Of a stretch of 64,000 bases of DNA, positions 1-64,000 are shown piece after piece (position 1 is the first letter of the stretch; every line of letters begins with the position of its first letter). The translations under genes and the position numbers were made by a program. Source of the DNA: Halobacterium wangiae (GTDB lineage Archaea > Halobacteriota > Halobacteria > Halobacteriales > Halobacteriaceae); assembly GCF_021249345.1 (NCBI RefSeq), contig NZ_CP089588.1, positions 2,418,001 through 2,482,000 of the forward strand, in the 5' to 3' direction. The notes under the pieces were generated by a model that saw only the letters and a program-made list of their open reading frames with translations, had not been told where the DNA came from and made no database searches.

Positions 1-1
1 G

Positions 2-574
2 CTGTTCCGGGGGGTCGACACCGCCGTCGAGGTGACGCCCAGCGTGGACGCCCGTACTGCTGGCGGCGCCGCGGTTGCCGCCGGTGGTGCCGTCGCACTC
101 GCACTCGTGGCGACCGGGGCGGTGTCGCTGTACTTCATGCTCCCCGGCGCAGTCCTGCTGTTCACCGCGGTCACCGCGGTCGCCGTCGGCGCCGCGGCGC
201 TCAGGGAGCCCCCGACCACGCTCTCGCTCGGGCTTGCCGCGGTCGGCGTCCCACTCAGCGTCGGCGTCGTCGCGGCGTTCGTCGGGGCGCTCGCGTACCC
301 GGGCGTCTTCGGCTGGACCGTCGGGCGCGCGCTCTCCGCTGGCTGTCTCGCGGCGCAGGTTGGCGTGTTCGCCGTGCTCGGCGCGACCCGGAACCGGGAC
401 GGAGGGCGGCGCTGGCGCCGGTTCACCGCGGCCGTCGCCCCCGTAGTCGGCGTGGTCGCGTTGCTCGGCCCCACGGTGGTCCTGCTCGCGTGGGTGCCGC
501 TGCTCGCGGTGCTCGCGCCACTGGCGTACCTCCTCGGCGCGTCGGTCGGTCGGAGCGGGCTTCGAAGCGTTTAA
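2..574 (+). CDS. Hydrophobic membrane protein, 5' end probably outside window
   Basis: The frame is open from base 2 with no upstream stop in the window, so the gene may begin before the window. A GTG at 32 is the first start inside and would give 180 residues. The protein is almost entirely hydrophobic, with about five to six membrane-spanning stretches rich in Ala, Val, Leu and Gly and a short basic loop (GGRRWRR) near the middle. I recognise no family. The stop codon overlaps the TATA-like box of the next gene. Confidence 0.6.
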   Translation: MFRGVDTAVEVTPSVDARTAGGAAVAAGGAVALALVATGAVSLYFMLPGAVLLFTAVTAVAVGAAALREPPTTLSLGLAAVGVPLSVGVVAAFVGALAYPGVFGWTVGRALSAGCLAAQVGVFAVLGATRNRDGGRRWRRFTAAVAPVVGVVALLGPTVVLLAWVPLLAVLAPLAYLLGASVGRSGLRSV

Positions 575-577
575 TCG
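570..577 (+). promoter_or_regulatory. TATA-like box for the 600 gene
   Basis: The AT-rich stretch TTTAATC lies 23-30 nt before the ATG at 600, which is the spacing expected for a leaderless haloarchaeal transcript. Confidence 0.5.
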
Positions 578-599
578 GTCGTGTTCCGAAGCCGCGGGT

Positions 600-866
600 A
601 TGAGACGGCTCATCATCCACGGCGACCCCGGCGTCCGCCGTGACGCCATCATCGAGTACGAGGGCGAGGAGAAGGTCCTCTTCCAGGTGACGCGTAACGG
701 CGACTGGCACGGTCCCGAGGAGGTCCAGCTCTGGTGTGTCATGGGGGACGCCGACGAGCAGGAGGACTACGACAAGCGCAACTACATCCCGCACTGGCTC
801 GAAGTCGACACCGCCGACGCCGAGGACATCACGGTCATCAAGCGCGCCGGCGACCTCGCGGTCTAG
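600..866 (+). CDS. HAH_0734-like conserved haloarchaeal protein
   Basis: A small acidic 88-residue protein starting MRRLIIHGDPGVRR and containing a conserved-looking central WHGPEEVQLWC segment. It matches what I remember of the HAH_0734 family, which is confined to haloarchaea and has no known function. There is no signal peptide or membrane segment, so it should be cytoplasmic. It ends 4 bp inside the convergent DUF2298 gene (stop codons overlap). Confidence 0.8.
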   Translation: MRRLIIHGDPGVRRDAIIEYEGEEKVLFQVTRNGDWHGPEEVQLWCVMGDADEQEDYDKRNYIPHWLEVDTADAEDITVIKRAGDLAV

Positions 867-3259
867 TTCTGCGTCTCGACGAGTTCCGTCCGGTTCACGG
901 CGTAGACGGTCACTGATGACGTTACCGTCGCTATCGAGATGCCGGGCTCGTCCGCCACGTTCGCGACGTCGTAGCGCTCCCGCTCAACGGGGCCGACCCA
1001 GATGTAGTCGACATCGTGTTTCCGCAGCAGCACCGCCCGTGAGACGGGGTCCTCCGTCTCGTAGACGATGTCCACGTCGCTGACTCGCGTGTAGTAGGCG
1101 TCGTCGCCCCGGTATATCGTCTCCTGTATCCACCCGGCCACGGTCGGTATCCCCGTCAGGCTGGCCTCCGGGTTCTGCCACGAGTAGGGTTCGAGTCCCG
1201 GTGCCGAGACGAGGTGTGGCTGGCCCGGTTTCTCCAGGAGCCACTCGATGGCCGCGGCCTCCCCGGGTCGCTCGTCGTGGACGTACTCCATGGCGTCGAT
1301 GGTCGGGTCGTCCATCTGGCCGAAGTGGTTCGTCAGCGCCAGGCCGCCGTAGACGGACGCCGAGACGACCAGCACGGTGACGAGAGCCGTTCCCCCAGCC
1401 GACCTGAGTCGTGCGTTCGAGCCAACCCGGCGGCGTGCGAGCGAGGCCAGTGCCACGCCGGCCGCCACCGACCAGAGCGCCCACGCCTGCGCGTACACCT
1501 TGAACACCGTGTTGAACCGCTCCGGGGAGGCGTTGTCCGCGAGGTAGACGTACTCCACGAGGACGACGAGGCCCGCGCCCGCGACCACCAGCACGCCCTC
1601 GAAGCCGACTCGCGAACGCCGCCGCAGCAGCCACGCGCCGGCTACCAGCGGCCCGCCCAGCGCGAGACCGACGAAGTCCAGGGGGACGCCCGCCACGACC
1701 AGGTCGAACGTCGCGGCCAGCGTGACGAGGAAGACGGCGGCGACCCCCACGAGCGCCCAGTCCCAGCGGTCCCGCGAGCCACGAGCGACGAGGTACGCGC
1801 CCAGCGAGGCGAGGAAGAGGCCGTGGACCAGGACGAACGAGCCGAGTCGGCTCGGCTCCGGCAGGAACGCGGGGCTCCGTTCGCTCGCGCCGACCAGGAG
1901 GACGTTCCAGACGAACGGCCACACGAGCGCCAGCGACACCACCGCGACGACGGCCGCGACGGCCACGCCGAACGCGACGCGCTGGAGTTCCGCGCCGACG
2001 CGTCCGTTGCGCTCGAAGGCCCGCCGGAATCTCCCGGGGACGAGCGTGTGCGGGGCGGCGTCGGCGAGCGCGACAGAGAGCGCCGTCACGCCGAGCACCG
2101 TCGGGAAACTCCACGTGTTCGTCGCCAGTATCGTCGCCGCCAGCAGTGGCATCGCGCCGAAGAGGAGCGCGGCCCGGCGCCGCCTGCGCTCCGCTGCCGT
2201 CTGGTAGTACGCGAGGGCCACGCCCGCGACGAGGAACAGCACGGCGACGTCCATCATGTGGCCGTGCAGGTCGCCGTTCAGGTACGCGAACAGCGGGAAC
2301 TCGTTGATGCCCGTCTCGACGATACGGCTCGCGTGCCAGCTGTCGAACGTGCCGGGCGTGATCGAGGGCGCGAGGTCCTCACGCATCCCCGCGGCCGCCA
2401 CGACGTCCTCGACCAGCCCCACCTTCGCCGCGAGCAGTCGCACCGGCGTCAGGAGGTTGCTCGCGAACCCGAAGACGAACGCCGCGAGCACGCCCGCGCG
2501 GACCCGCCGCGAACGCGTGACTGCGGCCGCAGCGAGCGCCGCCGGGAACACGAGCAGGTGCCAGGACACGCCGGTCGCGACGAGCACGAGCGCGAACACC
2601 ACGCCCGCGACGCCGAGTGCCGTCGACCCGCGAACCGGCTCCGTCTCCTCCTCGTCGCTCGCACTCGCCGCTATCGTGCCGGCGAGTCCGTACGCGCCGG
2701 TGACCGCCATCGCGTAGAACCCCGCGAGCGCGGGACTGTACGCGAACCGCCCCTCCGTCCCCGTCAGCAGCGACATCGCCGCGGCCATCAGGTGGCCGCC
2801 GTAGTAGTAGATGACGCGCTCGCCCGCGAACCACATGTCCTGTGGCGGCAACCGGTCCGCTCGCAGCAGGCTCTGCAGGATGCCGAAGTCGAGGAACTTC
2901 TCGCCCGCGAACGGGTGGACGCCGTCGCTCGCCGCCCGAATCGCGAGCAGGAAGAGGAACGCGACCGTGAACACCGCGACGACCTCCGCGTACGCACGGG
3001 CGTCGACTTCGATGCCGCCCCGCGCCAACCACGCCGACAACGCGAGCAACAGGAGGGCGACGGCGACCACCACCCACAGGCCGAACGCGAGTTGCCCGAC
3101 CCACAACAGTGGCAGCGTCAACAACACGAGCGCGGTCGGCATCGCCAGCGACGCCCCGCGGTCCGGCGCGTCCGGCAGCACGCGCGCGGCGAACGGGAGG
3201 CCGACGACCAGCAACACCTGGAACAGGAGCCACCAGCGAACGACGACACCGTACTCCAT
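863..3259 (-). CDS. DUF2298 (Chlor_Arch_YYY) polytopic membrane protein
   Basis: A 798-residue integral membrane protein with many transmembrane helices. The segments FAGEKFLDFGILQS, YYYGGHLMAA and FNTVFKVYAQAWALW are typical of the DUF2298/YYY family, which resembles GT39-type membrane glycosyltransferases. A soluble C-terminal part carries ASLTGIPTVAGWIQE and ends in VDYIWVGPVERERY. I chose the ATG at 3259 (MEYGVVVRWW), which opens directly into the first helix; the 48 extra residues available upstream are Arg/Cys-rich and not protein-like. A divergent flippase gene lies 147 bp away. A role in surface glycan assembly is inference. Confidence 0.85.
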   Translation of the reverse strand: MEYGVVVRWWLLFQVLLVVGLPFAARVLPDAPDRGASLAMPTALVLLTLPLLWVGQLAFGLWVVVAVALLLLALSAWLARGGIEVDARAYAEVVAVFTVAFLFLLAIRAASDGVHPFAGEKFLDFGILQSLLRADRLPPQDMWFAGERVIYYYGGHLMAAAMSLLTGTEGRFAYSPALAGFYAMAVTGAYGLAGTIAASASDEEETEPVRGSTALGVAGVVFALVLVATGVSWHLLVFPAALAAAAVTRSRRVRAGVLAAFVFGFASNLLTPVRLLAAKVGLVEDVVAAAGMREDLAPSITPGTFDSWHASRIVETGINEFPLFAYLNGDLHGHMMDVAVLFLVAGVALAYYQTAAERRRRRAALLFGAMPLLAATILATNTWSFPTVLGVTALSVALADAAPHTLVPGRFRRAFERNGRVGAELQRVAFGVAVAAVVAVVSLALVWPFVWNVLLVGASERSPAFLPEPSRLGSFVLVHGLFLASLGAYLVARGSRDRWDWALVGVAAVFLVTLAATFDLVVAGVPLDFVGLALGGPLVAGAWLLRRRSRVGFEGVLVVAGAGLVVLVEYVYLADNASPERFNTVFKVYAQAWALWSVAAGVALASLARRRVGSNARLRSAGGTALVTVLVVSASVYGGLALTNHFGQMDDPTIDAMEYVHDERPGEAAAIEWLLEKPGQPHLVSAPGLEPYSWQNPEASLTGIPTVAGWIQETIYRGDDAYYTRVSDVDIVYETEDPVSRAVLLRKHDVDYIWVGPVERERYDVANVADEPGISIATVTSSVTVYAVNRTELVETQN

Positions 3260-3406
3260 CGACCGGAACGAGTCGACGCGACGGCAAACGCTTTCGGGTT
3301 CGCAGTCACAGAGACGGTGGACGCGCCGGTACTCCCCACTCCTTGCCGGGATTCCGTGCATCGAACCACTTAATGGCGGGAGCGGACACCCGGCGGATAG
3401 CAACCG

Positions 3407-4942
3407 ATGGAACGTGGGCAGGACGACGTGGTAACGGACGACGAGCGCCAGGCACTACTGACGATCGCGCACGGCGCCGTCGTGACCTCCGGAGGGGTCT
3501 CCGCGCAACGAGTACTGATCACCGCCGCAGAGTTCGTGCTCGCGCGCGGCCTCGGCCCCGTGGCGTACGGCGTGTACGCGCTCGGCTGGCGGATCGCACA
3601 GCTACTGTCCCGACTCGTCACGTTCGGCAGCGTCCCGACGCTCCAGCGGTACCTCCCCGCCGCCGAGGACGACCCGGCGCGGCAGTCGCGACTGGCGGGA
3701 CTGGCGTACGCGACCACGCTCGGTGTCGGCCTACTCATCGCCGCTGGGGTCTGGGTGCTGGCCCCGTGGATCAACGACGTCACGGTCCAGCAGCCGTCGT
3801 TCCCGGCCGCGATGCGGCTGTTCGGGGCGCTGGTCCTGCTGCTCGGCCTGGTGATGCTCTACGCGGCGACCTTCCGCGCGGCCGGGTCGGCCCGCGGCGA
3901 AGTCCTGTTCAACAAACTCCTCCGTCCAGGCGTCCGACTCGTCGGTGCGATCGCGGCGCTCGCACTCGGCTACTCCGTGGTCGGCATCGCGGGCGCGTTC
4001 GTCGTCTGCACGCTGCTGCTGGTCGTCCTCGGATATCCGGCCACCGCGAACGTCACGGGCGTTAGACCCACGCTCCGGGGCGGACGGACCGAACTGCGCC
4101 AGTTCTACGACCACGCGGCACCCGTCGCGATGAGCAGCCTCGGCAAGGTGTTCCAGAACCGCGTCGACCTCCTCCTGGTCGGCGCGATGCTCACGGCCGT
4201 CTCGGCGGGCATCTACAACGTCGTCCTCGTGTTGATATCCATCGCGTGGATTCCCCTGCTGTCGTTCAACCAGTTACTGCCGCCGGTCGCCTCCCGGCTC
4301 TACTCCAGCGGCCGGATCGAGACGCTCAACGCGGTGTACTCCTCGGTGACGCGGCTCATCGTCACCACTGTGGTGCCGATTCTCGCCGTCCAGCTTGTGT
4401 TCGGTCGGGAGCTGCTGGCGGTGTTCGGCCCGACGTACGCCCGCGGCTACGTCCCCCTCGTCGTCTATCTCGGCGGCGTCTTCGTCGGGAGCGCGGTCGG
4501 TGCGACCGGCTGGCTGCTCATGATGACCGACCACCAGTACGCCCGGATGGGTCTCGACTGGCTGCTCGCCGTGCTGAACGTCGCCCTGACGTACGCGTTC
4601 GTCCGCGAGTTCGGCCTCGTCGGCGCGGCGCTCGGCACGTCTATCGCCATCGCCGTCCAGAACGGCCTCCAGGTCCTGTTGCTCCGCCGCTTCGAGGGAC
4701 TCTGGCCGTTCGACACGTCGTTCCTCAGGCCGCTCGCCGCCGGCGTCGCCATGACGACGGTGATGCTGGGCGTCCGAACGTCGGTCGACGGACCGCTCGC
4801 AATCGGCCTCGGCGCGGCCGCCGGAATCGTCACCTACGTCGCGACACTGCGGCTGCTCGGCATCGACCCACGGGACCAGCTCGTCGTCCGGGAGCTCTCG
4901 GGCCGCTACAGACAGGACGTCGCCGACGCCGTCCCCTTCTGA
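3407..4942 (+). CDS. Wzx/MATE-like oligosaccharide flippase
   Basis: A 511-residue membrane protein with about 12-14 predicted helices and the fold signature of the polysaccharide biosynthesis (MVF/MATE) superfamily: the N-terminal LARGLGPVAYGVYALGW segment and a middle FQNRVDLLLVGAM are typical of lipid-linked oligosaccharide flippases such as AglR or Wzx. It would move lipid-linked sugars across the membrane for S-layer or pilin N-glycosylation, which is inference. It is divergent from the DUF2298 gene. A weak TATA-like ACTTAATG lies about 35 nt before the ATG. Confidence 0.85.
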   Translation: MERGQDDVVTDDERQALLTIAHGAVVTSGGVSAQRVLITAAEFVLARGLGPVAYGVYALGWRIAQLLSRLVTFGSVPTLQRYLPAAEDDPARQSRLAGLAYATTLGVGLLIAAGVWVLAPWINDVTVQQPSFPAAMRLFGALVLLLGLVMLYAATFRAAGSARGEVLFNKLLRPGVRLVGAIAALALGYSVVGIAGAFVVCTLLLVVLGYPATANVTGVRPTLRGGRTELRQFYDHAAPVAMSSLGKVFQNRVDLLLVGAMLTAVSAGIYNVVLVLISIAWIPLLSFNQLLPPVASRLYSSGRIETLNAVYSSVTRLIVTTVVPILAVQLVFGRELLAVFGPTYARGYVPLVVYLGGVFVGSAVGATGWLLMMTDHQYARMGLDWLLAVLNVALTYAFVREFGLVGAALGTSIAIAVQNGLQVLLLRRFEGLWPFDTSFLRPLAAGVAMTTVMLGVRTSVDGPLAIGLGAAAGIVTYVATLRLLGIDPRDQLVVRELSGRYRQDVADAVPF

Positions 4943-5010
4943 CCGCTGGCCGACAGTCGAACGACGCCAACCTCGCTGTCGCTCGGTTCTACTCTCGAGA
5001 CGGATGGAAA

Positions 5011-5038
5011 CGAACGCGGAGACGAGACTCCGCGTTCG
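5011..5038 (-). repeat. Hairpin 1 behind the duplicated tRNA tail
   Basis: An 11-bp perfect inverted repeat (CGAACGCGGAG / CTCCGCGTTCG on +) closes a 6-nt loop ACGAGA. On the minus strand it is followed by TTTCC, so it could act as a terminator. The same loop and flank (ACGGATGGAAA) recur at 5142-5178 with a different stem. Confidence 0.8.
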
Positions 5039-5048
5039 GTTACGCGCC

Positions 5049-5074
5049 AGAAGTAGCGGGAGGTAGATTTGAAC
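5049..5074 (-). repeat. Duplicate of the tRNA-Met 3' end (direct repeat copy 1)
   Basis: These 26 bases are identical to 5190-5215, 141 bp away. They reproduce the 3'-terminal T-arm/acceptor half of the initiator tRNA plus a few bases beyond it. There is no 5' half, so this is a tRNA fragment and not a gene. Confidence 0.85.
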
Positions 5075-5132
5075 CGGAGAGTGACGGTCCTCGCTGCGCT
5101 CGGCTGCGTCACTCAGGGTTCGAATCTACACC
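5062..5132. repeat. Long inverted repeat built from T-arm-like sequence
   Basis: The arms GGTAGATTTGAACC (5062-5075) and GGTTCGAATCTACACC (5117-5132) are near-perfect inverse copies. Inside them lies a second perfect pair, GAGTGACG (5079-5086) and CGTCACTC (5107-5114). The outer arms read as tRNA T-arm sequence in both orientations. Confidence 0.7.
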
Positions 5133-5152
5133 GACTACTACACGGATGGAAA

Positions 5153-5178
5153 AACTGCGCAGACGAGACTGCGCAGTT
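5153..5178 (-). terminator. Hairpin 2, probable terminator of tRNA-Met
   Basis: A 10-bp perfect stem (AACTGCGCAG / CTGCGCAGTT) has the loop ACGAGA. On the minus strand it begins 16 nt after the tRNA 3' end and is followed by TTTCC. Position and T-run suit a transcription terminator or processing signal. Confidence 0.6.
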
Positions 5179-5194
5179 GGTTTCGCAGGAGAAG

Positions 5195-5269
5195 TAGCGG
5201 GAGGTAGATTTGAACTACCGATCTCCGGGTTATGAGCCCGGCGGAATCTCCTGGCTATCCCATCCCGCT
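5195..5269 (-). tRNA. Initiator tRNA-Met (CAT)
   Basis: A 75-nt cloverleaf on the minus strand. The acceptor AGCGGGA pairs with TCCCGCT, the discriminator is A, and the anticodon arm is CCGGG CTCATAA CCCGG. The A1-U72 pair and the three G-C pairs next to the anticodon loop are the hallmarks of archaeal initiator tRNA. No intron is present. CCA is not encoded. A TTAA box at 5295-5298 lies 26-29 nt upstream. Confidence 0.95.
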
Positions 5270-5338
5270 ACCTCTCCGTAACCCGGTCTTTCAGTTAAGG
5301 GTTCTGTTTCGGCCGCCGTGTGGGGATTCTCTCCCCGG

Positions 5339-6034
5339 CTACGCGTCGAGTTCCTCGAGGAGCGTCTGCGCCGCCGCTGCCGACGACTCGGGGCCGCGAC
5401 CGGTGAGGAGGTCGCCGTCGACGGTGACGCTCGTGTCGCTGTCGAGTTCCGCGTCCCAGTCGCCGCCGGCCGCGACTACCTCCTCTTCGACCCAGTAGGG
5501 GAGTTTCCGGCCGTCGGGCATCCGGCCGTCGTCGTCGACGATGTCGGCCTCCCAGGCGTTCGGGAAGCCGGTCACCTCGCGGCCGTCGACAACGAAGTCG
5601 GCGTCCTCGTCGTGTGCCTTCGCCTCGCGGACCCACGCGAGGATGCCCACCGCGTGGCAGACGACCAGGGCCTTCTCGCTGTCGCCAGCGAGCGCGTTCC
5701 GCAGGACGCGTCGCGCGTCGCGGTCCTGGTTCACGTCCCACACGGTCCCGTGGCCGCCGGGGAACACGACCGCGTCGTAGTCCGCAGCTTCGACGCGGGC
5801 AGTGGGCTTCGGGTTGTTCAGTCGCTCGTCGGTCTCGTGGACCTCGCGCACCCACTCGGCAGTCTCCTCACCGACCTCCTCGGGGTCTGCCGAGCGTTCG
5901 TCGAGGACCGGCGGGTCGCCGCTCGGCGTCGCGACGGTGAGGTCGAACCCCTCGTCGTCGAGCGTGGTCAGCGGTTCGATACACTCCTCGCCCCAGTAGC
6001 CGTGCTCGCTCACGACGAACAGTGCTGATGGCAT
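5339..6034 (-). CDS. DJ-1/PfpI family protein (type 1 glutamine amidotransferase-like)
   Basis: A 231-residue cytoplasmic protein. It has the DJ-1/PfpI plan: an N-terminal strand MPSALFVVSEHGYWGEE with the acidic partner, AVVFPGGHGTVWD at about residues 90-100, and the nucleophile elbow VVCHAVG near residue 130 carrying the reactive Cys followed by His. A GRGPESSAAAAQTLLEEL C-terminus is typical of the Hsp31-like branch. Members act as chaperones, glyoxalases or deglycases; the substrate cannot be read from sequence. It stands alone, facing away from the HGPRT gene. Confidence 0.85.
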   Translation of the reverse strand: MPSALFVVSEHGYWGEECIEPLTTLDDEGFDLTVATPSGDPPVLDERSADPEEVGEETAEWVREVHETDERLNNPKPTARVEAADYDAVVFPGGHGTVWDVNQDRDARRVLRNALAGDSEKALVVCHAVGILAWVREAKAHDEDADFVVDGREVTGFPNAWEADIVDDDGRMPDGRKLPYWVEEEVVAAGGDWDAELDSDTSVTVDGDLLTGRGPESSAAAAQTLLEELDA

Positions 6035-6106
6035 GGCTGTTCGCTAGTAGTTCCGGCAGACGGAAAAGTAGCCGACCACCCGCGAGTCCGTCCGACTGTG
6101 TGGGGG

Positions 6107-6673
6107 TTATCCGTCGCCGTGCTCGTCGACGATGACGACGTCGCCGTCGTCGACGTCCACGTTGATGAGCGTCTTCACGTCGATGCCGCCCTCCTCGAGT
6201 TCGTTCGGGCCAGCCTTCTTGATGACCGCGACGACGTCCGCGACGTCAGCGCCGATGTGGTCGAGGGCGTCCGTGATGGCGCGCAGCGTGCCGCCCGTCG
6301 AGAGCACGTCGTCGAGGACGAGTACGCGGTCGCCCTCGGTGACGTCGTTGATGTACATCTCGTTCTCCGAGTAGCCCGTCTGCTGGCTCAGCGCGACCTC
6401 GCCCGGGAGGCCGTACTCGCGCTTGCGGATGACGACCAGCGGGATGTCTGTCATTAGCGAGACGGCCGTGGAGATGTGGATACCCATCGCTGCGGGCGTC
6501 ACGATCTTGTCGACGTCCTCCAGTTCCGCCTTCCGGATGATGCGGATGACGATCTCCCGGAGGAGACTGGGTTCCAGCATCGGCACCCCGTCGCTGATGG
6601 GGTGGACGAAGTAGTGATAGCCGTCTTTCTCGATGATAGGGGCGTCCAGCAGGGACTGCTTGAGCCTATCCAT
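6107..6673 (-). CDS. hpt: Hypoxanthine/guanine phosphoribosyltransferase
   Basis: A 188-residue purine salvage enzyme that joins hypoxanthine or guanine to PRPP. The PRPP-binding loop [14 protein letters not shown] is at residues 117-130. The archaeal APRT-like HGPRT features [18 protein letters not shown] and [11 protein letters not shown] are also present. I chose the ATG at 6673 ([10 protein letters not shown]), the family's usual start; the 67 upstream residues in frame are not protein-like. A TATA-like CTTTTATTCC (6694-6703 on the minus strand) sits just upstream, implying a leaderless mRNA. Confidence 0.92.
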
Positions 6674-6867
6674 GCCGGGAATACTCTTGCCGGGAATAAA
6701 AGGTGACGGAACGAGTCGGCCGGGTCCGGCACGAACGCTCGCTGGCCGCGGTGCGAGCTGTCGGCGGACCCCGATACCGCCGCAGGTTCCGGCGAGGATT
6801 GCGGGCAGTACGCGCACGCACGACGAAGATTGAGAACTGTTAAGCGCCGCCCTCCGAAGGGTAACCT

Positions 6868-9228
6868 GTGACACCGAACCCGGACCCTGCGGCAGTGGTG
6901 ACGCTCGTCGCCTTGCCGTTCGTCGCCGCCGCGTTCACGCCGGCGGTGTTCCGGTGGCTCGGCGAGCGCACGGCCTACTACGCCGCCGCCGTGGCGCTCG
7001 CGTGCTTCGGACTCGCGGCCAGCCAGTACGGTGCCCAGGGCACCGTGACCTTCGCGTGGATCCCCGCACTGGACGTCTCACTACGGTTCTACGTCGACGG
7101 TCTCGCGCTCTTGGTTGGCTTCCTGGCGAGCGGAATCGGCGTCCTGATCTTCACCTACTCGGCGGGCTACATGCACGGCGAACCGGGCCAGGCGAAGTAC
7201 TACACCGCGCTCCTCGCGTTCATGGGGTCGATGCTCGGCGTCGCGTTCGCCGCCGACCTCCTCGTGCTGTTCGTGTTCTGGGAGCTGACGAGCATCGCCT
7301 CGTTCGTCCTCATCGGCCACTACACGGGCGAACGGGCCTCGCGCTACGGCGCCCGGAAGTCGATGCTCATCACCGTGGGCGGCGGACTGTTCATGCTCGC
7401 GGGGTTCCTCCTCGTCTGGTCGGCGACCGGCACGTTCGACCTCGCGGCGCTCGTCACCGACCCCGAACCGTACCGCACGATGCTCAGGGACGCCGGCCTG
7501 CTCGTGCCCGCCGTCGCGCTGATCGGTATCGGCGCGGCCGCGAAGTCCGCACAGGTGCCCCTGCACATCTGGCTGCCGAACGCGATGGAGGCGCCGACGC
7601 CCGTCTCCGCGTTCCTCCACTCCGCGACGATGGTGAAAGCCGGCGTCTACCTCGTCGGCCGGTTCCGCCCGTACCTCCTCACCGACGAGTGGACGCTGCT
7701 GTTCACCGTCATGGGTCTGCTCACGATGACCGTCGCCGCGATGCTCGCCGTCACCGCGACGGACATCAAGGAACTGCTCGCGTACTCGACGGCGAGCCAC
7801 CTCGGTCTCATCGTCGCCGGCTTCGGCTTCGCCTCCATCTACGGCGCGGAGACCGGCGCCTTCCACATCCTCAACCACGCGCTGTTCAAGGCGCCGCTGT
7901 TCCTCGTCGCGGGCATCGTCGCCCACGAAGCCGGCACGAGACGCATTGGCGACCTCTCCGGACTCGCCGACGACCTCCCCATCACGGCCGCCGTCGCGGT
8001 CGTCGCCAGCCTCGGGATGGCGGGCGTCCCGCCGTTCAACGGCTTCTACTCCAAGGAACTCCTCTTCGAGGCGGCATACTACGCGGCCGAAGCGTCCGGC
8101 GGTCTCGCGTGGCTCTACCCCGTCGTCGCGGTGTTCGGGAGTATCTTCACGTTCCTCTACTCCATCCGCTTCATGTCGCTGTTCTTCGGGGACCGGCCCG
8201 AGGCGCTCGGCCACATCCACCGGCCGCCGGCCACGATGTGGGTGCCCGCCGCGCTCCTCGGGACGCTCGCCGCCCTCGTCGGCCTCGGCGGCGTGCTCTC
8301 GACGGTCGGCGTCGCGCCGGTGCCCGTCGACAACTTCGTCGGGAGTGTGGTCGGGAGCGTCGCCGCCGAGGAGGCCCACGGCTTCCACTACTACCTGCCG
8401 ACGGAACTCACCCCCTACGCCGCGATGAGTGCGGTGACCATCCTCGTCGGGGCCGCGACGTACCCATTCTACGACCGCATCCACGACGGCCTGAACGCGC
8501 TCATGGCCGCGGTCCCGCCGCTGCGCGCCAACTGGTGGTACGACGGCACGGTCTTCGGTCTGAACCGCGTCAGCGTGCAGGCCGCCAACACCGTCCAGAA
8601 CGGCCTCCTGCGCACGTACGCGACGTGGACGTTAGCCGTCTCGGTACTGCTCGTGCTCGGCGGCTACCTGCTCGCCGAAGTCTCGGTCCCCACGAGCACG
8701 ACGACGCTCGTCTCGCCGGCCATGGTGCTCGTGTTGCTGGTGGCCATTGTCGCCGCGGTCGCCGTCGGCATCGCGCCCTCCCACATCGCGGGCGTGCTCA
8801 CCCTCTCCATCCTGGGGTTCATGGTCGCCATCTTCTACATCCTCGCGAGCGCGCCCGACCTCGCGCTCACCCAGCTCACCGTCGAGACGCTCACGCTGGT
8901 CATCTTCGTGCTCGTCCTCGACAAGCTCCCGGCGTACTACGGCGAGGTCAAACGCTCCCGGGCGCTCCGCGACGCCGCGCTGTCGCTGCTCGTCGGCGCG
9001 ACGGTGACCGTCACCGTCCTCGTCACCACCGTCGCCACTCCCACCAAGTCCATCAAGGAGTACTTCGTCGGGCAGGCGATCCCGAAGGGCGGGGGTGGCA
9101 ACATCGTGAACGTCATCCTCGTCGACTTCCGGGGCCTCGACACGCTCGGGGAGATCGCGGTCATCGCGATGTCCGCCCTCTCCGTGCTGACTCTGGTCGC
9201 CATGCGCGAACGGGGTGAGGCGTCGTGA
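6868..9228 (+). CDS. mrpA: Mrp Na+/H+ antiporter subunit A (with MbhE/MrpB-like C-terminus)
   Basis: A 786-residue membrane protein of the NuoL/MrpA family. The proton-channel core has FWELTS with Glu139, the lysine in [12 protein letters not shown] (Lys226) and [10 protein letters not shown] (Lys257). After about residue 600 comes a DUF4040/MbhD-type block ([14 protein letters not shown]), then an MbhE-like tail, the usual composition of the large MrpA. Translation starts at GTG 6868. It heads a seven-gene operon whose stop and start codons overlap, so subunits are probably translationally coupled. The complex exports Na+ in exchange for H+ across the cell membrane, a key function in a halophile. 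Confidence 0.93.
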
Positions 9229-9707
9229 CGACGGTCATCGTGAAGACGGTCACGCGCGTGGTCGTCCCCATCATCCTCGTCGTCTCGTTCGCCCTGTTCC
9301 TGCAGGGCCACAACCAGCCCGGTGGCGGGTTCATCGCGGGCGTCCTGACGTCGAGTGCGTTCGCGCTCATCTACATCGCGTACAGCCTCGACTTCCTCGA
9401 GGACGACGTGCTCGGCCGCGACGTCGAGACCACTATCGAGCACATCCGCCACGGCGTCGTCGCGGACTACCGCTGGCTGTTCGGGTTCGGGCTGTTCGTC
9501 GCCGTGCTCAGCGGCCTCGCAGCCATCGGCTACGGCTACCTCTACACCGACAGTGGACTCGCGTTCATGACTCAGAACTACACCTACCTGCACGTCCCGC
9601 TGTACGGCGAGATAGAAGTGGCGAGCGCAGTCGCCTTCGACTTCGGCGTCTACGCCGTCGTCGTCGGCGCACTGCTGACCATCCTCTCGGTGGTGGGTGC
9701 AGAATGA
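9225..9707 (+). CDS. mrpB: Mrp antiporter subunit B (MnhB)
   Basis: A 160-residue protein with four helices. The signature FALFLQGHNQPGGGFIAGV near the N-terminus is that of the MnhB domain. It starts with GTG and overlaps the mrpA stop by 4 bp. The loop between the first and second helix pairs is acidic (LDFLEDDVLGRDVE). Confidence 0.93.
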   Translation: MTTVIVKTVTRVVVPIILVVSFALFLQGHNQPGGGFIAGVLTSSAFALIYIAYSLDFLEDDVLGRDVETTIEHIRHGVVADYRWLFGFGLFVAVLSGLAAIGYGYLYTDSGLAFMTQNYTYLHVPLYGEIEVASAVAFDFGVYAVVVGALLTILSVVGAE

Positions 9708-10096
9708 GCGCCGAATCGACCGCCGCGACGGCCGGCCCGGAACTCGTCCTCGCGATTGGACTGGGGCTGCTGTTCGCGCTCGGGACGTTCCTCGTCCTCC
9801 GGCGCGACGTCGTACGCGTCGTCTGGGGCGTCGTCGTCATCAGCCAGTCCGCGAACGTCTACCTCATCACGATGGGCGGCATCCGCACCGGCGTCCCCGT
9901 CCTCGACAAGATCGGCCACGAGGCCGCGCCGCACGGACCGGTCGCGGACCCGCTCCCGCAGGCGCTGGTGTTGACGGCCATCGTCATCGGCTTCGCGACG
10001 ACGGCGTTCGCGCTCGTGTTGACCTACCGCGTCTACGAGGAGCACGGCACCATCGACGCCGAGGAGCTGAGTAGCATCGACGAGGTGGTTCGGTGA
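9704..10096 (+). CDS. mrpC: Mrp antiporter subunit C (NuoK-like)
   Basis: A 130-residue three-helix protein of the NuoK/MnhC family, with the RVVWGVVVISQSANVYL helix and a GPVADPLPQALVLTAIVIGF helix typical of MrpC. The start is ATG 9704, overlapping mrpB by 4 bp; longer readings upstream are out of coding character. Confidence 0.92.
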   Translation: MSAESTAATAGPELVLAIGLGLLFALGTFLVLRRDVVRVVWGVVVISQSANVYLITMGGIRTGVPVLDKIGHEAAPHGPVADPLPQALVLTAIVIGFATTAFALVLTYRVYEEHGTIDAEELSSIDEVVR

Positions 10097-11694
10097 CCGA
10101 ACAGCTCGTCGTCGCGCCCGTGCTCGTCGCGCTGGCGACCGCCGTTCTGTGTCTGGTCGCGCGCCGCAGTCTGCGCGTCCAGCGCGCCCTGAGCGTCCTC
10201 GGCGTGTTCGCCTACTCGGGCGTCGTCGCCGCGCTCGCCGCCAGGGTACTGGGCGGTGGCATCGTCGCCTACAACCTCGGTAGCTGGCCCGCGCCCGCGG
10301 CCATCGTCTTCGTCGCGGACGCGCTGTCGGTGTTCATGCTGTCGCTGGCCGCGGTCCTCGCCGTGCCGGCGCTGCTGTTCAGCGTGCTGTTCATGGACGA
10401 ACTGGGCGAGAAGCTGACGTTCCACCCGCTGTTCCACTTCATGCTGGCGGGCGTCACCGGTGCGTTCCTCACGGGCGACATCTTCAACCTCTTCGTCTGG
10501 TTCGAGGTGATGCTGATGGCGAGCTACGTCCTCGTCGTCTTCTACGGCGGCAGCGAGCACACCCGCGCCGGCCTCAACTACCTCGTGCTCAACCTCGTCG
10601 CGAGCGCCATCATGCTGCTCGCCATCGGCGGCATCTACGCCACCACGGGCACGCTCAACATGGCCGACATCGCGATGCGCGTCGCCAGCCCCGCGGAGTA
10701 CGGCGTCTCGCTGGCGCCCGTGCTCGGCCTCTCGATGCTGCTGTTCACGGTGTTCGCGGTGAAGGCGGGCGTCGTCCCGTTCCAGTGGTGGGTACCCGCC
10801 GCGTACGACGCCGCTCCGGCCCCCGTGGCCGCGATGCTTGCGGGCGTCGTGAAGAAAGTCGGGATGTACGCGCTCGTCCGGCTCTACTTCACGGTGTTCG
10901 CGGCCGCGCAGTTCGACGCGCTCGCCGGCCTCCCGTGGGGTGACGGGAGCGCACTCGCGTACTTCGCGCCAGTCGTCCTCGTGATGGCGGCACTGTCCAT
11001 CTTCTTCGGTGGGCTGTCCGCGATCGGCGCCGACCACGTCGAGGAACTGCTCGCGTACTCCTCGATCGGGCAGGTCGGGTTCATCGTGTTGCCGCTGTCG
11101 GTGGCCGCCTTCGCGCCCGCCGACGCGACCGCGGTCCGGCGACTCGGTATCGTCGCCGCGCTCGTCTACGCGCTCAACCACACGCTCTCGAAGGGGCTGC
11201 TGTTCCTCGTCGCCGGGACGATCAAGGACGCGTTCGGGACGACCCGGTTCCACGACCTCGACGGCATCGCGCGGAACCAACCGGTCGTCGCGGGCGCGTT
11301 CCTGATCGGCGGCCTCGGCCTCGTCGGCCTGCCGCCGCTAACCGGCTTCTTCGGGAAGCTGCTCGTCTTCCAGAGCGCGGTGGTCGCGGAGTCGTGGCTC
11401 GCGCTCGCCGTCGCGCTCGGCGGCGCGCTGTTCACCATCGCGTACGTCTCCCGGGCGTGGAACCGCGGCTTCTGGGGCGTCCCGTCGCCGGCCGTCGAGG
11501 GCGCGACTGCTGACCGCCGTCAGGTCGCCCTGCTCGTGGCCGTCGCGTCGGCCGTCGTGCTCCTCGGCGTCGGCTTCCAGCCGGTGTACGAGTTCGCCGG
11601 CCACGCGGCGGACGCCGCACTCGACCGCACGCAGTACGTCGACACCGTGCTGCCGGACGGTGGAGCACTCGAGACGGAGGGGGGTGGTCACTGA
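10093..11694 (+). CDS. mrpD: Mrp antiporter subunit D (NuoM/N-like)
   Basis: A 533-residue proton-translocating subunit. It shows LFVWFEVMLMASYVLV with Glu138, the VKAGVVPFQWWVPAAY lysine helix, and HTLSKGLLFLVAGTI later in the chain, as in MrpD/NuoM. It starts with GTG at 10093, inside the mrpC stop. The C-terminal 20 residues are hydrophilic and acidic. Confidence 0.93.
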   Translation: MTEQLVVAPVLVALATAVLCLVARRSLRVQRALSVLGVFAYSGVVAALAARVLGGGIVAYNLGSWPAPAAIVFVADALSVFMLSLAAVLAVPALLFSVLFMDELGEKLTFHPLFHFMLAGVTGAFLTGDIFNLFVWFEVMLMASYVLVVFYGGSEHTRAGLNYLVLNLVASAIMLLAIGGIYATTGTLNMADIAMRVASPAEYGVSLAPVLGLSMLLFTVFAVKAGVVPFQWWVPAAYDAAPAPVAAMLAGVVKKVGMYALVRLYFTVFAAAQFDALAGLPWGDGSALAYFAPVVLVMAALSIFFGGLSAIGADHVEELLAYSSIGQVGFIVLPLSVAAFAPADATAVRRLGIVAALVYALNHTLSKGLLFLVAGTIKDAFGTTRFHDLDGIARNQPVVAGAFLIGGLGLVGLPPLTGFFGKLLVFQSAVVAESWLALAVALGGALFTIAYVSRAWNRGFWGVPSPAVEGATADRRQVALLVAVASAVVLLGVGFQPVYEFAGHAADAALDRTQYVDTVLPDGGALETEGGGH

Positions 11695-12275
11695 TGAAGG
11701 TTCGTCGCTGGATACTCGCCGGGTTCACGCTCGCCGTGCTGTGGCTGTTCGTGCGCGGTGTCCACTTCACGCCGGTCCACGTCGTCCAGGAACTGCTCGT
11801 CGGCCTCGTGTTCGGGTTCGGTGTCGCCGGCGTCTTCCGGCGGCTCTACCCCGGTCGGACGGACCTGGTGCGGGTCGCGAAAGCGACGCCGTACACACTG
11901 CTGTACTCCGCGGCGTTCCTCTACGACCTGCTGACCGCGAACGTGGACGTCGCCCGCCGCGTGCTCGCGCCGAGTATGCCGATCGAACCGCGGGTCATCA
12001 AGGTGCCGCTGCGAGTCGAGACGCCGTTCGCCATCACCACCATCGCCAACAGCATCACGCTGACGCCAGGCACGCTATCCATGGACTACGACGACGAGAC
12101 CAACACCCTGTACGTACACGCTATCGACGGCCGCGAGCCCGACGCCGTGGTCGACCCGATCCGGCGCTGGGAGGACTACGCGCTCGTCATTTTCGACGAG
12201 GAACGCAAACCGGGCGACCCGGTGCCCCGGCCCGGGAAGTCCGATTCGGGCTACGGGGGTGAGGGTGATGAGTAG
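11694..12275 (+). CDS. mrpE: Mrp antiporter subunit E
   Basis: A 193-residue protein. It has two N-terminal helices and then a soluble domain with the MrpE pattern: RVLAPSMPIEPRVIKVPL, ITTIANSITLTPGTLSMD and LYVHAIDGREPD. The ATG overlaps the mrpD stop (TGATG). The C-terminal tail beyond the domain is charged and proline-rich. Confidence 0.93.
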   Translation: MKVRRWILAGFTLAVLWLFVRGVHFTPVHVVQELLVGLVFGFGVAGVFRRLYPGRTDLVRVAKATPYTLLYSAAFLYDLLTANVDVARRVLAPSMPIEPRVIKVPLRVETPFAITTIANSITLTPGTLSMDYDDETNTLYVHAIDGREPDAVVDPIRRWEDYALVIFDEERKPGDPVPRPGKSDSGYGGEGDE

Positions 12276-12546
12276 CGTGCTCGACCTCGTCGTCGGAGGC
12301 GCGCTCGTGCTCGTGAGCCTCCTCACGCTGCTCTGTGGCTACCGAGTCATCCGCGGTCCGACCGTACCAGACCGCGTGGTCGCACTGGACACTATCGCCA
12401 CGAACGTCGTCGCCATCGCGGTGCTGTTCGCCATCCAGACCGGGCGCGGGCTGTTCGTCACGGTCGCACTCGTGCTCGCGATCATCGGATTCATCAGCAC
12501 GGTCACCGTCGCCAAGTACGTCGACGAGGGGGACATCATCCAATGA
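12268..12546 (+). CDS. mrpF: Mrp antiporter subunit F
   Basis: A 92-residue protein with three helices and the MrpF hallmark YRVIRGPTVPDRVVALDT. I chose ATG 12268 (MSSVLDLVVGG), which overlaps the mrpE stop by 8 bp; an in-frame GTG three codons earlier is possible but adds only MRV. Confidence 0.92.
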   Translation: MSSVLDLVVGGALVLVSLLTLLCGYRVIRGPTVPDRVVALDTIATNVVAIAVLFAIQTGRGLFVTVALVLAIIGFISTVTVAKYVDEGDIIQ

Positions 12547-12884
12547 CGCCGACAGAACTACTCACCGCGGCGCTCGTCGTCGTCGGGTCGTTCTTCCTGC
12601 TGGTCGGGACAGTCGGTCTGCTCCGCCTGCCGGACGTGTACAACCGCATGCACGCCACCTCGAAGGCGGCCACGCTGGGCGCGGCCTCCATCCTGCTGGC
12701 GGGCTACGCCTGGTTCGGCCCGGACTCCATCGGCCTCCCGTCGCTGGTCGCCATCCTCTTCCTGTTCCTGACGGCGCCGACGGGGTCGCACATGATCTCG
12801 CGGTCCGCCCAGAAGATGGGCGTCCCCTTCTGGGGGAAAGCCGAGTGGCCGGACGACGAGGAGCAGCCCGAGGGCGAGCGGTAA
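12543..12884 (+). CDS. mrpG: Mrp antiporter subunit G
   Basis: A 113-residue three-helix protein with the MrpG signature GLLRLPDVYNRMHATSKAAT and a second motif FLFLTAPTGSHMISRSA. It closes the mrp operon, overlapping mrpF by 4 bp. The C-terminus is hydrophilic (WPDDEEQPEGER). The set A-G is complete, so the operon should encode a functional antiporter. Confidence 0.93.
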   Translation: MTPTELLTAALVVVGSFFLLVGTVGLLRLPDVYNRMHATSKAATLGAASILLAGYAWFGPDSIGLPSLVAILFLFLTAPTGSHMISRSAQKMGVPFWGKAEWPDDEEQPEGER

Positions 12885-12915
12885 CCAGGCTGCCCGCGGT
12901 CCTTCTCCGACTCTC

Positions 12916-14070
12916 TCAGTACAGAATCTCGGCGAGTTCGTCCGCCACGCGCAGGCCGAGGCCACGCTTGTCGCCCGCGTACTCGGTGGTGTCGTCCGCC
13001 GTGACGAACAGCGCGCGCGTCTCCTCGTCGCCCATCACGTTCGCGTCGTTCGCGACGACGAACGAGAGGTCCACGCGTTCGATGATCTCGCGAGCAGCGT
13101 CGACCATCGCGTCGTCGTTCCCCGACGTCTCGGCCTTGAACCCGACGATCGAGAGGTCGGAGTGAGCGTCGCGCACCTCGTCGATGAGTTTCGGCGTCTG
13201 CTCGAACTCGAGCGTGAGGTCCTGGCCGGAGCGGATCTTCTCCTCGCTCGGTTCGACCGTGTAGTCGCTGACCGCGGCCGCCGAGACGAGGGCGTCGGCG
13301 TCCGCGCAGGCTTCGAGCGTGGCGTCGAGCATCTCCGCGGCCGTCTCCACCGCGACGGTGTCGGCGTACGGCACCGCGTCACCGTCGTGGACGAGCGTGA
13401 CGTCGGCGCCCCGGACGTAGCAGGCGGCGGCGACCGCCCGCCCCGTTCGTCCGGACGCCCGGTTGGTCAGCACTCGCACGGGGTCGATGGGCTCGCTTGT
13501 CGCGCCACTCGTGACGACGACGTGCCGATCTTCGAGGGGCGTCTCGCCGGCCGCGCGCGCCGCCGCCAGGACAATCGCCTCCTCGGTGGCGATCTTCGCC
13601 TTCCCCTCCTCGACCCGCGGGTCGACGAAGTCCACGCTCCAGGATTCGACGCGCTCGATGGCGTCGAGCACGCCAGGGTGGTCGTACATCGGTTCGTGCA
13701 TCGCGGGCGCGACGACGACGGGGACGCCCGCACCGAGCGCCGTCGTCGCACAGGTCGTCACGGGCGTGTCGTCGACGGCGGCTGCCACCTTCCCCACCGT
13801 GTTCGCGGTCGCCGGTGCGAGCAACAGCACGTCCGCCCAGCCGTCGGTCCCGCATAGTTCGACGTGCTCGACGCTCCCCGTGATCTCGGTGACGACGGGG
13901 GCGTCGGTGGCGAACTCGACGGCCCACGGGTGGACGATACCCTGCGCGCTGTCGGTCATCACGGCCCGCACGCTCGCACCGCGTCGGCGCAGTTCGTGGG
14001 CGAGTTCCACGACCTTCACCGCCGCGATGCTCCCCGAGACGCCGAGCGCGACGTTCACTCCTCCGAGCAT
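12916..14070 (-). CDS. coaBC: Bifunctional phosphopantothenoylcysteine decarboxylase / phosphopantothenate-cysteine ligase
   Basis: A 384-residue CoA biosynthesis enzyme in two halves. Residues 1-180 form the FMN-dependent CoaC decarboxylase (GVSGSIAAVKVV, APATANTVGK, VVVAPAMHEPMY). Residues 185-384 form the CoaB ligase (VTSGATSEPIDPVR, LTNRASGRTG, VSAAAVSDY). Together they convert phosphopantothenate and cysteine to phosphopantetheine. It is cytoplasmic and convergent with mrpG. Confidence 0.93.
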   Translation of the reverse strand: MLGGVNVALGVSGSIAAVKVVELAHELRRRGASVRAVMTDSAQGIVHPWAVEFATDAPVVTEITGSVEHVELCGTDGWADVLLLAPATANTVGKVAAAVDDTPVTTCATTALGAGVPVVVAPAMHEPMYDHPGVLDAIERVESWSVDFVDPRVEEGKAKIATEEAIVLAAARAAGETPLEDRHVVVTSGATSEPIDPVRVLTNRASGRTGRAVAAACYVRGADVTLVHDGDAVPYADTVAVETAAEMLDATLEACADADALVSAAAVSDYTVEPSEEKIRSGQDLTLEFEQTPKLIDEVRDAHSDLSIVGFKAETSGNDDAMVDAAREIIERVDLSFVVANDANVMGDEETRALFVTADDTTEYAGDKRGLGLRVADELAEILY

Positions 14071-14093
14071 TCGTTGGGCATTCGCACCCCTGC

Positions 14094-14103
14094 CTATAAA
14101 AAT
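14094..14103 (-). promoter_or_regulatory. TATA box of coaBC
   Basis: On the minus strand CTATTTTTATAGG lies 24-33 nt before the coaBC ATG (14070), spaced for leaderless initiation. Confidence 0.65.
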
Positions 14104-14171
14104 AGTCGTCAGCGTGCTCGCTGCTGGGAGCGCACGTCGAGGCGACCGGGGTTCTCCGTGCAGCGCGCGCC

Positions 14172-14885
14172 TCAGTCCTCGTCGTCGACGCTCGGGTGCA
14201 TCGTCGGCGGGTCGGCAGCCGCGAACGCCGACAGCGCCCGCAGGCTCTCGGCCTCTCGCTCCTCCCGTTCCGCCTCGTCGATCTCCACACAGCCCGGCGG
14301 GACGTCGCGGTCGCGGCCCGTGAAGTAGCCCTCGGGGGCGACCCAGTCGTGGTAGATGGGTTCGTCGCTGTCCTCGACGACGGCCAAGCCGGCGGTCGCA
14401 CCGTGGCCGGCGGCGACGACCGCCTGGTGGTACTGTCTAGCGACGCGACCCGCGGCGTAGAGCCCCTCGACCTCGGTGCGGGCGAATTCGTCGACGGAGA
14501 GCATCGTCTTCGACCCGCGTTCGATGCGCTCCAGTTCGAAGTCGTCGAGGTAGGAGACGTCGGGCCACGAGGCGGCGACGACGAAGTCGGCCTCGTGGGC
14601 CTCCTCGGCGTCCAGACGGAAGCCACCGTCCGCTCGAGTGACGCGTTCGACGCGCTCGTCCACGAACTCCACGCCGGCTCTGCGAGCCTGCTCGCGGGTC
14701 GCCTCGAGGAACGTCCGCGCGTTCACGCCGGCCGGGAAGCCGGGCACGTTCTCGAGGTGGGCGTTCCTGGCGAGAATCGGCTCCCCGGCGTCGAAGACGG
14801 TCGTCTCGAGGCCGGCGCGTGCGGTGTAGATAGCCGCGGTCAGTCCCGCCGGACCGCCGCCGACGACTGCGACTCGTTGGCTCAT
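14172..14885 (-). CDS. Short FAD-dependent oxidoreductase (thioredoxin-reductase-like)
   Basis: A 237-residue flavoprotein. The N-terminal Rossmann motif VAVVGGGPAGLTAAIYTARAG is at residues 5-25, and the second FAD segment EGLYAAGRVARQYHQAVVAAGHG is near residue 165. It resembles thioredoxin reductase, but a normal one has about 310 residues. The NADPH domain is collapsed to a short linker, and there is no CxxC redox pair. It may therefore use another electron donor or not be a reductase at all. I chose ATG 14885 because the Rossmann motif follows at once. Confidence 0.8.
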   Translation of the reverse strand: MSQRVAVVGGGPAGLTAAIYTARAGLETTVFDAGEPILARNAHLENVPGFPAGVNARTFLEATREQARRAGVEFVDERVERVTRADGGFRLDAEEAHEADFVVAASWPDVSYLDDFELERIERGSKTMLSVDEFARTEVEGLYAAGRVARQYHQAVVAAGHGATAGLAVVEDSDEPIYHDWVAPEGYFTGRDRDVPPGCVEIDEAEREEREAESLRALSAFAAADPPTMHPSVDDED

Positions 14886-14956
14886 GAGCGCTCGTTGGCG
14901 GCGGTGCGTTACAAGCGTCGCGGTACGCCTTTGGCCCCGCGGGCCGAACCCCCAAC

Positions 14957-15448
14957 GTGGACACACTCGAGGTCAGCACCGACGTCCGGGTGCCCCCCGA
15001 GGAGGCGTACGCGTTCCTCCTCGACTTCCGGGGGTACGCCCAGTACTCCGAGCACATCGCGTCGGTCCGCCAGCACGGCGACGGCACGCCCGGGACCGAG
15101 TACGACATCGAGTTCTCGTGGTGGCGGCTCTCGCACACCGTGCAGTCGCGCGTCACGGGGGTCGACGAACCCCACGAGATACGCTGGGAGGTCGTCGACG
15201 GCCTCCGGGCGAACGGGCGGTGGGAGATCGAGGAGACGGCGGCCGGGTCGCGGGTAACGCTGGTCGTCACCTACGACCCGGACAGCGCCAGCGGCGTGGT
15301 CGACCTGCCGGCCCTCGTCTCGCTGGACTGGGTCGTCGACAGAGTCGTAGACGTCGTCGAGAAGGAGGGAGAGCGGGTCGTCGAACGCGTCGTCGCCGAC
15401 CTCGAGGGCGAACCCCGTCCGGTCGAACTGGTCGTCGAGACGCGGTAG
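14957..15448 (+). CDS. SRPBCC (START-like, polyketide cyclase) family protein
   Basis: A 163-residue soluble protein starting at GTG 14957. The opening VSTDVRVPPEEAYAFLLDF followed by YAQYSEHIASVRQ is the standard entry of the SRPBCC/RatA-like lipid-binding fold. A long C-terminal helix (VVDRVVDVVEKEGERVVERV) closes the cavity. The ligand is unknown. It diverges from the flavoprotein gene with about 70 bp between the starts, so the two promoters share the gap. Confidence 0.8.
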   Translation: MDTLEVSTDVRVPPEEAYAFLLDFRGYAQYSEHIASVRQHGDGTPGTEYDIEFSWWRLSHTVQSRVTGVDEPHEIRWEVVDGLRANGRWEIEETAAGSRVTLVVTYDPDSASGVVDLPALVSLDWVVDRVVDVVEKEGERVVERVVADLEGEPRPVELVVETR

Positions 15449-15454
15449 TCGTCG

Positions 15455-16006
15455 CTACTGTTCGTTGTCGCCGTAGTCGCCGCCGTACTTCATGAAGAAG
15501 TACGCCATGCCGAGCACGGAGACGAGCGACCCCATGGCGGCGACGCCGAGGGTCTTCGCGCTGTCCGGGAGGATGGACTGGTAGCCAGTCTCCTCCGGCG
15601 GGTCGGTGGTGACCTCGACGACACCCTCCATGCCGAGGCTCGCGTGGGGCGTACAGACGTACTCGTAGGTCCCCTCCGTCTCGAACGTGTGCTCGTACTC
15701 GAACCCGGAGTCCTCGATGGGTTCGTGTCCCGACCAGTCGCTGCCGTCCGGCTGCGACTCGGGGACGACGTTGTGACCGCCCGACTCCCAAACCCACGTG
15801 ACGGTGCCGCCGGGCTGGACGTACGCCGTCTCGGGGTCGAAGACGTTGTTGCCGCCCGGGCCGACCGCGACTTCCGTCCCGCCGCCGCCCTCGCCCTCCT
15901 CCTGGGCGGCAGCAGTCCCGGTGACTGCCGCTCCGGCGGCCGCTGCGCCGAGGCCAGTTCGGAGGAAACTGCGGCGAGACATCCCCTCGTCTGCTTCCGA
16001 GTTCAT
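15455..16006 (-). CDS. Membrane-anchored halocyanin-like blue-copper protein
   Basis: A 183-residue protein. It has a Tat signal (MSRRSFLRTG at residues 9-18), a plastocyanin-type copper domain with ligands His78, Cys118, His121 and Met126 (GGHNV, YVCTPHASLGM), and a C-terminal membrane helix at about 150-173. Exported folded, it would sit on the outer face of the membrane and carry electrons. Start ATG 16006; the 87 upstream in-frame residues are Arg/Ser-rich noise. It is a close relative of the protein at 24020, whose gene lies in the cytochrome bc operon. Confidence 0.9.
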   Translation of the reverse strand: MNSEADEGMSRRSFLRTGLGAAAAGAAVTGTAAAQEEGEGGGGTEVAVGPGGNNVFDPETAYVQPGGTVTWVWESGGHNVVPESQPDGSDWSGHEPIEDSGFEYEHTFETEGTYEYVCTPHASLGMEGVVEVTTDPPEETGYQSILPDSAKTLGVAAMGSLVSVLGMAYFFMKYGGDYGDNEQ

Positions 16007-16082
16007 GGGCGAGCCTAGGGAGCGACGGGTACTGAATACTTTGGTTTGGGCGTCCACCGCGGTGTCGCGACGGAGCGGAGTC

Positions 16083-17135
16083 TCAGAGCGTGTACGTCTC
16101 GGTTCCGTCGAGATCCGCCAGGAACGCCGACGCGAGGTCGACGACCGCGTCGACGTCGTCGGTGTGGACGGCCTCGGTGGGCGAGTGGAGGTACCGCGTC
16201 GGCGTGGAGATGGCGCCGACGGGTGTCGCGCCGTGGGTCCGCTGGAACGGTCCCGTGTCCGTGCCACCTGCGGTCAGCACCTCGCGCTGGTGGGGGATGC
16301 CCCGCCGCTGTGCCACGTCGAGGAGGTGGTCGACGACCTTCGGGTTGGGGAGGACGACGCCGTCCTTGAACTTGACCGCGGCGCCCTCACCGACTTCGGT
16401 GATGTAGTCCTCCTCGTAGATGAACTGCGGGATGTCGTTGGCGGCCGTGGTGTCGAGGTTCAACACCAGGTCCGGGGCGACGTCGAAGCCGACGGCCTCC
16501 GCGCCGCGCAACCCGACCTCCTCCTGGGTCGTCGCGACGTAGTGGACCGTCACGTCGGGGTCGACCCGTTCCATCGCCTTCAGCATCGCGTAGACGCTCA
16601 CGCGGTTGTCGAGGGCCTTCCCGGTGACGAGACTGCCGACGGGTTCGAGGCGCTGGGTGAGTGTCACGCGGTCGCCGACGTGCACGCGCTCGCTGGCCGC
16701 CTCCCCGGAGAGGCCGAGGTCGATGAACACGTCCTTCACGGCGTCCGTGTCCCGCATGTGTGGATTCTCGTCCGTGTGGGGCGGTGGCGCCCCGATGACG
16801 CCCGCGAGGTCGCCGTCCTCGCCGTGGACGGTCGCGCGCTCCGCGCGGAGGACGCGCGGGTCCCACCCGCCGAGGGAGTCGACCTGCACGAAGCCGTCCT
16901 CGCGGACGTGGCGTACGATGAAGCCGATCTCGTCCATGTGGGCGGCCACGAGCACCTCGACGTCCGGGTTCGCGTCGCCCTCCACCGTGGCGACCATGTT
17001 GCCCATCGCGTCGGTGTCCACGTTGTCGACGCGGTCCGGGAGGTGGCTGCGGACGACGTCGCGGACTCGCTCCTCGTGGCCGGGTGCGCCGTCCGTCTCC
17101 GTCAGTTCTCGGAGCAGGTCGAGGTCGACTGCCAT
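16083..17135 (-). CDS. M42 family aminopeptidase
   Basis: A 350-residue dinuclear-metal peptidase of the tetrahedral TET/glutamyl aminopeptidase family. The metal ligands are visible: His66 (AAHMDEIGF), Asp176 (KALDNR), Glu205/Glu206 (TTQEEVGLRG), Asp228 (LNLDTT) and His317 (RYLHSPTE). It trims peptides in the cytosol. A TATA-like TTAAA lies 25-29 nt before the ATG. Confidence 0.92.
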   Translation of the reverse strand: MAVDLDLLRELTETDGAPGHEERVRDVVRSHLPDRVDNVDTDAMGNMVATVEGDANPDVEVLVAAHMDEIGFIVRHVREDGFVQVDSLGGWDPRVLRAERATVHGEDGDLAGVIGAPPPHTDENPHMRDTDAVKDVFIDLGLSGEAASERVHVGDRVTLTQRLEPVGSLVTGKALDNRVSVYAMLKAMERVDPDVTVHYVATTQEEVGLRGAEAVGFDVAPDLVLNLDTTAANDIPQFIYEEDYITEVGEGAAVKFKDGVVLPNPKVVDHLLDVAQRRGIPHQREVLTAGGTDTGPFQRTHGATPVGAISTPTRYLHSPTEAVHTDDVDAVVDLASAFLADLDGTETYTL

Positions 17136-17159
17136 ACCCCCTGCGTCGCCTCACAGTAC

Positions 17160-17164
17160 TTAAA
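17160..17164 (-). promoter_or_regulatory. TATA-like box of the M42 peptidase gene
   Basis: On the minus strand GGGTTTAAGTAC is centred about 27 nt upstream of ATG 17135. Confidence 0.5.
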
Positions 17165-17274
17165 CCCACGCTTCCCAGTGGCCGACCCGGGTCCGTCGCC
17201 GGTCTGGAAGAAACTCTCGTCGTCGGGTCGCGGGTTCCAGAACCCTTTTGCCCGAAGCAGAACCATGCACACCC

Positions 17275-17532
17275 ATGTCAGACGTCGAAGCCGAACTCCG
17301 CGAGGAACTCACCGAAGCGTTCTCGGGCGCCGACTTCCCGGTCAAGAACCAGATGGGTCTCGTCCCCGCGCTCCCCAACGGCCCGGCCACCACCTTCGAG
17401 GCCGGCGACAAGTCCTTCACTGCGATGGAGCTCGCCACGAAGCTCTCCAGCCGCGCCGAGTTCCCCTACGACAACGTCGACTCGCTCGTCGACGACGTCA
17501 TCGCGGGGCTGAAGGACGAAGGCGACCTCTGA
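17275..17532 (+). CDS. MTH865-like small conserved protein
   Basis: A compact 85-residue acidic protein matching my memory of the MTH865 family: a helical N-terminus (VEAELREELTEAF), then FPVKNQMGLVPALPNG and a C-terminal VDDVIAGLKDEGDL. The family has an EF-hand-like helical fold and no known function. ATG 17275 is preferred over the in-frame ATG at 17248. It is followed 75 bp later by an M28 peptidase gene. Confidence 0.8.
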   Translation: MSDVEAELREELTEAFSGADFPVKNQMGLVPALPNGPATTFEAGDKSFTAMELATKLSSRAEFPYDNVDSLVDDVIAGLKDEGDL

Positions 17533-17607
17533 ACCGACTGCGAGACCGAACCCCCGGCGGGCTGCTCCTTCCGTAACGACTTACCGCTCCGTGAGCGTGG
17601 CTCAGGT

Positions 17608-18909
17608 ATGACCGAGTGGATCGGCGACACGTTCACGAGCGACACGGGCTGGAACCACCTGGAGACCCTCGTGGACGTCCGCGACCGCATGGCTGGCTCG
17701 CCCGGCGAACGCGAGGCCGCCGAGGTGACTCGCGAGGCTCTCGACGACTACTGCGAGGACAGCTGGCTCGACGAGTTCGACGTCCAGGGCTGGACGCGGG
17801 GCGACAGCGCCGTCGGGACGCCCCACGGCGAGGCGGACTGCATCGCGCTCCCGCGGAGCCCCAGCGGAGACGCGACGGGGGAACTCGTCGACCTCGGCTA
17901 CGGGCTCCCCTCGGACTTCGAGGAGACCGACGTCGCGGGGAAGGTCGTGCTCGTCTCCTCGGACGTCCCCGACTGGTACGACCGCTACCTCCACCGCCGC
18001 GAGAAGTACTACCACGCCGTCGAGGCCGGCGCAGCGGCCTTCGTCTACGCGAACCACGTCGAGGGCTGTCTGCCGCCCACGGGGAGCGTCGGCACGCCCG
18101 AGAACCCGCTCGGCGAGATCCCCGCGGTCGGCGTCTCCAGCGAGGTCGGCGCACGACTCGCCCGCCGCTCCGACGGCGAGTCGGTCACCGTCTCCGTCAC
18201 CGCCGACGTCCACGACGCCACCAGCCAGAACGTCCACGCCGTCCTCGGCCCCGACACCGACGAGGAACTGCTGGTCACCAGCCACGTCGACGCCCACGAC
18301 ATCGCGGAGGGCGCGATGGACAACGGGGCGGGCACCGCGATGGTCGTCGAGGTCGCTCGCGCGCTCGCCGACCGCGAGGCCGACCTCGACACGCGCGTCC
18401 ACTTCGTCTGCTTCGGCGCGGAGGAGGTCGGCCTCGTGGGGTCCGCCTACGACGCCGAGCAACGGACCCGCGAGGACGTCCGCGCGGTGCTGAACTTCGA
18501 CGGCGTCGCCCGCGGACGCACGCTGAAGTTCTACGCCCACGGCTTCGACGCACTCGCCGACGCCGCCCACGGGGTCGCCGACCGCTTCGGCCACCCCGTC
18601 TCCGTCACCCCGAAACTCGGCCCGCACTCCGACCACTGGGAGTACGTCAAGTACGGCGTCCCAGGTTACCACGTCGCCAGCGAGACCGGCGGGTCGGGAC
18701 GTGGCTGGGGCCACACGTTCGCGGACACGCTCGACAAACTCGCGGTCCGGGACTTCCGCGAGCAGGCCATCCTGCTGACCGCACTCGCCGTCGAACTCGC
18801 CGACGACGGCTTCACCGTCGCCCACGCCAGCGAGGCGGACATCGCCGCCGCCCTCGAGGACGAGGACCTCGCGGAGGGCATGAAGGTCACCGGTGACTGG
18901 CCGTACTGA
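17608..18909 (+). CDS. M28 family metallopeptidase with PA domain insert
   Basis: A 433-residue protein with no signal peptide, so cytoplasmic. The zinc ligands of the M28 aminopeptidase family are in place: His226 and Asp228 (SHVDAH), Asp238 (AMDNGAG), Glu272/Glu273 (GAEEVGLVG), Asp298 (NFDGVA) and His369 (GWGHTFADTLDKL). Residues about 90-200 form the protease-associated (PA) insert (AGKVVLVSSD, AFVYANH). It removes N-terminal residues from peptides; specificity is unknown. Confidence 0.9.
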   Translation: MTEWIGDTFTSDTGWNHLETLVDVRDRMAGSPGEREAAEVTREALDDYCEDSWLDEFDVQGWTRGDSAVGTPHGEADCIALPRSPSGDATGELVDLGYGLPSDFEETDVAGKVVLVSSDVPDWYDRYLHRREKYYHAVEAGAAAFVYANHVEGCLPPTGSVGTPENPLGEIPAVGVSSEVGARLARRSDGESVTVSVTADVHDATSQNVHAVLGPDTDEELLVTSHVDAHDIAEGAMDNGAGTAMVVEVARALADREADLDTRVHFVCFGAEEVGLVGSAYDAEQRTREDVRAVLNFDGVARGRTLKFYAHGFDALADAAHGVADRFGHPVSVTPKLGPHSDHWEYVKYGVPGYHVASETGGSGRGWGHTFADTLDKLAVRDFREQAILLTALAVELADDGFTVAHASEADIAAALEDEDLAEGMKVTGDWPY

Positions 18910-18935
18910 CTGTCGCGTCGCCGACCCGAAGCCCG

Positions 18936-18945
18936 TAGCTTTTTG
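18936..18945 (+). promoter_or_regulatory. TATA/T-run upstream of the leader ORF
   Basis: TAGCTTTTTG lies 26-35 nt before the ATG at 18971. It may also end the M28 transcript. The spacing suggests transcription begins at the leader ORF's ATG. Confidence 0.4.
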
Positions 18946-18970
18946 CGACTGCCATCCCCCAGTTCCCACG

Positions 18971-19003
18971 ATGAGCGAGACGCCTCTGTGGTCGTGGCCA
19001 TGA
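18971..19003 (+). CDS. Ten-codon leader ORF overlapping the NAD-kinase-like gene
   Basis: ATG AGC GAG ACG CCT CTG TGG TCG TGG CCA TGA encodes MSETPLWSWP. Its TGA overlaps the ATG of the next gene (ATGA at 19000). With a TATA-like box about 27 nt upstream, it would be the first translated ORF of a leaderless transcript. The alternative is that it is a chance ORF and translation starts at 18988 or 19000. Confidence 0.35.
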   Translation: MSETPLWSWP

Positions 19004-19725
19004 CCCGCGTCGGCCTGCTCGGCCCCGACGCCGCCTCGGCCGCCGAACGCATCCGCGACGCGGGCGGCGACGCAGTGGTCGGTCCCGACGCCGACGACGC
19101 GAGCGTGGACGTCCTCGTCGCACTCGACGAGGACGCTCTACTCGACGCGCTCGCCGCCGCCCGCGACGTCCCAGTGTTGCCGGTCGACACGGGCCGGGAG
19201 TACGGCGGCGTCCCGGCGCCGGGACGGACGCGTGCGCTCGACGCGCTCGCCGCGGGCGACTTCGACGTAGAGACGCGCCAGACCCTCTCGGTCACCGTGG
19301 GCGACACCACGCTGCGCGCGCTCGCGGACGTCACGCTCGTGACCACTGAGGCCGCCCAGATATCGGAGTTCGCCATCCGCGCGGACGGTCGCGACGTGGA
19401 CACCGTGCGCGCGGACGGCGTCGTCGCCGCCACCCCCGCCGGAAGCCACGGCTACGCTGCCGACGCGGGCGGCCCGCTGCTCGCCAGTGACGCGGACGTC
19501 GTCGCCGTCGTCCCCATCGCCCCGTTCCGCATCTCGCGGGACCGCTGGGTGCTCGCCCCGCCGACGTCGTTCACGGTGGTGCGCGACGGGCCGGCGGTCG
19601 ACCTGTACGTCGACGGTCGCGAACTGGGCCCCGTCGCGGCCCACGACGACGTGGAACTCGACTGGGGGGAGCCGTTCCCGGTCGCCACGGTGGCCGGATC
19701 CCGCCCGGAACCGACGTTCGACTGA
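19000..19725 (+). CDS. NAD kinase-like protein lacking the GGDG motif
   Basis: A 241-residue paralogue of NAD(+) kinase. The C-terminal half keeps the family features: DGVVAATPAGSHGYAADAGG corresponds to the usual STPTGSTAYSLSAGG, followed by FRISRDRWVLAPP. In the N-terminal half the nucleotide-binding GGDG is replaced by LVALDEDALLDAL, and the NE motif by TTEAAQISEFAIR. Catalysis is therefore doubtful. The start at ATG 19000 (MTRVGLLGPD) fits; GTG 18988 would add four residues. Confidence 0.75.
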   Translation: MTRVGLLGPDAASAAERIRDAGGDAVVGPDADDASVDVLVALDEDALLDALAAARDVPVLPVDTGREYGGVPAPGRTRALDALAAGDFDVETRQTLSVTVGDTTLRALADVTLVTTEAAQISEFAIRADGRDVDTVRADGVVAATPAGSHGYAADAGGPLLASDADVVAVVPIAPFRISRDRWVLAPPTSFTVVRDGPAVDLYVDGRELGPVAAHDDVELDWGEPFPVATVAGSRPEPTFD

Positions 19726-19741
19726 GCGCATTGGAAAAGAC

Positions 19742-19747
19742 ATAATA
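19742..19747 (+). promoter_or_regulatory. TATA box of the 19771 gene
   Basis: ATAATA is 24-29 nt before ATG 19771, fitting leaderless expression. Confidence 0.5.
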
Positions 19748-19770
19748 CCGCCACACGACGACCAACGACT

Positions 19771-20211
19771 ATGGCAGACCCATCGGTCACGCTCTTCGGG
19801 CCGCTCGACACGCTGCTCGCCCCCTACATCGAGTGGGCGCTCCTGGCGATGATCCTTCTGAACTTCCTCAGTCGGCGCGTCGCGCACAGCGCCCACAGAC
19901 GACGGGCCGACGACGGTGCCGACGCCATCTCGTGGCACCCGTTCCACGCGTTCACGTCGTGGGGGCTGGTGCTGTTGAGCTTCTACTTCCTCACGCTCCA
20001 CGCCCACGCCGGTATGGTGCTGTCCGCGCTCGTCCTCGGGACGTTCGTCGCGGACTTCTTCGAGGTCGAGGCTCGGAAGGTCGAGGTCCGCGAAGGGCTG
20101 GACCTCGAGATGCCGAAGGGGGCGACGGTGGCCGCGACGCTCACGTTCCTCTACATCGGCTACCTCAGTCTCTTCTTCGTCATCGAGCCCTACTGGTCGC
20201 AGGTCATCTGA
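19771..20211 (+). CDS. Small haloarchaeal membrane protein (probably DUF7313)
   Basis: A 146-residue protein with about four helices. Two histidine-bearing segments, SWHPFHAFTSWG and LTLHAHAGMV, face the middle of the membrane region, and an acidic/basic loop (VEARKVEVREG) follows helix three. I remember such a protein being annotated near the haloarchaeal cytochrome bc operon (DUF7313, not checked). It lies 423 bp from that operon, pointing toward it. Function unknown; the histidines could bind a cofactor. Confidence 0.75.
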   Translation: MADPSVTLFGPLDTLLAPYIEWALLAMILLNFLSRRVAHSAHRRRADDGADAISWHPFHAFTSWGLVLLSFYFLTLHAHAGMVLSALVLGTFVADFFEVEARKVEVREGLDLEMPKGATVAATLTFLYIGYLSLFFVIEPYWSQVI

Positions 20212-20634
20212 GGCGGCGACCCCAGTAGCGGTCCGTCGCTGTACGCCGGTCGAACACCCCGTGGAGCAGCCAGTTCGTGGCCGCCCGTTCCACTGTGGCC
20301 GGGGTCGTCTGAACTCGCCGTCTCGTGTGTTCTGTACTACCACAAGCTACGTCGTCGCACCGGATTGCTCTCTGAGACTCCTCGACGGACACGTGGGCGT
20401 AGAGCACGCCCACTCGGCACGTCCCACGAGCCTCACAGTGCTGGCTCAGCCCCGTTAGTTCGATAGCTCCCTGTCCAGCATTCGACGCCCCGTGGAGCGT
20501 TTCGACGGCCGGGAGGTCGGCCGAGGTCGCCACTCGACGCGCCGCAGTCGCTGCTCACTGGATAGTCGTCCGGAGGCCGTCCCACCACGTTCGGGAGCCA
20601 CTCTCCCGTGGCGGCCCGGCCGAGAAGCAGTCGG
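20212..20634. other. Intergenic stretch without a supported gene
   Basis: These 423 bp lie between two convergent units. Frames read as Ser/Arg/Cys-rich noise without coding bias. The only structure I see is a perfect 8-bp hairpin, GTGGGCGT (20393-20400) / ACGCCCAC (20406-20413), with a 5-nt loop. CCCCGTGGAGC occurs twice (near 20257 and 20490). Confidence 0.6.
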
Positions 20635-20895
20635 TTACTCGCCGTTCGCTCGCGCGTACAGCTCGCGACCGATCGGGACGCCGACCCAGAACAGCACCGC
20701 CCCGAAGATCGCCAGCCAGAACATCGCCTCGAGCAGCACGACGCCGAGCTGGTCGTACATCGTCAGCCCGTCGGGGATGCTGCCGGTGAGCTGTGCGCCC
20801 TCGAAACTCGGCGTCCGATACCAGCCTGCGAGCACCATCCAGATGAGGCCCGCGCCCGTCAGCAGGCCGAGGCCCTTTGCGAACTCGTCAGCCAT
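20635..20895 (-). CDS. Small membrane protein of the cytochrome bc operon (probably DUF7314)
   Basis: An 86-residue protein with two helices (LGLLTGAGLIWMVLAGW and VLLEAMFWLAIFGAVLFWVG) separated by a polar loop. It is the last gene of the cytochrome bc operon and overlaps the preceding gene by 8 bp. It is probably an accessory subunit or assembly factor, which is inference from position. The DUF number is remembered, not checked. Confidence 0.8.
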   Translation of the reverse strand: MADEFAKGLGLLTGAGLIWMVLAGWYRTPSFEGAQLTGSIPDGLTMYDQLGVVLLEAMFWLAIFGAVLFWVGVPIGRELYARANGE

Positions 20896-21181
20896 TGTCG
20901 GAGGTTTCGTCGTCGCTGTCTTTATCCTTTGCCATTCCGTCAGCGCGGAACCGCGACGCGAACGCGTACACCAGTCCGCCCGCGGCGATGAGCGCGACGC
21001 CTACGACTGCCAGCGGGACGCTCACTTCGCTCGCCGACGCCCGCCCCGCGTTGGTCGCGACGTCCAGCGAGACGAACCCTAGGACGACGCTCACGATGGC
21101 GAACAGCGTCGAGAACACCGTCACGGACTTGTAGAGCCGTTCGGGCACGACAACGTCGCGGCCGCGCGTGTCGTCTCCCAT
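20888..21181 (-). CDS. Small membrane protein of the cytochrome bc operon (probably DUF7315)
   Basis: A 97-residue protein with two helices (TVFSTLFAIVSVVLGFVSL and VPLAVVGVALIAAGGLVYAF) and a charged C-terminal tail (KDKDSDDETSD). It lies 27 bp downstream of the cytochrome b C-terminal subunit gene and overlaps the next small gene. Function unknown; co-transcription suggests the bc complex. Confidence 0.8.
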   Translation of the reverse strand: MGDDTRGRDVVVPERLYKSVTVFSTLFAIVSVVLGFVSLDVATNAGRASASEVSVPLAVVGVALIAAGGLVYAFASRFRADGMAKDKDSDDETSDNG

Positions 21182-21208
21182 CGGGTGAGAAGAGGTGGGG
21201 ACGGTACT

Positions 21209-21970
21209 TTACTTCGGCGGACGGAGCTTGTAGTACCGGCGGTTGAGGTCGTACATGTACCCCTCCCGCATCGTCTTCAGGGCGGCGTACGCCATCCCGC
21301 CCGCGAGCGGTGGGATGAGGAACGTCATGTCGAACAGCAGGTGGGGGTCCATCGGGATGAGGTTCTTGATCGACAGCGCGCTGATGAACAACGCGAACAC
21401 GATTCCCATCACGCCGACGGCCGCCCAGAACGGCTGCTCGACGGGCCGCCGTGCGCTCCCCTTGTTGAGGAACGGGACGATGGCGATGAAGCCGACGATG
21501 ACGACGTTCGCCATCACGCCGTACGTGCGGTCGGCGAGCAGCTTGTCGCCGCCGATGATGGCGAGGTCGGGGTTCAGCGGGCCGAGCTTGAGCAGGCCGA
21601 ACGACCAGTAGAGGTACCAGTCCGGCAGGATGATTGGCGGCGTCTGGCTCGGGTTGGCGGGCGCGCCCAGGTGGGGTGGCAGCGTCGCCGAGAGGAAGAA
21701 GATCATCCCGACGAAGAAGCTCGTGAGCGCGAGGTTCCGGATGAGCTCGTGGGGCCACACCGGGAACGCGAGCACGTCGCGCTCGACGTAGTCGGACTCC
21801 TCGCGGAGGTCCTGGTCCTCGCGTCGGGAGCGCTCGAAGTACTCGTAGGTCAGCCGGGAGAGCCCGACGGTGCGCTCCTTGCGTTCGCGCCACGTCGGGG
21901 TCTCGTCGTCCGGCGGGACGATACCCGTGCCGTCGGTGCGAGCCGCGTCGTCGTTGGTGTCTTCGGACAT
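21209..21970 (-). CDS. Cytochrome b C-terminal subunit (subunit IV-like)
   Basis: A 253-residue protein. After a hydrophilic 70-residue N-terminus it has the subunit IV/cytochrome b C-terminal plan: helices E-G and the quinol-oxidation-site motif ILPDWYLYW at about residue 115, a PDWY form of the classic PEWY. It completes the split cytochrome b encoded immediately upstream. With the Rieske protein it would oxidise menaquinol at the outer side of the membrane. Confidence 0.9.
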   Translation of the reverse strand: MSEDTNDDAARTDGTGIVPPDDETPTWRERKERTVGLSRLTYEYFERSRREDQDLREESDYVERDVLAFPVWPHELIRNLALTSFFVGMIFFLSATLPPHLGAPANPSQTPPIILPDWYLYWSFGLLKLGPLNPDLAIIGGDKLLADRTYGVMANVVIVGFIAIVPFLNKGSARRPVEQPFWAAVGVMGIVFALFISALSIKNLIPMDPHLLFDMTFLIPPLAGGMAYAALKTMREGYMYDLNRRYYKLRPPK

Positions 21971-21974
21971 TGTT

Positions 21975-22787
21975 CTAGTGGGGTTCCGCGATTCCCTGCA
22001 TCCACACCAGCCCGAGGTGGACGCCGATGACGGCCGTCACCACGAACGGGAGGAGGAACACGTGCAGGATGTACATTCTCTGGAGCGTCGCCTGTCCGAG
22101 CGAGAAGCCGCCGAACATCAGCTGTGCCACCCACTCGCCGATGAGCGGGATGGAGAGGCTCATCTCGACGCCGATCTGTCCGGCCCAGAACGCCAGCTGG
22201 TCCCACGGGAGCAGGTAGCCCGTGTAGCCGAACACCATCGTCAGGCTGAGCAGGATGATGCCGATGAGCCAGTTGACCTCGCGGGGCTCCTTGTACGCGC
22301 CCGTGAAGTAGACGCGGAGCATGTGGAGGAACACCGCGGCGGTCATCACCTGTGCGGACCACCGGTGGAGGCTCCGGAGCATGAACCCGAAGTTCAGGTC
22401 AGTCATGATGCCGGCGACGGTACAGTACGCGACCGTCCCGCTCTCGATGTTACACGCGCCCGCTGCCGCGGACGGCGAGTAGTAGAACCCGAGTAGCGCG
22501 CCGGAGATGGCGGCGACGACGTACGCGAGCGTCGAGAAGAACCCGAGGGAGTACAGCGGATACCAGTACCAGAACTTGTTGTCGAGGTTGTACTGCTCCG
22601 TGTGGCTCTTGGGCATCTGGAGGTTGACCCGGTAGTACAGCGTCTCCAGGAGCTCCAGGTAGTCCACGATGCGGAGTCGCTTGTCCAGCCAGACCAGCAC
22701 CGTGAGGAACGTCGTCTCTATCGGCGTCAGGTCCTTCTCCTCGATCCAGGCTTCGTGGTCGTGGTCGTCCTTGCGTTCGATGCTCAT
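21975..22787 (-). CDS. Cytochrome b N-terminal subunit (b6-like)
   Basis: A 270-residue protein with four helices. Haem b ligands are His141 and His155 in one helix (LRSLHRWSAQ, FLHML) and His242 and His257 in another. The 14-residue gap between the second pair is the cytochrome b6 spacing, not the mitochondrial one. The PWDQLAFWAGQIG segment belongs to the quinol site. Split b6/subunit IV organisation is normal in haloarchaea. The 4-bp gap to the next gene supports one operon. Confidence 0.92.
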   Translation of the reverse strand: MSIERKDDHDHEAWIEEKDLTPIETTFLTVLVWLDKRLRIVDYLELLETLYYRVNLQMPKSHTEQYNLDNKFWYWYPLYSLGFFSTLAYVVAAISGALLGFYYSPSAAAGACNIESGTVAYCTVAGIMTDLNFGFMLRSLHRWSAQVMTAAVFLHMLRVYFTGAYKEPREVNWLIGIILLSLTMVFGYTGYLLPWDQLAFWAGQIGVEMSLSIPLIGEWVAQLMFGGFSLGQATLQRMYILHVFLLPFVVTAVIGVHLGLVWMQGIAEPH

Positions 22788-22791
22788 AATA

Positions 22792-23628
22792 TCATTCCTC
22801 CGGGCGCGGGAACGCGATAAAGCGCTCCATCACGATGCTGAACGGGTCGTAGATCGACTGGTGGCACGGACAGTAGATGTTGTTGTCCGCGCTCTGGTAC
22901 GTCGACGAGCGGAAGCCCGGCACGCAGCAGAAGTGCGTACACTTGTTCAGGATGGCGATGAAGCCGTCCTGTGTCGCGGCCTCGAGGAAGTCGATGGCCT
23001 CCCCGCTCTCGCTCTGGATCTTCTCCTCGATGCGACTGCTCCGGATGATCTGGATGGGGATGGTGTTGTCGACGTTCTCCGAGCGCCAGGACGCGAGCGC
23101 GGGCTTCCCGATGCCCTCGTCGCCGATGTCGTTCGTCCACGTCTCGTAGTCCTGGAAGTCCTCGACGTTCACCTGCCCCGACGTCGGCTGCCAGTCGTAG
23201 GAACTCGGGCCACCGGAGTACCGGAAGTAGTTGTCGCCCTCGTAGCCCGGCTGGAGACCCTGGTACTCCTGGACGCCACAGTACTGGAACCAGTCCACCT
23301 CGTATGTGATGCCGCCGAGTTCCATGCGGGCGACCTCCACGGTCTGTCCCTGCTGTTCGACCTCCTGGATGTCCGGGTAGACTCCCCGGAGGTTCCCCTC
23401 GTCGTCGATCTCGAGGGGGACGATCGGCATCGAGCGTGGGGCCGGACCCGCCGTGTTCTCGACGCCGAAGTAGGTCGTCTGTCCACCGCCTGCGCCTGTC
23501 GGGTTCGTGATGGCGTTCAACGTCGCGACGCCGCCGGCGCCGACGCCGGCCATCCCGGCGCTGCCGACGACGCCTTTGACGAACCGGCGACGCCCCGAAC
23601 TCTCTGGATATTTGTCGTCTTCAGCCAT
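22792..23628 (-). CDS. Rieske iron-sulfur protein
   Basis: A 278-residue protein. An N-terminal twin-arginine segment (SGRRRFVKGVVG) is followed by a hydrophobic stretch, so it is Tat-exported and membrane-anchored. The [2Fe-2S] boxes are CTHFCC (ligands Cys230, His232; Cys235 for the disulfide) and CPCHQS (ligands Cys253, His256; disulfide Cys255). An extra Cys234 sits beside the disulfide cysteine, where most family members have Gly. It passes electrons from quinol to a copper protein. Confidence 0.93.
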   Translation of the reverse strand: MAEDDKYPESSGRRRFVKGVVGSAGMAGVGAGGVATLNAITNPTGAGGGQTTYFGVENTAGPAPRSMPIVPLEIDDEGNLRGVYPDIQEVEQQGQTVEVARMELGGITYEVDWFQYCGVQEYQGLQPGYEGDNYFRYSGGPSSYDWQPTSGQVNVEDFQDYETWTNDIGDEGIGKPALASWRSENVDNTIPIQIIRSSRIEEKIQSESGEAIDFLEAATQDGFIAILNKCTHFCCVPGFRSSTYQSADNNIYCPCHQSIYDPFSIVMERFIAFPRPEE

Positions 23629-23631
23629 TGG

Positions 23632-24018
23632 TTATTTCTTGTAGAACGGGTAGACTGCCTGCTTGAACTGTTCGACGGTGCTGCCGACCGTGTCGACGCC
23701 GTCGACCTGGTCTTCGCGCACGTAGAGGTCTTCCCACTTCCGGCGGCGCTTCTTCACGATCATCACGTCCGGGAGGAACTCCTTGCGGTACAGCAGGAGG
23801 ACGAACGAGAGGTCAATGAAGATGGCCGCGAGCAGGAACCCGAGGTACATGTTCCCGACCGGGTCGTACCCCCAGCCCGCGACGAGGCCGTACGTGAACA
23901 GCGCGACGAACACGATCTCGATGAGCGTCAGCAGGACGATGGTGATCGTGGCTGCCGTGCTCTCGCGGGCGGGCTCGTAGCGGTGGATGTCGCCGTAGTT
24001 GCTTCCTTTCGAGGACAT
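23632..24018 (-). CDS. Small membrane protein of the cytochrome bc operon (probably DUF7318)
   Basis: A 128-residue protein with two helices (TITIVLLTLIEIVFVALFTYG and LGFLLAAIFIDLSFVLLLY), then a strongly basic stretch (VKKRRRKW) expected on the cytoplasmic side. The gene sits between the halocyanin-like and Rieske genes with gaps of 1-3 bp, so it must be co-expressed. It is probably an extra subunit of the haloarchaeal bc complex; the function is not known. DUF number from memory. Confidence 0.8.
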   Translation of the reverse strand: MSSKGSNYGDIHRYEPARESTAATITIVLLTLIEIVFVALFTYGLVAGWGYDPVGNMYLGFLLAAIFIDLSFVLLLYRKEFLPDVMIVKKRRRKWEDLYVREDQVDGVDTVGSTVEQFKQAVYPFYKK

Positions 24019-24019
24019 G

Positions 24020-24706
24020 TTATTCCTTGTTGGGTGCGCTCGCGTGCTGTGATTCGCCGTACTTCAGGACGAAGAACGTGTAGACGAGCGATACGATCAT
24101 CATCAGGACGGTGGCGATGCCGACGAAGTGCGCCTGGAACGGAACGCCCATTTCTTCGGGGTGGAGTTCCGTCTCGCCTTCCTCGCCCCCGCCGGGTGCC
24201 TCCCCGGACTCGTTGACGATGACGACCCCCTCCATGCCGAGGTTGACGTGGGGGTCACAGACGTAGTTGTACTCGCCGGTTGGACCCTCGAACGTGTGCT
24301 CGTACTCGAACGGCGGGTCGGCGATCTCCGTCTGGACGTCCCAGCTGGCCTCCTCGGGCACGTCCGTCGCGTGGACGTTGTGACCGGGGCCCTCCCAGAC
24401 CCACTTGACGGTGTCGCCAGGTTTGACGTACACCTCCGCGGGCTCGAACACGTTCTGGCCGTTGGGACCGACGGCGACCTCCTTCGTCTGGGGTTCTCCG
24501 CCGCCGCCCTCCTGGGATTCCGTCCCGTTCCCGGCCGTGTCGTTGCCGGCCGTCCCGTTGTCGGCCGTACCGTTGCCGGAGGTGGTGTTGTTCCCCTCCT
24601 CCTGCATGGCGACCGACGTGGGTGACGACCGCGCACCGGCCGCTCCGATGGCCGCCACACCGCCGGCCGAACCGGTCGCGATCTTCAGAAAGTCCCGCCT
24701 CTTCAT
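24020..24706 (-). CDS. Halocyanin-like blue-copper protein of the bc operon
   Basis: A 228-residue protein with a Tat signal (MKRRDFLKIATG). A low-complexity spacer at residues 38-62 follows, in which N-G/D-T triplets recur every five residues. The copper domain has ligands His109, Cys150, His153 and Met158 (GPGHNV, YVCDPHVNLGM), and a C-terminal helix lies at about 195-217. It is the likely electron acceptor of the Rieske protein, replacing cytochrome c. It heads the operon 24706 to 20635. Confidence 0.9.
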   Translation of the reverse strand: MKRRDFLKIATGSAGGVAAIGAAGARSSPTSVAMQEEGNNTTSGNGTADNGTAGNDTAGNGTESQEGGGGEPQTKEVAVGPNGQNVFEPAEVYVKPGDTVKWVWEGPGHNVHATDVPEEASWDVQTEIADPPFEYEHTFEGPTGEYNYVCDPHVNLGMEGVVIVNESGEAPGGGEEGETELHPEEMGVPFQAHFVGIATVLMMIVSLVYTFFVLKYGESQHASAPNKE

Positions 24707-24809
24707 ACAGTTTGGAATCAGGAAGGCATCTGCATAAACCCACCGATGGTAGTCCGACGGTGGACCTAACGTATTCGGGTTCTGCGGCCGGGATTCGGGG
24801 TTCTCGCGG

Positions 24810-25646
24810 TCACTCCTCCCGGTCCGTCTCCGGCACGAACGCCGGCCGCTCGCCGTCTCCGAGACCCGCCGAACGCAGTCGGTTGCGGAACTCCTCGGAG
24901 CGGAACCTGTCGGAGAGTCGCGCGTTCGCGACGACCAGTAGCATCAGTCCGCCGAACAGCAGGAAGCCGATGCCCGCGATGACGGCGACGATCGCGGAGT
25001 CCCCCAGCGGGTGGAGTTCCAGCGTCGTCCCGGCGACGGTGCAGTTGCGTGCGCTCGACCCCACGACCTGCGGGCACGTCCGCACGAGCGGGTCGTACGT
25101 GAACGGCGACACGAACAGCAGCAGTCCGGCGACGACCTGCGCGAGACCGACGTACTGCAGCAGCGACGTGCCGATGCCGCTGCTCCCCTCGGGCACGTCC
25201 TGTGGGTCCGGCAGCCCCGCGTGTTCGGGCGGGTTCGGCACGTCGTAGTCGTCCATCGAGCAGAGCGCGACGGTCGGCTTCACGTCCCGGAGCACCGTCC
25301 CGCGGCCCTCGACGGTGCCGTCCCCGTAGACGATCGCGTACCCCTCGTCGGAGTACGCGAGTACGATCGGATCACCGTCGATGCTGTCCCGCTCGACGAC
25401 GGCGAACACGTCCCGCGTGGCGACCCGGTGACGGAGGTCGTCCTCGACGCGGTCGAGCAACCGCTCGCCCGTGATCCACGTCTCCGGGTCGAAGGCTGCC
25501 TCCCACTCGTCGACGGACATCTCCGCCATCTCGCGCGGGCCGAACTCCTCGAAGTCGTACTCCTCGTCGACCCGCTCGGCGAGGTCCGCAGGGGGCTCCT
25601 CGTCCCGCGGGGACGGATCGCCCCCGCCGGCGCTGGAGTCAGTCAT
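24810..25646 (-). CDS. Haloarchaeal membrane protein next to the bc operon (probably DUF7319)
   Basis: A 278-residue protein. An acidic N-terminal third (residues 1-60) is followed by a soluble beta-rich part (VLAYSDEGYAIVYGDGTVEG) and two or three helices after residue 155 (LQYVGLAQVVAGLLLFV, AIVAVIAGIGFLLFGGLMLLV). I recognise no enzyme motif. It lies 104 bp upstream of the halocyanin-like gene on the same strand and could belong to the same transcript. The DUF number is a recollection. Confidence 0.75.
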   Translation of the reverse strand: MTDSSAGGGDPSPRDEEPPADLAERVDEEYDFEEFGPREMAEMSVDEWEAAFDPETWITGERLLDRVEDDLRHRVATRDVFAVVERDSIDGDPIVLAYSDEGYAIVYGDGTVEGRGTVLRDVKPTVALCSMDDYDVPNPPEHAGLPDPQDVPEGSSGIGTSLLQYVGLAQVVAGLLLFVSPFTYDPLVRTCPQVVGSSARNCTVAGTTLELHPLGDSAIVAVIAGIGFLLFGGLMLLVVANARLSDRFRSEEFRNRLRSAGLGDGERPAFVPETDREE

Positions 25647-25686
25647 CGGCCGAGAGTTGCGGGCGGAGCGGGTAAATCCTTCCGAC

Positions 25687-26139
25687 CTACACGACGGTCT
25701 CGGTCACTCGCGTGTCGTTGGCCTCGACAGTGACGTCGTAGGACTGGTATCCCTGGATTCTGGCCTCGAAGACGACCTCCATCCCGCGCTCGACGACGAC
25801 CCACACCCCGTGGTCTCGGTCGTGGATCTCCCGCGTGAGGTCGAGTTGTTCGCCCGCTTCGAGGTTGTACGTCTGTTCGCCGTCCCTGCCGGGCGCGAGC
25901 GTGACTGTCACGTTGTCGACACCGTGGACCGCGAGGACGCTGAAGTGGTCGTTGATGTGGGACGTCCCTACGGCTGTGTGCGGTTCCGTCGAATCGGTGG
26001 TGGTCGTCGTTCCCGTCGTCGGTACTGTGGTCGGGTCAGTCGTAGACGCGGTCGTCGAGTCCTCCCCGACCGTCCCGGCACCCGTACAGCCAGCCAGCGC
26101 CACGAGGAGAGCGAGCGCGAGTACTCGGCTCGGAGACAT
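25687..26139 (-). CDS. Secreted lipoprotein, unknown function
   Basis: A 150-residue protein. The signal peptide LALALLVALAGC ends in a lipobox Cys, followed by a Ser/Thr-rich linker (TTASTTDPTTVPTTGTTTT) and a beta-rich domain (VTVTLAPGRDGEQTYNLEAG). It should be anchored on the cell surface. I chose ATG 26139 so that the signal peptide starts the protein. No family recognised. Confidence 0.75.
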   Translation of the reverse strand: MSPSRVLALALLVALAGCTGAGTVGEDSTTASTTDPTTVPTTGTTTTTDSTEPHTAVGTSHINDHFSVLAVHGVDNVTVTLAPGRDGEQTYNLEAGEQLDLTREIHDRDHGVWVVVERGMEVVFEARIQGYQSYDVTVEANDTRVTETVV

Positions 26140-26223
26140 GTGCCGAGGGTCACGGCGACCCAGTAAGTGTCTTCTGCCGGTACCGGATCCGGCCATCGGG
26201 TGCGTACCCGGGGCGAACCGCTC

Positions 26224-26769
26224 TCACTCCTCGAACGCGAGACCGATGCGCTCCAGGTCGTTGTCCCGGATCTGGTCGGGGTTGGCCCGCAGGTCCGCCA
26301 GCGGGTGGAACCTGGCTTCGAACCCCTCGGCCTCCGGCGTCAGTTCGCCGTCCACGTCCTCGCGCTCGAGCGCGTACGTGAGGAAGTAGAATGCGACGTC
26401 CTCCAGTTCCGCGTGTACGACAGTCAGGAACCGCAGGTCGTCGGGGTCTGCCTGGAGGCCGGTCTCCTCCTCGAGTTCACGGACGGCCACCTCCGTGGGG
26501 TGTTCGTGGTAGCCCGCGTAGCCGCCGGGCAAACTCAGAACACCCTCGTGTTGCGGTATCGGTTCGTCCAGCACGAGGACGTTCTCGTCGTCGTGCACGA
26601 CGACGTGTGCGCCCGGTACCGGACAGCGTGAGATGGCGGCCTCGCAGTGCGAACACCACTGCGCCTCGAACTCGTCGAACTCGCGGAACGACAGCTTCTC
26701 GCCACAGCGCTGGCAGTAGTCCGGTTCCACCGCGACGGTCTGGAAGTCGATGAACTCCTCGGAACTCAT
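26224..26769 (-). CDS. NUDIX hydrolase with N-terminal zinc ribbon
   Basis: A 181-residue protein. A zinc ribbon (Cys19, Cys22, Cys39, Cys42; CQRC and CSHC) precedes the NUDIX domain, whose box fits the consensus exactly: a Gly, five residues, Glu, seven residues, then RELEEETGL. The ribbon-plus-NUDIX layout is that of NudC/ADP-ribose pyrophosphatase relatives, so NADH or a nucleotide sugar is a reasonable guess for the substrate. Start ATG 26769; a TATA-like AAAATTTT lies about 30 nt upstream (26797-26804). Confidence 0.88.
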   Translation of the reverse strand: MSSEEFIDFQTVAVEPDYCQRCGEKLSFREFDEFEAQWCSHCEAAISRCPVPGAHVVVHDDENVLVLDEPIPQHEGVLSLPGGYAGYHEHPTEVAVRELEEETGLQADPDDLRFLTVVHAELEDVAFYFLTYALEREDVDGELTPEAEGFEARFHPLADLRANPDQIRDNDLERIGLAFEE

Positions 26770-26912
26770 GTGGGAGGCTACCACGCTTCGTGTAGAAAAT
26801 TTTACTACATCACGAACGTTCCGGACAGTCGGCGTCCGCTGCCGGTTCACCGGGTTCTCGGTGGGCGGGACGAAGCCGAACCCGTTTAGTCACGCGCTCC
26901 GAACGACCCGCC

Positions 26913-27395
26913 ATGGTCGAGGACGTGACGATCGCGAGCGTCGCCGCGTTGCTGGTGACGGTGAGTTTCCCCTTCTACATCTACGGTGCGTGGATCATCA
27001 TCGACTCCGAGACCGTCACCTGGGGCGTCCTCAGACACCACCTCTCGTACATCTTCGTCGGCCTCACGCTCAACACCGTCCCCGTGGTGTTCTGGATGAT
27101 CCCGAAGCTGTTCGAACAGCTCGGGGGGTTCGCCGCGGTCCACGCGTTCTTCGGCCTCCAGGCGTACGCGTTCCTCGCGTTCGCGCTGACGGGTATCGTG
27201 CCCATCCTGCGCGCGAAACGCCAGTACAACCTCTACCACGAACCCGATCAGTCGATCGACATCGGCGAGATACACGAAAACATGGACGCGTGGCGGCTCC
27301 GCCTGCGGGCGGGCGTCATCGGCTACGTCGTCTGCTGGCTCGTCGCGTGGGTGCTCGGTGTCATCCGGTTCGGCGTCCGCTACGGGTTCGTCTAA
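26913..27395 (+). CDS. Membrane protein, haloarchaeal (probably DUF7321)
   Basis: A 160-residue protein with four helices. Histidines occur in RHHLSYIFVGL and FAAVHAFFGLQAYAF, and the acidic NLYHEPDQSIDIGEIHENMD loop follows helix three. The number and placing of histidines resemble small di-haem or copper membrane proteins (e.g. DUF420-like), but I cannot assign a family with certainty. The stop codon overlaps that of the convergent HTH gene. Confidence 0.7.
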   Translation: MVEDVTIASVAALLVTVSFPFYIYGAWIIIDSETVTWGVLRHHLSYIFVGLTLNTVPVVFWMIPKLFEQLGGFAAVHAFFGLQAYAFLAFALTGIVPILRAKRQYNLYHEPDQSIDIGEIHENMDAWRLRLRAGVIGYVVCWLVAWVLGVIRFGVRYGFV

Positions 27396-28066
27396 CGCCG
27401 TCGGTACCAGACGTACCCGAGGACGAGCGTCAGTGCGAGGAGGCCGCCCGCGAAGAACAGCACCCCCGGTGGGAGGCCCTGCGTCGCCGCATCTGCGGCC
27501 GCTGTCGTCGTTTCCGCACCGCCGCTCATTACGTCCATCGTCTCCTCGGTCGTCGTCGCTGCGACGTCCACGGCGGCGTCGTCGCCCCCGTTCGTGCCGT
27601 AGGTCGACGCCTCCTGTCCGCCCGACTGTTGGCCGAACAGCTGCTGGACGACGAGACTCGACACGCCGAGGACGCCGACGGCACCGAGAATCCGGAGTAG
27701 TCTGTCCTTCAGCGACGGTTCGGAGGCCGCATCGGATGCGAACAGGACGAGTGACTCGCTCGCGGGCGCGTACACTTTCATCTCTCGGCCCTGCTCGGAG
27801 TACCAAGTGTCTGCGACCTCCACCAGGTCGGCGGCGACGAGCTTCTCGATGTGGTAGCTGGCGTTCTGCAACGACGTGTCGATCTTCTCGGCGACGCTGG
27901 AGGCGGTGTCCGGCTCCTCGTAGAGGGTGGAGAGAATCTCCCGGGCGGTCCGCGAGGACAGGGCCTCGAACACCTCGTCGGCCGCGTCCTCGCGGATGCC
28001 GACGACGTTCGACCCCTCCCCGCGCTCGACGGACGACCGCCCCGGTAGTAGACGGTTCGCTGGCAT
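27392..28066 (-). CDS. ArsR-type winged-helix regulator with membrane-anchored C-terminus
   Basis: A 224-residue protein. Residues 28-110 form a winged helix (FEALSSRTAREILSTLYEEP, SSVAEKIDTSLQNASYHIEKL). A first hydrophobic helix follows at about 127-143, then a Gly/Thr-rich loop and a last helix ending WYRRR. A DNA-binding head held at the membrane suggests a sensor of envelope state, which is inference. Two GCTTTGAG copies lie between its TATA-like box and the start. Confidence 0.82.
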   Translation of the reverse strand: MPANRLLPGRSSVERGEGSNVVGIREDAADEVFEALSSRTAREILSTLYEEPDTASSVAEKIDTSLQNASYHIEKLVAADLVEVADTWYSEQGREMKVYAPASESLVLFASDAASEPSLKDRLLRILGAVGVLGVSSLVVQQLFGQQSGGQEASTYGTNGGDDAAVDVAATTTEETMDVMSGGAETTTAAADAATQGLPPGVLFFAGGLLALTLVLGYVWYRRR

Positions 28067-28090
28067 CTATGGCGCTGTACACCGGCCACC

Positions 28091-28117
28091 CTCAAAGCCT
28101 CTCTCAAAGCTAAAAGG
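28091..28117 (-). promoter_or_regulatory. Direct repeat and TATA-like box before the membrane-anchored regulator
   Basis: CTCAAAGC occurs at 28091-28098 and again at 28103-28110 (12-bp period, about one helical turn). A TATA-like CTTTTAGC on the minus strand overlaps the second copy (28110-28117). This is a candidate autoregulatory site for the 28066 gene. Confidence 0.4.
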
Positions 28118-28176
28118 GGCATTTGACTCCCCGGTAGACGGGGACAAACGCTGGCTTACTGTCGGCCTACGACTGC

Positions 28177-28860
28177 CTACCACTCGCTGCCGTCGGCCAG
28201 ATCGACGTCGTGGTCGAGCTTCGAGGACGGACAGATGTCCTCGACGATGCAGTCCTCGCAGTCCGGGTTCCGCGCGGTGCAGGTGGCGCGGCCGTGCGCG
28301 ATGAGCCAGTGCGTGTAGTTCTTCCAGTGCTCGCGGGGGACGACGGGCATCAGGTCCTGCTCGATGGCCTCCGGGCGCTCCTCCTCCGTGATACCGAGCC
28401 GTCGGGAAAGTCGCTGGACGTGCGTGTCAACAACGATCCCCTCCGTGATGTCGTGTGCGTGCTGGAGGACGACGTTCGCGGTCTTTCGGCCGACACCAGA
28501 GAGGTCGGTCAGTTCGGCCATCGTGTCCGGCACCTCGCCGTCGTGCTCCTCGAGGATCGTCGCCGCGGCGCTCTTGATGTAGCCCGCCTTGCTGTTGAAG
28601 TAGGTGATGGAGTTCAGGTCCTCGGCGAGTTCCGCCTCGTCGGCGTTCGCGTAGTCCTCCGCAGTCTGGTACTTCTCGAAGAGGTGTGCCGTCTCCTTGT
28701 TGACTCGTTCGTCCGTACACTGCGCGGAGAGGACGACCGCGACGAGCAGTTCGAGACGGTTCGAGAAGTTCAGCGAGATCTCTGGGTCGGGGTACTCCTC
28801 GCTCAGCCGGTCGATGACCTCCGTCGCCTGCTCCGTCGGCGTTCCGAGCGGCGTTCCCAT
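28177..28860 (-). CDS. nth: Endonuclease III
   Basis: A 227-residue base-excision repair glycosylase/AP lyase for oxidised pyrimidines. The helix-hairpin-helix LSGVGRKTANVV has catalytic Lys126, and VDTHVQRL has Asp145. The [4Fe-4S] loop Cys194-x6-Cys201-x2-Cys204-x5-Cys210 is intact. Length matches the family. Single gene with no partner in an operon. Confidence 0.95.
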   Translation of the reverse strand: MGTPLGTPTEQATEVIDRLSEEYPDPEISLNFSNRLELLVAVVLSAQCTDERVNKETAHLFEKYQTAEDYANADEAELAEDLNSITYFNSKAGYIKSAAATILEEHDGEVPDTMAELTDLSGVGRKTANVVLQHAHDITEGIVVDTHVQRLSRRLGITEEERPEAIEQDLMPVVPREHWKNYTHWLIAHGRATCTARNPDCEDCIVEDICPSSKLDHDVDLADGSEW

Positions 28861-29035
28861 ACTCCCTCCTCGCTGCTTTCCCCCTTCGCTGTAACGGAAC
28901 CGGACGAACGTTCAAGTACGAGAACGGGACCAGCCAGTCGCGTGATCTGACCTCTACGGCGGGGTGTTCGCGGGAGCGCGGCACGCCACCCCGTCGTCGT
29001 CTCACTGTGCCGCCTGTCAGCCCACTTCCGGGACG

Positions 29036-29040
29036 TTTAA
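29036..29040 (+). promoter_or_regulatory. TATA box of phosphomevalonate decarboxylase
   Basis: GTTTAAG is centred about 28 nt before ATG 29066. Confidence 0.5.
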
Positions 29041-29065
29041 GCGCGCGACAGTTCCGCTTCGTGGT

Positions 29066-30037
29066 ATGAAGGCGACCGCGCGAGCCCACCCCATCCAGGG
29101 GCTCGTCAAGTACCACGGGATGCGTGACGAGGAACTCCGTCTCCCGTACCACGACTCCATCAGCGTCTGCACCGCCCCGAGCAACACCACGACCACGGCC
29201 GAGTTCGACCCCGACCTCGACGAGGACGTCTACCGCATCGGTGGCGAGGTCGAGACCGGTCGCGGCGCCGAGCGCATCCGGACGGTCGTCGACGAGGTGC
29301 GTCGTCGCGCGGGCTTCGACCACCGCGTCCGTCTCGAGAGCGAGAACAACTTCGCGTCGAACATCGGTCTCGGGTCCTCTTCATCGGGATTCGCGGCGGC
29401 GGCCCTCGCGTGCGTCGAAGCCGCCGGCCTCGACCTCACGCTCCCCGAGGTCTCGACCATCGCCCGCCGGGGCTCCTCCTCGGCCGCGCGCGCCGTCACC
29501 GGCGGCTTCTCGGACCTCTACGCCGGCCTGAACGACGAGGACTGCCGCAGCGAGCGGCTGCCCGTTGCAGACGAGATCGCCGACGATCTCCGCATCGTCA
29601 TCGGCGAGGTCCCCTCGTACAAGGAGACCGAGCAAGCCCACGCGGAGGCCGCGGACAGCCACATGTTCGAGGCGCGACTCGCCCACATCCACGACCAGCT
29701 CGCGGAGATGAAGGACGCGCTCCGCGAGGGCGACTTCCACCGTGCCTTCGAGACGGCCGAGCACGACTCGCTGTCGCTGGCCGCCACGACGATGACTGGG
29801 CCCGCGGGCTGGGTGTACTGGCAGCCCGACACGCTCGAGATCTTCAACGCGGTTCGCGCGCTCCGCGACAACGGCGTCCCCGCGTACTTCTCGACCGACA
29901 CCGGGGCGACCGTCTACGTGAACACGCGCGTCGACCACGTCGACGACGTGGAGGCGGCTATCGCCGACTGTGGCATCGACACCCATGTCTGGGAGGTCGG
30001 TGGCCCCGCTCACGTCGTCGACGAACCTCTGTTCTAG
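29066..30037 (+). CDS. mvaD: Phosphomevalonate decarboxylase
   Basis: A 323-residue GHMP-superfamily enzyme resembling the haloarchaeal decarboxylase that converts mevalonate 5-phosphate to isopentenyl phosphate. The opening KATARAHPIQGLVKYHGM replaces the usual NIALIKYWGK-like start. The ATP loop is NIGLGSSSSGFAAAALA at about residues 95-111. AARAVTGGFSDLYAG and YFSTDTGATVYV are the family's later motifs. It feeds isoprenoid and archaeol synthesis, for which the UbiA gene at 51412 is a later step. Start ATG 29066 lies one promoter spacing from a TATA box. Confidence 0.88.
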   Translation: MKATARAHPIQGLVKYHGMRDEELRLPYHDSISVCTAPSNTTTTAEFDPDLDEDVYRIGGEVETGRGAERIRTVVDEVRRRAGFDHRVRLESENNFASNIGLGSSSSGFAAAALACVEAAGLDLTLPEVSTIARRGSSSAARAVTGGFSDLYAGLNDEDCRSERLPVADEIADDLRIVIGEVPSYKETEQAHAEAADSHMFEARLAHIHDQLAEMKDALREGDFHRAFETAEHDSLSLAATTMTGPAGWVYWQPDTLEIFNAVRALRDNGVPAYFSTDTGATVYVNTRVDHVDDVEAAIADCGIDTHVWEVGGPAHVVDEPLF

Positions 30038-30085
30038 CCCGCCGGGACGCGTACGGTTTTGGCGTTCGCTCCCCAACGCCCAGTC

Positions 30086-31243
30086 ATGCGTGTCGTCGTT
30101 CTCGGCGCGGGGTACGCTGGCGTGGTACTGGGCAACCGACTGGAGCGCCGCCTCCCGTCCGGCGTGGAACTCGTCGTCGTCGACGACACTGGCGACCACC
30201 TCGTCCAGCACGAACTCCACCGGGCTATCCGTCGCCCCGAGTTCGCCGACGACATCACGGTGCCCCTCCGGGACATCTTCGACCGCGCGCGAGTCGAAGT
30301 CGCGACCGTCGAACGCGTCGACACCGACGACCGGGCCGTCCACCTCGCAGACGGCACCAGCATCGACTACGACGTGGCCGCGGTGTGTCTCGGCGCGCAG
30401 ACGGCGTACTACGGACTGCCGGGAGTCGAAACGCACTCGGTTCCGCTGAAGCGTCTCGCGGACGCCGACCGGATCCGGCGCGAGTTCCGCGACGTCGTCG
30501 GCGCTGGTGGGGGAACTGTCGTCGTCGGGGGCGCTGGCCTCTCGGGCGTCCAGACCGCAGGTGAACTCGCCGCCTTCGCCCGGGAGCAGGGCGTCGCAGA
30601 CGCCGTGGACGTCCTCCTCGTCGAACAGTACGAGGACGTCGCGCCGACGTTCCCCGCGTCGTTCCAGCGTGCGGTTCGCGAGGAACTCGACCGGGAGGGC
30701 GTCGAGGTTCGGACGGACGTCACCGTCGAACAGGCGACCGAGAGCGCGGTCGAGACCGAGGACTTCGTGGTTCCGTACGACCTGTTCGTCTGGACCGGTG
30801 GCATCCGCGGTGTCGACGCAGTCGGTGGCGAGCGCGTAGACGTGCGTGCGGACCTCGCGACCGACGAGCAGACGCTCGTCGTGGGAGACGCGGCGAGAGT
30901 GGTCGACTCGGAGGGGCGGGCGGTGCCGGCGAGCGCGCAGGCTGCGGTCCGGGAGGCGAGGGTCGCGGCGCGGAACGTCCAGCGGCTAGTCGCCGACCGG
31001 CGGGATGCCTCCGAGGGGTTCCGGCCCCGACTGGAGCGGTACACGTTCGAGTCGCCGGGCTGGCTGGTGAGCGTCGGCGACGGCGCCGTCGCCCAGGTCG
31101 GCCCCAGCGTGTTCCGCGGGAGGGCCGCGAAAGCCCTCAAGACCGGAGTGGGTGCGGGCTACCTCGCGTCGGCGAGCGGGGTTCGGAGCGCCGTCGAAAT
31201 TGTCCGCGAGGAGTTCTCGGGAGAGCGGCCCAGACGGTCGTAA
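30086..31243 (+). CDS. NAD(P)/FAD-dependent oxidoreductase, NDH-2 type
   Basis: A 385-residue flavoprotein. The FAD Rossmann motif VVLGAGYAGVVLG is at residues 4-16, followed by an NAD Rossmann motif (VVVGGAGLSGVQTAGEL) near residue 150. The FAD-site segment LVVGDAARV lies at about 270, and VPASAQAAVREA is typical of type II NADH dehydrogenases. It should oxidise NADH and reduce quinone at the inner membrane face. A C-terminal amphipathic tail (SAVEIVREEF) could bind the membrane. Confidence 0.85.
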   Translation: MRVVVLGAGYAGVVLGNRLERRLPSGVELVVVDDTGDHLVQHELHRAIRRPEFADDITVPLRDIFDRARVEVATVERVDTDDRAVHLADGTSIDYDVAAVCLGAQTAYYGLPGVETHSVPLKRLADADRIRREFRDVVGAGGGTVVVGGAGLSGVQTAGELAAFAREQGVADAVDVLLVEQYEDVAPTFPASFQRAVREELDREGVEVRTDVTVEQATESAVETEDFVVPYDLFVWTGGIRGVDAVGGERVDVRADLATDEQTLVVGDAARVVDSEGRAVPASAQAAVREARVAARNVQRLVADRRDASEGFRPRLERYTFESPGWLVSVGDGAVAQVGPSVFRGRAAKALKTGVGAGYLASASGVRSAVEIVREEFSGERPRRS

Positions 31244-31334
31244 AGTGGGAGCCAGCCCGGCGCTCATAACCGGAAGAAATGCTGGATGTCCGTTCTGTGC
31301 GGCTTTCGACCCCTGAGAGAGCTGTCATAGTCGG

Positions 31335-31365
31335 AACGCATTTATATGATTCGAGTATATGCGTT
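31335..31365 (+). promoter_or_regulatory. Palindromic operator-like element around the TATA box of the 31369 gene
   Basis: AACGCAT (31335-31341) and ATGCGTT (31359-31365) form a 7-bp inverted repeat with 17 nt between. The TATA box TTTATAT (31341-31347) and the presumed transcription start lie inside. It ends 3 nt before the ATG, so a bound repressor would block initiation. Confidence 0.55.
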
Positions 31366-31368
31366 GGT

Positions 31369-32694
31369 ATGTCACAACGAATCAATAGGCGTGACGTCAT
31401 TCGGGGCGTAGGGGCAGCAGGTATCGTCGGTCTCGCAGGCTGTACCGGCGGTGATGGTGATGGTGACGGGGATGGTGAGGACACTACGACGACCGAATCG
31501 GACGACGGTGGCGACACCACGACGACCCAGTCCGGTGGCGGGAACACGGACCGCACCATCAGCCAGGGAGTGCTCCTCCCGACGACCGGTGGGCTCGCGG
31601 ACCTCGGCGAACCGATCAAGAACGCGGCAGTGCTGCCGCAGGTCGTCCTCGAGGGGGAGACGGACTTCGAACTCGACTTCAACGTCCAGGACACCCAGAC
31701 CGACCCGAACGCCGCACAGTCCGCCGCACAGACGCTGCGGAACGGCGGCTACCCGGCGGTCACGGGGGCGGCGTCCTCCGAGGTGAGCATCGCCGTCTAC
31801 GAGAACGTCTTCATCCCGTCGGGGATGGTCGGCTGTTCGCCGGCGAGCACGTCGCCGGACATCACGGACATAAACGACAACGGGCTCGTCTACCGGACGG
31901 CGCCGACTGACGCGCTGCAGGGACGTGTGCTCGCAGAGGTCGCCACGGAACGCCACGAGGCGTCCACCGCGGCGACGATGTACGTGAACAACTCCTACGG
32001 CCAGCTGCTGTCGGACAGCTTCGTCTCCGCGTTCGAGGAGCGCGGCGGCCAGATGACCGACCAGGTGTCCTTCCAGAAGGGACAGTCGTCGTACTCCTCG
32101 CGTCTCTCGCAGGCGCTCAACGGCGACCCGGACACCCTCGTCGTCATCGGCTACCCGGAGAGCGGCATCCAGCTGTTCCGTGACTTCTACGCGGACTTCG
32201 ACTCGGACGTCCCGATCATGGTCACGGACGGCCTCCGCTCGGCGAGCCTCCCGGCGGACGTCGGCAACTCCCTCGACAACGTCACGGGGACGGCGCCGCT
32301 CGCTGCGGGTCCAGGCCGTGACTACTACGAGCAGCAGTACCGCGAGGAGTACGGCCTCGCGGAGGACGAGGACCCCGGCGTGTTCACCGCGCAGGCGTTC
32401 GACGCGACGGCGGTCTGTCTGCTGGCCAACGCCGCGGCCGGCGAGAACGACGGCGCGGCGATCGCCGAACAGATGCAGGCGGTCGCCAACCCCGAGGGCC
32501 AGGAGGTCACGCCGGAGAACCTCGCCGAGGGTCTCGAGATGGCCGCGGCAGGTGAGGACGTCAACTACAACGGTGCGTCGAGCGCCATCGCGTTCGACGA
32601 GAACGGCGACCTGACCGCTGCGACCTACGAGTACTTCGGCTTCCAGGAGGGCGGCGGTATCGAGAGCATCGACACCATCGAGTTCTCCGCGTAA
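31369..32694 (+). CDS. livK: ABC transporter substrate-binding lipoprotein, branched-chain amino acid type
   Basis: A 441-residue Leu/Ile/Val-binding-type periplasmic protein. The N-terminus NRRDVIRGVGAAGIVGLAGC carries both a Tat motif and a lipobox Cys, and is followed by an acidic repeat of Gly-Asp and Thr residues as spacer. The binding domain starts ISQGVLLPTTGGLADLGEP and contains YVNNSYGQLLSDSFVSAF. It would deliver its ligand (amino acid, urea or a related compound) to the LivHMGF complex encoded convergently. The ATG at 31369 follows the operator-like palindrome. Confidence 0.9.
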   Translation: MSQRINRRDVIRGVGAAGIVGLAGCTGGDGDGDGDGEDTTTTESDDGGDTTTTQSGGGNTDRTISQGVLLPTTGGLADLGEPIKNAAVLPQVVLEGETDFELDFNVQDTQTDPNAAQSAAQTLRNGGYPAVTGAASSEVSIAVYENVFIPSGMVGCSPASTSPDITDINDNGLVYRTAPTDALQGRVLAEVATERHEASTAATMYVNNSYGQLLSDSFVSAFEERGGQMTDQVSFQKGQSSYSSRLSQALNGDPDTLVVIGYPESGIQLFRDFYADFDSDVPIMVTDGLRSASLPADVGNSLDNVTGTAPLAAGPGRDYYEQQYREEYGLAEDEDPGVFTAQAFDATAVCLLANAAAGENDGAAIAEQMQAVANPEGQEVTPENLAEGLEMAAAGEDVNYNGASSAIAFDENGDLTAATYEYFGFQEGGGIESIDTIEFSA

Positions 32695-32772
32695 CGCTCG
32701 CCACGACCACCCGATTCTTTCGCGTACGAACTCCGAGTAGCGGCCGGTCCGTCTTGATAAACGCTGTCGTCG

Positions 32773-32807
32773 TTCTACCCGCCTGCAATCGCAGGACGGC
32801 AGTAGAA
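32773..32807 (+). repeat. Hairpin downstream of livK
   Basis: TTCTAC (32773-32778) pairs with GTAGAA (32802-32807), and CCTGC (32782-32786) with GCAGG (32791-32795) around the loop AATC. It may end the livK transcript or mark the edge of a deletion. Confidence 0.5.
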
Positions 32808-33014
32808 TTCCAGCGCGTCTACGCCGGCGGCGACGGCGGCGTTCTGACGGAGGACGCCGCCACCGACGGCGACAACGACGTGCTCGTGAGCAACGTCGCG
32901 GCGTTCCTCGTCACCGGCGAGAAGGGCGCCGGCGAACCGCCGAGCGGCGGGAGCAGCGGCCAGCAGCCGTCCGGGTTCGAGAGCCGCTCGTACGCGGCGC
33001 ACCTGGCAGCCTGA
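32808..33014 (+). pseudogene. Probable 3' remnant of a lost gene
   Basis: From 32808 to the TGA at 33014 one frame has strong haloarchaeal codon bias (GNN first positions, C/G third). It reads like the end of a larger protein: RVYAGGDGGVLTEDAATD, then GDNDVLVSNVAAFLVTG, a pattern seen at the end of DUF4350/GATase-like domains. Upstream of 32808 the bias disappears and no convincing start exists apart from a TTG at 32754. A gene truncated by deletion is the simplest reading. The 430-bp gap holds nothing else convincing. Confidence 0.35.
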
Positions 33015-33125
33015 CCGGGCGACGACCCTGGCACGCTCCGGGACCGTCGACTCGAACTACTCTCGCCGTTGCTGTCCGTGTCGTGATAGGAGAACTGATT
33101 TGTCGGCGCGGTGGGAGCAACGGAC

Positions 33126-33383
33126 GTGAGCAGTGAACACACCGACGCTGTCGACTGGGTTACGTTGATCGGACCGGCGCTCGGCTTCGCCGTCGGCGGC
33201 CTCGTCGCCGGGTTCGCGACGTTGTCCGCGTGGTCGAACGCGTACATGAACGCGAACCCGGCGACGGGAACCGTCTCCGGCGGGTCGCCGCTGGTCGTCG
33301 CTGGGCTGTTCGTCCTGGGAGTGGCCGTGATGTTCCTCGCGGCGAGCGTCGGCCTCGACAGAATCCTTCGAGTGGCCGAGTGA
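33126..33383 (+). CDS. Small two-helix membrane protein
   Basis: An 85-residue protein from GTG 33126 (MSSEHTDAVDW). Two helices (LIGPALGFAVGGLVAGFATL and PLVVAGLFVLGVAVMFLAASV) flank a short loop with WSNAYMNANPATG. No family recognised. It is convergent with livF, only 12 bp from the livF stop. An in-frame GTG at 33111 would add five residues. Confidence 0.65.
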   Translation: MSSEHTDAVDWVTLIGPALGFAVGGLVAGFATLSAWSNAYMNANPATGTVSGGSPLVVAGLFVLGVAVMFLAASVGLDRILRVAE

Positions 33384-33395
33384 ACGCGGGCCGGG

Positions 33396-34145
33396 CTACC
33401 CGCCCAGGAACTCCTGGCGGACCTCGTCGTCCTCCAGGAGCGCCGTGCCCTCGTCCATGTAGCTGTTCTGCCCGTTGACGAGCACGTAGCCGCGGTCGCA
33501 GCGCCGGAGTGCCTCCTTGGCGTTCTGCTCGACCATCAGCACCGAGGTACCGTCGGCGTTGATGCGGTCGATGCGGTCGAACATCTCCACGACGAGGTCC
33601 GGGGCCAGACCCGCAGAGGGTTCGTCGAGCATCAGCAGGTCGGGGTCGAGCATCAGCGCCCGCCCCATCGCGAGCATCTGCTGCTGGCCGCCCGACAGCG
33701 ACCCGGCCTTCTGGCTCGCGCGTTCCTCGAGGATCGGGAACCGGTCGTAGACGTCCTGGATGCGCTCCTCGGGCAGATCGTCGAGGATGTACGCGCCCAT
33801 CTCGAGGTTCTCGCGGACGGAGAGCCCCGCGAAGACGTTCTCGTTCTGGGGAACGTAGCCGATGCCCTCGTGGATGATGCTCTCCGGTTCGCGGTTCTGG
33901 ATCTCCGTGTCGTCGAACGTGACGGTGCCGCCCATGTACGTCGTCAGCCCGAAGACGGACTTCATCACGGTCGACTTCCCCGCGCCGTTCGGCCCGACGA
34001 TGGTGACGTACTCGCCGTCCCGGACGTCGAGGTCCACGTCGGTGAGCACCTGGAGGTCGCCGTAGCCGGCGTCGAGGTCCCGCACTGCGAGGATGCCCGC
34101 CTCCCCCTCGGGGAGCGTCGCGTCCCGCGACGCTTGCTCGCTCAT
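33396..34145 (-). CDS. livF: Branched-chain amino acid ABC transporter ATPase LivF
   Basis: A 249-residue ABC ATPase. Walker A GPNGAGKST is at 51-59, the signature LSGGQQQML near 155, and Walker B LLMLDEPSAGL follows. LivF-type features include the YGDLQVLTDVDLDV start and QNAKEALRRCDRGYVL. It is the last gene of the livHMGF operon and overlaps livG by 4 bp. Confidence 0.93.
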   Translation of the reverse strand: MSEQASRDATLPEGEAGILAVRDLDAGYGDLQVLTDVDLDVRDGEYVTIVGPNGAGKSTVMKSVFGLTTYMGGTVTFDDTEIQNREPESIIHEGIGYVPQNENVFAGLSVRENLEMGAYILDDLPEERIQDVYDRFPILEERASQKAGSLSGGQQQMLAMGRALMLDPDLLMLDEPSAGLAPDLVVEMFDRIDRINADGTSVLMVEQNAKEALRRCDRGYVLVNGQNSYMDEGTALLEDDEVRQEFLGG

Positions 34146-35023
34146 ACCTCACCTCCGAGGTAGGCCTCGATGACTTCCTCGTTGTTCTTGATCTGTTCCG
34201 GCGGGCCCTCGTCGAGGACTCGGCCCTGGTGCATGACGATGACGTGTTCGCAGTTCTCCATGATGAGGTCCATGTCGTGTTCCACCAGCAGGAAGGTCAA
34301 CCCCTGCTCGCGGAGGTCGTGGATGCGGTCGAGCAGTTTCTCCTCGAGCGTCGGGTTGACGCCGGCGAACGGCTCGTCGAGCAACAGCATCTCGGGGTCG
34401 GTCATCAGCGCCCGCGCGAGTTCGAGGAGTTTGCGCTGACCGCCCGAGAGGTTGCCCGCGTACTCCGTCGCGAGGTGGTCGAGTTCGAAGAACTCCAGGG
34501 TCTCCCACGCCTGCTCGCGGAGTTCGCGCTCCTGGTCGACGACGCTGCCCCGCGTCCCCGGGAGCACCGACCGCGTGATAGACTCGCCGCGCTGACCGCC
34601 CGGCGCGACCATCACGTTCTCCAGGACGGTCATCTCGTCGAGTTCGCGCGCGATCTGGAACGTGCGCACGAGGCCGCGGTGGACGATGTCGTGTGGCTGC
34701 TCGCCGCTGATCTCCTCGCCGCGGAAGTAGACGTTCCCGTTGTCCGCCTCGTGGACGCCCGTGATGCAGTTGAACGTCGTCGACTTCCCCGCGCCGTTCG
34801 GTCCGATGAGACCAGTGAGTGACCCCTCCTCGACGGAGAACGTCGCCCCGTCGACGGCCGTGATGCCGCCGAACTGCTTGCGCAGTCCCTCGACGCGAAG
34901 CGGGAGTCCACGGGGGACCTCCTTGGCGCCCTCCTCGACGTCGGAGTCCATCGTCTCCGGCTCGACGTCTTCGGGGACGTCGGCGTCGTCCGGCAGGTCG
35001 GCGTCGGCGACGTCGTCAGTCAT
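34142..35023 (-). CDS. livG: Branched-chain amino acid ABC transporter ATPase LivG
   Basis: A 293-residue ABC ATPase. It has an acidic 40-residue N-terminal extension, then LRVEGLRKQFGGITAVDGA, Walker A GPNGAGKST (74-82), signature LSGGQRKLLELA and Walker B LLLDEPFAGVNP. The VNP after Walker B is the LivG form. Start ATG 35023 overlaps livM by 8 bp. Confidence 0.93.
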   Translation of the reverse strand: MTDDVADADLPDDADVPEDVEPETMDSDVEEGAKEVPRGLPLRVEGLRKQFGGITAVDGATFSVEEGSLTGLIGPNGAGKSTTFNCITGVHEADNGNVYFRGEEISGEQPHDIVHRGLVRTFQIARELDEMTVLENVMVAPGGQRGESITRSVLPGTRGSVVDQERELREQAWETLEFFELDHLATEYAGNLSGGQRKLLELARALMTDPEMLLLDEPFAGVNPTLEEKLLDRIHDLREQGLTFLLVEHDMDLIMENCEHVIVMHQGRVLDEGPPEQIKNNEEVIEAYLGGEV

Positions 35024-36347
35024 CGGTCTCACCTCCGTCTGCGGCGGCGGTGGCGTCGCCTCTCGTGGAACTCGGACGCGTGTCCGCGTCGAGGGAGACG
35101 CTCGCGGCGGTCTCCTTGCGCGCTCCGAGCAGTCCGTCCGGTTTCCGCTGGATGAGCACCACGAGCAGGATCCCCATCCCGATGAACCGGAGCGTGTCGA
35201 TGTTGCCGAGCATGAATCCGGCGAGCGGCGCGAGGTTGCCGCTGGCGATCGGGACCAGCGCCTCGATGAGGTTCGCTGGACTCGCCGCCACGTCGAAGGA
35301 CTCCCGGATGATCGAGCGGATGATCGGTGGCGCCTCGAACAGCAGGCTGGCGAACAGCGCGGCGCCGAGCACGCTGCCCGTGTTCGAGCCGGCACCGCCG
35401 ATGATGAGCGCGATGAAGATGTAGAACGTGATGTTCGGGCGGAACGTCACCGGGGTCACGGACGCCCGGGGCCCCATCGCGAACCAGAGGATGCCCGCCA
35501 GCCCCATCAGCCCGCAGCCGAGCGCGAACGCGCGAACTTTGAAGTTCTGGGTGTCCTTCCCGAGGGACTGCGCGGCCGTCTCGTCCTCGCGGATGGCCTT
35601 CAGCACGCGCCCGAACGGGGACTTCCCGGTACGCTCGAGCAGCAGGTAGACGAGCAACAGCACGACGAGCACGCCGATGGTGTACAGCGTGTTGACGACG
35701 GCGAACTGTCTGATGCCGTACTCCGCGCCGAACGAGAACAGCGCCTCACCGAACGCGTTCGGCTCCGAGAACGGGTCGCTCGGGTCGCTCAGGAGCAGGT
35801 GGTTGACCGGGCTTATCGGGAGGTTGCCGAACCCTCTGGCGCCGCCGGTGACGTCCGCGAACGCCGGTGAGTTGTACGTGATGCGGATGATCTCGGAGAT
35901 GGCGACGGTGACGATGGCGAGGTAGTCGGCTTTCAGCCTGAGTGCTGGCAGCGCGGCCACCAGGCCGACGATCGTCGCCGCCAGGATGCCGCCGAGGATG
36001 CCGACGGGGAGCGGGAGTCCGAGGCCCGGTGGTGTCCCCGCGGGCGAACTCGACAGCATCGACACGGTGTACGCGCCGACGGCCATGAACCCCGCGACGC
36101 CGATGTTGAACAGGCCAGCGTACCCCCACTGGATGTTCAGCGCGAGCACGACGATACCGTACACCGCCGCGAGGAACGTCACGCGACGGACGAGCGCCAG
36201 CATGCCGGAGTTCCCGTAGCCGAGGTGGTTGCCGAACGCGTAGAACACCGCCCAGATGGTGATGAACATCGCCGCCACTTTCGCGGCGTCGTTGGCGAAC
36301 ACGCGCCGGAGCGGGTCGAGTGCGTCCTGGGTGGTGGAGTCGCTCAT
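35016..36347 (-). CDS. livM: Branched-chain amino acid ABC transporter permease LivM
   Basis: A 443-residue permease with about nine to ten helices. The family block YAGLFNIGVAGFMAVGAY lies near residue 95, and the LivM-type coupling segment GRVLKAIREDETAAQSLGKD near 270. A soluble C-terminal tail of about 30 residues is Thr/Arg-rich. Start ATG 36347 overlaps livH by 4 bp. Confidence 0.92.
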   Translation of the reverse strand: MSDSTTQDALDPLRRVFANDAAKVAAMFITIWAVFYAFGNHLGYGNSGMLALVRRVTFLAAVYGIVVLALNIQWGYAGLFNIGVAGFMAVGAYTVSMLSSSPAGTPPGLGLPLPVGILGGILAATIVGLVAALPALRLKADYLAIVTVAISEIIRITYNSPAFADVTGGARGFGNLPISPVNHLLLSDPSDPFSEPNAFGEALFSFGAEYGIRQFAVVNTLYTIGVLVVLLLVYLLLERTGKSPFGRVLKAIREDETAAQSLGKDTQNFKVRAFALGCGLMGLAGILWFAMGPRASVTPVTFRPNITFYIFIALIIGGAGSNTGSVLGAALFASLLFEAPPIIRSIIRESFDVAASPANLIEALVPIASGNLAPLAGFMLGNIDTLRFIGMGILLVVLIQRKPDGLLGARKETAASVSLDADTRPSSTRGDATAAADGGETDD

Positions 36348-37558
36348 GCGGTCTTCACCCCGCTGAAGATGCCGGACGGACGGAACAGGAGGACCAGGAT
36401 CATCAGTGCGAACGCGGTGGGCCGCGCGAACGACGCGAAGTCGCCCTGCAGCCAGATGAGCGAGACGCGGCTCGCGAGGCCGATGAGGAGGCCGCCGGCG
36501 ATGGCGCCGTAGATGGAGCCGATGCCGCCCATGATGACCGCGGCGAAGATGAGCAGGAGCAGCAGCCAGCCCGTCTGGAAGCCGAGGCCGCCCTGCGAGA
36601 GGACGAGCAGGAAGCCGGCGGCACCCGTCATCCCGGCGCCGATGATCCACGTCGACTTGATGACGCGTTCAGTCGGGATGCCGGTGACCTGGGCGAGCGC
36701 GCGGTTGTCCGCCATCGCGCGCATCGCCTTCCCGAGTTTCGTCCGCTGGAGGAGGATATGCAGCGCGACCATGAGGACGCCCGCGACAACGACCAGCGTC
36801 ACCTCGTGGGCGTCCACGATGACGCCCGCGAGGTTCACCGACGGGAGACTCTCGCTGGACGTGACGATGCGGCGGTTGTTCCCGAAGACGAGCGCGACGA
36901 GGTAGCGCACCGCGAACGCCACACCGATGGAGGCGATGAGCAGGGAGATGCCGTCCGCGTTCCGCATCGGCCGGTATACGAGGCGGTCGAGGACGAGCGA
37001 GAGCACGATGGTCATGGCCGCCGCGAAGACCAGTCCGACGACGATGGCGGCTGGCGACAGCCAGATGTTCGCGCCGGCCTGCAGTGGCGGGGTCTGGAGC
37101 AACACGAGGCGCACGAGGTTGACGTCCGCCATGCTGTTCGTCCCGAATCCGGTGACGAGGCTGACGACGCTCTCGCTGAACGCGAAGAGGCCGCCGACGC
37201 CGGCGATGATGTAGGCGACCGCCCACCCGGAGAACGCGCCGGCTGTGAGGTAGTCACCGTGTGCGAAGTTCGCGAAGTTCAGGATGCTGTACGTCAGCGA
37301 CAGGCCGATACTCGCGAGGCCGATGACGGCGCCGATGACGATGCCGTCCCAGATGTAGCCCGCGACCTGGCCGGCGGCGATGGTCCCTCCGAAGGGACCG
37401 AGCGACACCCACGGCAGGTCGAGTGGGCCGATGGAGATGCCGGCGAGTTTGGCGAGTAAGTCGAGGAGGAGGAACGCGCCGAAGAGAACGACGACGGCGG
37501 CGCCAGGGTTCCCCCTGGAGAACTCGACTCCCCGTTCGACTGCGGTTTCTGTGTCCAT
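36344..37558 (-). CDS. livH: Branched-chain amino acid ABC transporter permease LivH
   Basis: A 404-residue permease. The block LGKAMRAMADNRALAQVTGI is the LivH coupling helix, and the pore region shows LTYSILNFANFAHGDYL near residue 90. It heads the livHMGF operon. I chose ATG 37558 (MDTETAVERG) over a GTG at 37588, because the TATA box TTTATTTATT lies only a few bases upstream of that GTG. Confidence 0.9.
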   Translation of the reverse strand: MDTETAVERGVEFSRGNPGAAVVVLFGAFLLLDLLAKLAGISIGPLDLPWVSLGPFGGTIAAGQVAGYIWDGIVIGAVIGLASIGLSLTYSILNFANFAHGDYLTAGAFSGWAVAYIIAGVGGLFAFSESVVSLVTGFGTNSMADVNLVRLVLLQTPPLQAGANIWLSPAAIVVGLVFAAAMTIVLSLVLDRLVYRPMRNADGISLLIASIGVAFAVRYLVALVFGNNRRIVTSSESLPSVNLAGVIVDAHEVTLVVVAGVLMVALHILLQRTKLGKAMRAMADNRALAQVTGIPTERVIKSTWIIGAGMTGAAGFLLVLSQGGLGFQTGWLLLLLIFAAVIMGGIGSIYGAIAGGLLIGLASRVSLIWLQGDFASFARPTAFALMILVLLFRPSGIFSGVKTA

Positions 37559-37592
37559 GTGTGTTTTTCTCGTGGTAGCCTGAGACACGGAG

Positions 37593-37602
37593 GAATAAAT
37601 AA
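37593..37602 (-). promoter_or_regulatory. TATA box of the livHMGF operon
   Basis: TTTATTTATT on the minus strand is centred about 40 nt before the livH ATG, giving a short leader of some 10-15 nt. Confidence 0.55.
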
Positions 37603-37777
37603 ACCCCGTTCGTCGGGCAGTCTCGAGGGGGTCGAACCCGGCCCAGGCGGAATCGCCCCGGGGCCCAGAGAGCTGTAGCTACCCGAGTGACACATCGGAA
37701 CTGAACCTCCGCCCCCTGCAGGTACCGTCGCCAGTCGATCCGCGTGTCGACGGCGCTCCCCGGACCGCCGACGAGAA

Positions 37778-38440
37778 CTACGCGTCGTCCGCGAGGAGTC
37801 GGTCGAGCAGAGCGCCGACGAACGCGAACTCGTCGTCCGTGACGGCGTGGCCGACGCCCTCGTAGACGCGTTCGGTGACGTCGCCGTCGAGCGCGCGGAA
37901 CGCGGCCGCCGTCTCGTGGACTCGCTCGACGGCCACGTGCCCGTCGCTGTCGCCGCAGCCGAGGAAGACGGGCGCCCCGTCGAGCGTCCCCTCGTACGCC
38001 CGCTGCGCGTCCGCGGGGCCGAGCAGTCCGCCGCTCAGCGCGACGACGCCGCCGTACCGCCGCGGGTTCCGGGCCGCGTACTCGCTGGCGAGACAGGCCC
38101 CCTGCGAGAACCCGAACAGCACGACGCGCTCGACCGGAACGTCCCAGGCCGCGACGTCGTCGAGTACGTCCCCGACTGCTGCGAGCGCCGACGAGACGTG
38201 GGGCTCGTTGCGTTCTACCGGGCCGTACGCGTCGTGTGGGAACCACCGGCTACGCGCGGCCTGTGGCGCAACGAACGTCACGCCGTGACGGTAGAGTGGC
38301 TCCGCGAGATTGACGATGCCCTGGGCCGTCGCGCCGCGTCCGTGGAGCGCGACCACCACGACCTCGGCAGCCGACGCGGGTGCGCCCGCCGTGACTACGG
38401 GCTGGTCGACGTGCGGATCCGTGCCCTCGCCGTCAGCCAC
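37778..38440 (-). CDS. Alpha/beta hydrolase, MhqD-like carboxylesterase
   Basis: A 220-residue phospholipase/carboxylesterase-type hydrolase. The triad is Ser112 (GFSQG), an Asp at 164 or 166 (GCGDSDGHV) and His198 (GVGHAV); ALHGRGATAQG forms the oxyanion side. It overlaps by 8 bp with a ring-cleaving-dioxygenase-like gene, the pairing seen in Bacillus mhq (hydroquinone resistance) operons. A role in breaking down quinone-derived compounds is inference from that pairing. Confidence 0.87.
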   Translation of the reverse strand: MADGEGTDPHVDQPVVTAGAPASAAEVVVVALHGRGATAQGIVNLAEPLYRHGVTFVAPQAARSRWFPHDAYGPVERNEPHVSSALAAVGDVLDDVAAWDVPVERVVLFGFSQGACLASEYAARNPRRYGGVVALSGGLLGPADAQRAYEGTLDGAPVFLGCGDSDGHVAVERVHETAAAFRALDGDVTERVYEGVGHAVTDDEFAFVGALLDRLLADDA

Positions 38441-39389
38441 CGGTTCCCTCCCGCGGGAGTTCGAGGGGTGGCAACTGGCGCTCGATCAGTTCGCGGTCCG
38501 CGGCGAACTGGTCGGGGAGGGTGAGCGACTCACCCAGCGCTGCGACCTCCTCGTCGACGGTGAGCCCCGGCGACTCAGTCGCCAACTCGAAGAGGATGCC
38601 CCCGCCCTCCCGGACGTACAGCGAGTGGAAGAAGTACCGGTCGCGTACGCGGGAGACGTCGTACTCCCGCTCCCTGAAGAGGTCGTGCCACTCGTACAGT
38701 TCGTCGACGCTCGCCACGCGGACCGCGACGTGCTGGATGGACCCCCTTCCCTCCCGACCGAACCCAGCCGGTTCGTCGAGGACGTCCACGACCGTCGCGT
38801 AGTCGCCGCTCGCCTCGTAGCGAACCCGCGTGCCGGCATCGGTCGCCTCCTCACCGACGAGGTCGAACCCTAGCGTGTCGAGGAGCGCGCCGGTGGTGTA
38901 CGGGTTCGTCGGGAGCGCGGTGACGCTGTGGACGCAGCGAATCGCGTACTCCTCCGGGACCGCGCCCTGGCGCCACGGTTCGACGGGGGCGTCGCCCTCG
39001 ACGAGTTCGACGTTCGTGCCGTCCGGGTCCGCGAATCGGAGCACCCGGTCACCGAACCGGCGCTCGGGCTCTCCGGCGTCGACGCCGTGCTCCGCGAGGC
39101 GGTCCCGCCAGTACGACAGCGACCCGTGGGGGACGACCAACGCCACCGCTGCAATCTGGGGCTTGCCGACGCGGCCCGGCACCTCGTTCGGGTACGGGAA
39201 GCAAGTCAGCACCGTCCCGGGGTCGGCGGTGCCGTTGCCGTAGAACAGGTGGTAGCGGAGCATGTCCTCCTGGTTGACCGTGCGCTTGACGAGGCGGAGG
39301 CCGAGCACGCCCACGTAGAAGTCGACGTTCCGCTGGGCCTGTTCGACGAGACCGGTGACGTGGTGGATGCCGGGCGTGTCGGTGAGCAT
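38433..39389 (-). CDS. VOC-family ring-cleaving dioxygenase-like protein, two-domain (MhqO-like)
   Basis: A 318-residue protein made of two glyoxalase-fold halves. The first starts GIHHVTGLVEQAQRNVDFYV and contains GNGTADPGTVLTCFPYP; the second starts near residue 150 (IRCVHSVTALPTNPY) and has VQHVAVRVASVDELYEW (shown as IQHVAVRV). The sequence resembles MhqO/MhqA putative extradiol dioxygenases. Metal-binding His residues at each domain start and a Glu at FELATESPG are visible. Single operon with the hydrolase downstream and a VOC gene just upstream. Confidence 0.87.
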   Translation of the reverse strand: MLTDTPGIHHVTGLVEQAQRNVDFYVGVLGLRLVKRTVNQEDMLRYHLFYGNGTADPGTVLTCFPYPNEVPGRVGKPQIAAVALVVPHGSLSYWRDRLAEHGVDAGEPERRFGDRVLRFADPDGTNVELVEGDAPVEPWRQGAVPEEYAIRCVHSVTALPTNPYTTGALLDTLGFDLVGEEATDAGTRVRYEASGDYATVVDVLDEPAGFGREGRGSIQHVAVRVASVDELYEWHDLFREREYDVSRVRDRYFFHSLYVREGGGILFELATESPGLTVDEEVAALGESLTLPDQFAADRELIERQLPPLELPREGTGG

Positions 39390-39410
39390 CGAGGACTGGA
39401 CTCGCCTCCC

Positions 39411-40022
39411 TCAGAAGCCGACGCCCGTCGAGGCGTCCGGGAGGTCGTTCGGTTCGGCGTCGAGGCCGAGTTCCTCCAGGGCCGCCTTCATGTGCTCGTC
39501 CTCCGCGAAGTCGAAGCCGTCCTCCTCGCGGATACGCTGGGCTGTCGCCAGCACCTCGCCGCGGCGGTCGTCGGGGATGTCGTACTTGTCCGCGGACAGC
39601 TCGATGATCAGGCCGTTGTTGTCCTGGGTGTACAGCGAGAAGAAGATACCCCGGTCGAAGACGTTGTAGCCGTGGCCGGCGTCGTCGAGGGCCGCCATGA
39701 CGTCCTCGAAGTCCTCGGCCGCGATGGAGAACGAGAGGTGGTGGACGCCGCCGACCTGCGTGCGGAGGCGGCCCCGGTTCGAGTCCCGGTCGTCGCTGAC
39801 GAAGACGGTGAGGATGCGCCCGTCGCCGGTGTCGAAGAACAGGTGGGTCTGGGTGGGGTCGTCGAGGTTCGGCTGGCGGAGCACGAGGGGCATCCCGAGC
39901 AGGTCGCGGTAGAACGCGATGGTGTCCTCGGCGTTGCTCCCCCAGACGGTGATGTGGTCGGTCCCCGTCGTCCGGAACGGGCTGTCTGGCGCGTCGGCGC
40001 TGACGGGAATCTCGTCTGACAT
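39411..40022 (-). CDS. VOC family protein (glyoxalase/bleomycin resistance/dioxygenase fold)
   Basis: A 203-residue protein with paired VOC motifs: TDHITVWGSNAEDTIAFYRD near the start, VGGVHHLSFSIAAEDFED at mid-length, and a GLIIELSADKYDI metal-ligand Glu. A 45-residue helical C-terminal extension follows. The gene is 21 bp upstream of the two-domain VOC gene, so the three genes 40022 to 37778 likely form one operon. Reaction unknown. Confidence 0.85.
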   Translation of the reverse strand: MSDEIPVSADAPDSPFRTTGTDHITVWGSNAEDTIAFYRDLLGMPLVLRQPNLDDPTQTHLFFDTGDGRILTVFVSDDRDSNRGRLRTQVGGVHHLSFSIAAEDFEDVMAALDDAGHGYNVFDRGIFFSLYTQDNNGLIIELSADKYDIPDDRRGEVLATAQRIREEDGFDFAEDEHMKAALEELGLDAEPNDLPDASTGVGF

Positions 40023-40112
40023 ACCAGGAGGTAGGCCCCTCGTTCGGATAAGCGCTTGCGGGTGTCCGTGTCCCCCGGTGACGTCGGTGTTATCGCCCCC
40101 AAGCGCCACCGC

Positions 40113-40117
40113 TTTAT
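40113..40117 (+). promoter_or_regulatory. TATA box of the DUF2797 gene
   Basis: CTTTATCG is 24-28 nt before GTG 40141, supporting a leaderless message and the GTG start. Confidence 0.55.
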
Positions 40118-40140
40118 CGGGGTGGGGCGTAGCCGCAGGC

Positions 40141-40896
40141 GTGCAAATCGTCGGGTACGAGACGACCCCGGGCGACCGCCCGGCCGCCCTCCGCGTCGCC
40201 GTCGACGGTCACGTCGAAGGCGTCCCTCTCGTCGCTGGCACTGAACTCGCGTACACCCTCGGCGAGCGCCACTGCGCGGGCGCGTCGAGCGACGGCAGCC
40301 ACGAGTCCTGTGACGACCCCGACGCTCCCTACTGCTACGACCACACCTATCGGTGGCCGTGTGCTCGCTGTATCGGGAACTGCGCGATGCCGGTCGACGC
40401 CTGCCACGAGGAACACGCCGTCTACCTCGCGGCGTTCGCGCCGGACACGTTCAAGGTGGGGGTGACGCGCACGTGGCGCCTCGACGAACGCCTCCGCGAG
40501 CAGGGCGCCGACCGCGCTGCCCACATCCGGACCGTCGAGGACGGCAGGCGCGCGCGGCAGATCGAGTACGGCATCGCGGACGAGATTCCCGACCGCGTGC
40601 GCGTCCCGACCAAGATCGGCGGTCTCGACGAGCGCGTCGACGACGCCGCGTGGCGCGCGCTGGTCGAGCAGTACGACCCTATCGAGGAGTTCGACTTCGA
40701 CTACGGGCTCACCCTCGACAGCCGTCCCGTCGCCGAGACGATGGCCACCGGCACCGTCGTCGGGACGAAGGGTCGCGTCCTCCTGCTCGACCGCGGTGGC
40801 ACGACGTACGCCGTGGACATGCGCGACCTCGTGGGCTACGACGTCCGCGAGGAGGCCAGCGACCGCGAGGTGCAGTCGAGTCTCGGCGCGTTCTGA
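40141..40896 (+). CDS. DUF2797 protein (Cys-rich)
   Basis: A 251-residue protein starting at GTG 40141. The first 100 residues carry a set of Cys and His (ERHCAG, HESCDD, YCYDH, WPCARCIGNC, DACHEEHAVYLAAF) expected to bind zinc or an iron-sulfur cluster. The segment after it (FKVGVTRTWRLDERLREQGA) resembles GIY-YIG-like folds, as reported for this family. Function unknown. A T-run (40930-40935) follows, between it and the next gene. Confidence 0.85.
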   Translation: MQIVGYETTPGDRPAALRVAVDGHVEGVPLVAGTELAYTLGERHCAGASSDGSHESCDDPDAPYCYDHTYRWPCARCIGNCAMPVDACHEEHAVYLAAFAPDTFKVGVTRTWRLDERLREQGADRAAHIRTVEDGRRARQIEYGIADEIPDRVRVPTKIGGLDERVDDAAWRALVEQYDPIEEFDFDYGLTLDSRPVAETMATGTVVGTKGRVLLLDRGGTTYAVDMRDLVGYDVREEASDREVQSSLGAF

Positions 40897-40929
40897 GCGA
40901 CTCCCTACGGCGCGAGCCAGGAAGCCGGC

Positions 40930-40935
40930 TTTTTT
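40930..40935 (+). promoter_or_regulatory. T-run: terminator of DUF2797 and/or TATA of the next gene
   Basis: GGCTTTTTTCAG lies 34 nt after the DUF2797 stop and 26-31 nt before ATG 40961. It can serve either role. Confidence 0.4.
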
Positions 40936-40960
40936 CAGTACGGGTAGCGAACTCGGGGGT

Positions 40961-41380
40961 ATGGCAGACGACGAACCCGACAACGAGGAGGCAGCGGAGC
41001 CCCAGGAGACCGAGAGCCAGGAGACCGACGGCGAGGAGAAGTCCTTCCGAGAGCGCGTGAAGGAGATCCGCGAGGAGCGCGCCCAGGAACGCGAGGAGGG
41101 CGAGGGCGGCGAGGACCCCCGCGAGCGCATGGAGGAGGCCATGGGCGGTGGCGGCCCCGGCGGCATGGGCGGCGGCGGCAACCCGTTCGCGCAGATGATG
41201 GGCGGCATGATGGGCGGCGGTGGCCCCGGTGGCCCCGGCGGCATGGGTGGTCCCGGCCGCGAGGAGAGTGGCGGCGGCACCAGCGAGAAGGCCGAGCGCG
41301 AACTCGAGATGCTCCGCAAGGAACTTGAGCGCACGAACAACAAACTCGACCGCATCGCGAACGCCCTCGAAGAGCGATAG
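40961..41380 (+). CDS. Gly/Met-rich acidic protein with coiled-coil end, unknown function
   Basis: A 139-residue protein with four parts. Residues 1-28 are acidic and disordered; 29-58 form a charged helix (FRERVKEIREERAQERE); 59-98 are a Gly-Met-Pro tract broken only by NPFAQMMGGMMGG; and 105-139 form a heptad coiled coil (LEMLRKELERTNNKLDRIAN). I recognise no family. The composition suits an oligomer with a flexible, possibly self-associating middle. Confidence 0.75.
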   Translation: MADDEPDNEEAAEPQETESQETDGEEKSFRERVKEIREERAQEREEGEGGEDPRERMEEAMGGGGPGGMGGGGNPFAQMMGGMMGGGGPGGPGGMGGPGREESGGGTSEKAERELEMLRKELERTNNKLDRIANALEER

Positions 41381-41537
41381 TAGCGAGGTAGCCGTTCGAT
41401 TCTCGTTCGTGGGTTGACTGACTGCTCTCAGCGCCGAGACTCACCAGAAAGCCCGCCACCCCTTTCAGGCTGTTGTCCACCGGGCTACTAGACTCGACGC
41501 CGCGAACGAATATAGACGGAAACTACCAGACGGGAAC

Positions 41538-42641
41538 TCACCACAGCGACCGGTAGTGCTCCTCCAGGTCGTCGATGGCGCGTTCGACGCTGACGTCGTC
41601 GCGACTGGCCAGGCAGTTCTCCGAGAGGCGGTCGCTCTCGTCGAGCGTGCGCCGGATCGCCGTCCGGAATCCGTCGACGTCGCCGGGTTCGTAGTGGTAG
41701 CCGGTCTCGCCGTCGACGATCGTCTCGGAGAGTGCGCCGGCGTTCACGCCCGCGACCGGCGTCCCGCAGGCGTTGGCCTCCAGGGCGACCAGCCCCTCCG
41801 TCTCGACGGGGCTCGGGAACGCGAACGCGTCGAGTACGGAGTAGAACGCGGGCAGTTCATCGCGGTCAAGGAAGCCGAGGAAGCGGGCGTCGACGTCGCG
41901 CTCGGCGGCCTCGCGTTCGAGTTCCTCGCGGGCAGGGCCGTCGCCGCCGAACACGAGGGTAGCGTCGATGCCCTCGGCGGCCGCGAGCAGGTCGGAGAGT
42001 CGCTTCTCGTAGCCGTGGCGGCCGGTGTAGCCGACGAGCGGGCCGTCAGGCAGGTCGTGGCGCGCGCGGAAGTCGTCGCCGTCGGTCGGCCGGAACCACT
42101 CGGTGTCGACCCCGTTCTGGAGCGACTCGATCCTGGTAGCGACGCCGAGGTCGCGGACGTGGTCGCGGGTGCGGTCGCTCGGCGTCAGCACGAGGTCCGC
42201 ACGGTCGAGGAACCACCGCTCCCAGCGTTCGCTCGCGTCGCGAACGAAGCCAGTGACGGCGTCGGGCCCGACGTACTCGGCGTACTCCGCCGTCGGGGTG
42301 TGGTACGTGGCGACGAGCGGGACGTCGCACTTCTCGGCGAGGCGCCACGCCGCAACGCCGAGGCCGAACGGCGTGTGCGCGTGGACGACGTCGACGTTCC
42401 GGACGCTCGCCGGTGCGCGCGGGACCGCGATACGGTAGCCGTCGTAGAACGGGAACGGGAGGCTGGACACCGGGTACTCGCCGTTCTCGGGGACGTGAGT
42501 GGAGCGGGGGTAGACGATGGGCATCTCGCCGCCGCGGGCGTGCCAGCGGTCGCGCCACGTCGAGACGGTGTACGTCACGCCGTTGACCGTCGGCAGGAAC
42601 GAGTCGGTGAACGCCGCGACGGCGGGGAGGTCGCTCGCCAC
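41538..42641 (-). CDS. Glycosyltransferase family 4
   Basis: A 367-residue GT-B enzyme. The acceptor domain opens PAVAAFTDSFLPTVNGVTYT. The donor domain has GPLVGYTGRHGYEKRLSDLL and the nucleotide-sugar site FPSPVETEGLVALEANACGTPVAG with the EX7E pattern. It resembles archaeal GDP-mannose-dependent lipid or glycan mannosyltransferases. Two bases separate it from the upstream GT4 gene, so the two act in one operon, probably in glycolipid or glycan synthesis. Confidence 0.88.
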   Translation of the reverse strand: MASDLPAVAAFTDSFLPTVNGVTYTVSTWRDRWHARGGEMPIVYPRSTHVPENGEYPVSSLPFPFYDGYRIAVPRAPASVRNVDVVHAHTPFGLGVAAWRLAEKCDVPLVATYHTPTAEYAEYVGPDAVTGFVRDASERWERWFLDRADLVLTPSDRTRDHVRDLGVATRIESLQNGVDTEWFRPTDGDDFRARHDLPDGPLVGYTGRHGYEKRLSDLLAAAEGIDATLVFGGDGPAREELEREAAERDVDARFLGFLDRDELPAFYSVLDAFAFPSPVETEGLVALEANACGTPVAGVNAGALSETIVDGETGYHYEPGDVDGFRTAIRRTLDESDRLSENCLASRDDVSVERAIDDLEEHYRSLW

Positions 42642-42642
42642 G

Positions 42643-43692
42643 CTACCCCTCCACCAGTTCGCGGTAGGTCGTTTCGAGCGCGTCGCCGACTCGTTCGAGG
42701 CTGTGTTCCTCGGCCGTCTCCCGGGCGTTCTCGCCGAGGCGCTCGCGCAGTTCCGGGTCGTCGGCGAGGCGTTCGAGGGCCTCGCGGAACTCGGCGAACG
42801 TCGAGCACATGAGACAGTCCTCGCCGTCGGTGTAGAACTCCCGGAAGACGTCGATGTCCCGGAGGACCACGGGCTTCCCGCAGGCCATCGCCTCCAGCAC
42901 CGCGATGCCCTGGTTCTCGACCTTCGCGGGGAACAGGTAGACGTCGCCCGCGCCGAACGCCGAGCGCTTGTCCTCCATGAACCCCGTGAACGTCACGTTC
43001 TCCGGCGGGTCGTTCACCCACTTCCTCGTGGCCTTCCCAGCCTGTGGCCCCTCGTCGTACGGGCCGAACCACGCGAAGTCGAAGTCGGTCGTCTGGGCAA
43101 GTTCGCAGAACGTCGTCAACCCCTTCCGCTCGAACACCTCGCCGACGGCGTACACGACCATCCCGTCGAGGTCGAAGCGCTCGCGGGTCTCCTCGCGGAA
43201 CTGCTCGTAGCCGGCCATGCTGTCGACGTCGACGCCGTTGGACATCGGGCGAATGGGCGCCTCGACGGGGTAGGACTCGAGGACGCCCTTCGTGTACTCG
43301 CTCGGGCAGAGCACGAGGTCGGCCTGCGAGTAGAACCACCGGAGGTACGGTTCGAGCAGCGGGGCGACAGTCGTCGACCCGCGGAACGACTCCGCGAAGT
43401 CCTCCTTGGTCACGTGGGCGTGGAGGACCAGCGGGATGTCGTTTCGCTTCGCGTGGCGGGCGACGGCGACGCTCCCGGGCCCCACGAGGTTGCAGTGGGC
43501 GACGTCGTAGTCCGCGAAGTAGCCCTCGCCCGCGAACGCGGTCCCCAGGGACTGCACGGGGTTGCCGGCGCGCCACGGCGACTCCACTACCTCGACGTCC
43601 GTCGTCGCGAGGGCCGTCCGCTGCTGGCGGGTCGCAGTGACCATCCCGCCGCGGACGCGGTCCTCGAACTCGAGGTAGTTCAACGCACGCAT
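42643..43692 (-). CDS. Glycosyltransferase family 4
   Basis: A 349-residue GT-B enzyme. It starts MRALNYLEFEDRVRGG; the donor-site block is FPAKVENQGIAVLEAMACGKPVV. LVGPGSVAVARHAKRNDIPL is the acceptor-side segment. I chose ATG 43692; the 108 residues available upstream have no coding character. It is the first gene of a two-gene operon with 41538-42641 and faces away from the RNase P gene. Confidence 0.88.
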   Translation of the reverse strand: MRALNYLEFEDRVRGGMVTATRQQRTALATTDVEVVESPWRAGNPVQSLGTAFAGEGYFADYDVAHCNLVGPGSVAVARHAKRNDIPLVLHAHVTKEDFAESFRGSTTVAPLLEPYLRWFYSQADLVLCPSEYTKGVLESYPVEAPIRPMSNGVDVDSMAGYEQFREETRERFDLDGMVVYAVGEVFERKGLTTFCELAQTTDFDFAWFGPYDEGPQAGKATRKWVNDPPENVTFTGFMEDKRSAFGAGDVYLFPAKVENQGIAVLEAMACGKPVVLRDIDVFREFYTDGEDCLMCSTFAEFREALERLADDPELRERLGENARETAEEHSLERVGDALETTYRELVEG

Positions 43693-43764
43693 TACCGGAG
43701 CCAATCCAAGCGGGTCCGATAATCCTACCGGAACCGTCTTGTGGGCGACGCGCCCAGCGCGAAT

Positions 43765-44040
43765 ATGGGAATCGCGGCGGACCGAATCGACCGACTCGGC
43801 GTGCTCGCCCGGGAAGCGGCCCGGGAGGGGGACGCCGAACGCGCTCGCGAGTACGTCCGACTCGCTCGCCGTCTCGCGGAGCGCAACCGTCTCACCCTCC
43901 CCCGCGAATTCCGCCGGTTCACCTGCGACGCCTGCGACGCCTACCTGATCCCCGGCCGGAACGCCCGCGTCCGCACCCGCTCGGGCCACGTGGTCGTGAC
44001 CTGCGACTGCGGCCACCAGGCCAGGTACCCCTACGAGTAG
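43765..44040 (+). CDS. rnp4: Ribonuclease P protein component 4 (Rpr2/Rpp21)
   Basis: A 91-residue RNase P subunit that helps the RNA trim tRNA 5' ends. It has an N-terminal helical pair (ADRIDRLGVLAREAAREGD, YVRLARRLAERNRL) and a zinc ribbon with Cys54, Cys57, Cys80 and Cys82/His84 (FTCDACDAYLIPG, TCDCGHQARYPY). Start ATG 43765. A CRM-domain protein gene follows, a pairing typical of archaea. Confidence 0.92.
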   Translation: MGIAADRIDRLGVLAREAAREGDAERAREYVRLARRLAERNRLTLPREFRRFTCDACDAYLIPGRNARVRTRSGHVVVTCDCGHQARYPYE

Positions 44041-44107
44041 GGGCCCGAACTGCCACGATGTCTAGGTAACAACTTTCAATGCCTCTGCGCCGCAAGAGCG
44101 GGTAGGA

Positions 44108-44350
44108 ATGTCCGAGGACCTAGCCAAAAAAGCACACGAGGCCGACGTCACCGTCTGGGTGGGGAAGGCGGGCGTCGACTCCGTCACCGAGGAACTCGCC
44201 GACCAGTTGCAGGACCGCGACGTGGTGAAGGTGAAGTTCCTGCGGTCGGCCCGCGGCAGCGAGGAGACGGCGGACCTGGCCGACAAGCTCGCCGAACAGA
44301 CCGGCAGCGAGATCGTCGACGTCCGCGGTAACACGGCGGTCTACAGGTAA
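44108..44350 (+). CDS. YhbY/CRM-domain RNA-binding protein
   Basis: An 80-residue single CRM domain. VTVWVGKAGVDSVTEELADQL and VKVKFLRSARGSEET contain the shifted GxxG loop used for RNA binding, and ETADLADKLAEQTGSEIVDVRGNTAVYR ends the domain as in YhbY. It probably binds pre-rRNA or ribosomes. It ends exactly at the first base of the MscS start codon. Confidence 0.9.
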   Translation: MSEDLAKKAHEADVTVWVGKAGVDSVTEELADQLQDRDVVKVKFLRSARGSEETADLADKLAEQTGSEIVDVRGNTAVYR

Positions 44351-45249
44351 TGCCAGTGGACCCGTTGCCGTTCGTCGAAGACGTCGTCCCGCAGTACGCC
44401 GTCGGGATCACCCAGCTGGTGTACTTCGTGGTGTCGTTCGCCGCGGTCTACCTGCTCGGGCGCGCCGTCGTGAGACCGCTGTTCGACCGCGTGCTCGAAC
44501 GCCGCGACCTCGACACGCACGCGCGCCGACCGCTCCAGAAGGTCGTCAACATCGCCGTCGTCTTCGCCGCCATCTCGGTGGCGTTCGGCTTCGCGGACTA
44601 CGGCGACTTCCTGACGAGTCTCGCGACCATCGCGGCGGCCGCGACGCTCGCCATCGGGTTCGCGATGCAGGACGTCATCGCGAACTTCGTCGCCGGCGTG
44701 TTCATTTACACCGACGAGCCGTTCCGCATCGACGACTGGATCGAGTGGGACGACCACTCGGGCGTCGTCGAGGACATCAGCCTCCGCGTCACTCGCGTCC
44801 GCACGTTCGACAACGAACTACTGACGGTGCCGAACTCGCAGCTCACCGACGGCGTCATCAAGAACCCGGTGGCCAAAGAGCAGTTGCGCCAGCAGTTCCT
44901 CTTCGGCATCGGCTACGACGACGATATCGACGAGGCCACCGAGATCATCGTCGAGGAGGCCGAGAACCACGACGAGATCCTCGACGACCCGCCAGTCTCC
45001 GTTCGTCTGACCGAACTCGGTGACTCCTACGTCGGCCTGAAGAGTCGGTTCTGGATCGACAACCCCTCCCGCTCGGACTTCGTGAAGACCCGGAGCACGT
45101 ACGTCCAGCGGGTCAAGGAGCGCTTCGACGAGGCGGGCATCGACATCCCGTACCCGATCCGGACGCTCGACGGCGAGGTCGAACTCTCCCAGTCGCCGAG
45201 CGCGGGGCAACTCGGCGGTTCCGCCGGCGTCGAACAGCTCGACGGGTAG
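44350..45249 (+). CDS. MscS-type mechanosensitive ion channel
   Basis: A 299-residue channel protein with three helices. TM3 (ATIAAAATLAIGFAMQDVIANFVAGVFI region) has the small-residue packing and the IANFVAGVFI end of MscS. The beta domain EPFRIDDWIEWDDHSGVVEDI follows, with VPNSQLTDGVIKN. It releases solutes under hypo-osmotic shock. Its ATG overlaps the CRM-gene stop by one base, so it is probably co-transcribed. Confidence 0.92.
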   Translation: MPVDPLPFVEDVVPQYAVGITQLVYFVVSFAAVYLLGRAVVRPLFDRVLERRDLDTHARRPLQKVVNIAVVFAAISVAFGFADYGDFLTSLATIAAAATLAIGFAMQDVIANFVAGVFIYTDEPFRIDDWIEWDDHSGVVEDISLRVTRVRTFDNELLTVPNSQLTDGVIKNPVAKEQLRQQFLFGIGYDDDIDEATEIIVEEAENHDEILDDPPVSVRLTELGDSYVGLKSRFWIDNPSRSDFVKTRSTYVQRVKERFDEAGIDIPYPIRTLDGEVELSQSPSAGQLGGSAGVEQLDG

Positions 45250-45276
45250 TACGGTTCGGCGCGTCCGCGCGGCCGG

Positions 45277-45726
45277 TCAGTCTATCGATTTCTCCATGCA
45301 CGTCGCCGAACGCGGACAGTGGTCGGCGAACAGCGTCGTCTCCTGGATGCGCGGGGGGACAGTGTCCCGGTCGGTCACGTCGAACCCGCGCGCCCGGAAG
45401 AACGCCGGCGCAGTCGTCGTCAGCAGGTAGAGCGCGTTCGCGCCGTTCTCCACGGCGACCGTCTCCAGTTCGTCGCACAGCGCCGTCCCGTATCCCTCCG
45501 AGCGGTGTGCTTCCGCGATCACGAGCGACCGGAGGAGGGCCGCCGTGCCGTACAGTTCGATGCCGCCGGCAGCGACGACGGTCTCGTCGACGCAACCGAC
45601 GAAGAACTGCCCGGGACTCTCCCCGAGGTCGTCGTGCGGGAGGTCGTTGTCCGCCAGCAGGGTCGCGACGCGGTTGAGGTCCGACGCGTCGGCCTCCCGG
45701 ACGGTAAGCGAGGCGTCAGCAGGCAT
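45277..45726 (-). CDS. arsN2: GNAT acetyltransferase, ArsN2-like
   Basis: A 149-residue GNAT protein. The acetyl-CoA loop is EAHRSEGYGTALCDELE (residues about 76-92). The C-terminal DHCPRSATCMEK pattern matches the CP-S-A-xCM tail I remember for ArsN2, found in arsenic operons and thought to acetylate organoarsenicals. It is the last gene of the ars operon here and overlaps the preceding gene by 11 bp. Confidence 0.8.
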   Translation of the reverse strand: MPADASLTVREADASDLNRVATLLADNDLPHDDLGESPGQFFVGCVDETVVAAGGIELYGTAALLRSLVIAEAHRSEGYGTALCDELETVAVENGANALYLLTTTAPAFFRARGFDVTDRDTVPPRIQETTLFADHCPRSATCMEKSID

Positions 45727-46003
45727 CGCAGGTCGGCGTCCAGGCGACGGTGACGCGGACGGTGCCGGGGAGGTCGAACGCGAGGCCCTTACAGTTCCTG
45801 ACGCAGCGAGCCAGGCGGTGAGCGCGTCGCGTACCGACGGCGACGACCGAGGCTGCGGCGAAGACCACGGCCGCGGTCAGCGGGGCGCTCGCCGCCCAGA
45901 GCAACAGCGGTATCGCTGCCGCCATCGCGTAGCTCACGGCGATTCCGTACCAGGTTACTCGTCCGTACGTCGTCCGTTCTTCGGGGTCGGGTGATTGGTG
46001 CAT
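45716..46003 (-). CDS. Unknown Cys-rich two-helix membrane protein of the ars operon
   Basis: A 95-residue protein with two helices (YGIAVSYAMAAAIPLLLWAA and PLTAAVVFAAASVVAV). A basic segment with ARCVRNCKG follows, and the protein ends in TPTCDAC. Four cysteines in CxxxC and CxxC pairs on one membrane side could bind As(III). I know no family. It lies between arsM and arsN2, overlapping arsN2 by 11 bp, which ties it to arsenic handling by position only. Confidence 0.75.
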   Translation of the reverse strand: MHQSPDPEERTTYGRVTWYGIAVSYAMAAAIPLLLWAASAPLTAAVVFAAASVVAVGTRRAHRLARCVRNCKGLAFDLPGTVRVTVAWTPTCDAC

Positions 46004-46057
46004 CGTAGGTAGCTCCGTTCTCTGTGTTCGTGGGGTGGTCGTCCGTTCGTGCGGTCG

Positions 46058-46861
46058 CTACGCTGTCGGTTTCTCGGCTTCGATGGTCGCGGAGACGACG
46101 TAGTCGCTGGGTTCCCGGTCGGCGTCGAACTCGCGGTCGACGTCGTCGCCGTCCGCGTCGAGTTCGACGGAGACGTCGGAGAACCCCGCGTCCGCGAGCA
46201 TCGCCTCGAGCGCCGGTGGCGTGGTCGCGCCGCCGACGCACCCGGCGATCGTGTCCAGGTCGGTCTGGTACTCCGCCGGGAGGTCGGCCGTCAACACCAG
46301 GTCCGAGATGGCGAGGCGGCCGCCCGGACGGAGGACGCGGTAGGCCTCCCGGAACACCTGTGGTTTCTCCGGCGAGAGGTTGACGACGCAGTTCGAGAGG
46401 ACGACGTCGACGGACTCGTCGGCGACCGGCAGGTGTTCGATCTCGCCGAGTCGGAACTCGACGTTCCCCGCGTCGTTGTTCGCGGCGTTCTCCCGCGCCC
46501 GCTCGACCATCTCCGGGGTCATGTCGACGCCGACGACGCTGCCAGCGGAGCCGACCTGTCGGGCCGCCAGGAAGCAGTCGAAGCCGCCGCCGGACCCGAG
46601 GTCGAGGACGCGTTCGCCCTCCTCGAGGCTCGCGATGGCGGTCGGGTTCCCACAGCCCAGTCCGAGATTCGCTCCCGGTTCGACGGCCGACAGGTCGTCC
46701 TCTGAGTAGCCGATATCCCGGGCCGTTCGCTCCGGCTCGTCGGTCGACGCGTCGCCACAGCAGCCACACGAGTCGGTCGCGGCATCGGCGTACCGCTGCC
46801 GAACCGCGGTCCGCTGTGTCGCGGCGTCGACGCCGTCGCTGGTCTGCGCGTCGTCAGTCAT
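46058..46861 (-). CDS. arsM: Arsenite S-adenosylmethionine methyltransferase
   Basis: A 267-residue class I methyltransferase. The SAM loop VLDLGSGGGFDCFLAA is at residues 85-100. The three As(III)-binding cysteines of ArsM are present: Cys70 (GLGCGNP), Cys158 (LSNCVVN) and Cys208 (AGCVGG). An N-terminal CGCC cluster (32-35) may add metal binding. It methylates arsenite to volatile or oxidisable species. It overlaps arsR by 8 bp. Confidence 0.94.
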   Translation of the reverse strand: MTDDAQTSDGVDAATQRTAVRQRYADAATDSCGCCGDASTDEPERTARDIGYSEDDLSAVEPGANLGLGCGNPTAIASLEEGERVLDLGSGGGFDCFLAARQVGSAGSVVGVDMTPEMVERARENAANNDAGNVEFRLGEIEHLPVADESVDVVLSNCVVNLSPEKPQVFREAYRVLRPGGRLAISDLVLTADLPAEYQTDLDTIAGCVGGATTPPALEAMLADAGFSDVSVELDADGDDVDREFDADREPSDYVVSATIEAEKPTA

Positions 46862-47228
46862 GCTCCCCTCCTCTCGTCTCGTCGAGGACGCCGAGGATGC
46901 GTTCGGCTCGGGGCGTCGCGGTGTAGTACCGCCAGCGCCCCTCCTTCCGTCTGTCGACCAGCCCGGCGCCGAACAGTCGCGAGAGCGCCTGGCTCACCGC
47001 GCTCTGGCTCACGCCGAGCGCCGGCTCCAGTTCGCAGACGCAGACTGCGTGCTCCGCGTCGGCGATGAGCCGGAGGGTCTCGTAGCGCGTGTCGTTGCCG
47101 AGCGCTGCCAGCGTGTCGACGTCGGCCGCGACCGCTCGCTCCGGGAGCTGGTGGCCGACCGAACAACAGCCGGGCGCCGGTCGGTCCGTCTCGTCAGCCG
47201 CGTCGGGGGTGGGTTCCTGCTGCGCCAT
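46854..47228 (-). CDS. arsR: ArsR-family arsenic-responsive repressor
   Basis: A 124-residue winged-helix repressor. The alpha-3 metal site is VCVCEL (Cys63, Cys65), and the recognition region is VSQSAVSQALSRLFGAGLV. An N-terminal Cys pair (Cys21, Cys22; PGCCSVGHQL) may complete the As(III) site. It should repress its own operon (arsR-arsM-membrane protein-arsN2) through the palindrome just upstream. Confidence 0.93.
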   Translation of the reverse strand: MAQQEPTPDAADETDRPAPGCCSVGHQLPERAVAADVDTLAALGNDTRYETLRLIADAEHAVCVCELEPALGVSQSAVSQALSRLFGAGLVDRRKEGRWRYYTATPRAERILGVLDETRGGEHD

Positions 47229-47242
47229 TTTAGCGTATTCTA

Positions 47243-47262
47243 ATATTAAGGTACCGTAATAT
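47243..47262. promoter_or_regulatory. Palindromic ArsR operator overlapping the ars promoter
   Basis: TATTAAGGTACCGTAATA (47244-47261) is an 18-bp palindrome with one mismatched pair, extended by A/T at the ends. It starts 15 bp before the arsR ATG and covers the TATA-like TTATATTA region, where a repressor would block transcription. Confidence 0.7.
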
Positions 47263-47389
47263 AATAGTTCGGGTCGACTGCTCGGGGTGGACGTGAGTGG
47301 AACTCCCGACTAGCCCTTCTGGAAGAAGTGGTCGACGGGTCGCTTCGAGGGCGAGCCCGGGGCTCGCGTACAGTACGGCGGCAGTATGA

Positions 47390-47693
47390 GTGTGGACAGC
47401 CGGGGTCGCCCGGTGTTCCCGCCCGGGTAGTCCCGGTCGCCTTCTCCACCCCGCGACCCTTCGAGCGACGGACGTTCGGTGCTCCGCTGCTCACTTCCGT
47501 GCCTGACGGAGTGGCACCGACGAACCGCGACGACGACGCCCTTGCAGGCGCGCGCCGCGGACCGCCGTCCCCGAAGGACGAGGCTTCCACGTTGGCTCCC
47601 GGGGCCCGGACGCGTCTACCGGACTCCCCTGGTGTTCGGCCCCCGCTGATGACTATCTCGCGGGTTGCGGGCGGGGCCAAACCGCCCGGCCTA
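47390..47693 (-). ncRNA. ffs: Signal recognition particle (7S) RNA
   Basis: An RNA of about 304 nt; the ends are estimated. Domain IV (47478-47518, minus strand) has the invariant helix 8: GUCAGG, CAC, loop GGAA, GUG, AGCAGC, flanked by GGUGCC/GGCACC-type pairing. The 5' part UAGGCCGGGCGGUUUGGCC can pair with the 3' CCCCGGCUG to form helix 1, as in archaea. A TATA-like CTTATGAG (47718-47725) lies about 25-32 nt before the 5' end. Overlapping ORFs in this region are artefacts. Confidence 0.93.
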
Positions 47694-47804
47694 GTCCAGT
47701 TCGTCATTACTCACACCCTCATAAGGACCTTTCGGGTCGCGAAGACGTTCATTGGTAACGTGTAGCGAGTTAACACTTTACTCGTGCGGCGGAAACCGCC
47801 AGAT

Positions 47805-48833
47805 ATGGCCGGGCTACCCGACCACTACGCGACGACGCGCGAGGAGTTCGACTACGACCGACCTGACGTCGACGTCGGTTCGCTACCGGCGTCGCTCGTC
47901 GAGCGCGCGTTCGCGGCGACGACGGACGTGACGGCCCTCCAGCGCGCGGACGAGCGGGAGACGCTGTTCGTGGCGAGTGCGGGCCTGACGGGGACGCCAC
48001 ACGTCGGCACCGTCGCACAGATGTTCGCCGTCAAACGCCTGCACGAGGCCGGCTTCGACACCGAGTTCCTCGTCGCGGACTACGAGAAGTACGCCGACAG
48101 CGGCCGCGACCTCGAGGTCCTCCGGGACCTCGCCGAGGACTACACGACGTTCCTCGACCGCATCGGCTACGAGGGGCACGTGCGGACGCAGTACGACGCG
48201 GTCGACGTGATGCACACGGCGTTCCGGCTGGCGCCGTGGTTCGAGTTCGAGTCGGACCTCAGCTTCGACGTGGAACCGACCGAGTGGGTCGAAGCCGTCC
48301 GGGAGGCCTACGAGGCCGACCAGGTCGACCACGCCGACGCCACCGGCAGCACCGCGTTCGCCAGCCGACTCACCGGCCTGCTCTGTCTCGCGGACTTCGT
48401 GCACCCGACGCTCGCAGACGGCTACGACCAGACCGTCTTCGTGCTCGGCGTCGACGAGCACGCGCTGGTGCTCGCCAACGAGTACTACCTCGAGGACACG
48501 CCGTTCGAGCCGGCGTTCGAGGGACTATTCACGCGGATGGTCCCCGGCCTGGACGGCTACCCGAAGATGGCGAAGACGATTCCGGGGTCGGCCATCACGA
48601 TGGACATGGCGCCCGAGCGCGTCGACGACCTCGTCCACGAGGCCGCCGAAGGCGGGGCCAGTCCCGGGGAGTCGACGGTGTTCCAGATGATGTGTCTCGT
48701 CTCGGCGTACGACGCCGACCGCCTCACCGACCTGGAGGCCGCCTGCCGCGACGGCGGCGAGGCGTGGGACGCCGCCGTCGACGAGTACGCGAGCTACCTC
48801 GCCGACGTGGCCGGGAAGTGGCCCGAGCGATAG
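47805..48833 (+). CDS. Tryptophanyl-tRNA synthetase-like paralogue
   Basis: A 342-residue class I synthetase fold. The HIGH-type motif reads TGTPHVGTVAQ (63-73) and the KMSKS-type motif PKMAKTIPGSAI (253-264). FVLGVDEHALVLA near residue 212 matches the Trp/Tyr synthetase pocket (usually GxDQ). It is shorter than standard archaeal TrpRS and has altered signature motifs, so it may be a second TrpRS or a paralogue with another job. Start ATG 47805; a TATA-like ACTTTAC lies about 25-30 nt upstream. Confidence 0.8.
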   Translation: MAGLPDHYATTREEFDYDRPDVDVGSLPASLVERAFAATTDVTALQRADERETLFVASAGLTGTPHVGTVAQMFAVKRLHEAGFDTEFLVADYEKYADSGRDLEVLRDLAEDYTTFLDRIGYEGHVRTQYDAVDVMHTAFRLAPWFEFESDLSFDVEPTEWVEAVREAYEADQVDHADATGSTAFASRLTGLLCLADFVHPTLADGYDQTVFVLGVDEHALVLANEYYLEDTPFEPAFEGLFTRMVPGLDGYPKMAKTIPGSAITMDMAPERVDDLVHEAAEGGASPGESTVFQMMCLVSAYDADRLTDLEAACRDGGEAWDAAVDEYASYLADVAGKWPER

Positions 48834-48870
48834 GGAAACTGTCATCCCGTCAGCCGCGCTAGGCTCCCCC

Positions 48871-49182
48871 ATGGGATTCGGTTCGACCGCGAAGAAACTC
48901 CAGCGAGTCACCGACGTCGCGGACAAACTGTACGAACGGTTCGAGAAACTCCGCGAGCAGGTCAACGAACTCACCGGCACCGTCGAGGAGACCAACGACC
49001 GGGTGGCCGTCCTCGAGACGGAACTCGCCGAGCAGCGCGCGCTCCTCGAAGCACTCGCCGCGGAGTACGACGTCGACGTCGAGGACGTTACTGCTGACGC
49101 CGCGGTCGCGGGAGCCGCCGGCGGTGCCACGGACGCGACGGTCGAGGCGAGCGACGACGGCACCACGGATGGCAACGACTAA
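48871..49182 (+). CDS. Coiled-coil haloarchaeal protein (probably DUF5798)
   Basis: A 103-residue protein. Residues 8-65 form a long amphipathic coiled coil (LQRVTDVADKLYERFEKL, VLETELAEQRALLEALAAEY), and the rest is an acidic, Ala/Gly-rich tail. No membrane segment. It matches my memory of DUF5798, a haloarchaeal family without known function. Downstream is the cysteine synthase gene, 27 bp away. Confidence 0.75.
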   Translation: MGFGSTAKKLQRVTDVADKLYERFEKLREQVNELTGTVEETNDRVAVLETELAEQRALLEALAAEYDVDVEDVTADAAVAGAAGGATDATVEASDDGTTDGND

Positions 49183-49209
49183 AGAACGCCGGCAAGAATT
49201 ACGGCGGTA

Positions 49210-50190
49210 ATGACCACCCACGGGAGGCCGCTGGACTCGGTGCTCGACACAATCGGGGAAACGCCGCTCGTGCGGGTGCAGGCCGCCCCCAACGACGTGC
49301 CGGTGTACGCGAAACTGGAGTCGTTCAACCCCGGCGCGAGCGTGAAAGACCGCATCGGACTGTACATGCTCGAAGCGATGCTCGAATCCGGCGAACTCCC
49401 GGCGGGCGGCACCGTCATCGAGCCGACCGCCGGCAACACCGGCATCGGGTTCGCCGTCGCCGCCGGCCAGCTCGGCGTCGACGCCGTCTTCGTCGTGCCC
49501 GAGCGCTTCAGCGTCGAGAAGCAGACGCTGATGGACGCGCTCGGCGCCGAGGTCATCAACACGCCCACAGAGGACGGGATGGGTGGCGCAATCCAGCGCG
49601 CCCACGAACTCGCCGAGGAACTCGACGACGCCGTCGTCCCCCAGCAGTTCTCGAACCCACTGAACGTGGAGGCCCACTACGAACTCACCGGCCCGGAGAT
49701 CCACGACGCCCTCGACGGCGAGGTCGGTGCTGTCGTCGCCGGCTGTGGCACCGCGGGGACGCTCATGGGAACCGGGCGGTACCTCCGCGAACACGCCCCC
49801 GACCTCCACGTCACGGCAGTCGAGCCGTCCGGGTCGCTGTACTCCCGGATGCTCGGCCGGGACGTCGAGGAAGGGTCGTACAAGACCGAGGGGATCGGCA
49901 CCCACGACCCCGCGACGAACGAACTGTTCGACCCCGAGTTCGTCGACGACGTCGTCCAGATTCCCGACCGCGACACCCACGCCGAGATGCAGCGCCTCGC
50001 CCGGGAGGAGGGCCAGCTCGTCGCGTCGAGCTCCGCCGCGAACAGCCTCGCCGCCCTCGACGTCGCCGAACGCGCGGCAGCGGGAGAGATCGACCTCCCA
50101 CACGACTGCGTGGTGACGGTGTTCCCGGACTCCAGCGAGCGCTACCTCTCGAAGGGCGTCTACGGCGACTACGAGGAGTGGGAGGGCTGA
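49210..50190 (+). CDS. cysK: PLP-dependent cysteine synthase family protein
   Basis: A 326-residue fold-type II PLP enzyme. Lys46 in NPGASVKDRIG binds the cofactor, TAGNTGIG holds the substrate, and CGTAGTLMGTGRYL grips the PLP phosphate. It would make cysteine from O-acetylserine (or a related acceptor) and sulfide. CysK and CysM types cannot be told apart here. ATG 49210. Tail-to-tail with the CoA-binding gene. Confidence 0.88.
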   Translation: MTTHGRPLDSVLDTIGETPLVRVQAAPNDVPVYAKLESFNPGASVKDRIGLYMLEAMLESGELPAGGTVIEPTAGNTGIGFAVAAGQLGVDAVFVVPERFSVEKQTLMDALGAEVINTPTEDGMGGAIQRAHELAEELDDAVVPQQFSNPLNVEAHYELTGPEIHDALDGEVGAVVAGCGTAGTLMGTGRYLREHAPDLHVTAVEPSGSLYSRMLGRDVEEGSYKTEGIGTHDPATNELFDPEFVDDVVQIPDRDTHAEMQRLAREEGQLVASSSAANSLAALDVAERAAAGEIDLPHDCVVTVFPDSSERYLSKGVYGDYEEWEG

Positions 50191-50191
50191 G

Positions 50192-50602
50192 TCAGGCCTT
50201 CAGCCGTCGGTGCTCGACCTTCATACATTTGTCCTGGACGACGCGTATCCCAGCGTCCTCCGCCCGCTTCGCCGCATCGTCGTCGCCGATGCCGAGTTGC
50301 GTCCAGACCACGTCGACGTCGTCGCGTTCGATCGCCTCGTCGACGATGCCGGCGACCTCCTCGCTCGGACGGAACACGTCCACGATGTCGACCTCGTCCT
50401 CGACGTCCGCCAGCGAGTCGTACGCCTTCCGGTCGAATATCTCGTCGGCGAACGGGTTGACGGGGATCATGTCGTAGCCGTGGTCGCGGAGGTACGCCGG
50501 GATCTCGTGGGCGTCCTTCCCGGGTGTGTTCGAACAGCCGACTACGGCGACGTGTTCGTAGTCGAGTATCTCGGTCAGTTCGTCGTCTGAGTCGACGGGC
50601 AT
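50192..50602 (-). CDS. CoA-binding protein (CoA_binding Rossmann domain)
   Basis: A 136-residue stand-alone CoA-binding domain. VAVVGCSNTPGKDAHEIPAY near residue 18 and YDMIPVNPFADEIFDRKAY are the standard nucleotide-binding elements; DVVWTQLGIGDDDAAKRAED precedes a final strand (IRVVQDKCMKVEH) with the conserved Cys-Met-Lys. Family members are small cytosolic proteins of unknown physiological role. Confidence 0.9.
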   Translation of the reverse strand: MPVDSDDELTEILDYEHVAVVGCSNTPGKDAHEIPAYLRDHGYDMIPVNPFADEIFDRKAYDSLADVEDEVDIVDVFRPSEEVAGIVDEAIERDDVDVVWTQLGIGDDDAAKRAEDAGIRVVQDKCMKVEHRRLKA

Positions 50603-50644
50603 ACGACGGCTACGTGGCGAACGGCGAAAAAAGTAGAGGACGAC

Positions 50645-51292
50645 CTACAGGCTGCGCCAGTCCGTACCGCCGTCGACGCCCATCAGGCGGCCCTCGAAGT
50701 CGCCGCCGTCGTCCTCCCGGACCGTGACGATGCCGTCGAACAACTGCTTGAGCGTGCTGACGGTCTGCTCGTCGTGTGCGCTGGAGTCGATGACGAAGAC
50801 GCCGAGAGCGTCCGCGCTCTGGACGCGGCCCGTGAACACGTGGAGGAACCGGAACACCGTCTGGAGGTCCGAGTACATCAGCAGCGTCGACAGCGAGTGC
50901 AGCAGGATGCGGTTGCGCGTGAGCCCCCGCTTCTGGTAGAGTGCGCGCAGCAGCTCCGAGAGCTCGATACCGATGCCGGTGAGGTCGACGGGCGAGGAGG
51001 CGTACCGGACGAGTTCGGACTCCGTCGTGCTCCCCATCCCCTGCTGTTTCGTGACGCAGTCGACGATGCCGACCGTCGGGTCGATGTCGCCCGCGAGTTC
51101 GGCGAAGTCCTCGGCGACGCGGTCGGCGTTGTCCTTCGTCGTGACGAAGATCGACCCTTCGCCGTTGCGCGCGCCGGCCTCCAGGATGCGGAAGCCCAGC
51201 GCACGCTTGCCGCTCATCGGGGGCCCCTCGATCAGGACGTTGGTCCCCGCATCGACCTCGACGTCGGAGAAGGCCGCACCGAGTTCGTACAT
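50645..51292 (-). CDS. RecA-superfamily (RAD55/KaiC-like) ATPase homologue
   Basis: A 215-residue KaiC-like domain. Walker A is GPPMSGKRA (residues 23-31). At the usual Walker B place the sequence is RILLHSLSTLL (128-138): the acidic residue expected before Ser is a His. IFVTTKDNADRVAEDF corresponds to the KaiC strand with catalytic acids, again partly lost. Haloarchaea have many such proteins, often used in signalling. It probably binds nucleotide but may not hydrolyse it. Confidence 0.8.
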   Translation of the reverse strand: MYELGAAFSDVEVDAGTNVLIEGPPMSGKRALGFRILEAGARNGEGSIFVTTKDNADRVAEDFAELAGDIDPTVGIVDCVTKQQGMGSTTESELVRYASSPVDLTGIGIELSELLRALYQKRGLTRNRILLHSLSTLLMYSDLQTVFRFLHVFTGRVQSADALGVFVIDSSAHDEQTVSTLKQLFDGIVTVREDDGGDFEGRLMGVDGGTDWRSL

Positions 51293-51411
51293 GTCGCTAC
51301 CCCTCGCCTCCGGACTGCAACAGGGGGTGGCGGACTCCAGAGTGTTGCTCCCCCGCGCTCATCTGCCATGAAGATACGCCGATTCGCTTATATTCCTTTT
51401 GATTGCCTGGG

Positions 51412-52251
51412 TTACGCCGCCGCGACCCGCCCCACGACGAAGGCGACCGCCGCCACGAACGTCCCCGCCTTCAGCAGTTTCTGGCCGCGTTCGGGGTCCG
51501 CGAAGCTCCGGTAGGCGGCTAGCAGCATCACCGCGTCCGCGGGCGCGACGGCGACGAGATACCAGATTCCGAAGGTACCCAGCAGGTACGGGAGCGGGCT
51601 GGCGGCGACGGCGAGGACGAGCAACACCGCGCCGAGGACGAGCGCCCGCCGCTCGCCGATGGCGATGGGGAGCGTGTTCAGTCCTTCCTCGCGGTCTCCT
51701 TCGAGGTCCTCGACGTCCTTGATGACCTCGCGAGTGAACGTCGAGAGCGCGGCGAGCACCGCGAGCACGCCCCCGGCGAGCGGTTCGCCGACGGCGGCGG
51801 CGCCGAACAGGAACGTGCTCCCGACGAGGTAGGCGACGAGCGCGTTCCCCGCACCTGGCAGGCCCTTGAAGTACTCCGTATACGTGACGAGGCCGGCGAG
51901 GTTGACCGCGGCGATGCCGAGAGCGAGCGGCGGCAGCAGCACGGCGAGGGCGATGGCGCCGACGAACAGCACGACGCTGAACGCGAGCGCGCCGCGAGGC
52001 GAGACGGCGCCCCGCGGGATCGCCCGTTCGGGGTCGTTGATGCGGTCGATGTCCCGGTCGTAGTAGTCGTTGATGGCCATCCCGGCGGCCGTCGCGAACC
52101 ACGTCGCCCCGACGGCGGCCGCCGTCGCCGTCGGCTGGTCGAACGCGCCGCCCGCGACGAACGCGCCGATGAACGTGAGCGCACCCGCCGCGACGGTGTT
52201 CGTCGGCCGCGTGAGTTCGAGGAGGCCGCGCGCCGTGGCCGCGACTGTCAT
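51412..52251 (-). CDS. Digeranylgeranylglyceryl phosphate synthase (UbiA prenyltransferase)
   Basis: A 279-residue membrane prenyltransferase with seven to nine helices. The two Asp-rich motifs are NDYYDRDIDRINDPERAIP (61-79) and IKDVEDLEGDREEGLNTLP (about 184-202). It transfers the second geranylgeranyl chain onto GGGP to make the archaeal membrane lipid core. I chose ATG 52251; an in-frame GTG at 52272 would add seven residues. Confidence 0.9.
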   Translation of the reverse strand: MTVAATARGLLELTRPTNTVAAGALTFIGAFVAGGAFDQPTATAAAVGATWFATAAGMAINDYYDRDIDRINDPERAIPRGAVSPRGALAFSVVLFVGAIALAVLLPPLALGIAAVNLAGLVTYTEYFKGLPGAGNALVAYLVGSTFLFGAAAVGEPLAGGVLAVLAALSTFTREVIKDVEDLEGDREEGLNTLPIAIGERRALVLGAVLLVLAVAASPLPYLLGTFGIWYLVAVAPADAVMLLAAYRSFADPERGQKLLKAGTFVAAVAFVVGRVAAA

Positions 52252-52332
52252 GAACTCGCCTTGGTCGACCACCCGGCATAAAGGAGACGATACGCGAGAA
52301 CGAGCGAAACCGACTTCCCGGTCCGCGTCAAC

Positions 52333-52680
52333 GTGCGGACGATACCCTCCGGCCCGCGCAGCGCCGCTCTCGCCGTCCTCGCCGCCGTTGCACTCCTCAC
52401 GAGTGCGGCCCTCGGTGGTGTGGGTATCGCCGGCGCCGCCGACGCCTCCGGGGATTCAACCACCCCCACGAGTCCCGGCGACGAGCCTAGCGCGGCCACC
52501 CACCTCGGTTCGGCCGCGACCCAACAGGACAACGAGTCCGTCTGCTCGTTCGACCACCCGTCGTGGCGCGCGCCACAGCTGCTCGCCGGCGTCCGCATCC
52601 AGGGCGAGCAGGCGTGTCGGCCCGACGACCCGAACGTCGTCGCCGCGGCCGTCGCCGCGCTGCTCGCCACCCGCCGGTGA
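52333..52680 (+). CDS. Small secreted protein, unknown
   Basis: A 115-residue protein from GTG 52333. A signal peptide (ALAVLAAVALLTSAALGGVG) precedes a Ser/Thr/Pro-rich linker and a short domain with two cysteines (VCSFDHPSW, GEQACRPDD) that could form a disulfide. No family recognised. It lies divergent to the UbiA gene and ends 51 bp before tRNA-Arg. Confidence 0.6.
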   Translation: MRTIPSGPRSAALAVLAAVALLTSAALGGVGIAGAADASGDSTTPTSPGDEPSAATHLGSAATQQDNESVCSFDHPSWRAPQLLAGVRIQGEQACRPDDPNVVAAAVAALLATRR

Positions 52681-52698
52681 CGGTGCCGAATCACGAGG

Positions 52699-52705
52699 TT
52701 TAAAA
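52699..52705 (+). promoter_or_regulatory. TATA box of tRNA-Arg
   Basis: TTTAAAA lies 27-33 nt before the tRNA 5' end. Confidence 0.7.
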
Positions 52706-52731
52706 CTGCCCTCCGTGTACGAACGGATGCC

Positions 52732-52806
52732 GGGCGCTTAGCTCAGCTTGGACAGAGTACCTGGCTTCGGACCAGGCTGTCGCGGGTTCAAATCCTGCAG
52801 CGCCCA
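52732..52806 (+). tRNA. tRNA-Arg (TCG)
   Basis: A 75-nt cloverleaf. Acceptor GGGCGCT pairs with AGCGCCC, the discriminator is A, the anticodon arm is CCTGG CTTCGGA CCAGG (anticodon TCG), and the T-arm is GCGGG TTCAAAT CCTGC. No intron and no encoded CCA. It marks the left side of a run of accessory-type genes. Confidence 0.95.
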
Positions 52807-52963
52807 TACTTCTGACGACGAGCGGGGCGAGGAGTCGAATCTGAGCCGAGGGATACAGACCACGAGAACCCGCTCGGCGAGCGTGAACGTGCGAAGCAGT
52901 GGCAGGAATCGGCCTCCACTGGTGGCGGCATGACCCAGCGCAGGCGATTCCGTGGTGGTTATT

Positions 52964-53599
52964 TCACACGAGCAGATTCCGGAGCGTCAGGACGAGGAAG
53001 ATCGCGATCACCGCCTCGGAGATGACCCACGAGTTGTCGTTCATCCAGTCGCGGACTTCCGGGAGCGCGGCCTCGGCTCGCTTCCCGAGCAGGAACACCC
53101 CGAGCGACGGAAGCGCCAGGAGGAAGAGCGTGAGCAGGACGAATCCCGCCGCGTCCGTAACCGGGGCACCGTCGGCCGCGAGGTAGGTTCCGACGCTAAT
53201 CGAGGTGACGATGTTGGTCGGGAAAACCCCCAGGAGGAGGAGCCCGAGTCGGAACGAGAACGGCGGCGCCGCGCTGGTCAACTCACCCATCCACTCCGGG
53301 GGCTCCGACACCGCTCGTTTCCGGTAGGTCGATACCGCAGCGTAGAGGAGAAAGACGAGGACGGCGACGTAGAGGAGCTGTCGTGCACTCGCACCTAGCA
53401 GGCTGCCGCCACCACCACCGAAACTGTTCCCGAGGAGGTACGCGACGCTGACGACGAGGCTGATAGAGATGGCCGCACCGAGGACGTAGGCCGTGGAGTT
53501 CGCCCGCCACCGCTCGCTCGTAGAGAGGAAGATCGAGGAGAGAATCTGTGGGCCTGCGATCATCACGATGGCCAGCGGGAGAACTTCGACGAAGCTCAT
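52964..53599 (-). CDS. GAP-family (sulfolipid-1-addressing-like) membrane protein
   Basis: A 211-residue protein with six helices. The start FVEVLPLAIVMIAGPQIL followed by LGLLLLGVFPTNIVTSISVG near residue 125 matches the GAP/Sap family, which is related to LysE-type exporters. A Gly-rich loop (GGGGGS) sits between helices two and three. The substrate is unknown. It is separate from its neighbours by more than 150 bp on each side. Confidence 0.8.
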   Translation of the reverse strand: MSFVEVLPLAIVMIAGPQILSSIFLSTSERWRANSTAYVLGAAISISLVVSVAYLLGNSFGGGGGSLLGASARQLLYVAVLVFLLYAAVSTYRKRAVSEPPEWMGELTSAAPPFSFRLGLLLLGVFPTNIVTSISVGTYLAADGAPVTDAAGFVLLTLFLLALPSLGVFLLGKRAEAALPEVRDWMNDNSWVISEAVIAIFLVLTLRNLLV

Positions 53600-53951
53600 C
53601 GTTCGTACTCACCGTGGGTCGATCCGTCCAGCCGTTCGAGACCTCCGTCTCGGTAGGCGATGTACGGCATTATTGTGGTGGTCTGCACTAGAGTTGTAGG
53701 TCGCCCAAGGCAATTAATGATGTACCCCCGGAGAACGTGTGCGATTACCAGCGACTCGTAATCAGCAGTCGAGTTCGACCCACTCTCGATAGTTGACTAA
53801 CTGTTCTCGACAGACAACGAGACAACCCGGGAGCACTGTGGTACCCGCTCCTCCTGTTCTGAACGTCCGTCCCTTTCGCAGCGCAGTTGGAACTCACGCC
53901 GAATCTGCACGCTGTGTCTCGCACGAGGAGCACACGGAGGCGTATTTGTTG
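53600..53951. other. Intergenic stretch without a supported gene
   Basis: These 352 bp separate two minus-strand genes. I see no coding bias on either strand. The only motif is an AT-rich CATTAATTGCC (about 53707-53717, minus strand), far upstream of the GAP gene and possibly its promoter with a long leader. Confidence 0.5.
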
Positions 53952-54863
53952 TCAAAACACCCGTGGAATCGACTCTCGAACGTGTGCTCTGAGGAGCGAC
54001 GTCGCCAGCGACCCCGTGATGTGCCCCTTCTCGATCACGGTCAGCGGGTGCCCGCCGTAACAGTCTCGTTCCACGTCGAACTCGATGATCCGGTCGTACC
54101 GTGCGAGCAGCGGCGAACAGTCGTCCGTTCCGCTCTCGGTGAAGGCCCGTTCAAAGTCCAGCGTCTCCCGGAGTCGGTCCGGGTTGGCTCGGGCCTGCGG
54201 TCCGGTCATCTTCCGGTATACCGACGTAGCGAACATCTCCCCGAAGGACGCACCCGAAAATATCGGGGCGTACCTGGTCGCTGTTCCGGCGAACGCGCGA
54301 TGGAGGTTCGTGACCCACCCGCCGAGACTGATTCCGGAGACGACCACGCCGGGACTGCCACGCTCACGTAGTGTCTCGGTGAGCGCGTCGACCAGGGCCG
54401 TCGACGATGCACACATCCCGACGAAATCTGCGAGGTCCCGCATCGAGCGAGCGTACTCCGCGCTGGAGCGGTCGTGGAACGGTGCGCGAACGACGATCAA
54501 ATTCACAGGGACGTCCCACGCTTCCGTCGCGAACAATCGTCGGAACGTGTTCGAACTGAACTGGCCGAAGTCGAACGGGTTCTCCCCGCTCCCGTGGTGG
54601 AAGAGCAGCGTCGGGACGTCGTCGCCGTACCAGCGCCACGTGAGATAGCCGCACTCGAATCGGCCAGCGGGCGTCTCGACGGTGACGACCTGGGTCCCGT
54701 CCGTTTCCAGGGTACCGAGCGTTACCTGTGCCTCGGATACGGCGTCTCCGATGCGGGGGCTGTCGATGCTCCCCGAGAAGAACTTGTCCCCACGGAGAGC
54801 GACCGAACTCGCCCACACGGTGGCAGTATCGAGGAACTCGTGGTAGTTCATCTGTGAGCGCAC
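53952..54863 (-). CDS. Alpha/beta hydrolase-fold protein
   Basis: A 303-residue soluble protein. FHHGSGENPFDFGQF supplies the oxyanion hole and VVVSGISLGGWV the nucleophile Ser179 (GISLG). A late VIEKGHITGSL offers the His. The cap region is long. I cannot name the substrate. The in-frame ATG at 54851 (MNYHEF) is an alternative start. Confidence 0.78.
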   Translation of the reverse strand: MRSQMNYHEFLDTATVWASSVALRGDKFFSGSIDSPRIGDAVSEAQVTLGTLETDGTQVVTVETPAGRFECGYLTWRWYGDDVPTLLFHHGSGENPFDFGQFSSNTFRRLFATEAWDVPVNLIVVRAPFHDRSSAEYARSMRDLADFVGMCASSTALVDALTETLRERGSPGVVVSGISLGGWVTNLHRAFAGTATRYAPIFSGASFGEMFATSVYRKMTGPQARANPDRLRETLDFERAFTESGTDDCSPLLARYDRIIEFDVERDCYGGHPLTVIEKGHITGSLATSLLRAHVRESIPRVF

Positions 54864-54909
54864 CGAGTGGAGCGTCCAGCCAGACGGTGGGTGGGGAGCA
54901 TATCGGTCT

Positions 54910-55353
54910 TCACGATGCCTGCCTGCTCGCGTCGAAACGGCGCACGAGCACGCCGACCCACCAGAGCTTCAGCCCGCTCGCCAGGACAGTGGCGAGGGCA
55001 GTCTGGCCGGGTCGCCGTCGCCAGGCGGCGACGAGCGCCCAGACGAACGCGAGCGCGCTTCCCGTGTTGCAGACGTTCGGGTAGGTGACCCCCACGGTGC
55101 CGTTGTCCTCCTCACGTACCCACCACCGTTCGGCGAGAACGGCCCGGGTCATCAAGGCGTCGTCAGTCTCCGGCGGCGGGAAGAGGAACGGATTGACAGC
55201 TGCCCAGAGGAGGGCCGCGAGGAGGAGCCGCCAGTCACGCCGGTAGACGGCGTAGACGAGGACGGCCCCCGTCGGGAGCCGGGTCCACCCACTCCTCGGG
55301 TTCGCATGCCGGGACCAGAGGACCTCCTCGACGTCGTCGGGCGTGTGTCGCAT
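54910..55353 (-). CDS. Membrane protein (probably DUF6653)
   Basis: A 147-residue protein with three to four helices. It opens with HTPDDVEEVLWSRHANPRSGW and has a central PFLFPPPETDDALMTRAVLAE motif, both of which I associate with DUF6653. The end (LKLWWVGVLVRRFD) is tryptophan-rich. Function unknown. Its neighbour at 55501 diverges from it. Confidence 0.75.
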   Translation of the reverse strand: MRHTPDDVEEVLWSRHANPRSGWTRLPTGAVLVYAVYRRDWRLLLAALLWAAVNPFLFPPPETDDALMTRAVLAERWWVREEDNGTVGVTYPNVCNTGSALAFVWALVAAWRRRPGQTALATVLASGLKLWWVGVLVRRFDASRQAS

Positions 55354-55500
55354 GTTCTCACGTAGGGGCTCGAGTCATCTATACCTTGAGAGCGCGTCTC
55401 CTGGCCGACTCGACGCGAGGTCCCCCGCCGACGTCGAGGCAGGCTCCGTCGGTGTCGACTGGAACTCCTCACTAAGTAGCTGCCAGACCTCTGTTGGACC

Positions 55501-56283
55501 ATGGGAGACGACCAAGCGGAGCTCTCCGAACGAAGCAGCGCCGAGCCGTCTGACCCAGCTCCGAGTCGAACGGTGGCTGTCCTGCGCCGCATTCGTCCGG
55601 TCGTGGGCGCCGTTCTCCTGGGCGTGGTGTACTGGGTGGTCGTTCGGCCGCGGATGTTGAACTGGGGTGCGACTCCCGGGGACGTGAGGAGGACGCTCCC
55701 CGGCGACGAATTACTCGCAGAGCCCGACGGCGAGTCGACGATGGGCGTCCGCATCGACGCACCGCCGGAGGCGATCTGGCCGTGGCTCCGGCAACTCGGG
55801 CAGGAACAGGGTGGATTCTACAGCTACCAGTGGGCCGAGAATCTGGTCGGGCTCGACATCCACAACGCCGAGGAGATCGTCCCCGAGTACCAGGAACTCT
55901 CGGTGGGAGATACGGTACGGCTCGCGCGTGCCGACCGGTTCCCCGAGACTAAACTCGAGGTCGCCTCGTTCACCCCCGAGCGGTCGCTCGTCCTCCAGAG
56001 CCCGGAGCAACCACCCTGGTGGGTGTGGGCGTTCGTGCTCGAACCCGTAGACGAGACCACCACGCGGCTCCTCGTGCGTTCCCGAATCAGTTTACTCCAG
56101 AACCCCCTGGTCGAACTCGCCAGCAAGACGGTGCTCGACCCGATCACGTTCGTGATGACTCGTGGGATGCTCCTCGGAATCAAGTCGCGCGTAGAGGCGC
56201 GTGCCGACGCTGATAGCCCGGTAGAACCACGGGCCGACGACCGTGAGGGTGAGCGACCCGGGTCGGGAACCGAGGACGAGTAG
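55501..56283 (+). CDS. SRPBCC family protein with N-terminal membrane helix
   Basis: A 260-residue protein. One helix (VVGAVLLGVVYWVVVRPRML, about residues 35-54) anchors an SRPBCC domain: GVRIDAPPEAIWPWLRQLGQ, FYSYQWAENLVGLDIHNAEE and a C-terminal helix. The pattern is that of the halo/actinobacterial SRPBCC-with-LGQ proteins of unknown function. The C-terminus is hydrophilic and disordered. Confidence 0.8.
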   Translation: MGDDQAELSERSSAEPSDPAPSRTVAVLRRIRPVVGAVLLGVVYWVVVRPRMLNWGATPGDVRRTLPGDELLAEPDGESTMGVRIDAPPEAIWPWLRQLGQEQGGFYSYQWAENLVGLDIHNAEEIVPEYQELSVGDTVRLARADRFPETKLEVASFTPERSLVLQSPEQPPWWVWAFVLEPVDETTTRLLVRSRISLLQNPLVELASKTVLDPITFVMTRGMLLGIKSRVEARADADSPVEPRADDREGERPGSGTEDE

Positions 56284-56460
56284 GGGTGTAGCCGCCGGGT
56301 TCCCCGGGGCTCGTGCGCTCGCCCACCCGTGATACGTGTCGAGCCGTGGACGCGCCAACGGAGACGAACGGCCGGGCTGGACGGGGGCGAACTCACCGCG
56401 AGACCGTGTGTACAGTTAACGTGGCTGCACGCGTACTCAGCAGAGTGGAGAGCAGGCATC

Positions 56461-57810
56461 ATGACCCTAGCAACGGTTTCGCGGTACGACGGTAATCAGG
56501 TGGGAGACAGGCGTGGGAACGCAGTCGTGTGTGGAGCGAGTATGGCCGGTCTGCTCGCGGCTCGCGTGTTAGCGGACCGATTCGCCGACGTGACGATCAT
56601 CGAACGAGATCAACTGCCGACCGAGCCAGCTGTGCGTCGAGGGGTGCCCCAGGGCGCGCATCCCCACGCGCTGCTCGAAGCCGGACGGGCGACGCTGGAG
56701 GATCTGTTCCCGGGGTACGGAGAGGAACTCGTCTCAGCTGGCGGAGTCGTCGTCGATTTCGCCAGCGACGTGCAGTTCTACGTCGAGGGGGACTTCCTCG
56801 CCCACGGGCCAACTCCGATGGAGACGTACTCCGCAACTCGACCGCTGATCGAGCAGACCGTCCGACAGTACGTATCCGCTCTCGATGGCGTCCACATCCG
56901 CTCGGGCTGCCAGGTCACCGACTACCTCCTCGACGACACAGAGACGGTCGTGGAAGGAGTGGCCGTCCGAGAGGGTGCCGACCAGACGGAGATCGCCGCC
57001 GACCTGGTCGTGGACGCCACCGGGCGAACGAGTCGAACGCCGACGTGGCTCGAAACCCATGGCTACACGCCGCCGGACGTCGACGAGGTGCGCATCGACG
57101 TGGCCTACAGCACCACCTACATCGAGCGACCTGCCGACGACCTGCGCACGTTCCTCGTCCCACCGTCCCCACCGCACACCCGTGGTGGGATGGCTGCGCC
57201 CGTCGAAGGAGACCGCTGGGTAGTGAGCGTACACGGCGTCCACGGTGACCATCCCCCGACAGAGTACACGGGATTCCGGGAGTTCGCGGCGAGCCTGCTG
57301 ACCCCCGAGGTGGAACAGCTCCTCGACGACCACCGTCAGGTCTCTGCCGACGTCGAGCAGTACCCGTTCCCGGCCAATAGACGGTACCGCTACGCGGACC
57401 TCGATAGATTCCCCGACGGACTGGTGGTCGTCGGCGACGCCATCGCGAGCTTCAACCCGATCTACGGCCAGGGGATGTCTGTGGCGGCTCTGGAAGCACT
57501 CGTGCTCCACCAGACCCTGGCTGCGGGCGGCCGTGAGAACCTCGCGCTTCGCTTCTTCGACCGTGCCGAAGCGGTGATCGACGCGGCGTGGACGTTGGCG
57601 GCGGGTAACGACTTCGCGTTCCCGCAGACGACCGGTCCCAGACCCCGGGGCACTGCCCTCACTGGCTGGTATCTCTCCCGGTTGGCTCGCAGAGCTCACA
57701 CCGACAGCACACTGTCCAGCGAGTTCTTCCGGGTGCTGACGATGGAACGCCCACCAACCACACTGCTGCGTCCGGGGAACGTGTGGCGCGTGTTCAAACC
57801 GACCGGCTGA
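56461..57810 (+). CDS. FAD-dependent monooxygenase-like oxidoreductase
   Basis: A 449-residue flavoprotein of the PHBH/geranylgeranyl reductase-like group. The FAD Rossmann segment is AVVCGASMAGLLAARVLAD (residues about 20-38), and the second FAD motif is LVVVGDAIASFNPIYGQGMS near 320. ADLVVDATGRTSRTPTWL is the DG/ATG-motif region. It lacks the CxxxxC of mercuric reductase, so it is not MerA. The substrate is unknown. ATG 56461 is the start with good coding bias; 44 further in-frame residues upstream look random. Confidence 0.82.
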   Translation: MTLATVSRYDGNQVGDRRGNAVVCGASMAGLLAARVLADRFADVTIIERDQLPTEPAVRRGVPQGAHPHALLEAGRATLEDLFPGYGEELVSAGGVVVDFASDVQFYVEGDFLAHGPTPMETYSATRPLIEQTVRQYVSALDGVHIRSGCQVTDYLLDDTETVVEGVAVREGADQTEIAADLVVDATGRTSRTPTWLETHGYTPPDVDEVRIDVAYSTTYIERPADDLRTFLVPPSPPHTRGGMAAPVEGDRWVVSVHGVHGDHPPTEYTGFREFAASLLTPEVEQLLDDHRQVSADVEQYPFPANRRYRYADLDRFPDGLVVVGDAIASFNPIYGQGMSVAALEALVLHQTLAAGGRENLALRFFDRAEAVIDAAWTLAAGNDFAFPQTTGPRPRGTALTGWYLSRLARRAHTDSTLSSEFFRVLTMERPPTTLLRPGNVWRVFKPTG

Positions 57811-57891
57811 ACGCTGTCGCTGTCGGTCAGTGAACGGTTAGTGCCTGTTCGTCGGCGAAGCACCAACTTCGAGCAGCCGAAGCTGCTGCTT

Positions 57892-57920
57892 TACTTCGGA
57901 CTTGGAAGTATAATTACTTC
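57892..57920 (+). promoter_or_regulatory. Triple operator half-sites over the TATA box of the lyase-like gene
   Basis: TACTTC (57892-57897), GAAGTA (57905-57910) and TACTTC (57915-57920) alternate in orientation, with 7-nt and 4-nt gaps. The TATA-like TATAAT spans the second gap. The first site continues as TACTTCGGACT, which recurs at 59387-59397. Confidence 0.6.
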
Positions 57921-57940
57921 GGGAATAGATGTGTGGGTGC

Positions 57941-58597
57941 ATGTCGGACCAAGACTGCAACTGTGGCGACCCGACGGTCGATCACGTACCTGAACAGCCC
58001 CGAGAATCGGTCAACTGGATCGAGGAGCGGCCAGTGAGGACCGCAGAACTCCCGGACGCCGTGGCAGACAACGTGAGTCGGTTCTTCGGCAGACCAGTCG
58101 AAGCGTTCGACGACGTGGTTGCGGCGATCCGTACTGTGGTCGAGGGCGACGGGATCGCTATCGACGAACTCTGCCACGTCGAGGCGGAGACCCCTCACCA
58201 AGCGAAGACGGACGCCGAGACCTACTACTTCCGGTGTTTCTACGACGGCATCGCACTGGCCCACCTCGTGGACGAACCCGTCGAGATCCGGACCGAAACC
58301 CCCACGAACGAACCTATCGAGATACGGGCGTCACCCGAGAGTGAGGTCGACGTGACGCCGTCAGGTGCGGTCATGTCGTTCGGCGTGGCGACTGAGAGCG
58401 ACGTTCCTGTCGACGAACCACCCACTGCCCAGGACGTCTACGGTGCCGTCTGTCCGTACGTGAAGGCGTTCTACACCCGCGAGGACTACGGGAACTGGGC
58501 GAAGGACGTGGCTGCCACCACGGTTGGAATCCCCCTCGACTCCGGCGTTCCCATCGCCGCTGCGCTGACGGCGACTCCGTCGGAGGTTGCAGAATGA
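57941..58597 (+). CDS. Alkylmercury lyase (MerB)-like protein
   Basis: A 218-residue protein. The MerB catalytic residues align: Cys99 and Asp102 (YFRCFYDGIAL, equal to Cys96/Asp99) and Cys171 (AVCPYVKAF, equal to Cys159); NWAKDVAATTVGIPL matches the MerB end. An N-terminal CNC (Cys6, Cys8) is extra. MerB splits carbon-mercury bonds, but no merA is in the window, so another organometal or thiol-linked substrate is possible. ATG 57941. Overlaps doxX by 4 bp. Confidence 0.8.
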   Translation: MSDQDCNCGDPTVDHVPEQPRESVNWIEERPVRTAELPDAVADNVSRFFGRPVEAFDDVVAAIRTVVEGDGIAIDELCHVEAETPHQAKTDAETYYFRCFYDGIALAHLVDEPVEIRTETPTNEPIEIRASPESEVDVTPSGAVMSFGVATESDVPVDEPPTAQDVYGAVCPYVKAFYTREDYGNWAKDVAATTVGIPLDSGVPIAAALTATPSEVAE

Positions 58598-58965
58598 ACC
58601 TCTCCACCGTCGCTATCCTCGGCTCGCAAGCCGTACTCGGACTCGTCGGCGTGGGCGTCGGAGGAGCGAAGGTCACCCACCGAGAGGACCAGGTGGAAGC
58701 CTTCCAGCGATTCGGCTATCCACAGTGGGCCCGAATCGGTACTGGCGTCGTCGAGATCGGGGCCGGAGCGGGTTTGCTCGCAGGCCTCCTGTGGTCGCCC
58801 GGACTCACACTGGTCGGTGGCGTGCTCCTGAGTACTGTTTTGGCTGGTGCGGTAGTCACCCACCTTCGCACTGGTGACTCGCCGTCGAAAACTGCCGTTC
58901 CAGCGACGCTACTCGTCCTCACTGCAGGTCTGCTCGCAGTCCGCTTCCTCTCGATTCCGGGGTAG
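58594..58965 (+). CDS. DoxX family membrane protein
   Basis: A 123-residue four-helix protein. AVLGLVGVGVGGAKVTHREDQVEAF with FGYPQWARIGTGVVEIGAGAGLL is the DoxX-like pattern. Family members interact with thiol and quinone redox systems. It is translationally coupled (ATGA) to the lyase-like gene, so the two proteins probably work together. Convergent with the HxlR gene 10 bp later. Confidence 0.85.
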   Translation: MNLSTVAILGSQAVLGLVGVGVGGAKVTHREDQVEAFQRFGYPQWARIGTGVVEIGAGAGLLAGLLWSPGLTLVGGVLLSTVLAGAVVTHLRTGDSPSKTAVPATLLVLTAGLLAVRFLSIPG

Positions 58966-58975
58966 CGTCAGAACG

Positions 58976-59359
58976 CTACGTTTGGCCAACCGACAGCTCC
59001 TCCTCGTCGATCGCTTCGGCCCACTCGAGGAGCGGTTCGAGATGCTCGCCCAGCTCTTCACCGATCTCCGTGAGGTCGTATTCGACCCGTGGTGGAATCT
59101 CGGCGTACTGCTCCCGGGAGAGGATCCCAGCCTCGACGAGTTCCTCGAGCCGCGTCGAGAGCGTCGAACTACTCACGCCATCGAACGTCTCCTCGATGTC
59201 GCCGTACCGTGCTGGACCGATTGCGCCCACCACGCAGATGAGCTGCATCGCGTACCGACGGCTGAGAAGATCCATCACCCCGCCCAGGGGACAGAGACAC
59301 TCCTGGTCGACAACTGCTGGGTCGGGCGTATCAGTCTCCGTGTCAGTGGTATCTGCCAT
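58976..59359 (-). CDS. HxlR-type winged-helix regulator with Cys pair
   Basis: A 127-residue regulator. CLCPLGGVMDLLSRRYAMQL opens the domain with Cys21 and Cys23 (a third Cys at 42). ARYGDIEETFDGVSSSTLSTR forms the recognition helix, and IPPRVEYDLTEIGEEL is the HxlR wing. The cysteines at the domain entrance suit a redox or thiophilic-metal switch, as in HxlR relatives such as HypR and YodB. It diverges from the CC-motif gene; a copy of the TACTTCGGACT motif lies before its start. Confidence 0.88.
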   Translation of the reverse strand: MADTTDTETDTPDPAVVDQECLCPLGGVMDLLSRRYAMQLICVVGAIGPARYGDIEETFDGVSSSTLSTRLEELVEAGILSREQYAEIPPRVEYDLTEIGEELGEHLEPLLEWAEAIDEEELSVGQT

Positions 59360-59386
59360 AGCTTTCGGTCACCACACCTGGTTCTC

Positions 59387-59428
59387 TACTTCGGACTCCA
59401 CAGCATAAATAGTTCGGCATTCAAAGTA
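59387..59428. promoter_or_regulatory. HxlR operator-like sites in the divergent promoter
   Basis: TACTTCGGACT (59387-59397) repeats the site at 57892-57902. A second, weaker site TAGTTC-GGCATTC-AAAGTA (59410-59428) keeps the 7-nt spacing. The TATA ATAAATAG (59405-59412) between them serves the + gene at 59439. Confidence 0.55.
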
Positions 59429-59438
59429 ATACTACGCT

Positions 59439-59777
59439 ATGAGCCAGAACGACTCGGAACGAGCGGTTGCGTGTACACTGACCGACGAAGAAAACGCAGC
59501 ACGACCCGACGAAGTCCAGTCAGTGCTCGTCTCCCGGTACGTGGGCTACGAGGAACGCGAGAACGGCGTGGACGTTCGGTTCGACGGTACCGACGAGTCA
59601 CTCCGGGCAGTCGCCCGGTTCACCTCGAACGAGTTGCAGTGTTGTTCGTTTGCCGAGTACCACATCACCGTGTCGCCCCCGTACGACGAAACGGTCTTGA
59701 CTGTCACTGGTCCCGACGGGACGCGACAGGTGTTCCGAGAGGGGTTCGTTGAGCGTCTGGAAGCGGCGGCGGTGTAA
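59439..59777 (+). CDS. Small CC-motif protein, unknown
   Basis: A 112-residue soluble protein. FTSNELQCCSFAEYHITV has vicinal cysteines (Cys68, Cys69), preceded by an invariant-looking helix and followed by beta strands (ETVLTVTGPDGTRQVF). It resembles small proteins with a (E)CC-x-F motif that I remember next to MerR-type regulators, but I cannot name the family. Another Cys at 12. The gene diverges from HxlR and shares its operator region. Confidence 0.72.
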   Translation: MSQNDSERAVACTLTDEENAARPDEVQSVLVSRYVGYEERENGVDVRFDGTDESLRAVARFTSNELQCCSFAEYHITVSPPYDETVLTVTGPDGTRQVFREGFVERLEAAAV

Positions 59778-59778
59778 C

Positions 59779-60681
59779 TCAATCTGCTCGTCCGAACCAA
59801 CTGGCGAGACCGGCGCTCGTCGCCATCTCGACGACACCGAAGACCACCGCTGGAAGCGACGCAATCGTCGGGAGGCCAGCCGCGATCACGAGTGCCGCTG
59901 CGACGGCAAAATCACGCATTCCTACGGAGAGAATCGACGCGATACGTGTCGGTCGATCTCCCCAGTGGCTCACGAGAAAGCCGACCACGTACCCCAGCCC
60001 GTTCAGCACGACGACACCAGCCGCGACACTGGCCAAGAGCGTCTGGTTCGAGCGGATGACCCCGGCATTCGCGGCTGTTACCCCGCCGATGATGAGAACC
60101 ACCATCGTCGCAGAGATCGCCGGATAGTAGGCGTCGTACTCACCGACACGATCGGGCTGCCACGCTCGTACGCCGATGGCGACGAACATGGGCAGGACGA
60201 CGGCCACGACCAACTGTTCGACTATCGGCAGCGTCGGGACAGAGATTCCGCCCGCGAGGTGGGCAACGACTGCCGGAATGAACCCGACACTCCCGACACC
60301 GATGACCACCAGGGCAGTCGTCGCGAGGGCCGTATCGCCGTCCGCGAGTTCGGTCATCACCGGCGTCACGAGTTCTGGCGTCACTGCACCGAGGATGACG
60401 AAACCGACTGTCAGTGCCGGCGATACGCCGAGTCCGTGTGCAACACCGACTGCGAGGAAGGGCATCGTTACGTGACCCAGGAGGATCAGGCCGACCGTCC
60501 TGACGCGAATCTGGTCGAACTGATCGACAGAGAGCGTCAGCGAGATGCTCCCGATCATCACTGCGAGGATGACCGTCGACGCACGCGTCACGACTGCGAC
60601 CGATGGCATCGCGATACCCAGGCCGACCGAGACGAGTATCCACAGCAGGAGATAGTCCTCGACGAGATCGGTCACGTTCAT
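59779..60681 (-). CDS. Bile acid:sodium symporter (BASS)-family transporter
   Basis: A 300-residue membrane protein with about nine to ten helices. GSISLTLSVDQFDQIR and FVILGAVTPELVTPVMTELADGD are the BASS/ACR3-type crossover region, and VLNGLGYVVGFLVSHWGD plus ASILSVGMRDFAVAAAL are its C-terminal half. No ACR3 Cys is apparent, so arsenite export is not supported. It is convergent (1 bp gap) with the CC-motif gene. The promoter lacks the TACTTC motif. Confidence 0.82.
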   Translation of the reverse strand: MNVTDLVEDYLLLWILVSVGLGIAMPSVAVVTRASTVILAVMIGSISLTLSVDQFDQIRVRTVGLILLGHVTMPFLAVGVAHGLGVSPALTVGFVILGAVTPELVTPVMTELADGDTALATTALVVIGVGSVGFIPAVVAHLAGGISVPTLPIVEQLVVAVVLPMFVAIGVRAWQPDRVGEYDAYYPAISATMVVLIIGGVTAANAGVIRSNQTLLASVAAGVVVLNGLGYVVGFLVSHWGDRPTRIASILSVGMRDFAVAAALVIAAGLPTIASLPAVVFGVVEMATSAGLASWFGRAD

Positions 60682-60938
60682 TCGATTCGACCTGTTCGCT
60701 GTCTGTACTGTCCCCGTATTACGGCGTCGATTCTACGAGGAGGTGCCGCGAGACGTGGTATCGACTCCGAGGCGGGGCAGTCCTGCGAGGAGGACGCCGA
60801 GATTCTGCGAGGTTGGCCTAGCCGCCAGGATAGCCACGACCATCACCGGGACGGTGGTTGCTCGGGTCCGCTACTGAGTAGCGCCCGCCAAGAGCCCACT
60901 CCCAATTTACGGTGGTGGACGCCGTACGTGTGGGTGTA

Positions 60939-61619
60939 ATGAGCGTCATGGCGGAGTTCACCGTCCCTGCGAGCGAGTTCGTACTGGCGGAGACGTTGAC
61001 GTCGTCGCCCGAGATGCGAATCGAGATCAAGCGCGTCGTGGGTGGGACGGAGTTCGTGACGCCGTACTTCTGGGCGACGGAGGGGGACTTCGAGACGTTC
61101 GAGGAGGCCCTTCGAGCGGACGACAACGTGCGCGACCTGCTCACCCTGGAGGAACACGAGGAACCGAAGGAGGCGACCGACCGCACCGACGAGGAACGGT
61201 TCTACCGGGTCACGTGGGGGACGAACGTACCGAACCTCGTCACGGCCGTCTCGGACTCCAAAGCGACCGTCCTCGAGGCGGTCAGTGGTGACGGTGGGGA
61301 GTGGGAGGTGAAAGTGCTCTTCCCCGACGAGACCGCCCTCTCGGAGTTCCACGACTACATCAGCGAACACGACTTCGATCTGGACGTCACTCGCGTCTAC
61401 CGCCCGGACAACCCACAGGAGCAGGCCGAGTACGGTCTCACGGCGGCCCAGCAGGAGGCCCTGGAGGCGGCCTACAACGCCGGCTACTTCGCCGTCCCCC
61501 GCGACCGAACGCTCACCGAACTGGCCGAGGACCTCGGCATCTCCCGGAACGCGCTGTCGACGCGACTCAGACGCGGCCACCGGAATCTGCTCGCGAACAC
61601 GGTCCTCCACGAGCAGTGA
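60939..61619 (+). CDS. HTH_10 (Bat-like) transcription regulator
   Basis: A 226-residue protein. Residues 1-160 form an N-terminal ligand-type domain (MAEFTVPASEFVLAETL, then VKVLFPDETALSEFHDYI). The C-terminal HTH_10 is LTAAQQEALEAAYNAGYF followed by LTELAEDLGISRNALSTR. It belongs to the haloarchaeal bacterio-opsin-activator group, usually activators. Start ATG 60939; neighbours give no target. Confidence 0.88.
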   Translation: MSVMAEFTVPASEFVLAETLTSSPEMRIEIKRVVGGTEFVTPYFWATEGDFETFEEALRADDNVRDLLTLEEHEEPKEATDRTDEERFYRVTWGTNVPNLVTAVSDSKATVLEAVSGDGGEWEVKVLFPDETALSEFHDYISEHDFDLDVTRVYRPDNPQEQAEYGLTAAQQEALEAAYNAGYFAVPRDRTLTELAEDLGISRNALSTRLRRGHRNLLANTVLHEQ

Positions 61620-61856
61620 GAGCGGCCCGCCGACCCCCACCGGGACACCCCGACATTAAAGAGTGGTACAGCGACCACCGTGTGCCTTTACCGACGACTG
61701 GCCTATCCACGTCGTGACGGACGTGTAGTCGTATGAAAGGTGACAATCTCCGAACGAGCCGCGCAGAGGCACAGAGACAGAAATCCAGGCGGCCCGCCCG
61801 GTGGGACGACGCTCCTGCGGACTGTGTGGTCGCCGACACGACGACGGTTCCGAGCC

Positions 61857-62180
61857 ATGACTGACCGGACGCAGTCGCTGGGGTCCTCGGGTCGATCTGA
61901 CCCCCTCAGCAGGCGTGTCGTCGATGCAGTCGCAGCGGAGTCGGACGCAGACCCCGCCGACCTGGAACCGCTGTACTACAGTGTCGACCCGGACAGCCTG
62001 AACTCGCTGTTCGAGGGTGGCGGGTCGACTGCCGGCACGAACGGCTGCCGTGTGTCGTTCCACTACGCCGGCCACCAGGTCACCGTCACCCGCGGCGGCT
62101 CCGTGGTTGTCGACGGGAACGGTGTCACGCGGGCGAGCCACGACTCCCATCCTGGTGGTGAGCCGGAAGCCCCGGACTAG
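61857..62180 (+). CDS. HalOD1 output-domain protein
   Basis: A 107-residue protein consisting of one HalOD1 output domain: LSRRVVDAVAAESDADPADL, then LYYSVDPDSLNSLF and VSFHYAGHQVTVTRGGSVVV. In haloarchaea this domain usually hangs on response regulators, but stand-alone copies are common. Start ATG 61857. Function is presumably an output in signalling. Confidence 0.82.
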   Translation: MTDRTQSLGSSGRSDPLSRRVVDAVAAESDADPADLEPLYYSVDPDSLNSLFEGGGSTAGTNGCRVSFHYAGHQVTVTRGGSVVVDGNGVTRASHDSHPGGEPEAPD

Positions 62181-62255
62181 CGGCCAGTGGGCGGCGGGAC
62201 CCGAGTAGCGGCTCTCCCCCACAGCCACCCCGTACACCGGACTCGGTGATTCGGG

Positions 62256-63260
62256 TCACACCCCGAGACCGAGAACCAGCGCCGTGAGGCCGATACCGAA
62301 CGCGTACAGCGGGATGAGGTAGCGCCAGACGCCGTTCGGGACGACCCGGACCAGGTAGGGGGCGACGATGGCTGCGAGGAACCCACCCGTGAATATCGAC
62401 GGGAGGAGCCGGAAGTCGACCTGGACGCCGTACGCGAGCAGGACGAGGAACGAGAGGACGCCGACGATGGAGACGATGCCCTCCGCGAGCGTCGTTATCG
62501 CGACGGCGCTCTTCTCGTAGACGCCGGAGAGAATCTGCCCGAGTGTAACGACCGGGCCGTATCCGCCGCCACCGATGCCCTTGTTCACGCCGGCGAGTAC
62601 CGCGAACGCGACGAGCCGACGGGGTCGGAACTCGATTCTCGTCTGCAGTCGTGCGCGCACCAGTCCGGTCACCCCCATCGCCAGGACGAGGAACGCGACG
62701 TAGGCCTCGATGACCGCGTCGGAGAACGTGAATGCGAAGTAGGCGACACCGACGGACAGGAACACGGCGAGCGAGCCGAAGCCGACGAACAGCCCCAGCA
62801 GCCTCGTCTCGCGGTTGAGCGGACGGACGGAGAACGTGACGTTGGCCACGGTCTGGTGGACCGCGCCGGCGACGAGTCCGGTTAGCGTCTCGGAGAGCAA
62901 CAATACCGGCACGACCTGTAACGGATCGTAACCGAGGACGAACAGGAGCGGCGCGAGTCCGGTCCCGAACCCCATCCCGGCCGCGGAGTCCGTGGTCTCG
63001 AGGACGAACGCGAGGGCGACGACGGTCGGGACGACGTTGAACCCGCCCGTCTCGGTGCCACCGACGACTGTTATGCCGGCGATTACGGCGACGTACACCA
63101 CACCGAGTACGGTGAGACGCCGGAGCGCGGCACGCGGCAGCCGCATCCGTTCGACGGCCGTCCGCTCGCGGTCCAGCGCCGCCGCTTCGACGCCGATCTG
63201 TCGACCCGACGTCTCGGCGCGGTTCGGTCCAGCGGTCGCTTCGTCAGGATGTCGGTCCAC
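62256..63260 (-). CDS. TauE/SafE family sulfite exporter-like protein
   Basis: A 334-residue membrane protein with eight helices. The repeated TauE motifs are VLETTDSAAGMGFGTGLAPLLF in the first half and GVNKGIGGGGYGPVVTLGQIL in the second. The family exports sulfite, sulfonates or related anions. Starts are uncertain: GTG 63260 gives a 38-residue acidic N-terminus, while ATG 63146 (MRLPRAALRR) begins right before helix one. Confidence 0.87.
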   Translation of the reverse strand: MDRHPDEATAGPNRAETSGRQIGVEAAALDRERTAVERMRLPRAALRRLTVLGVVYVAVIAGITVVGGTETGGFNVVPTVVALAFVLETTDSAAGMGFGTGLAPLLFVLGYDPLQVVPVLLLSETLTGLVAGAVHQTVANVTFSVRPLNRETRLLGLFVGFGSLAVFLSVGVAYFAFTFSDAVIEAYVAFLVLAMGVTGLVRARLQTRIEFRPRRLVAFAVLAGVNKGIGGGGYGPVVTLGQILSGVYEKSAVAITTLAEGIVSIVGVLSFLVLLAYGVQVDFRLLPSIFTGGFLAAIVAPYLVRVVPNGVWRYLIPLYAFGIGLTALVLGLGV

Positions 63261-63444
63261 GGGTGTCGGGAACTCGGGACGTGCTGGTTCGGACGCTCGC
63301 TCGTACCGTCGCCGCTCGCCGGTGACCGCCCACGTCTCGCGCCTCTTCGAGAACGTTCGGCGGCCATCCTATTGAGTCAACGGGGTGATACGGGCGCCGT
63401 GGCCCGAACTGAGTGCCGTCGCGTTCGCAGGACTGTGCCGAGCA

Positions 63445-63450
63445 ACTATA
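63445..63450 (+). promoter_or_regulatory. TATA box of the DUF2267 gene
   Basis: ACTATAG lies 25-30 nt before ATG 63475. Confidence 0.55.
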
Positions 63451-63474
63451 GACAACAAGACCGTACGTAGCACC

Positions 63475-63903
63475 ATGAACTTCGACGAGTTCACCGGCGA
63501 GGTGCAGCACCGACTCGAACTCCCCGGGACGGGCGAGGCAGTCCGTGCGACCCGAGCCACACTACAGGCTCTCGGCGAGCGCATCCCCGAGGGGGCAGCG
63601 GAGGACCTCGCGGCGTCGCTCCCGATGGAGGTCAAGTGGTACCCGACGGGCGCGGTCGACGAACACGGCCAGCGCTTCGACTGGAAGGAGTTCGTCTCCC
63701 GTGTCGCCGCGGTCGAACAGACCGACCGCTCGGAAGCTGCCTACCACGCGCAGCTCGTCGTCGACCTCGTGCGCGAGCAGGTGCCCGACTCGGACTTCCA
63801 GCAGCTCCGCGACCAGCTCCCCGAGGACGACAACTGGGGGAAGCTCTTCGGGGTCGTCGACGCGGGCGGGTGGGGCGAAGGCGAGGGGCGCCCGAAGGAG
63901 TGA
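63475..63903 (+). CDS. DUF2267 domain protein
   Basis: A 142-residue acidic protein. It starts MNFDEFTGEVQHRLELP and contains ATRATLQALGERIPEGAAEDLAASLP, which are the DUF2267 hallmark helices, then FVSRVAAVEQTDRSEAAYHA and LRDQLPEDDNWGKLF. The family is predicted all-helical with two similar halves and no known function. ATG 63475 is set by the TATA box. Confidence 0.88.
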   Translation: MNFDEFTGEVQHRLELPGTGEAVRATRATLQALGERIPEGAAEDLAASLPMEVKWYPTGAVDEHGQRFDWKEFVSRVAAVEQTDRSEAAYHAQLVVDLVREQVPDSDFQQLRDQLPEDDNWGKLFGVVDAGGWGEGEGRPKE

Positions 63904-63925
63904 CCCGCCGACCGCGGCGCTGCCG

Positions 63926-64000
63926 TCACTCCCCCTCGCGGAGGCGCCGGCGACGCTGTTCGAACTCCTCGTCGCTGATGTCGCCCCGGGCGTAGGCCAG
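63926..64000 (-). CDS. SHOCT-domain protein, C-terminus only
   Basis: The frame enters from the right edge. The last 24 residues, LAYARGDISDEEFEQRRRRL followed by REGE and a TGA stop, are the SHOCT (short C-terminal) motif, often found at the end of small membrane proteins. The rest of the gene lies outside the window. It is convergent with DUF2267. Confidence 0.75.
   Translation of the reverse strand: MAYARGDISDEEFEQRRRRLREGE

Follow-up and report, generated by a model that had tools for sequence, protein, structure and literature searches.

A likely mercury-responsive HxlR repressor and its paired operators at the mer genes of haloarchaea

Those members of the HxlR family of regulators (MarR/DUF24) whose signals are known respond to formaldehyde, to quinones or to disulfide stress (PMC8063818, PMC7835342). 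The bacterial mer operons are governed by MerR, a promoter-distorting activator with three cysteines that is encoded divergently from merA/merB, while in Sulfolobus solfataricus and Streptomyces lividans the mer genes are repressed by winged-helix proteins of the ArsR family, linked in Sulfolobus to merH with its TRASH domain (PMC3600143, PMC3466566). According to Boyd and Barkay (2012), certain merA genes of Euryarchaeota are accompanied by regulators resembling ArsR (PMC3466566), and these could include misnamed HxlR proteins. A literature search of open-licence papers returned no link between HxlR and mercury beyond incidental co-mention, and an HxlR mercury repressor seems to be undescribed so far. 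On the side of the enzymes, the handling of the released Hg(II) by organisms that possess only MerB is an open problem (PMC8261052).

The locus described here lies in a 64,000-nucleotide stretch of the Halobacterium wangiae genome (the window), and its comparison with related loci indicates that a mercury-responsive HxlR repressor probably controls merA, merB-doxX and the gene of a small cysteine-pair (CC) protein in haloarchaea. The regulator resembles YodB, HypR, QsrR and HxlR in family, size and a conserved cysteine (Cys23 here), and YodB also in its TACT...AGTA half-sites; it differs from them in an extra invariant Cys21, a third cysteine and its mer gene targets, and from YodB in a longer operator spacing (TACT-N11-AGTA) with two palindromes per promoter. 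With MerR it has in common the divergent position next to merA/merB, three cysteines and a predicted action at the promoter, but it comes from an unrelated family and probably represses simply by covering an archaeal TATA box. The ArsR-type MerR proteins are likewise winged-helix repressors of mer genes, whereas the window protein finds its best match in HxlR and reaches only 17 bits with the NCBIfam ArsR model, against 55. The lyase encoded in the window retains the equivalents of Cys96, Asp99 and Cys159 of canonical MerB, but the haloarchaeal form lacks Cys117, carries an N-terminal CxC/CxCC segment and usually occurs in genomes with no MerA. The features of the locus are as follows.

57890..57935, + strand: operator A, 5' of merB (palindromes 57892-57910 and 57915-57933; PWM score 54.3; kept 5' of merB in relatives)
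57909..57914, + strand: TATA-like box of merB (TATAAT), between/overlapping both palindromes; AGTATAA is conserved across the aligned sites
57941..58597, + strand: gene of a MerB-like organomercurial lyase, 218 aa (PF03243, E=1e-15; profile match to solved MerB structures; alignment A1)
58594..58965, + strand: doxX, gene of a DoxX_2 membrane protein (PF13564, E=4e-21; ATGA overlap with merB)
58976..59359, - strand: hxlR, gene of the HxlR-family regulator with Cys21-x-Cys23 and Cys42 (PF01638, E=1.6e-19; placed by tree)
59385..59430, + strand: operator B, in the gap separating the CC gene from hxlR, whose start is 25 bp away (palindromes 59387-59405 and 59410-59428)
59404..59411, + strand: TATA-like box of the CC gene (CATAAATA), seen in the sequence and aligned with relatives
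59439..59777, + strand: CC protein gene, 112 aa (no Pfam or NCBIfam match; Cys12, Cys68 and Cys69 invariant in relatives)
59779..60681, - strand: gene of an SBF/BASS-family transporter facing the CC gene (PF01758; recurs beside the module, lacks its own operator)

The merB-doxX pair is kept in 7 relatives. In a close plasmid-borne relative from Halobacterium noricense, merB is annotated as 'organomercurial lyase', the HxlR gene as 'helix-turn-helix domain-containing protein' and the CC gene as 'hypothetical protein'. The upstream gene of an FAD-dependent oxidoreductase (56329-57810) and the downstream BAT/HTH_10 gene (60912-61619) were considered as further members and set aside, as their places are not conserved in related loci.

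The first-pass annotation of this DNA had drawn attention to a sequence shared by the two promoters, TACTTCGGACT, which is present at 57892 and 59387, and to a palindrome 5' of merB, which proves to be a perfect TACTTC-N7-GAAGTA (TACTTCGGACTTGGAAGTA at 57892-57910). Its degenerate site with the same 7-nt spacing is also found, as TAGTTCGGCATTCAAAGTA at 59410-59428, two positions off TACTTC-N7-GAAGTA, and TACTTCGGGAATAGATGTG at 57915 departs from this pattern at two positions as well. The operator observation is thereby confirmed and is stronger than first stated. What the first-pass annotation had missed is that the merB and CC promoters share one architecture: a 19-bp palindrome, 4 bp and a second 19-bp palindrome flanking the TATA box, with TACTTCGGACT-N8 and the TATA-like box followed by the second copy, and copy starts 23 bp apart in both (57892/57915 and 59387/59410). 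In the alignment of the relatives' sites, about 42 bp are conserved across the operator, with dyad centres at positions 11 and 34 of the 46-mer, again 23 bp apart. The distance from the operator edge to the HxlR start codon is fixed as well, being 25 bp in 38/38 merA, 25/28 merB and 15/16 CC loci.

Within the window alone, a loose form of the pattern (up to 3 mismatches) gives 11 matches against 6.7 expected, a weak and non-significant excess, and weight was therefore placed on relatives. The consensus derived from these finds exactly two sites in the 3.1-Mb genome of the organism, operators A and B (none with the reversed pattern), and about 40 sites in 391 haloarchaeal genomes (again none with the reversed control). 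Across 84,980 bacterial and archaeal species the strict pattern has 41 matches, haloarchaeal without exception: 28 precede merA, 7 merB, 3 the CC gene and 1 a broken merB, while 2 lie near contig ends, and none falls clearly outside mer/CC promoters.

The co-occurrence of operator and regulator was counted in loci gathered by protein or family search rather than by the motif, with a scan matrix trained on CC loci only; three merA loci (L121, L125, L126) had first been retrieved by the motif, and the family search recovers the same genes. Some loci are near-copies, so that the following counts overstate independence: in the 391 haloarchaeal genomes the operator separates a divergent HxlR gene from merB in 29/29 cases and from merA in 38/38, precedes merB in 8/8 loci where HxlR stands elsewhere, as in the window, and is present at 17/19 CC genes with a divergent HxlR, against 0/28 merB and 0/4 merA loci in which HxlR is lacking. 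Against the model, L045 and L046 have a divergent HxlR beside CC and no recognisable operator. A single HxlR/operator module serving merB-doxX and the CC gene, as originally proposed, is supported by this close association and by its conservation in many genera, and the annotation's own refuting check, for loss of the motif in relatives whose genes stay together, did not go against it.

The regulator itself scores 70.0 bits against PF01638 (curated cut-off 20.8) and matches the solved HxlR, YodB and HypR structures. The Cys21/Cys23 pair that had been noted in the protein is there, and it is invariant in 78/78 operator-linked HxlRs. These form one clade separate from other HxlRs (support 100/98), within which the merA-linked proteins are a subclade (support 100/99). 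The third cysteine differs between the two types, being Cys42 in 47/47 merB/CC-linked HxlRs, while 31/31 merA-linked HxlRs have Ser42 and an N-terminal cysteine instead. Metal sites built from several thiols are found in MerR and ArsR, and by this analogy three thiols would suit Hg(II) or As(III).

It is unlikely, yet to be weighed before the other alternatives, that the protein binds the operator as a general sensor of thiol stress (quinones, disulfides, electrophiles) in the manner of YodB, HypR and QsrR, with the mer genes as one output of that response. Membership of the same family speaks for this, as does Cys23, which aligns with residue 14 of HypR chain 4a5m, the family's sensing cysteine, and is found in 15/15 other HxlRs too; for YodB, too, TACT/AGTA half-sites are preferred, with a spacing of 7 bp (PMC8063818). 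However, the readable genes downstream of the operator are merA, merB or CC and never quinone or azo reductases, only two operator sites exist in the organism's own genome, and Cys21, present in all mer-linked HxlRs, occurs in 0/11 other HxlRs of these loci, which carry Cys23 alone. A second HxlR subfamily (WCAGDxWCAVTCA...IGKKWHPVI) stands near many of the clusters, e.g., at L029:5744, L032:9825 and L036:5343, and has no such operator.

Mercury as the signal is suggested by the target genes and the cysteines. In Halobacterium NRC-1 the gene called 'merA' proved to encode a gamma-glutamylcysteine reductase (PMC7278568), and for this reason MerA was accepted only above the TIGR02053 cut-off and with a check of the C-terminal cysteine pair. 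By this measure the MerA linked to HxlR in other haloarchaea is, judged from its sequence, a genuine MerA: it reaches 525 bits against a cut-off of 454, contains the redox motif CVNVGC, and the C-terminal CC is found in 40/42 MerA-type sequences of at least 60% identity, the remaining two being truncated. The first-pass annotation had proposed a regulon for a thiophilic metal or electrophile; the regulon is supported, and the finding that the same module drives true merA in other haloarchaea points to mercury as its signal. The organism's own genome contains no MerA above the TIGR02053 cut-off. In the haloarchaeal set, merB occurs in 59 genomes and merA above the cut-off in 52, both together in 5 against 7.8 expected, and 54/59 merB genomes are without merA.

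The start of the window MerB is better placed at 57941 than at 57929, because close relatives begin there with M-S-x-x-x-C-x-C. Its Cys99, Asp102 and Cys171 correspond to Cys96, Asp99 and Cys159 of solved MerB and are invariant in 26 aligned sequences, and the residue aligned with canonical Cys117 is a proline, which makes the protein a MerB-like variant of the kind termed '117alt' (PMC8261052) and a predicted C-Hg lyase. A cysteine-rich N-terminus (CxC or CxCC; 57941-57970 in the window) is seen in many haloarchaeal MerBs, both operator-linked and unlinked, and is possibly a site of mercury hand-off.

The CC protein has Cys12, Cys68 and Cys69 invariant in 19 relatives and is most simply read, from its sequence, as a thiol carrier for Hg/As. 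A related-locus search with the CC protein alone gave no matches. A structure search with its model (pLDDT 80) gave no fold with confidence, the best match being the C-terminal domain of ArgR (VIA Z 8.8, 8% identity; Foldseek E >0.05), and carries no weight here. The neighbouring SBF/BASS transporter gene recurs beside CC-hxlR, directly follows merB in L136:5702-6601, and lies near merA in L226:6867-7760, where it is 76% identical to that of the window; its product is a candidate mercury-related transporter.

That trivalent arsenic or methylarsenicals are the main signals for the merB/CC-type regulon, and that mercury is sensed in the merA branch only, is less probable still. In two species the operator precedes a gene in which the CC domain is fused to the N-terminus of the arsenite methyltransferase ArsM (L041:7379-8635, L047:7046-8230), an SBF/ACR3-like transporter recurs beside the module, and the third cysteine is unlike between the merA- and the merB/CC-linked HxlRs; yet the merB type is mostly linked to a lyase with the full set of MerB catalytic residues, and the window SBF protein scores as PanS/BASS rather than ACR3. 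Because of the ArsM fusions, arsenic may nevertheless be a side signal in some branches. Least credible is that the conserved block is merely a strong BRE/TATA core promoter inherited from a common ancestor, with no regulator bound: it does span the TATA box at a fixed distance from start codons, but it is missing from all the HxlR-less merB and merA loci, it is conserved over about 42 bp and has two dyads, and it is also found 5' of merB genes that have no HxlR gene directly beside them, that of the window included.

The HxlR is therefore most plausibly read, on comparative grounds, as the haloarchaea's own mercury switch. As a dimer, this winged-helix repressor would bind both neighbouring 19-bp palindromes across the TATA box, blocking access of TBP/TFB at the merB-doxX and CC promoters, acting in trans on operator A and repressing its own promoter through the divergent operator B shared with the CC gene. 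Binding of Hg(II) or an organomercurial by Cys21, Cys23 and the third cysteine (here Cys42) would release the repressor and induce MerB, which would cut C-Hg bonds, together with DoxX and the CC protein, the latter as a thiol-rich carrier or scavenger; merA would fall under the same regulator in other haloarchaea. A regulator and an operator, previously missing for haloarchaeal mercury genes, would thus be at hand, a likely metal sensor would join a family that is known to sense electrophiles and redox state, and the operator allows mer regulons to be located from sequence alone. The CC protein, DoxX and the SBF transporter offer concrete partners for the question of how MerB is survived without MerA (PMC8261052). 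More tentatively, and with somewhat less than even confidence, haloarchaea may have replaced MerR/ArsR with an HxlR mercury sensor, whose third cysteine, N-terminal in the merA-linked HxlRs and at position 42 in the merB/CC-linked ones, would tune it to Hg(II) or to organomercurials, and merB+/merA- haloarchaea may run a reductase-free organomercury pathway in which the co-regulated CC protein, as a chaperone, deals with the released Hg(II) together with DoxX and possibly the SBF transporter.

Two further kinds of merA-related loci were seen. One (L246; G305 C2, about 959900-962200) combines a merA-type HxlR and a weak operator with a MerA-like oxidoreductase that has no C-terminal cysteine pair, and may be a mer locus that has drifted or been repurposed. 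The merA genes without HxlR (L226, L236, L237, L176) share another palindrome-like block just 5' of the start codon, about CTAAyGAnnATTAGrATG, which suggests that haloarchaea have a second mer regulator, unrelated to the HxlR.
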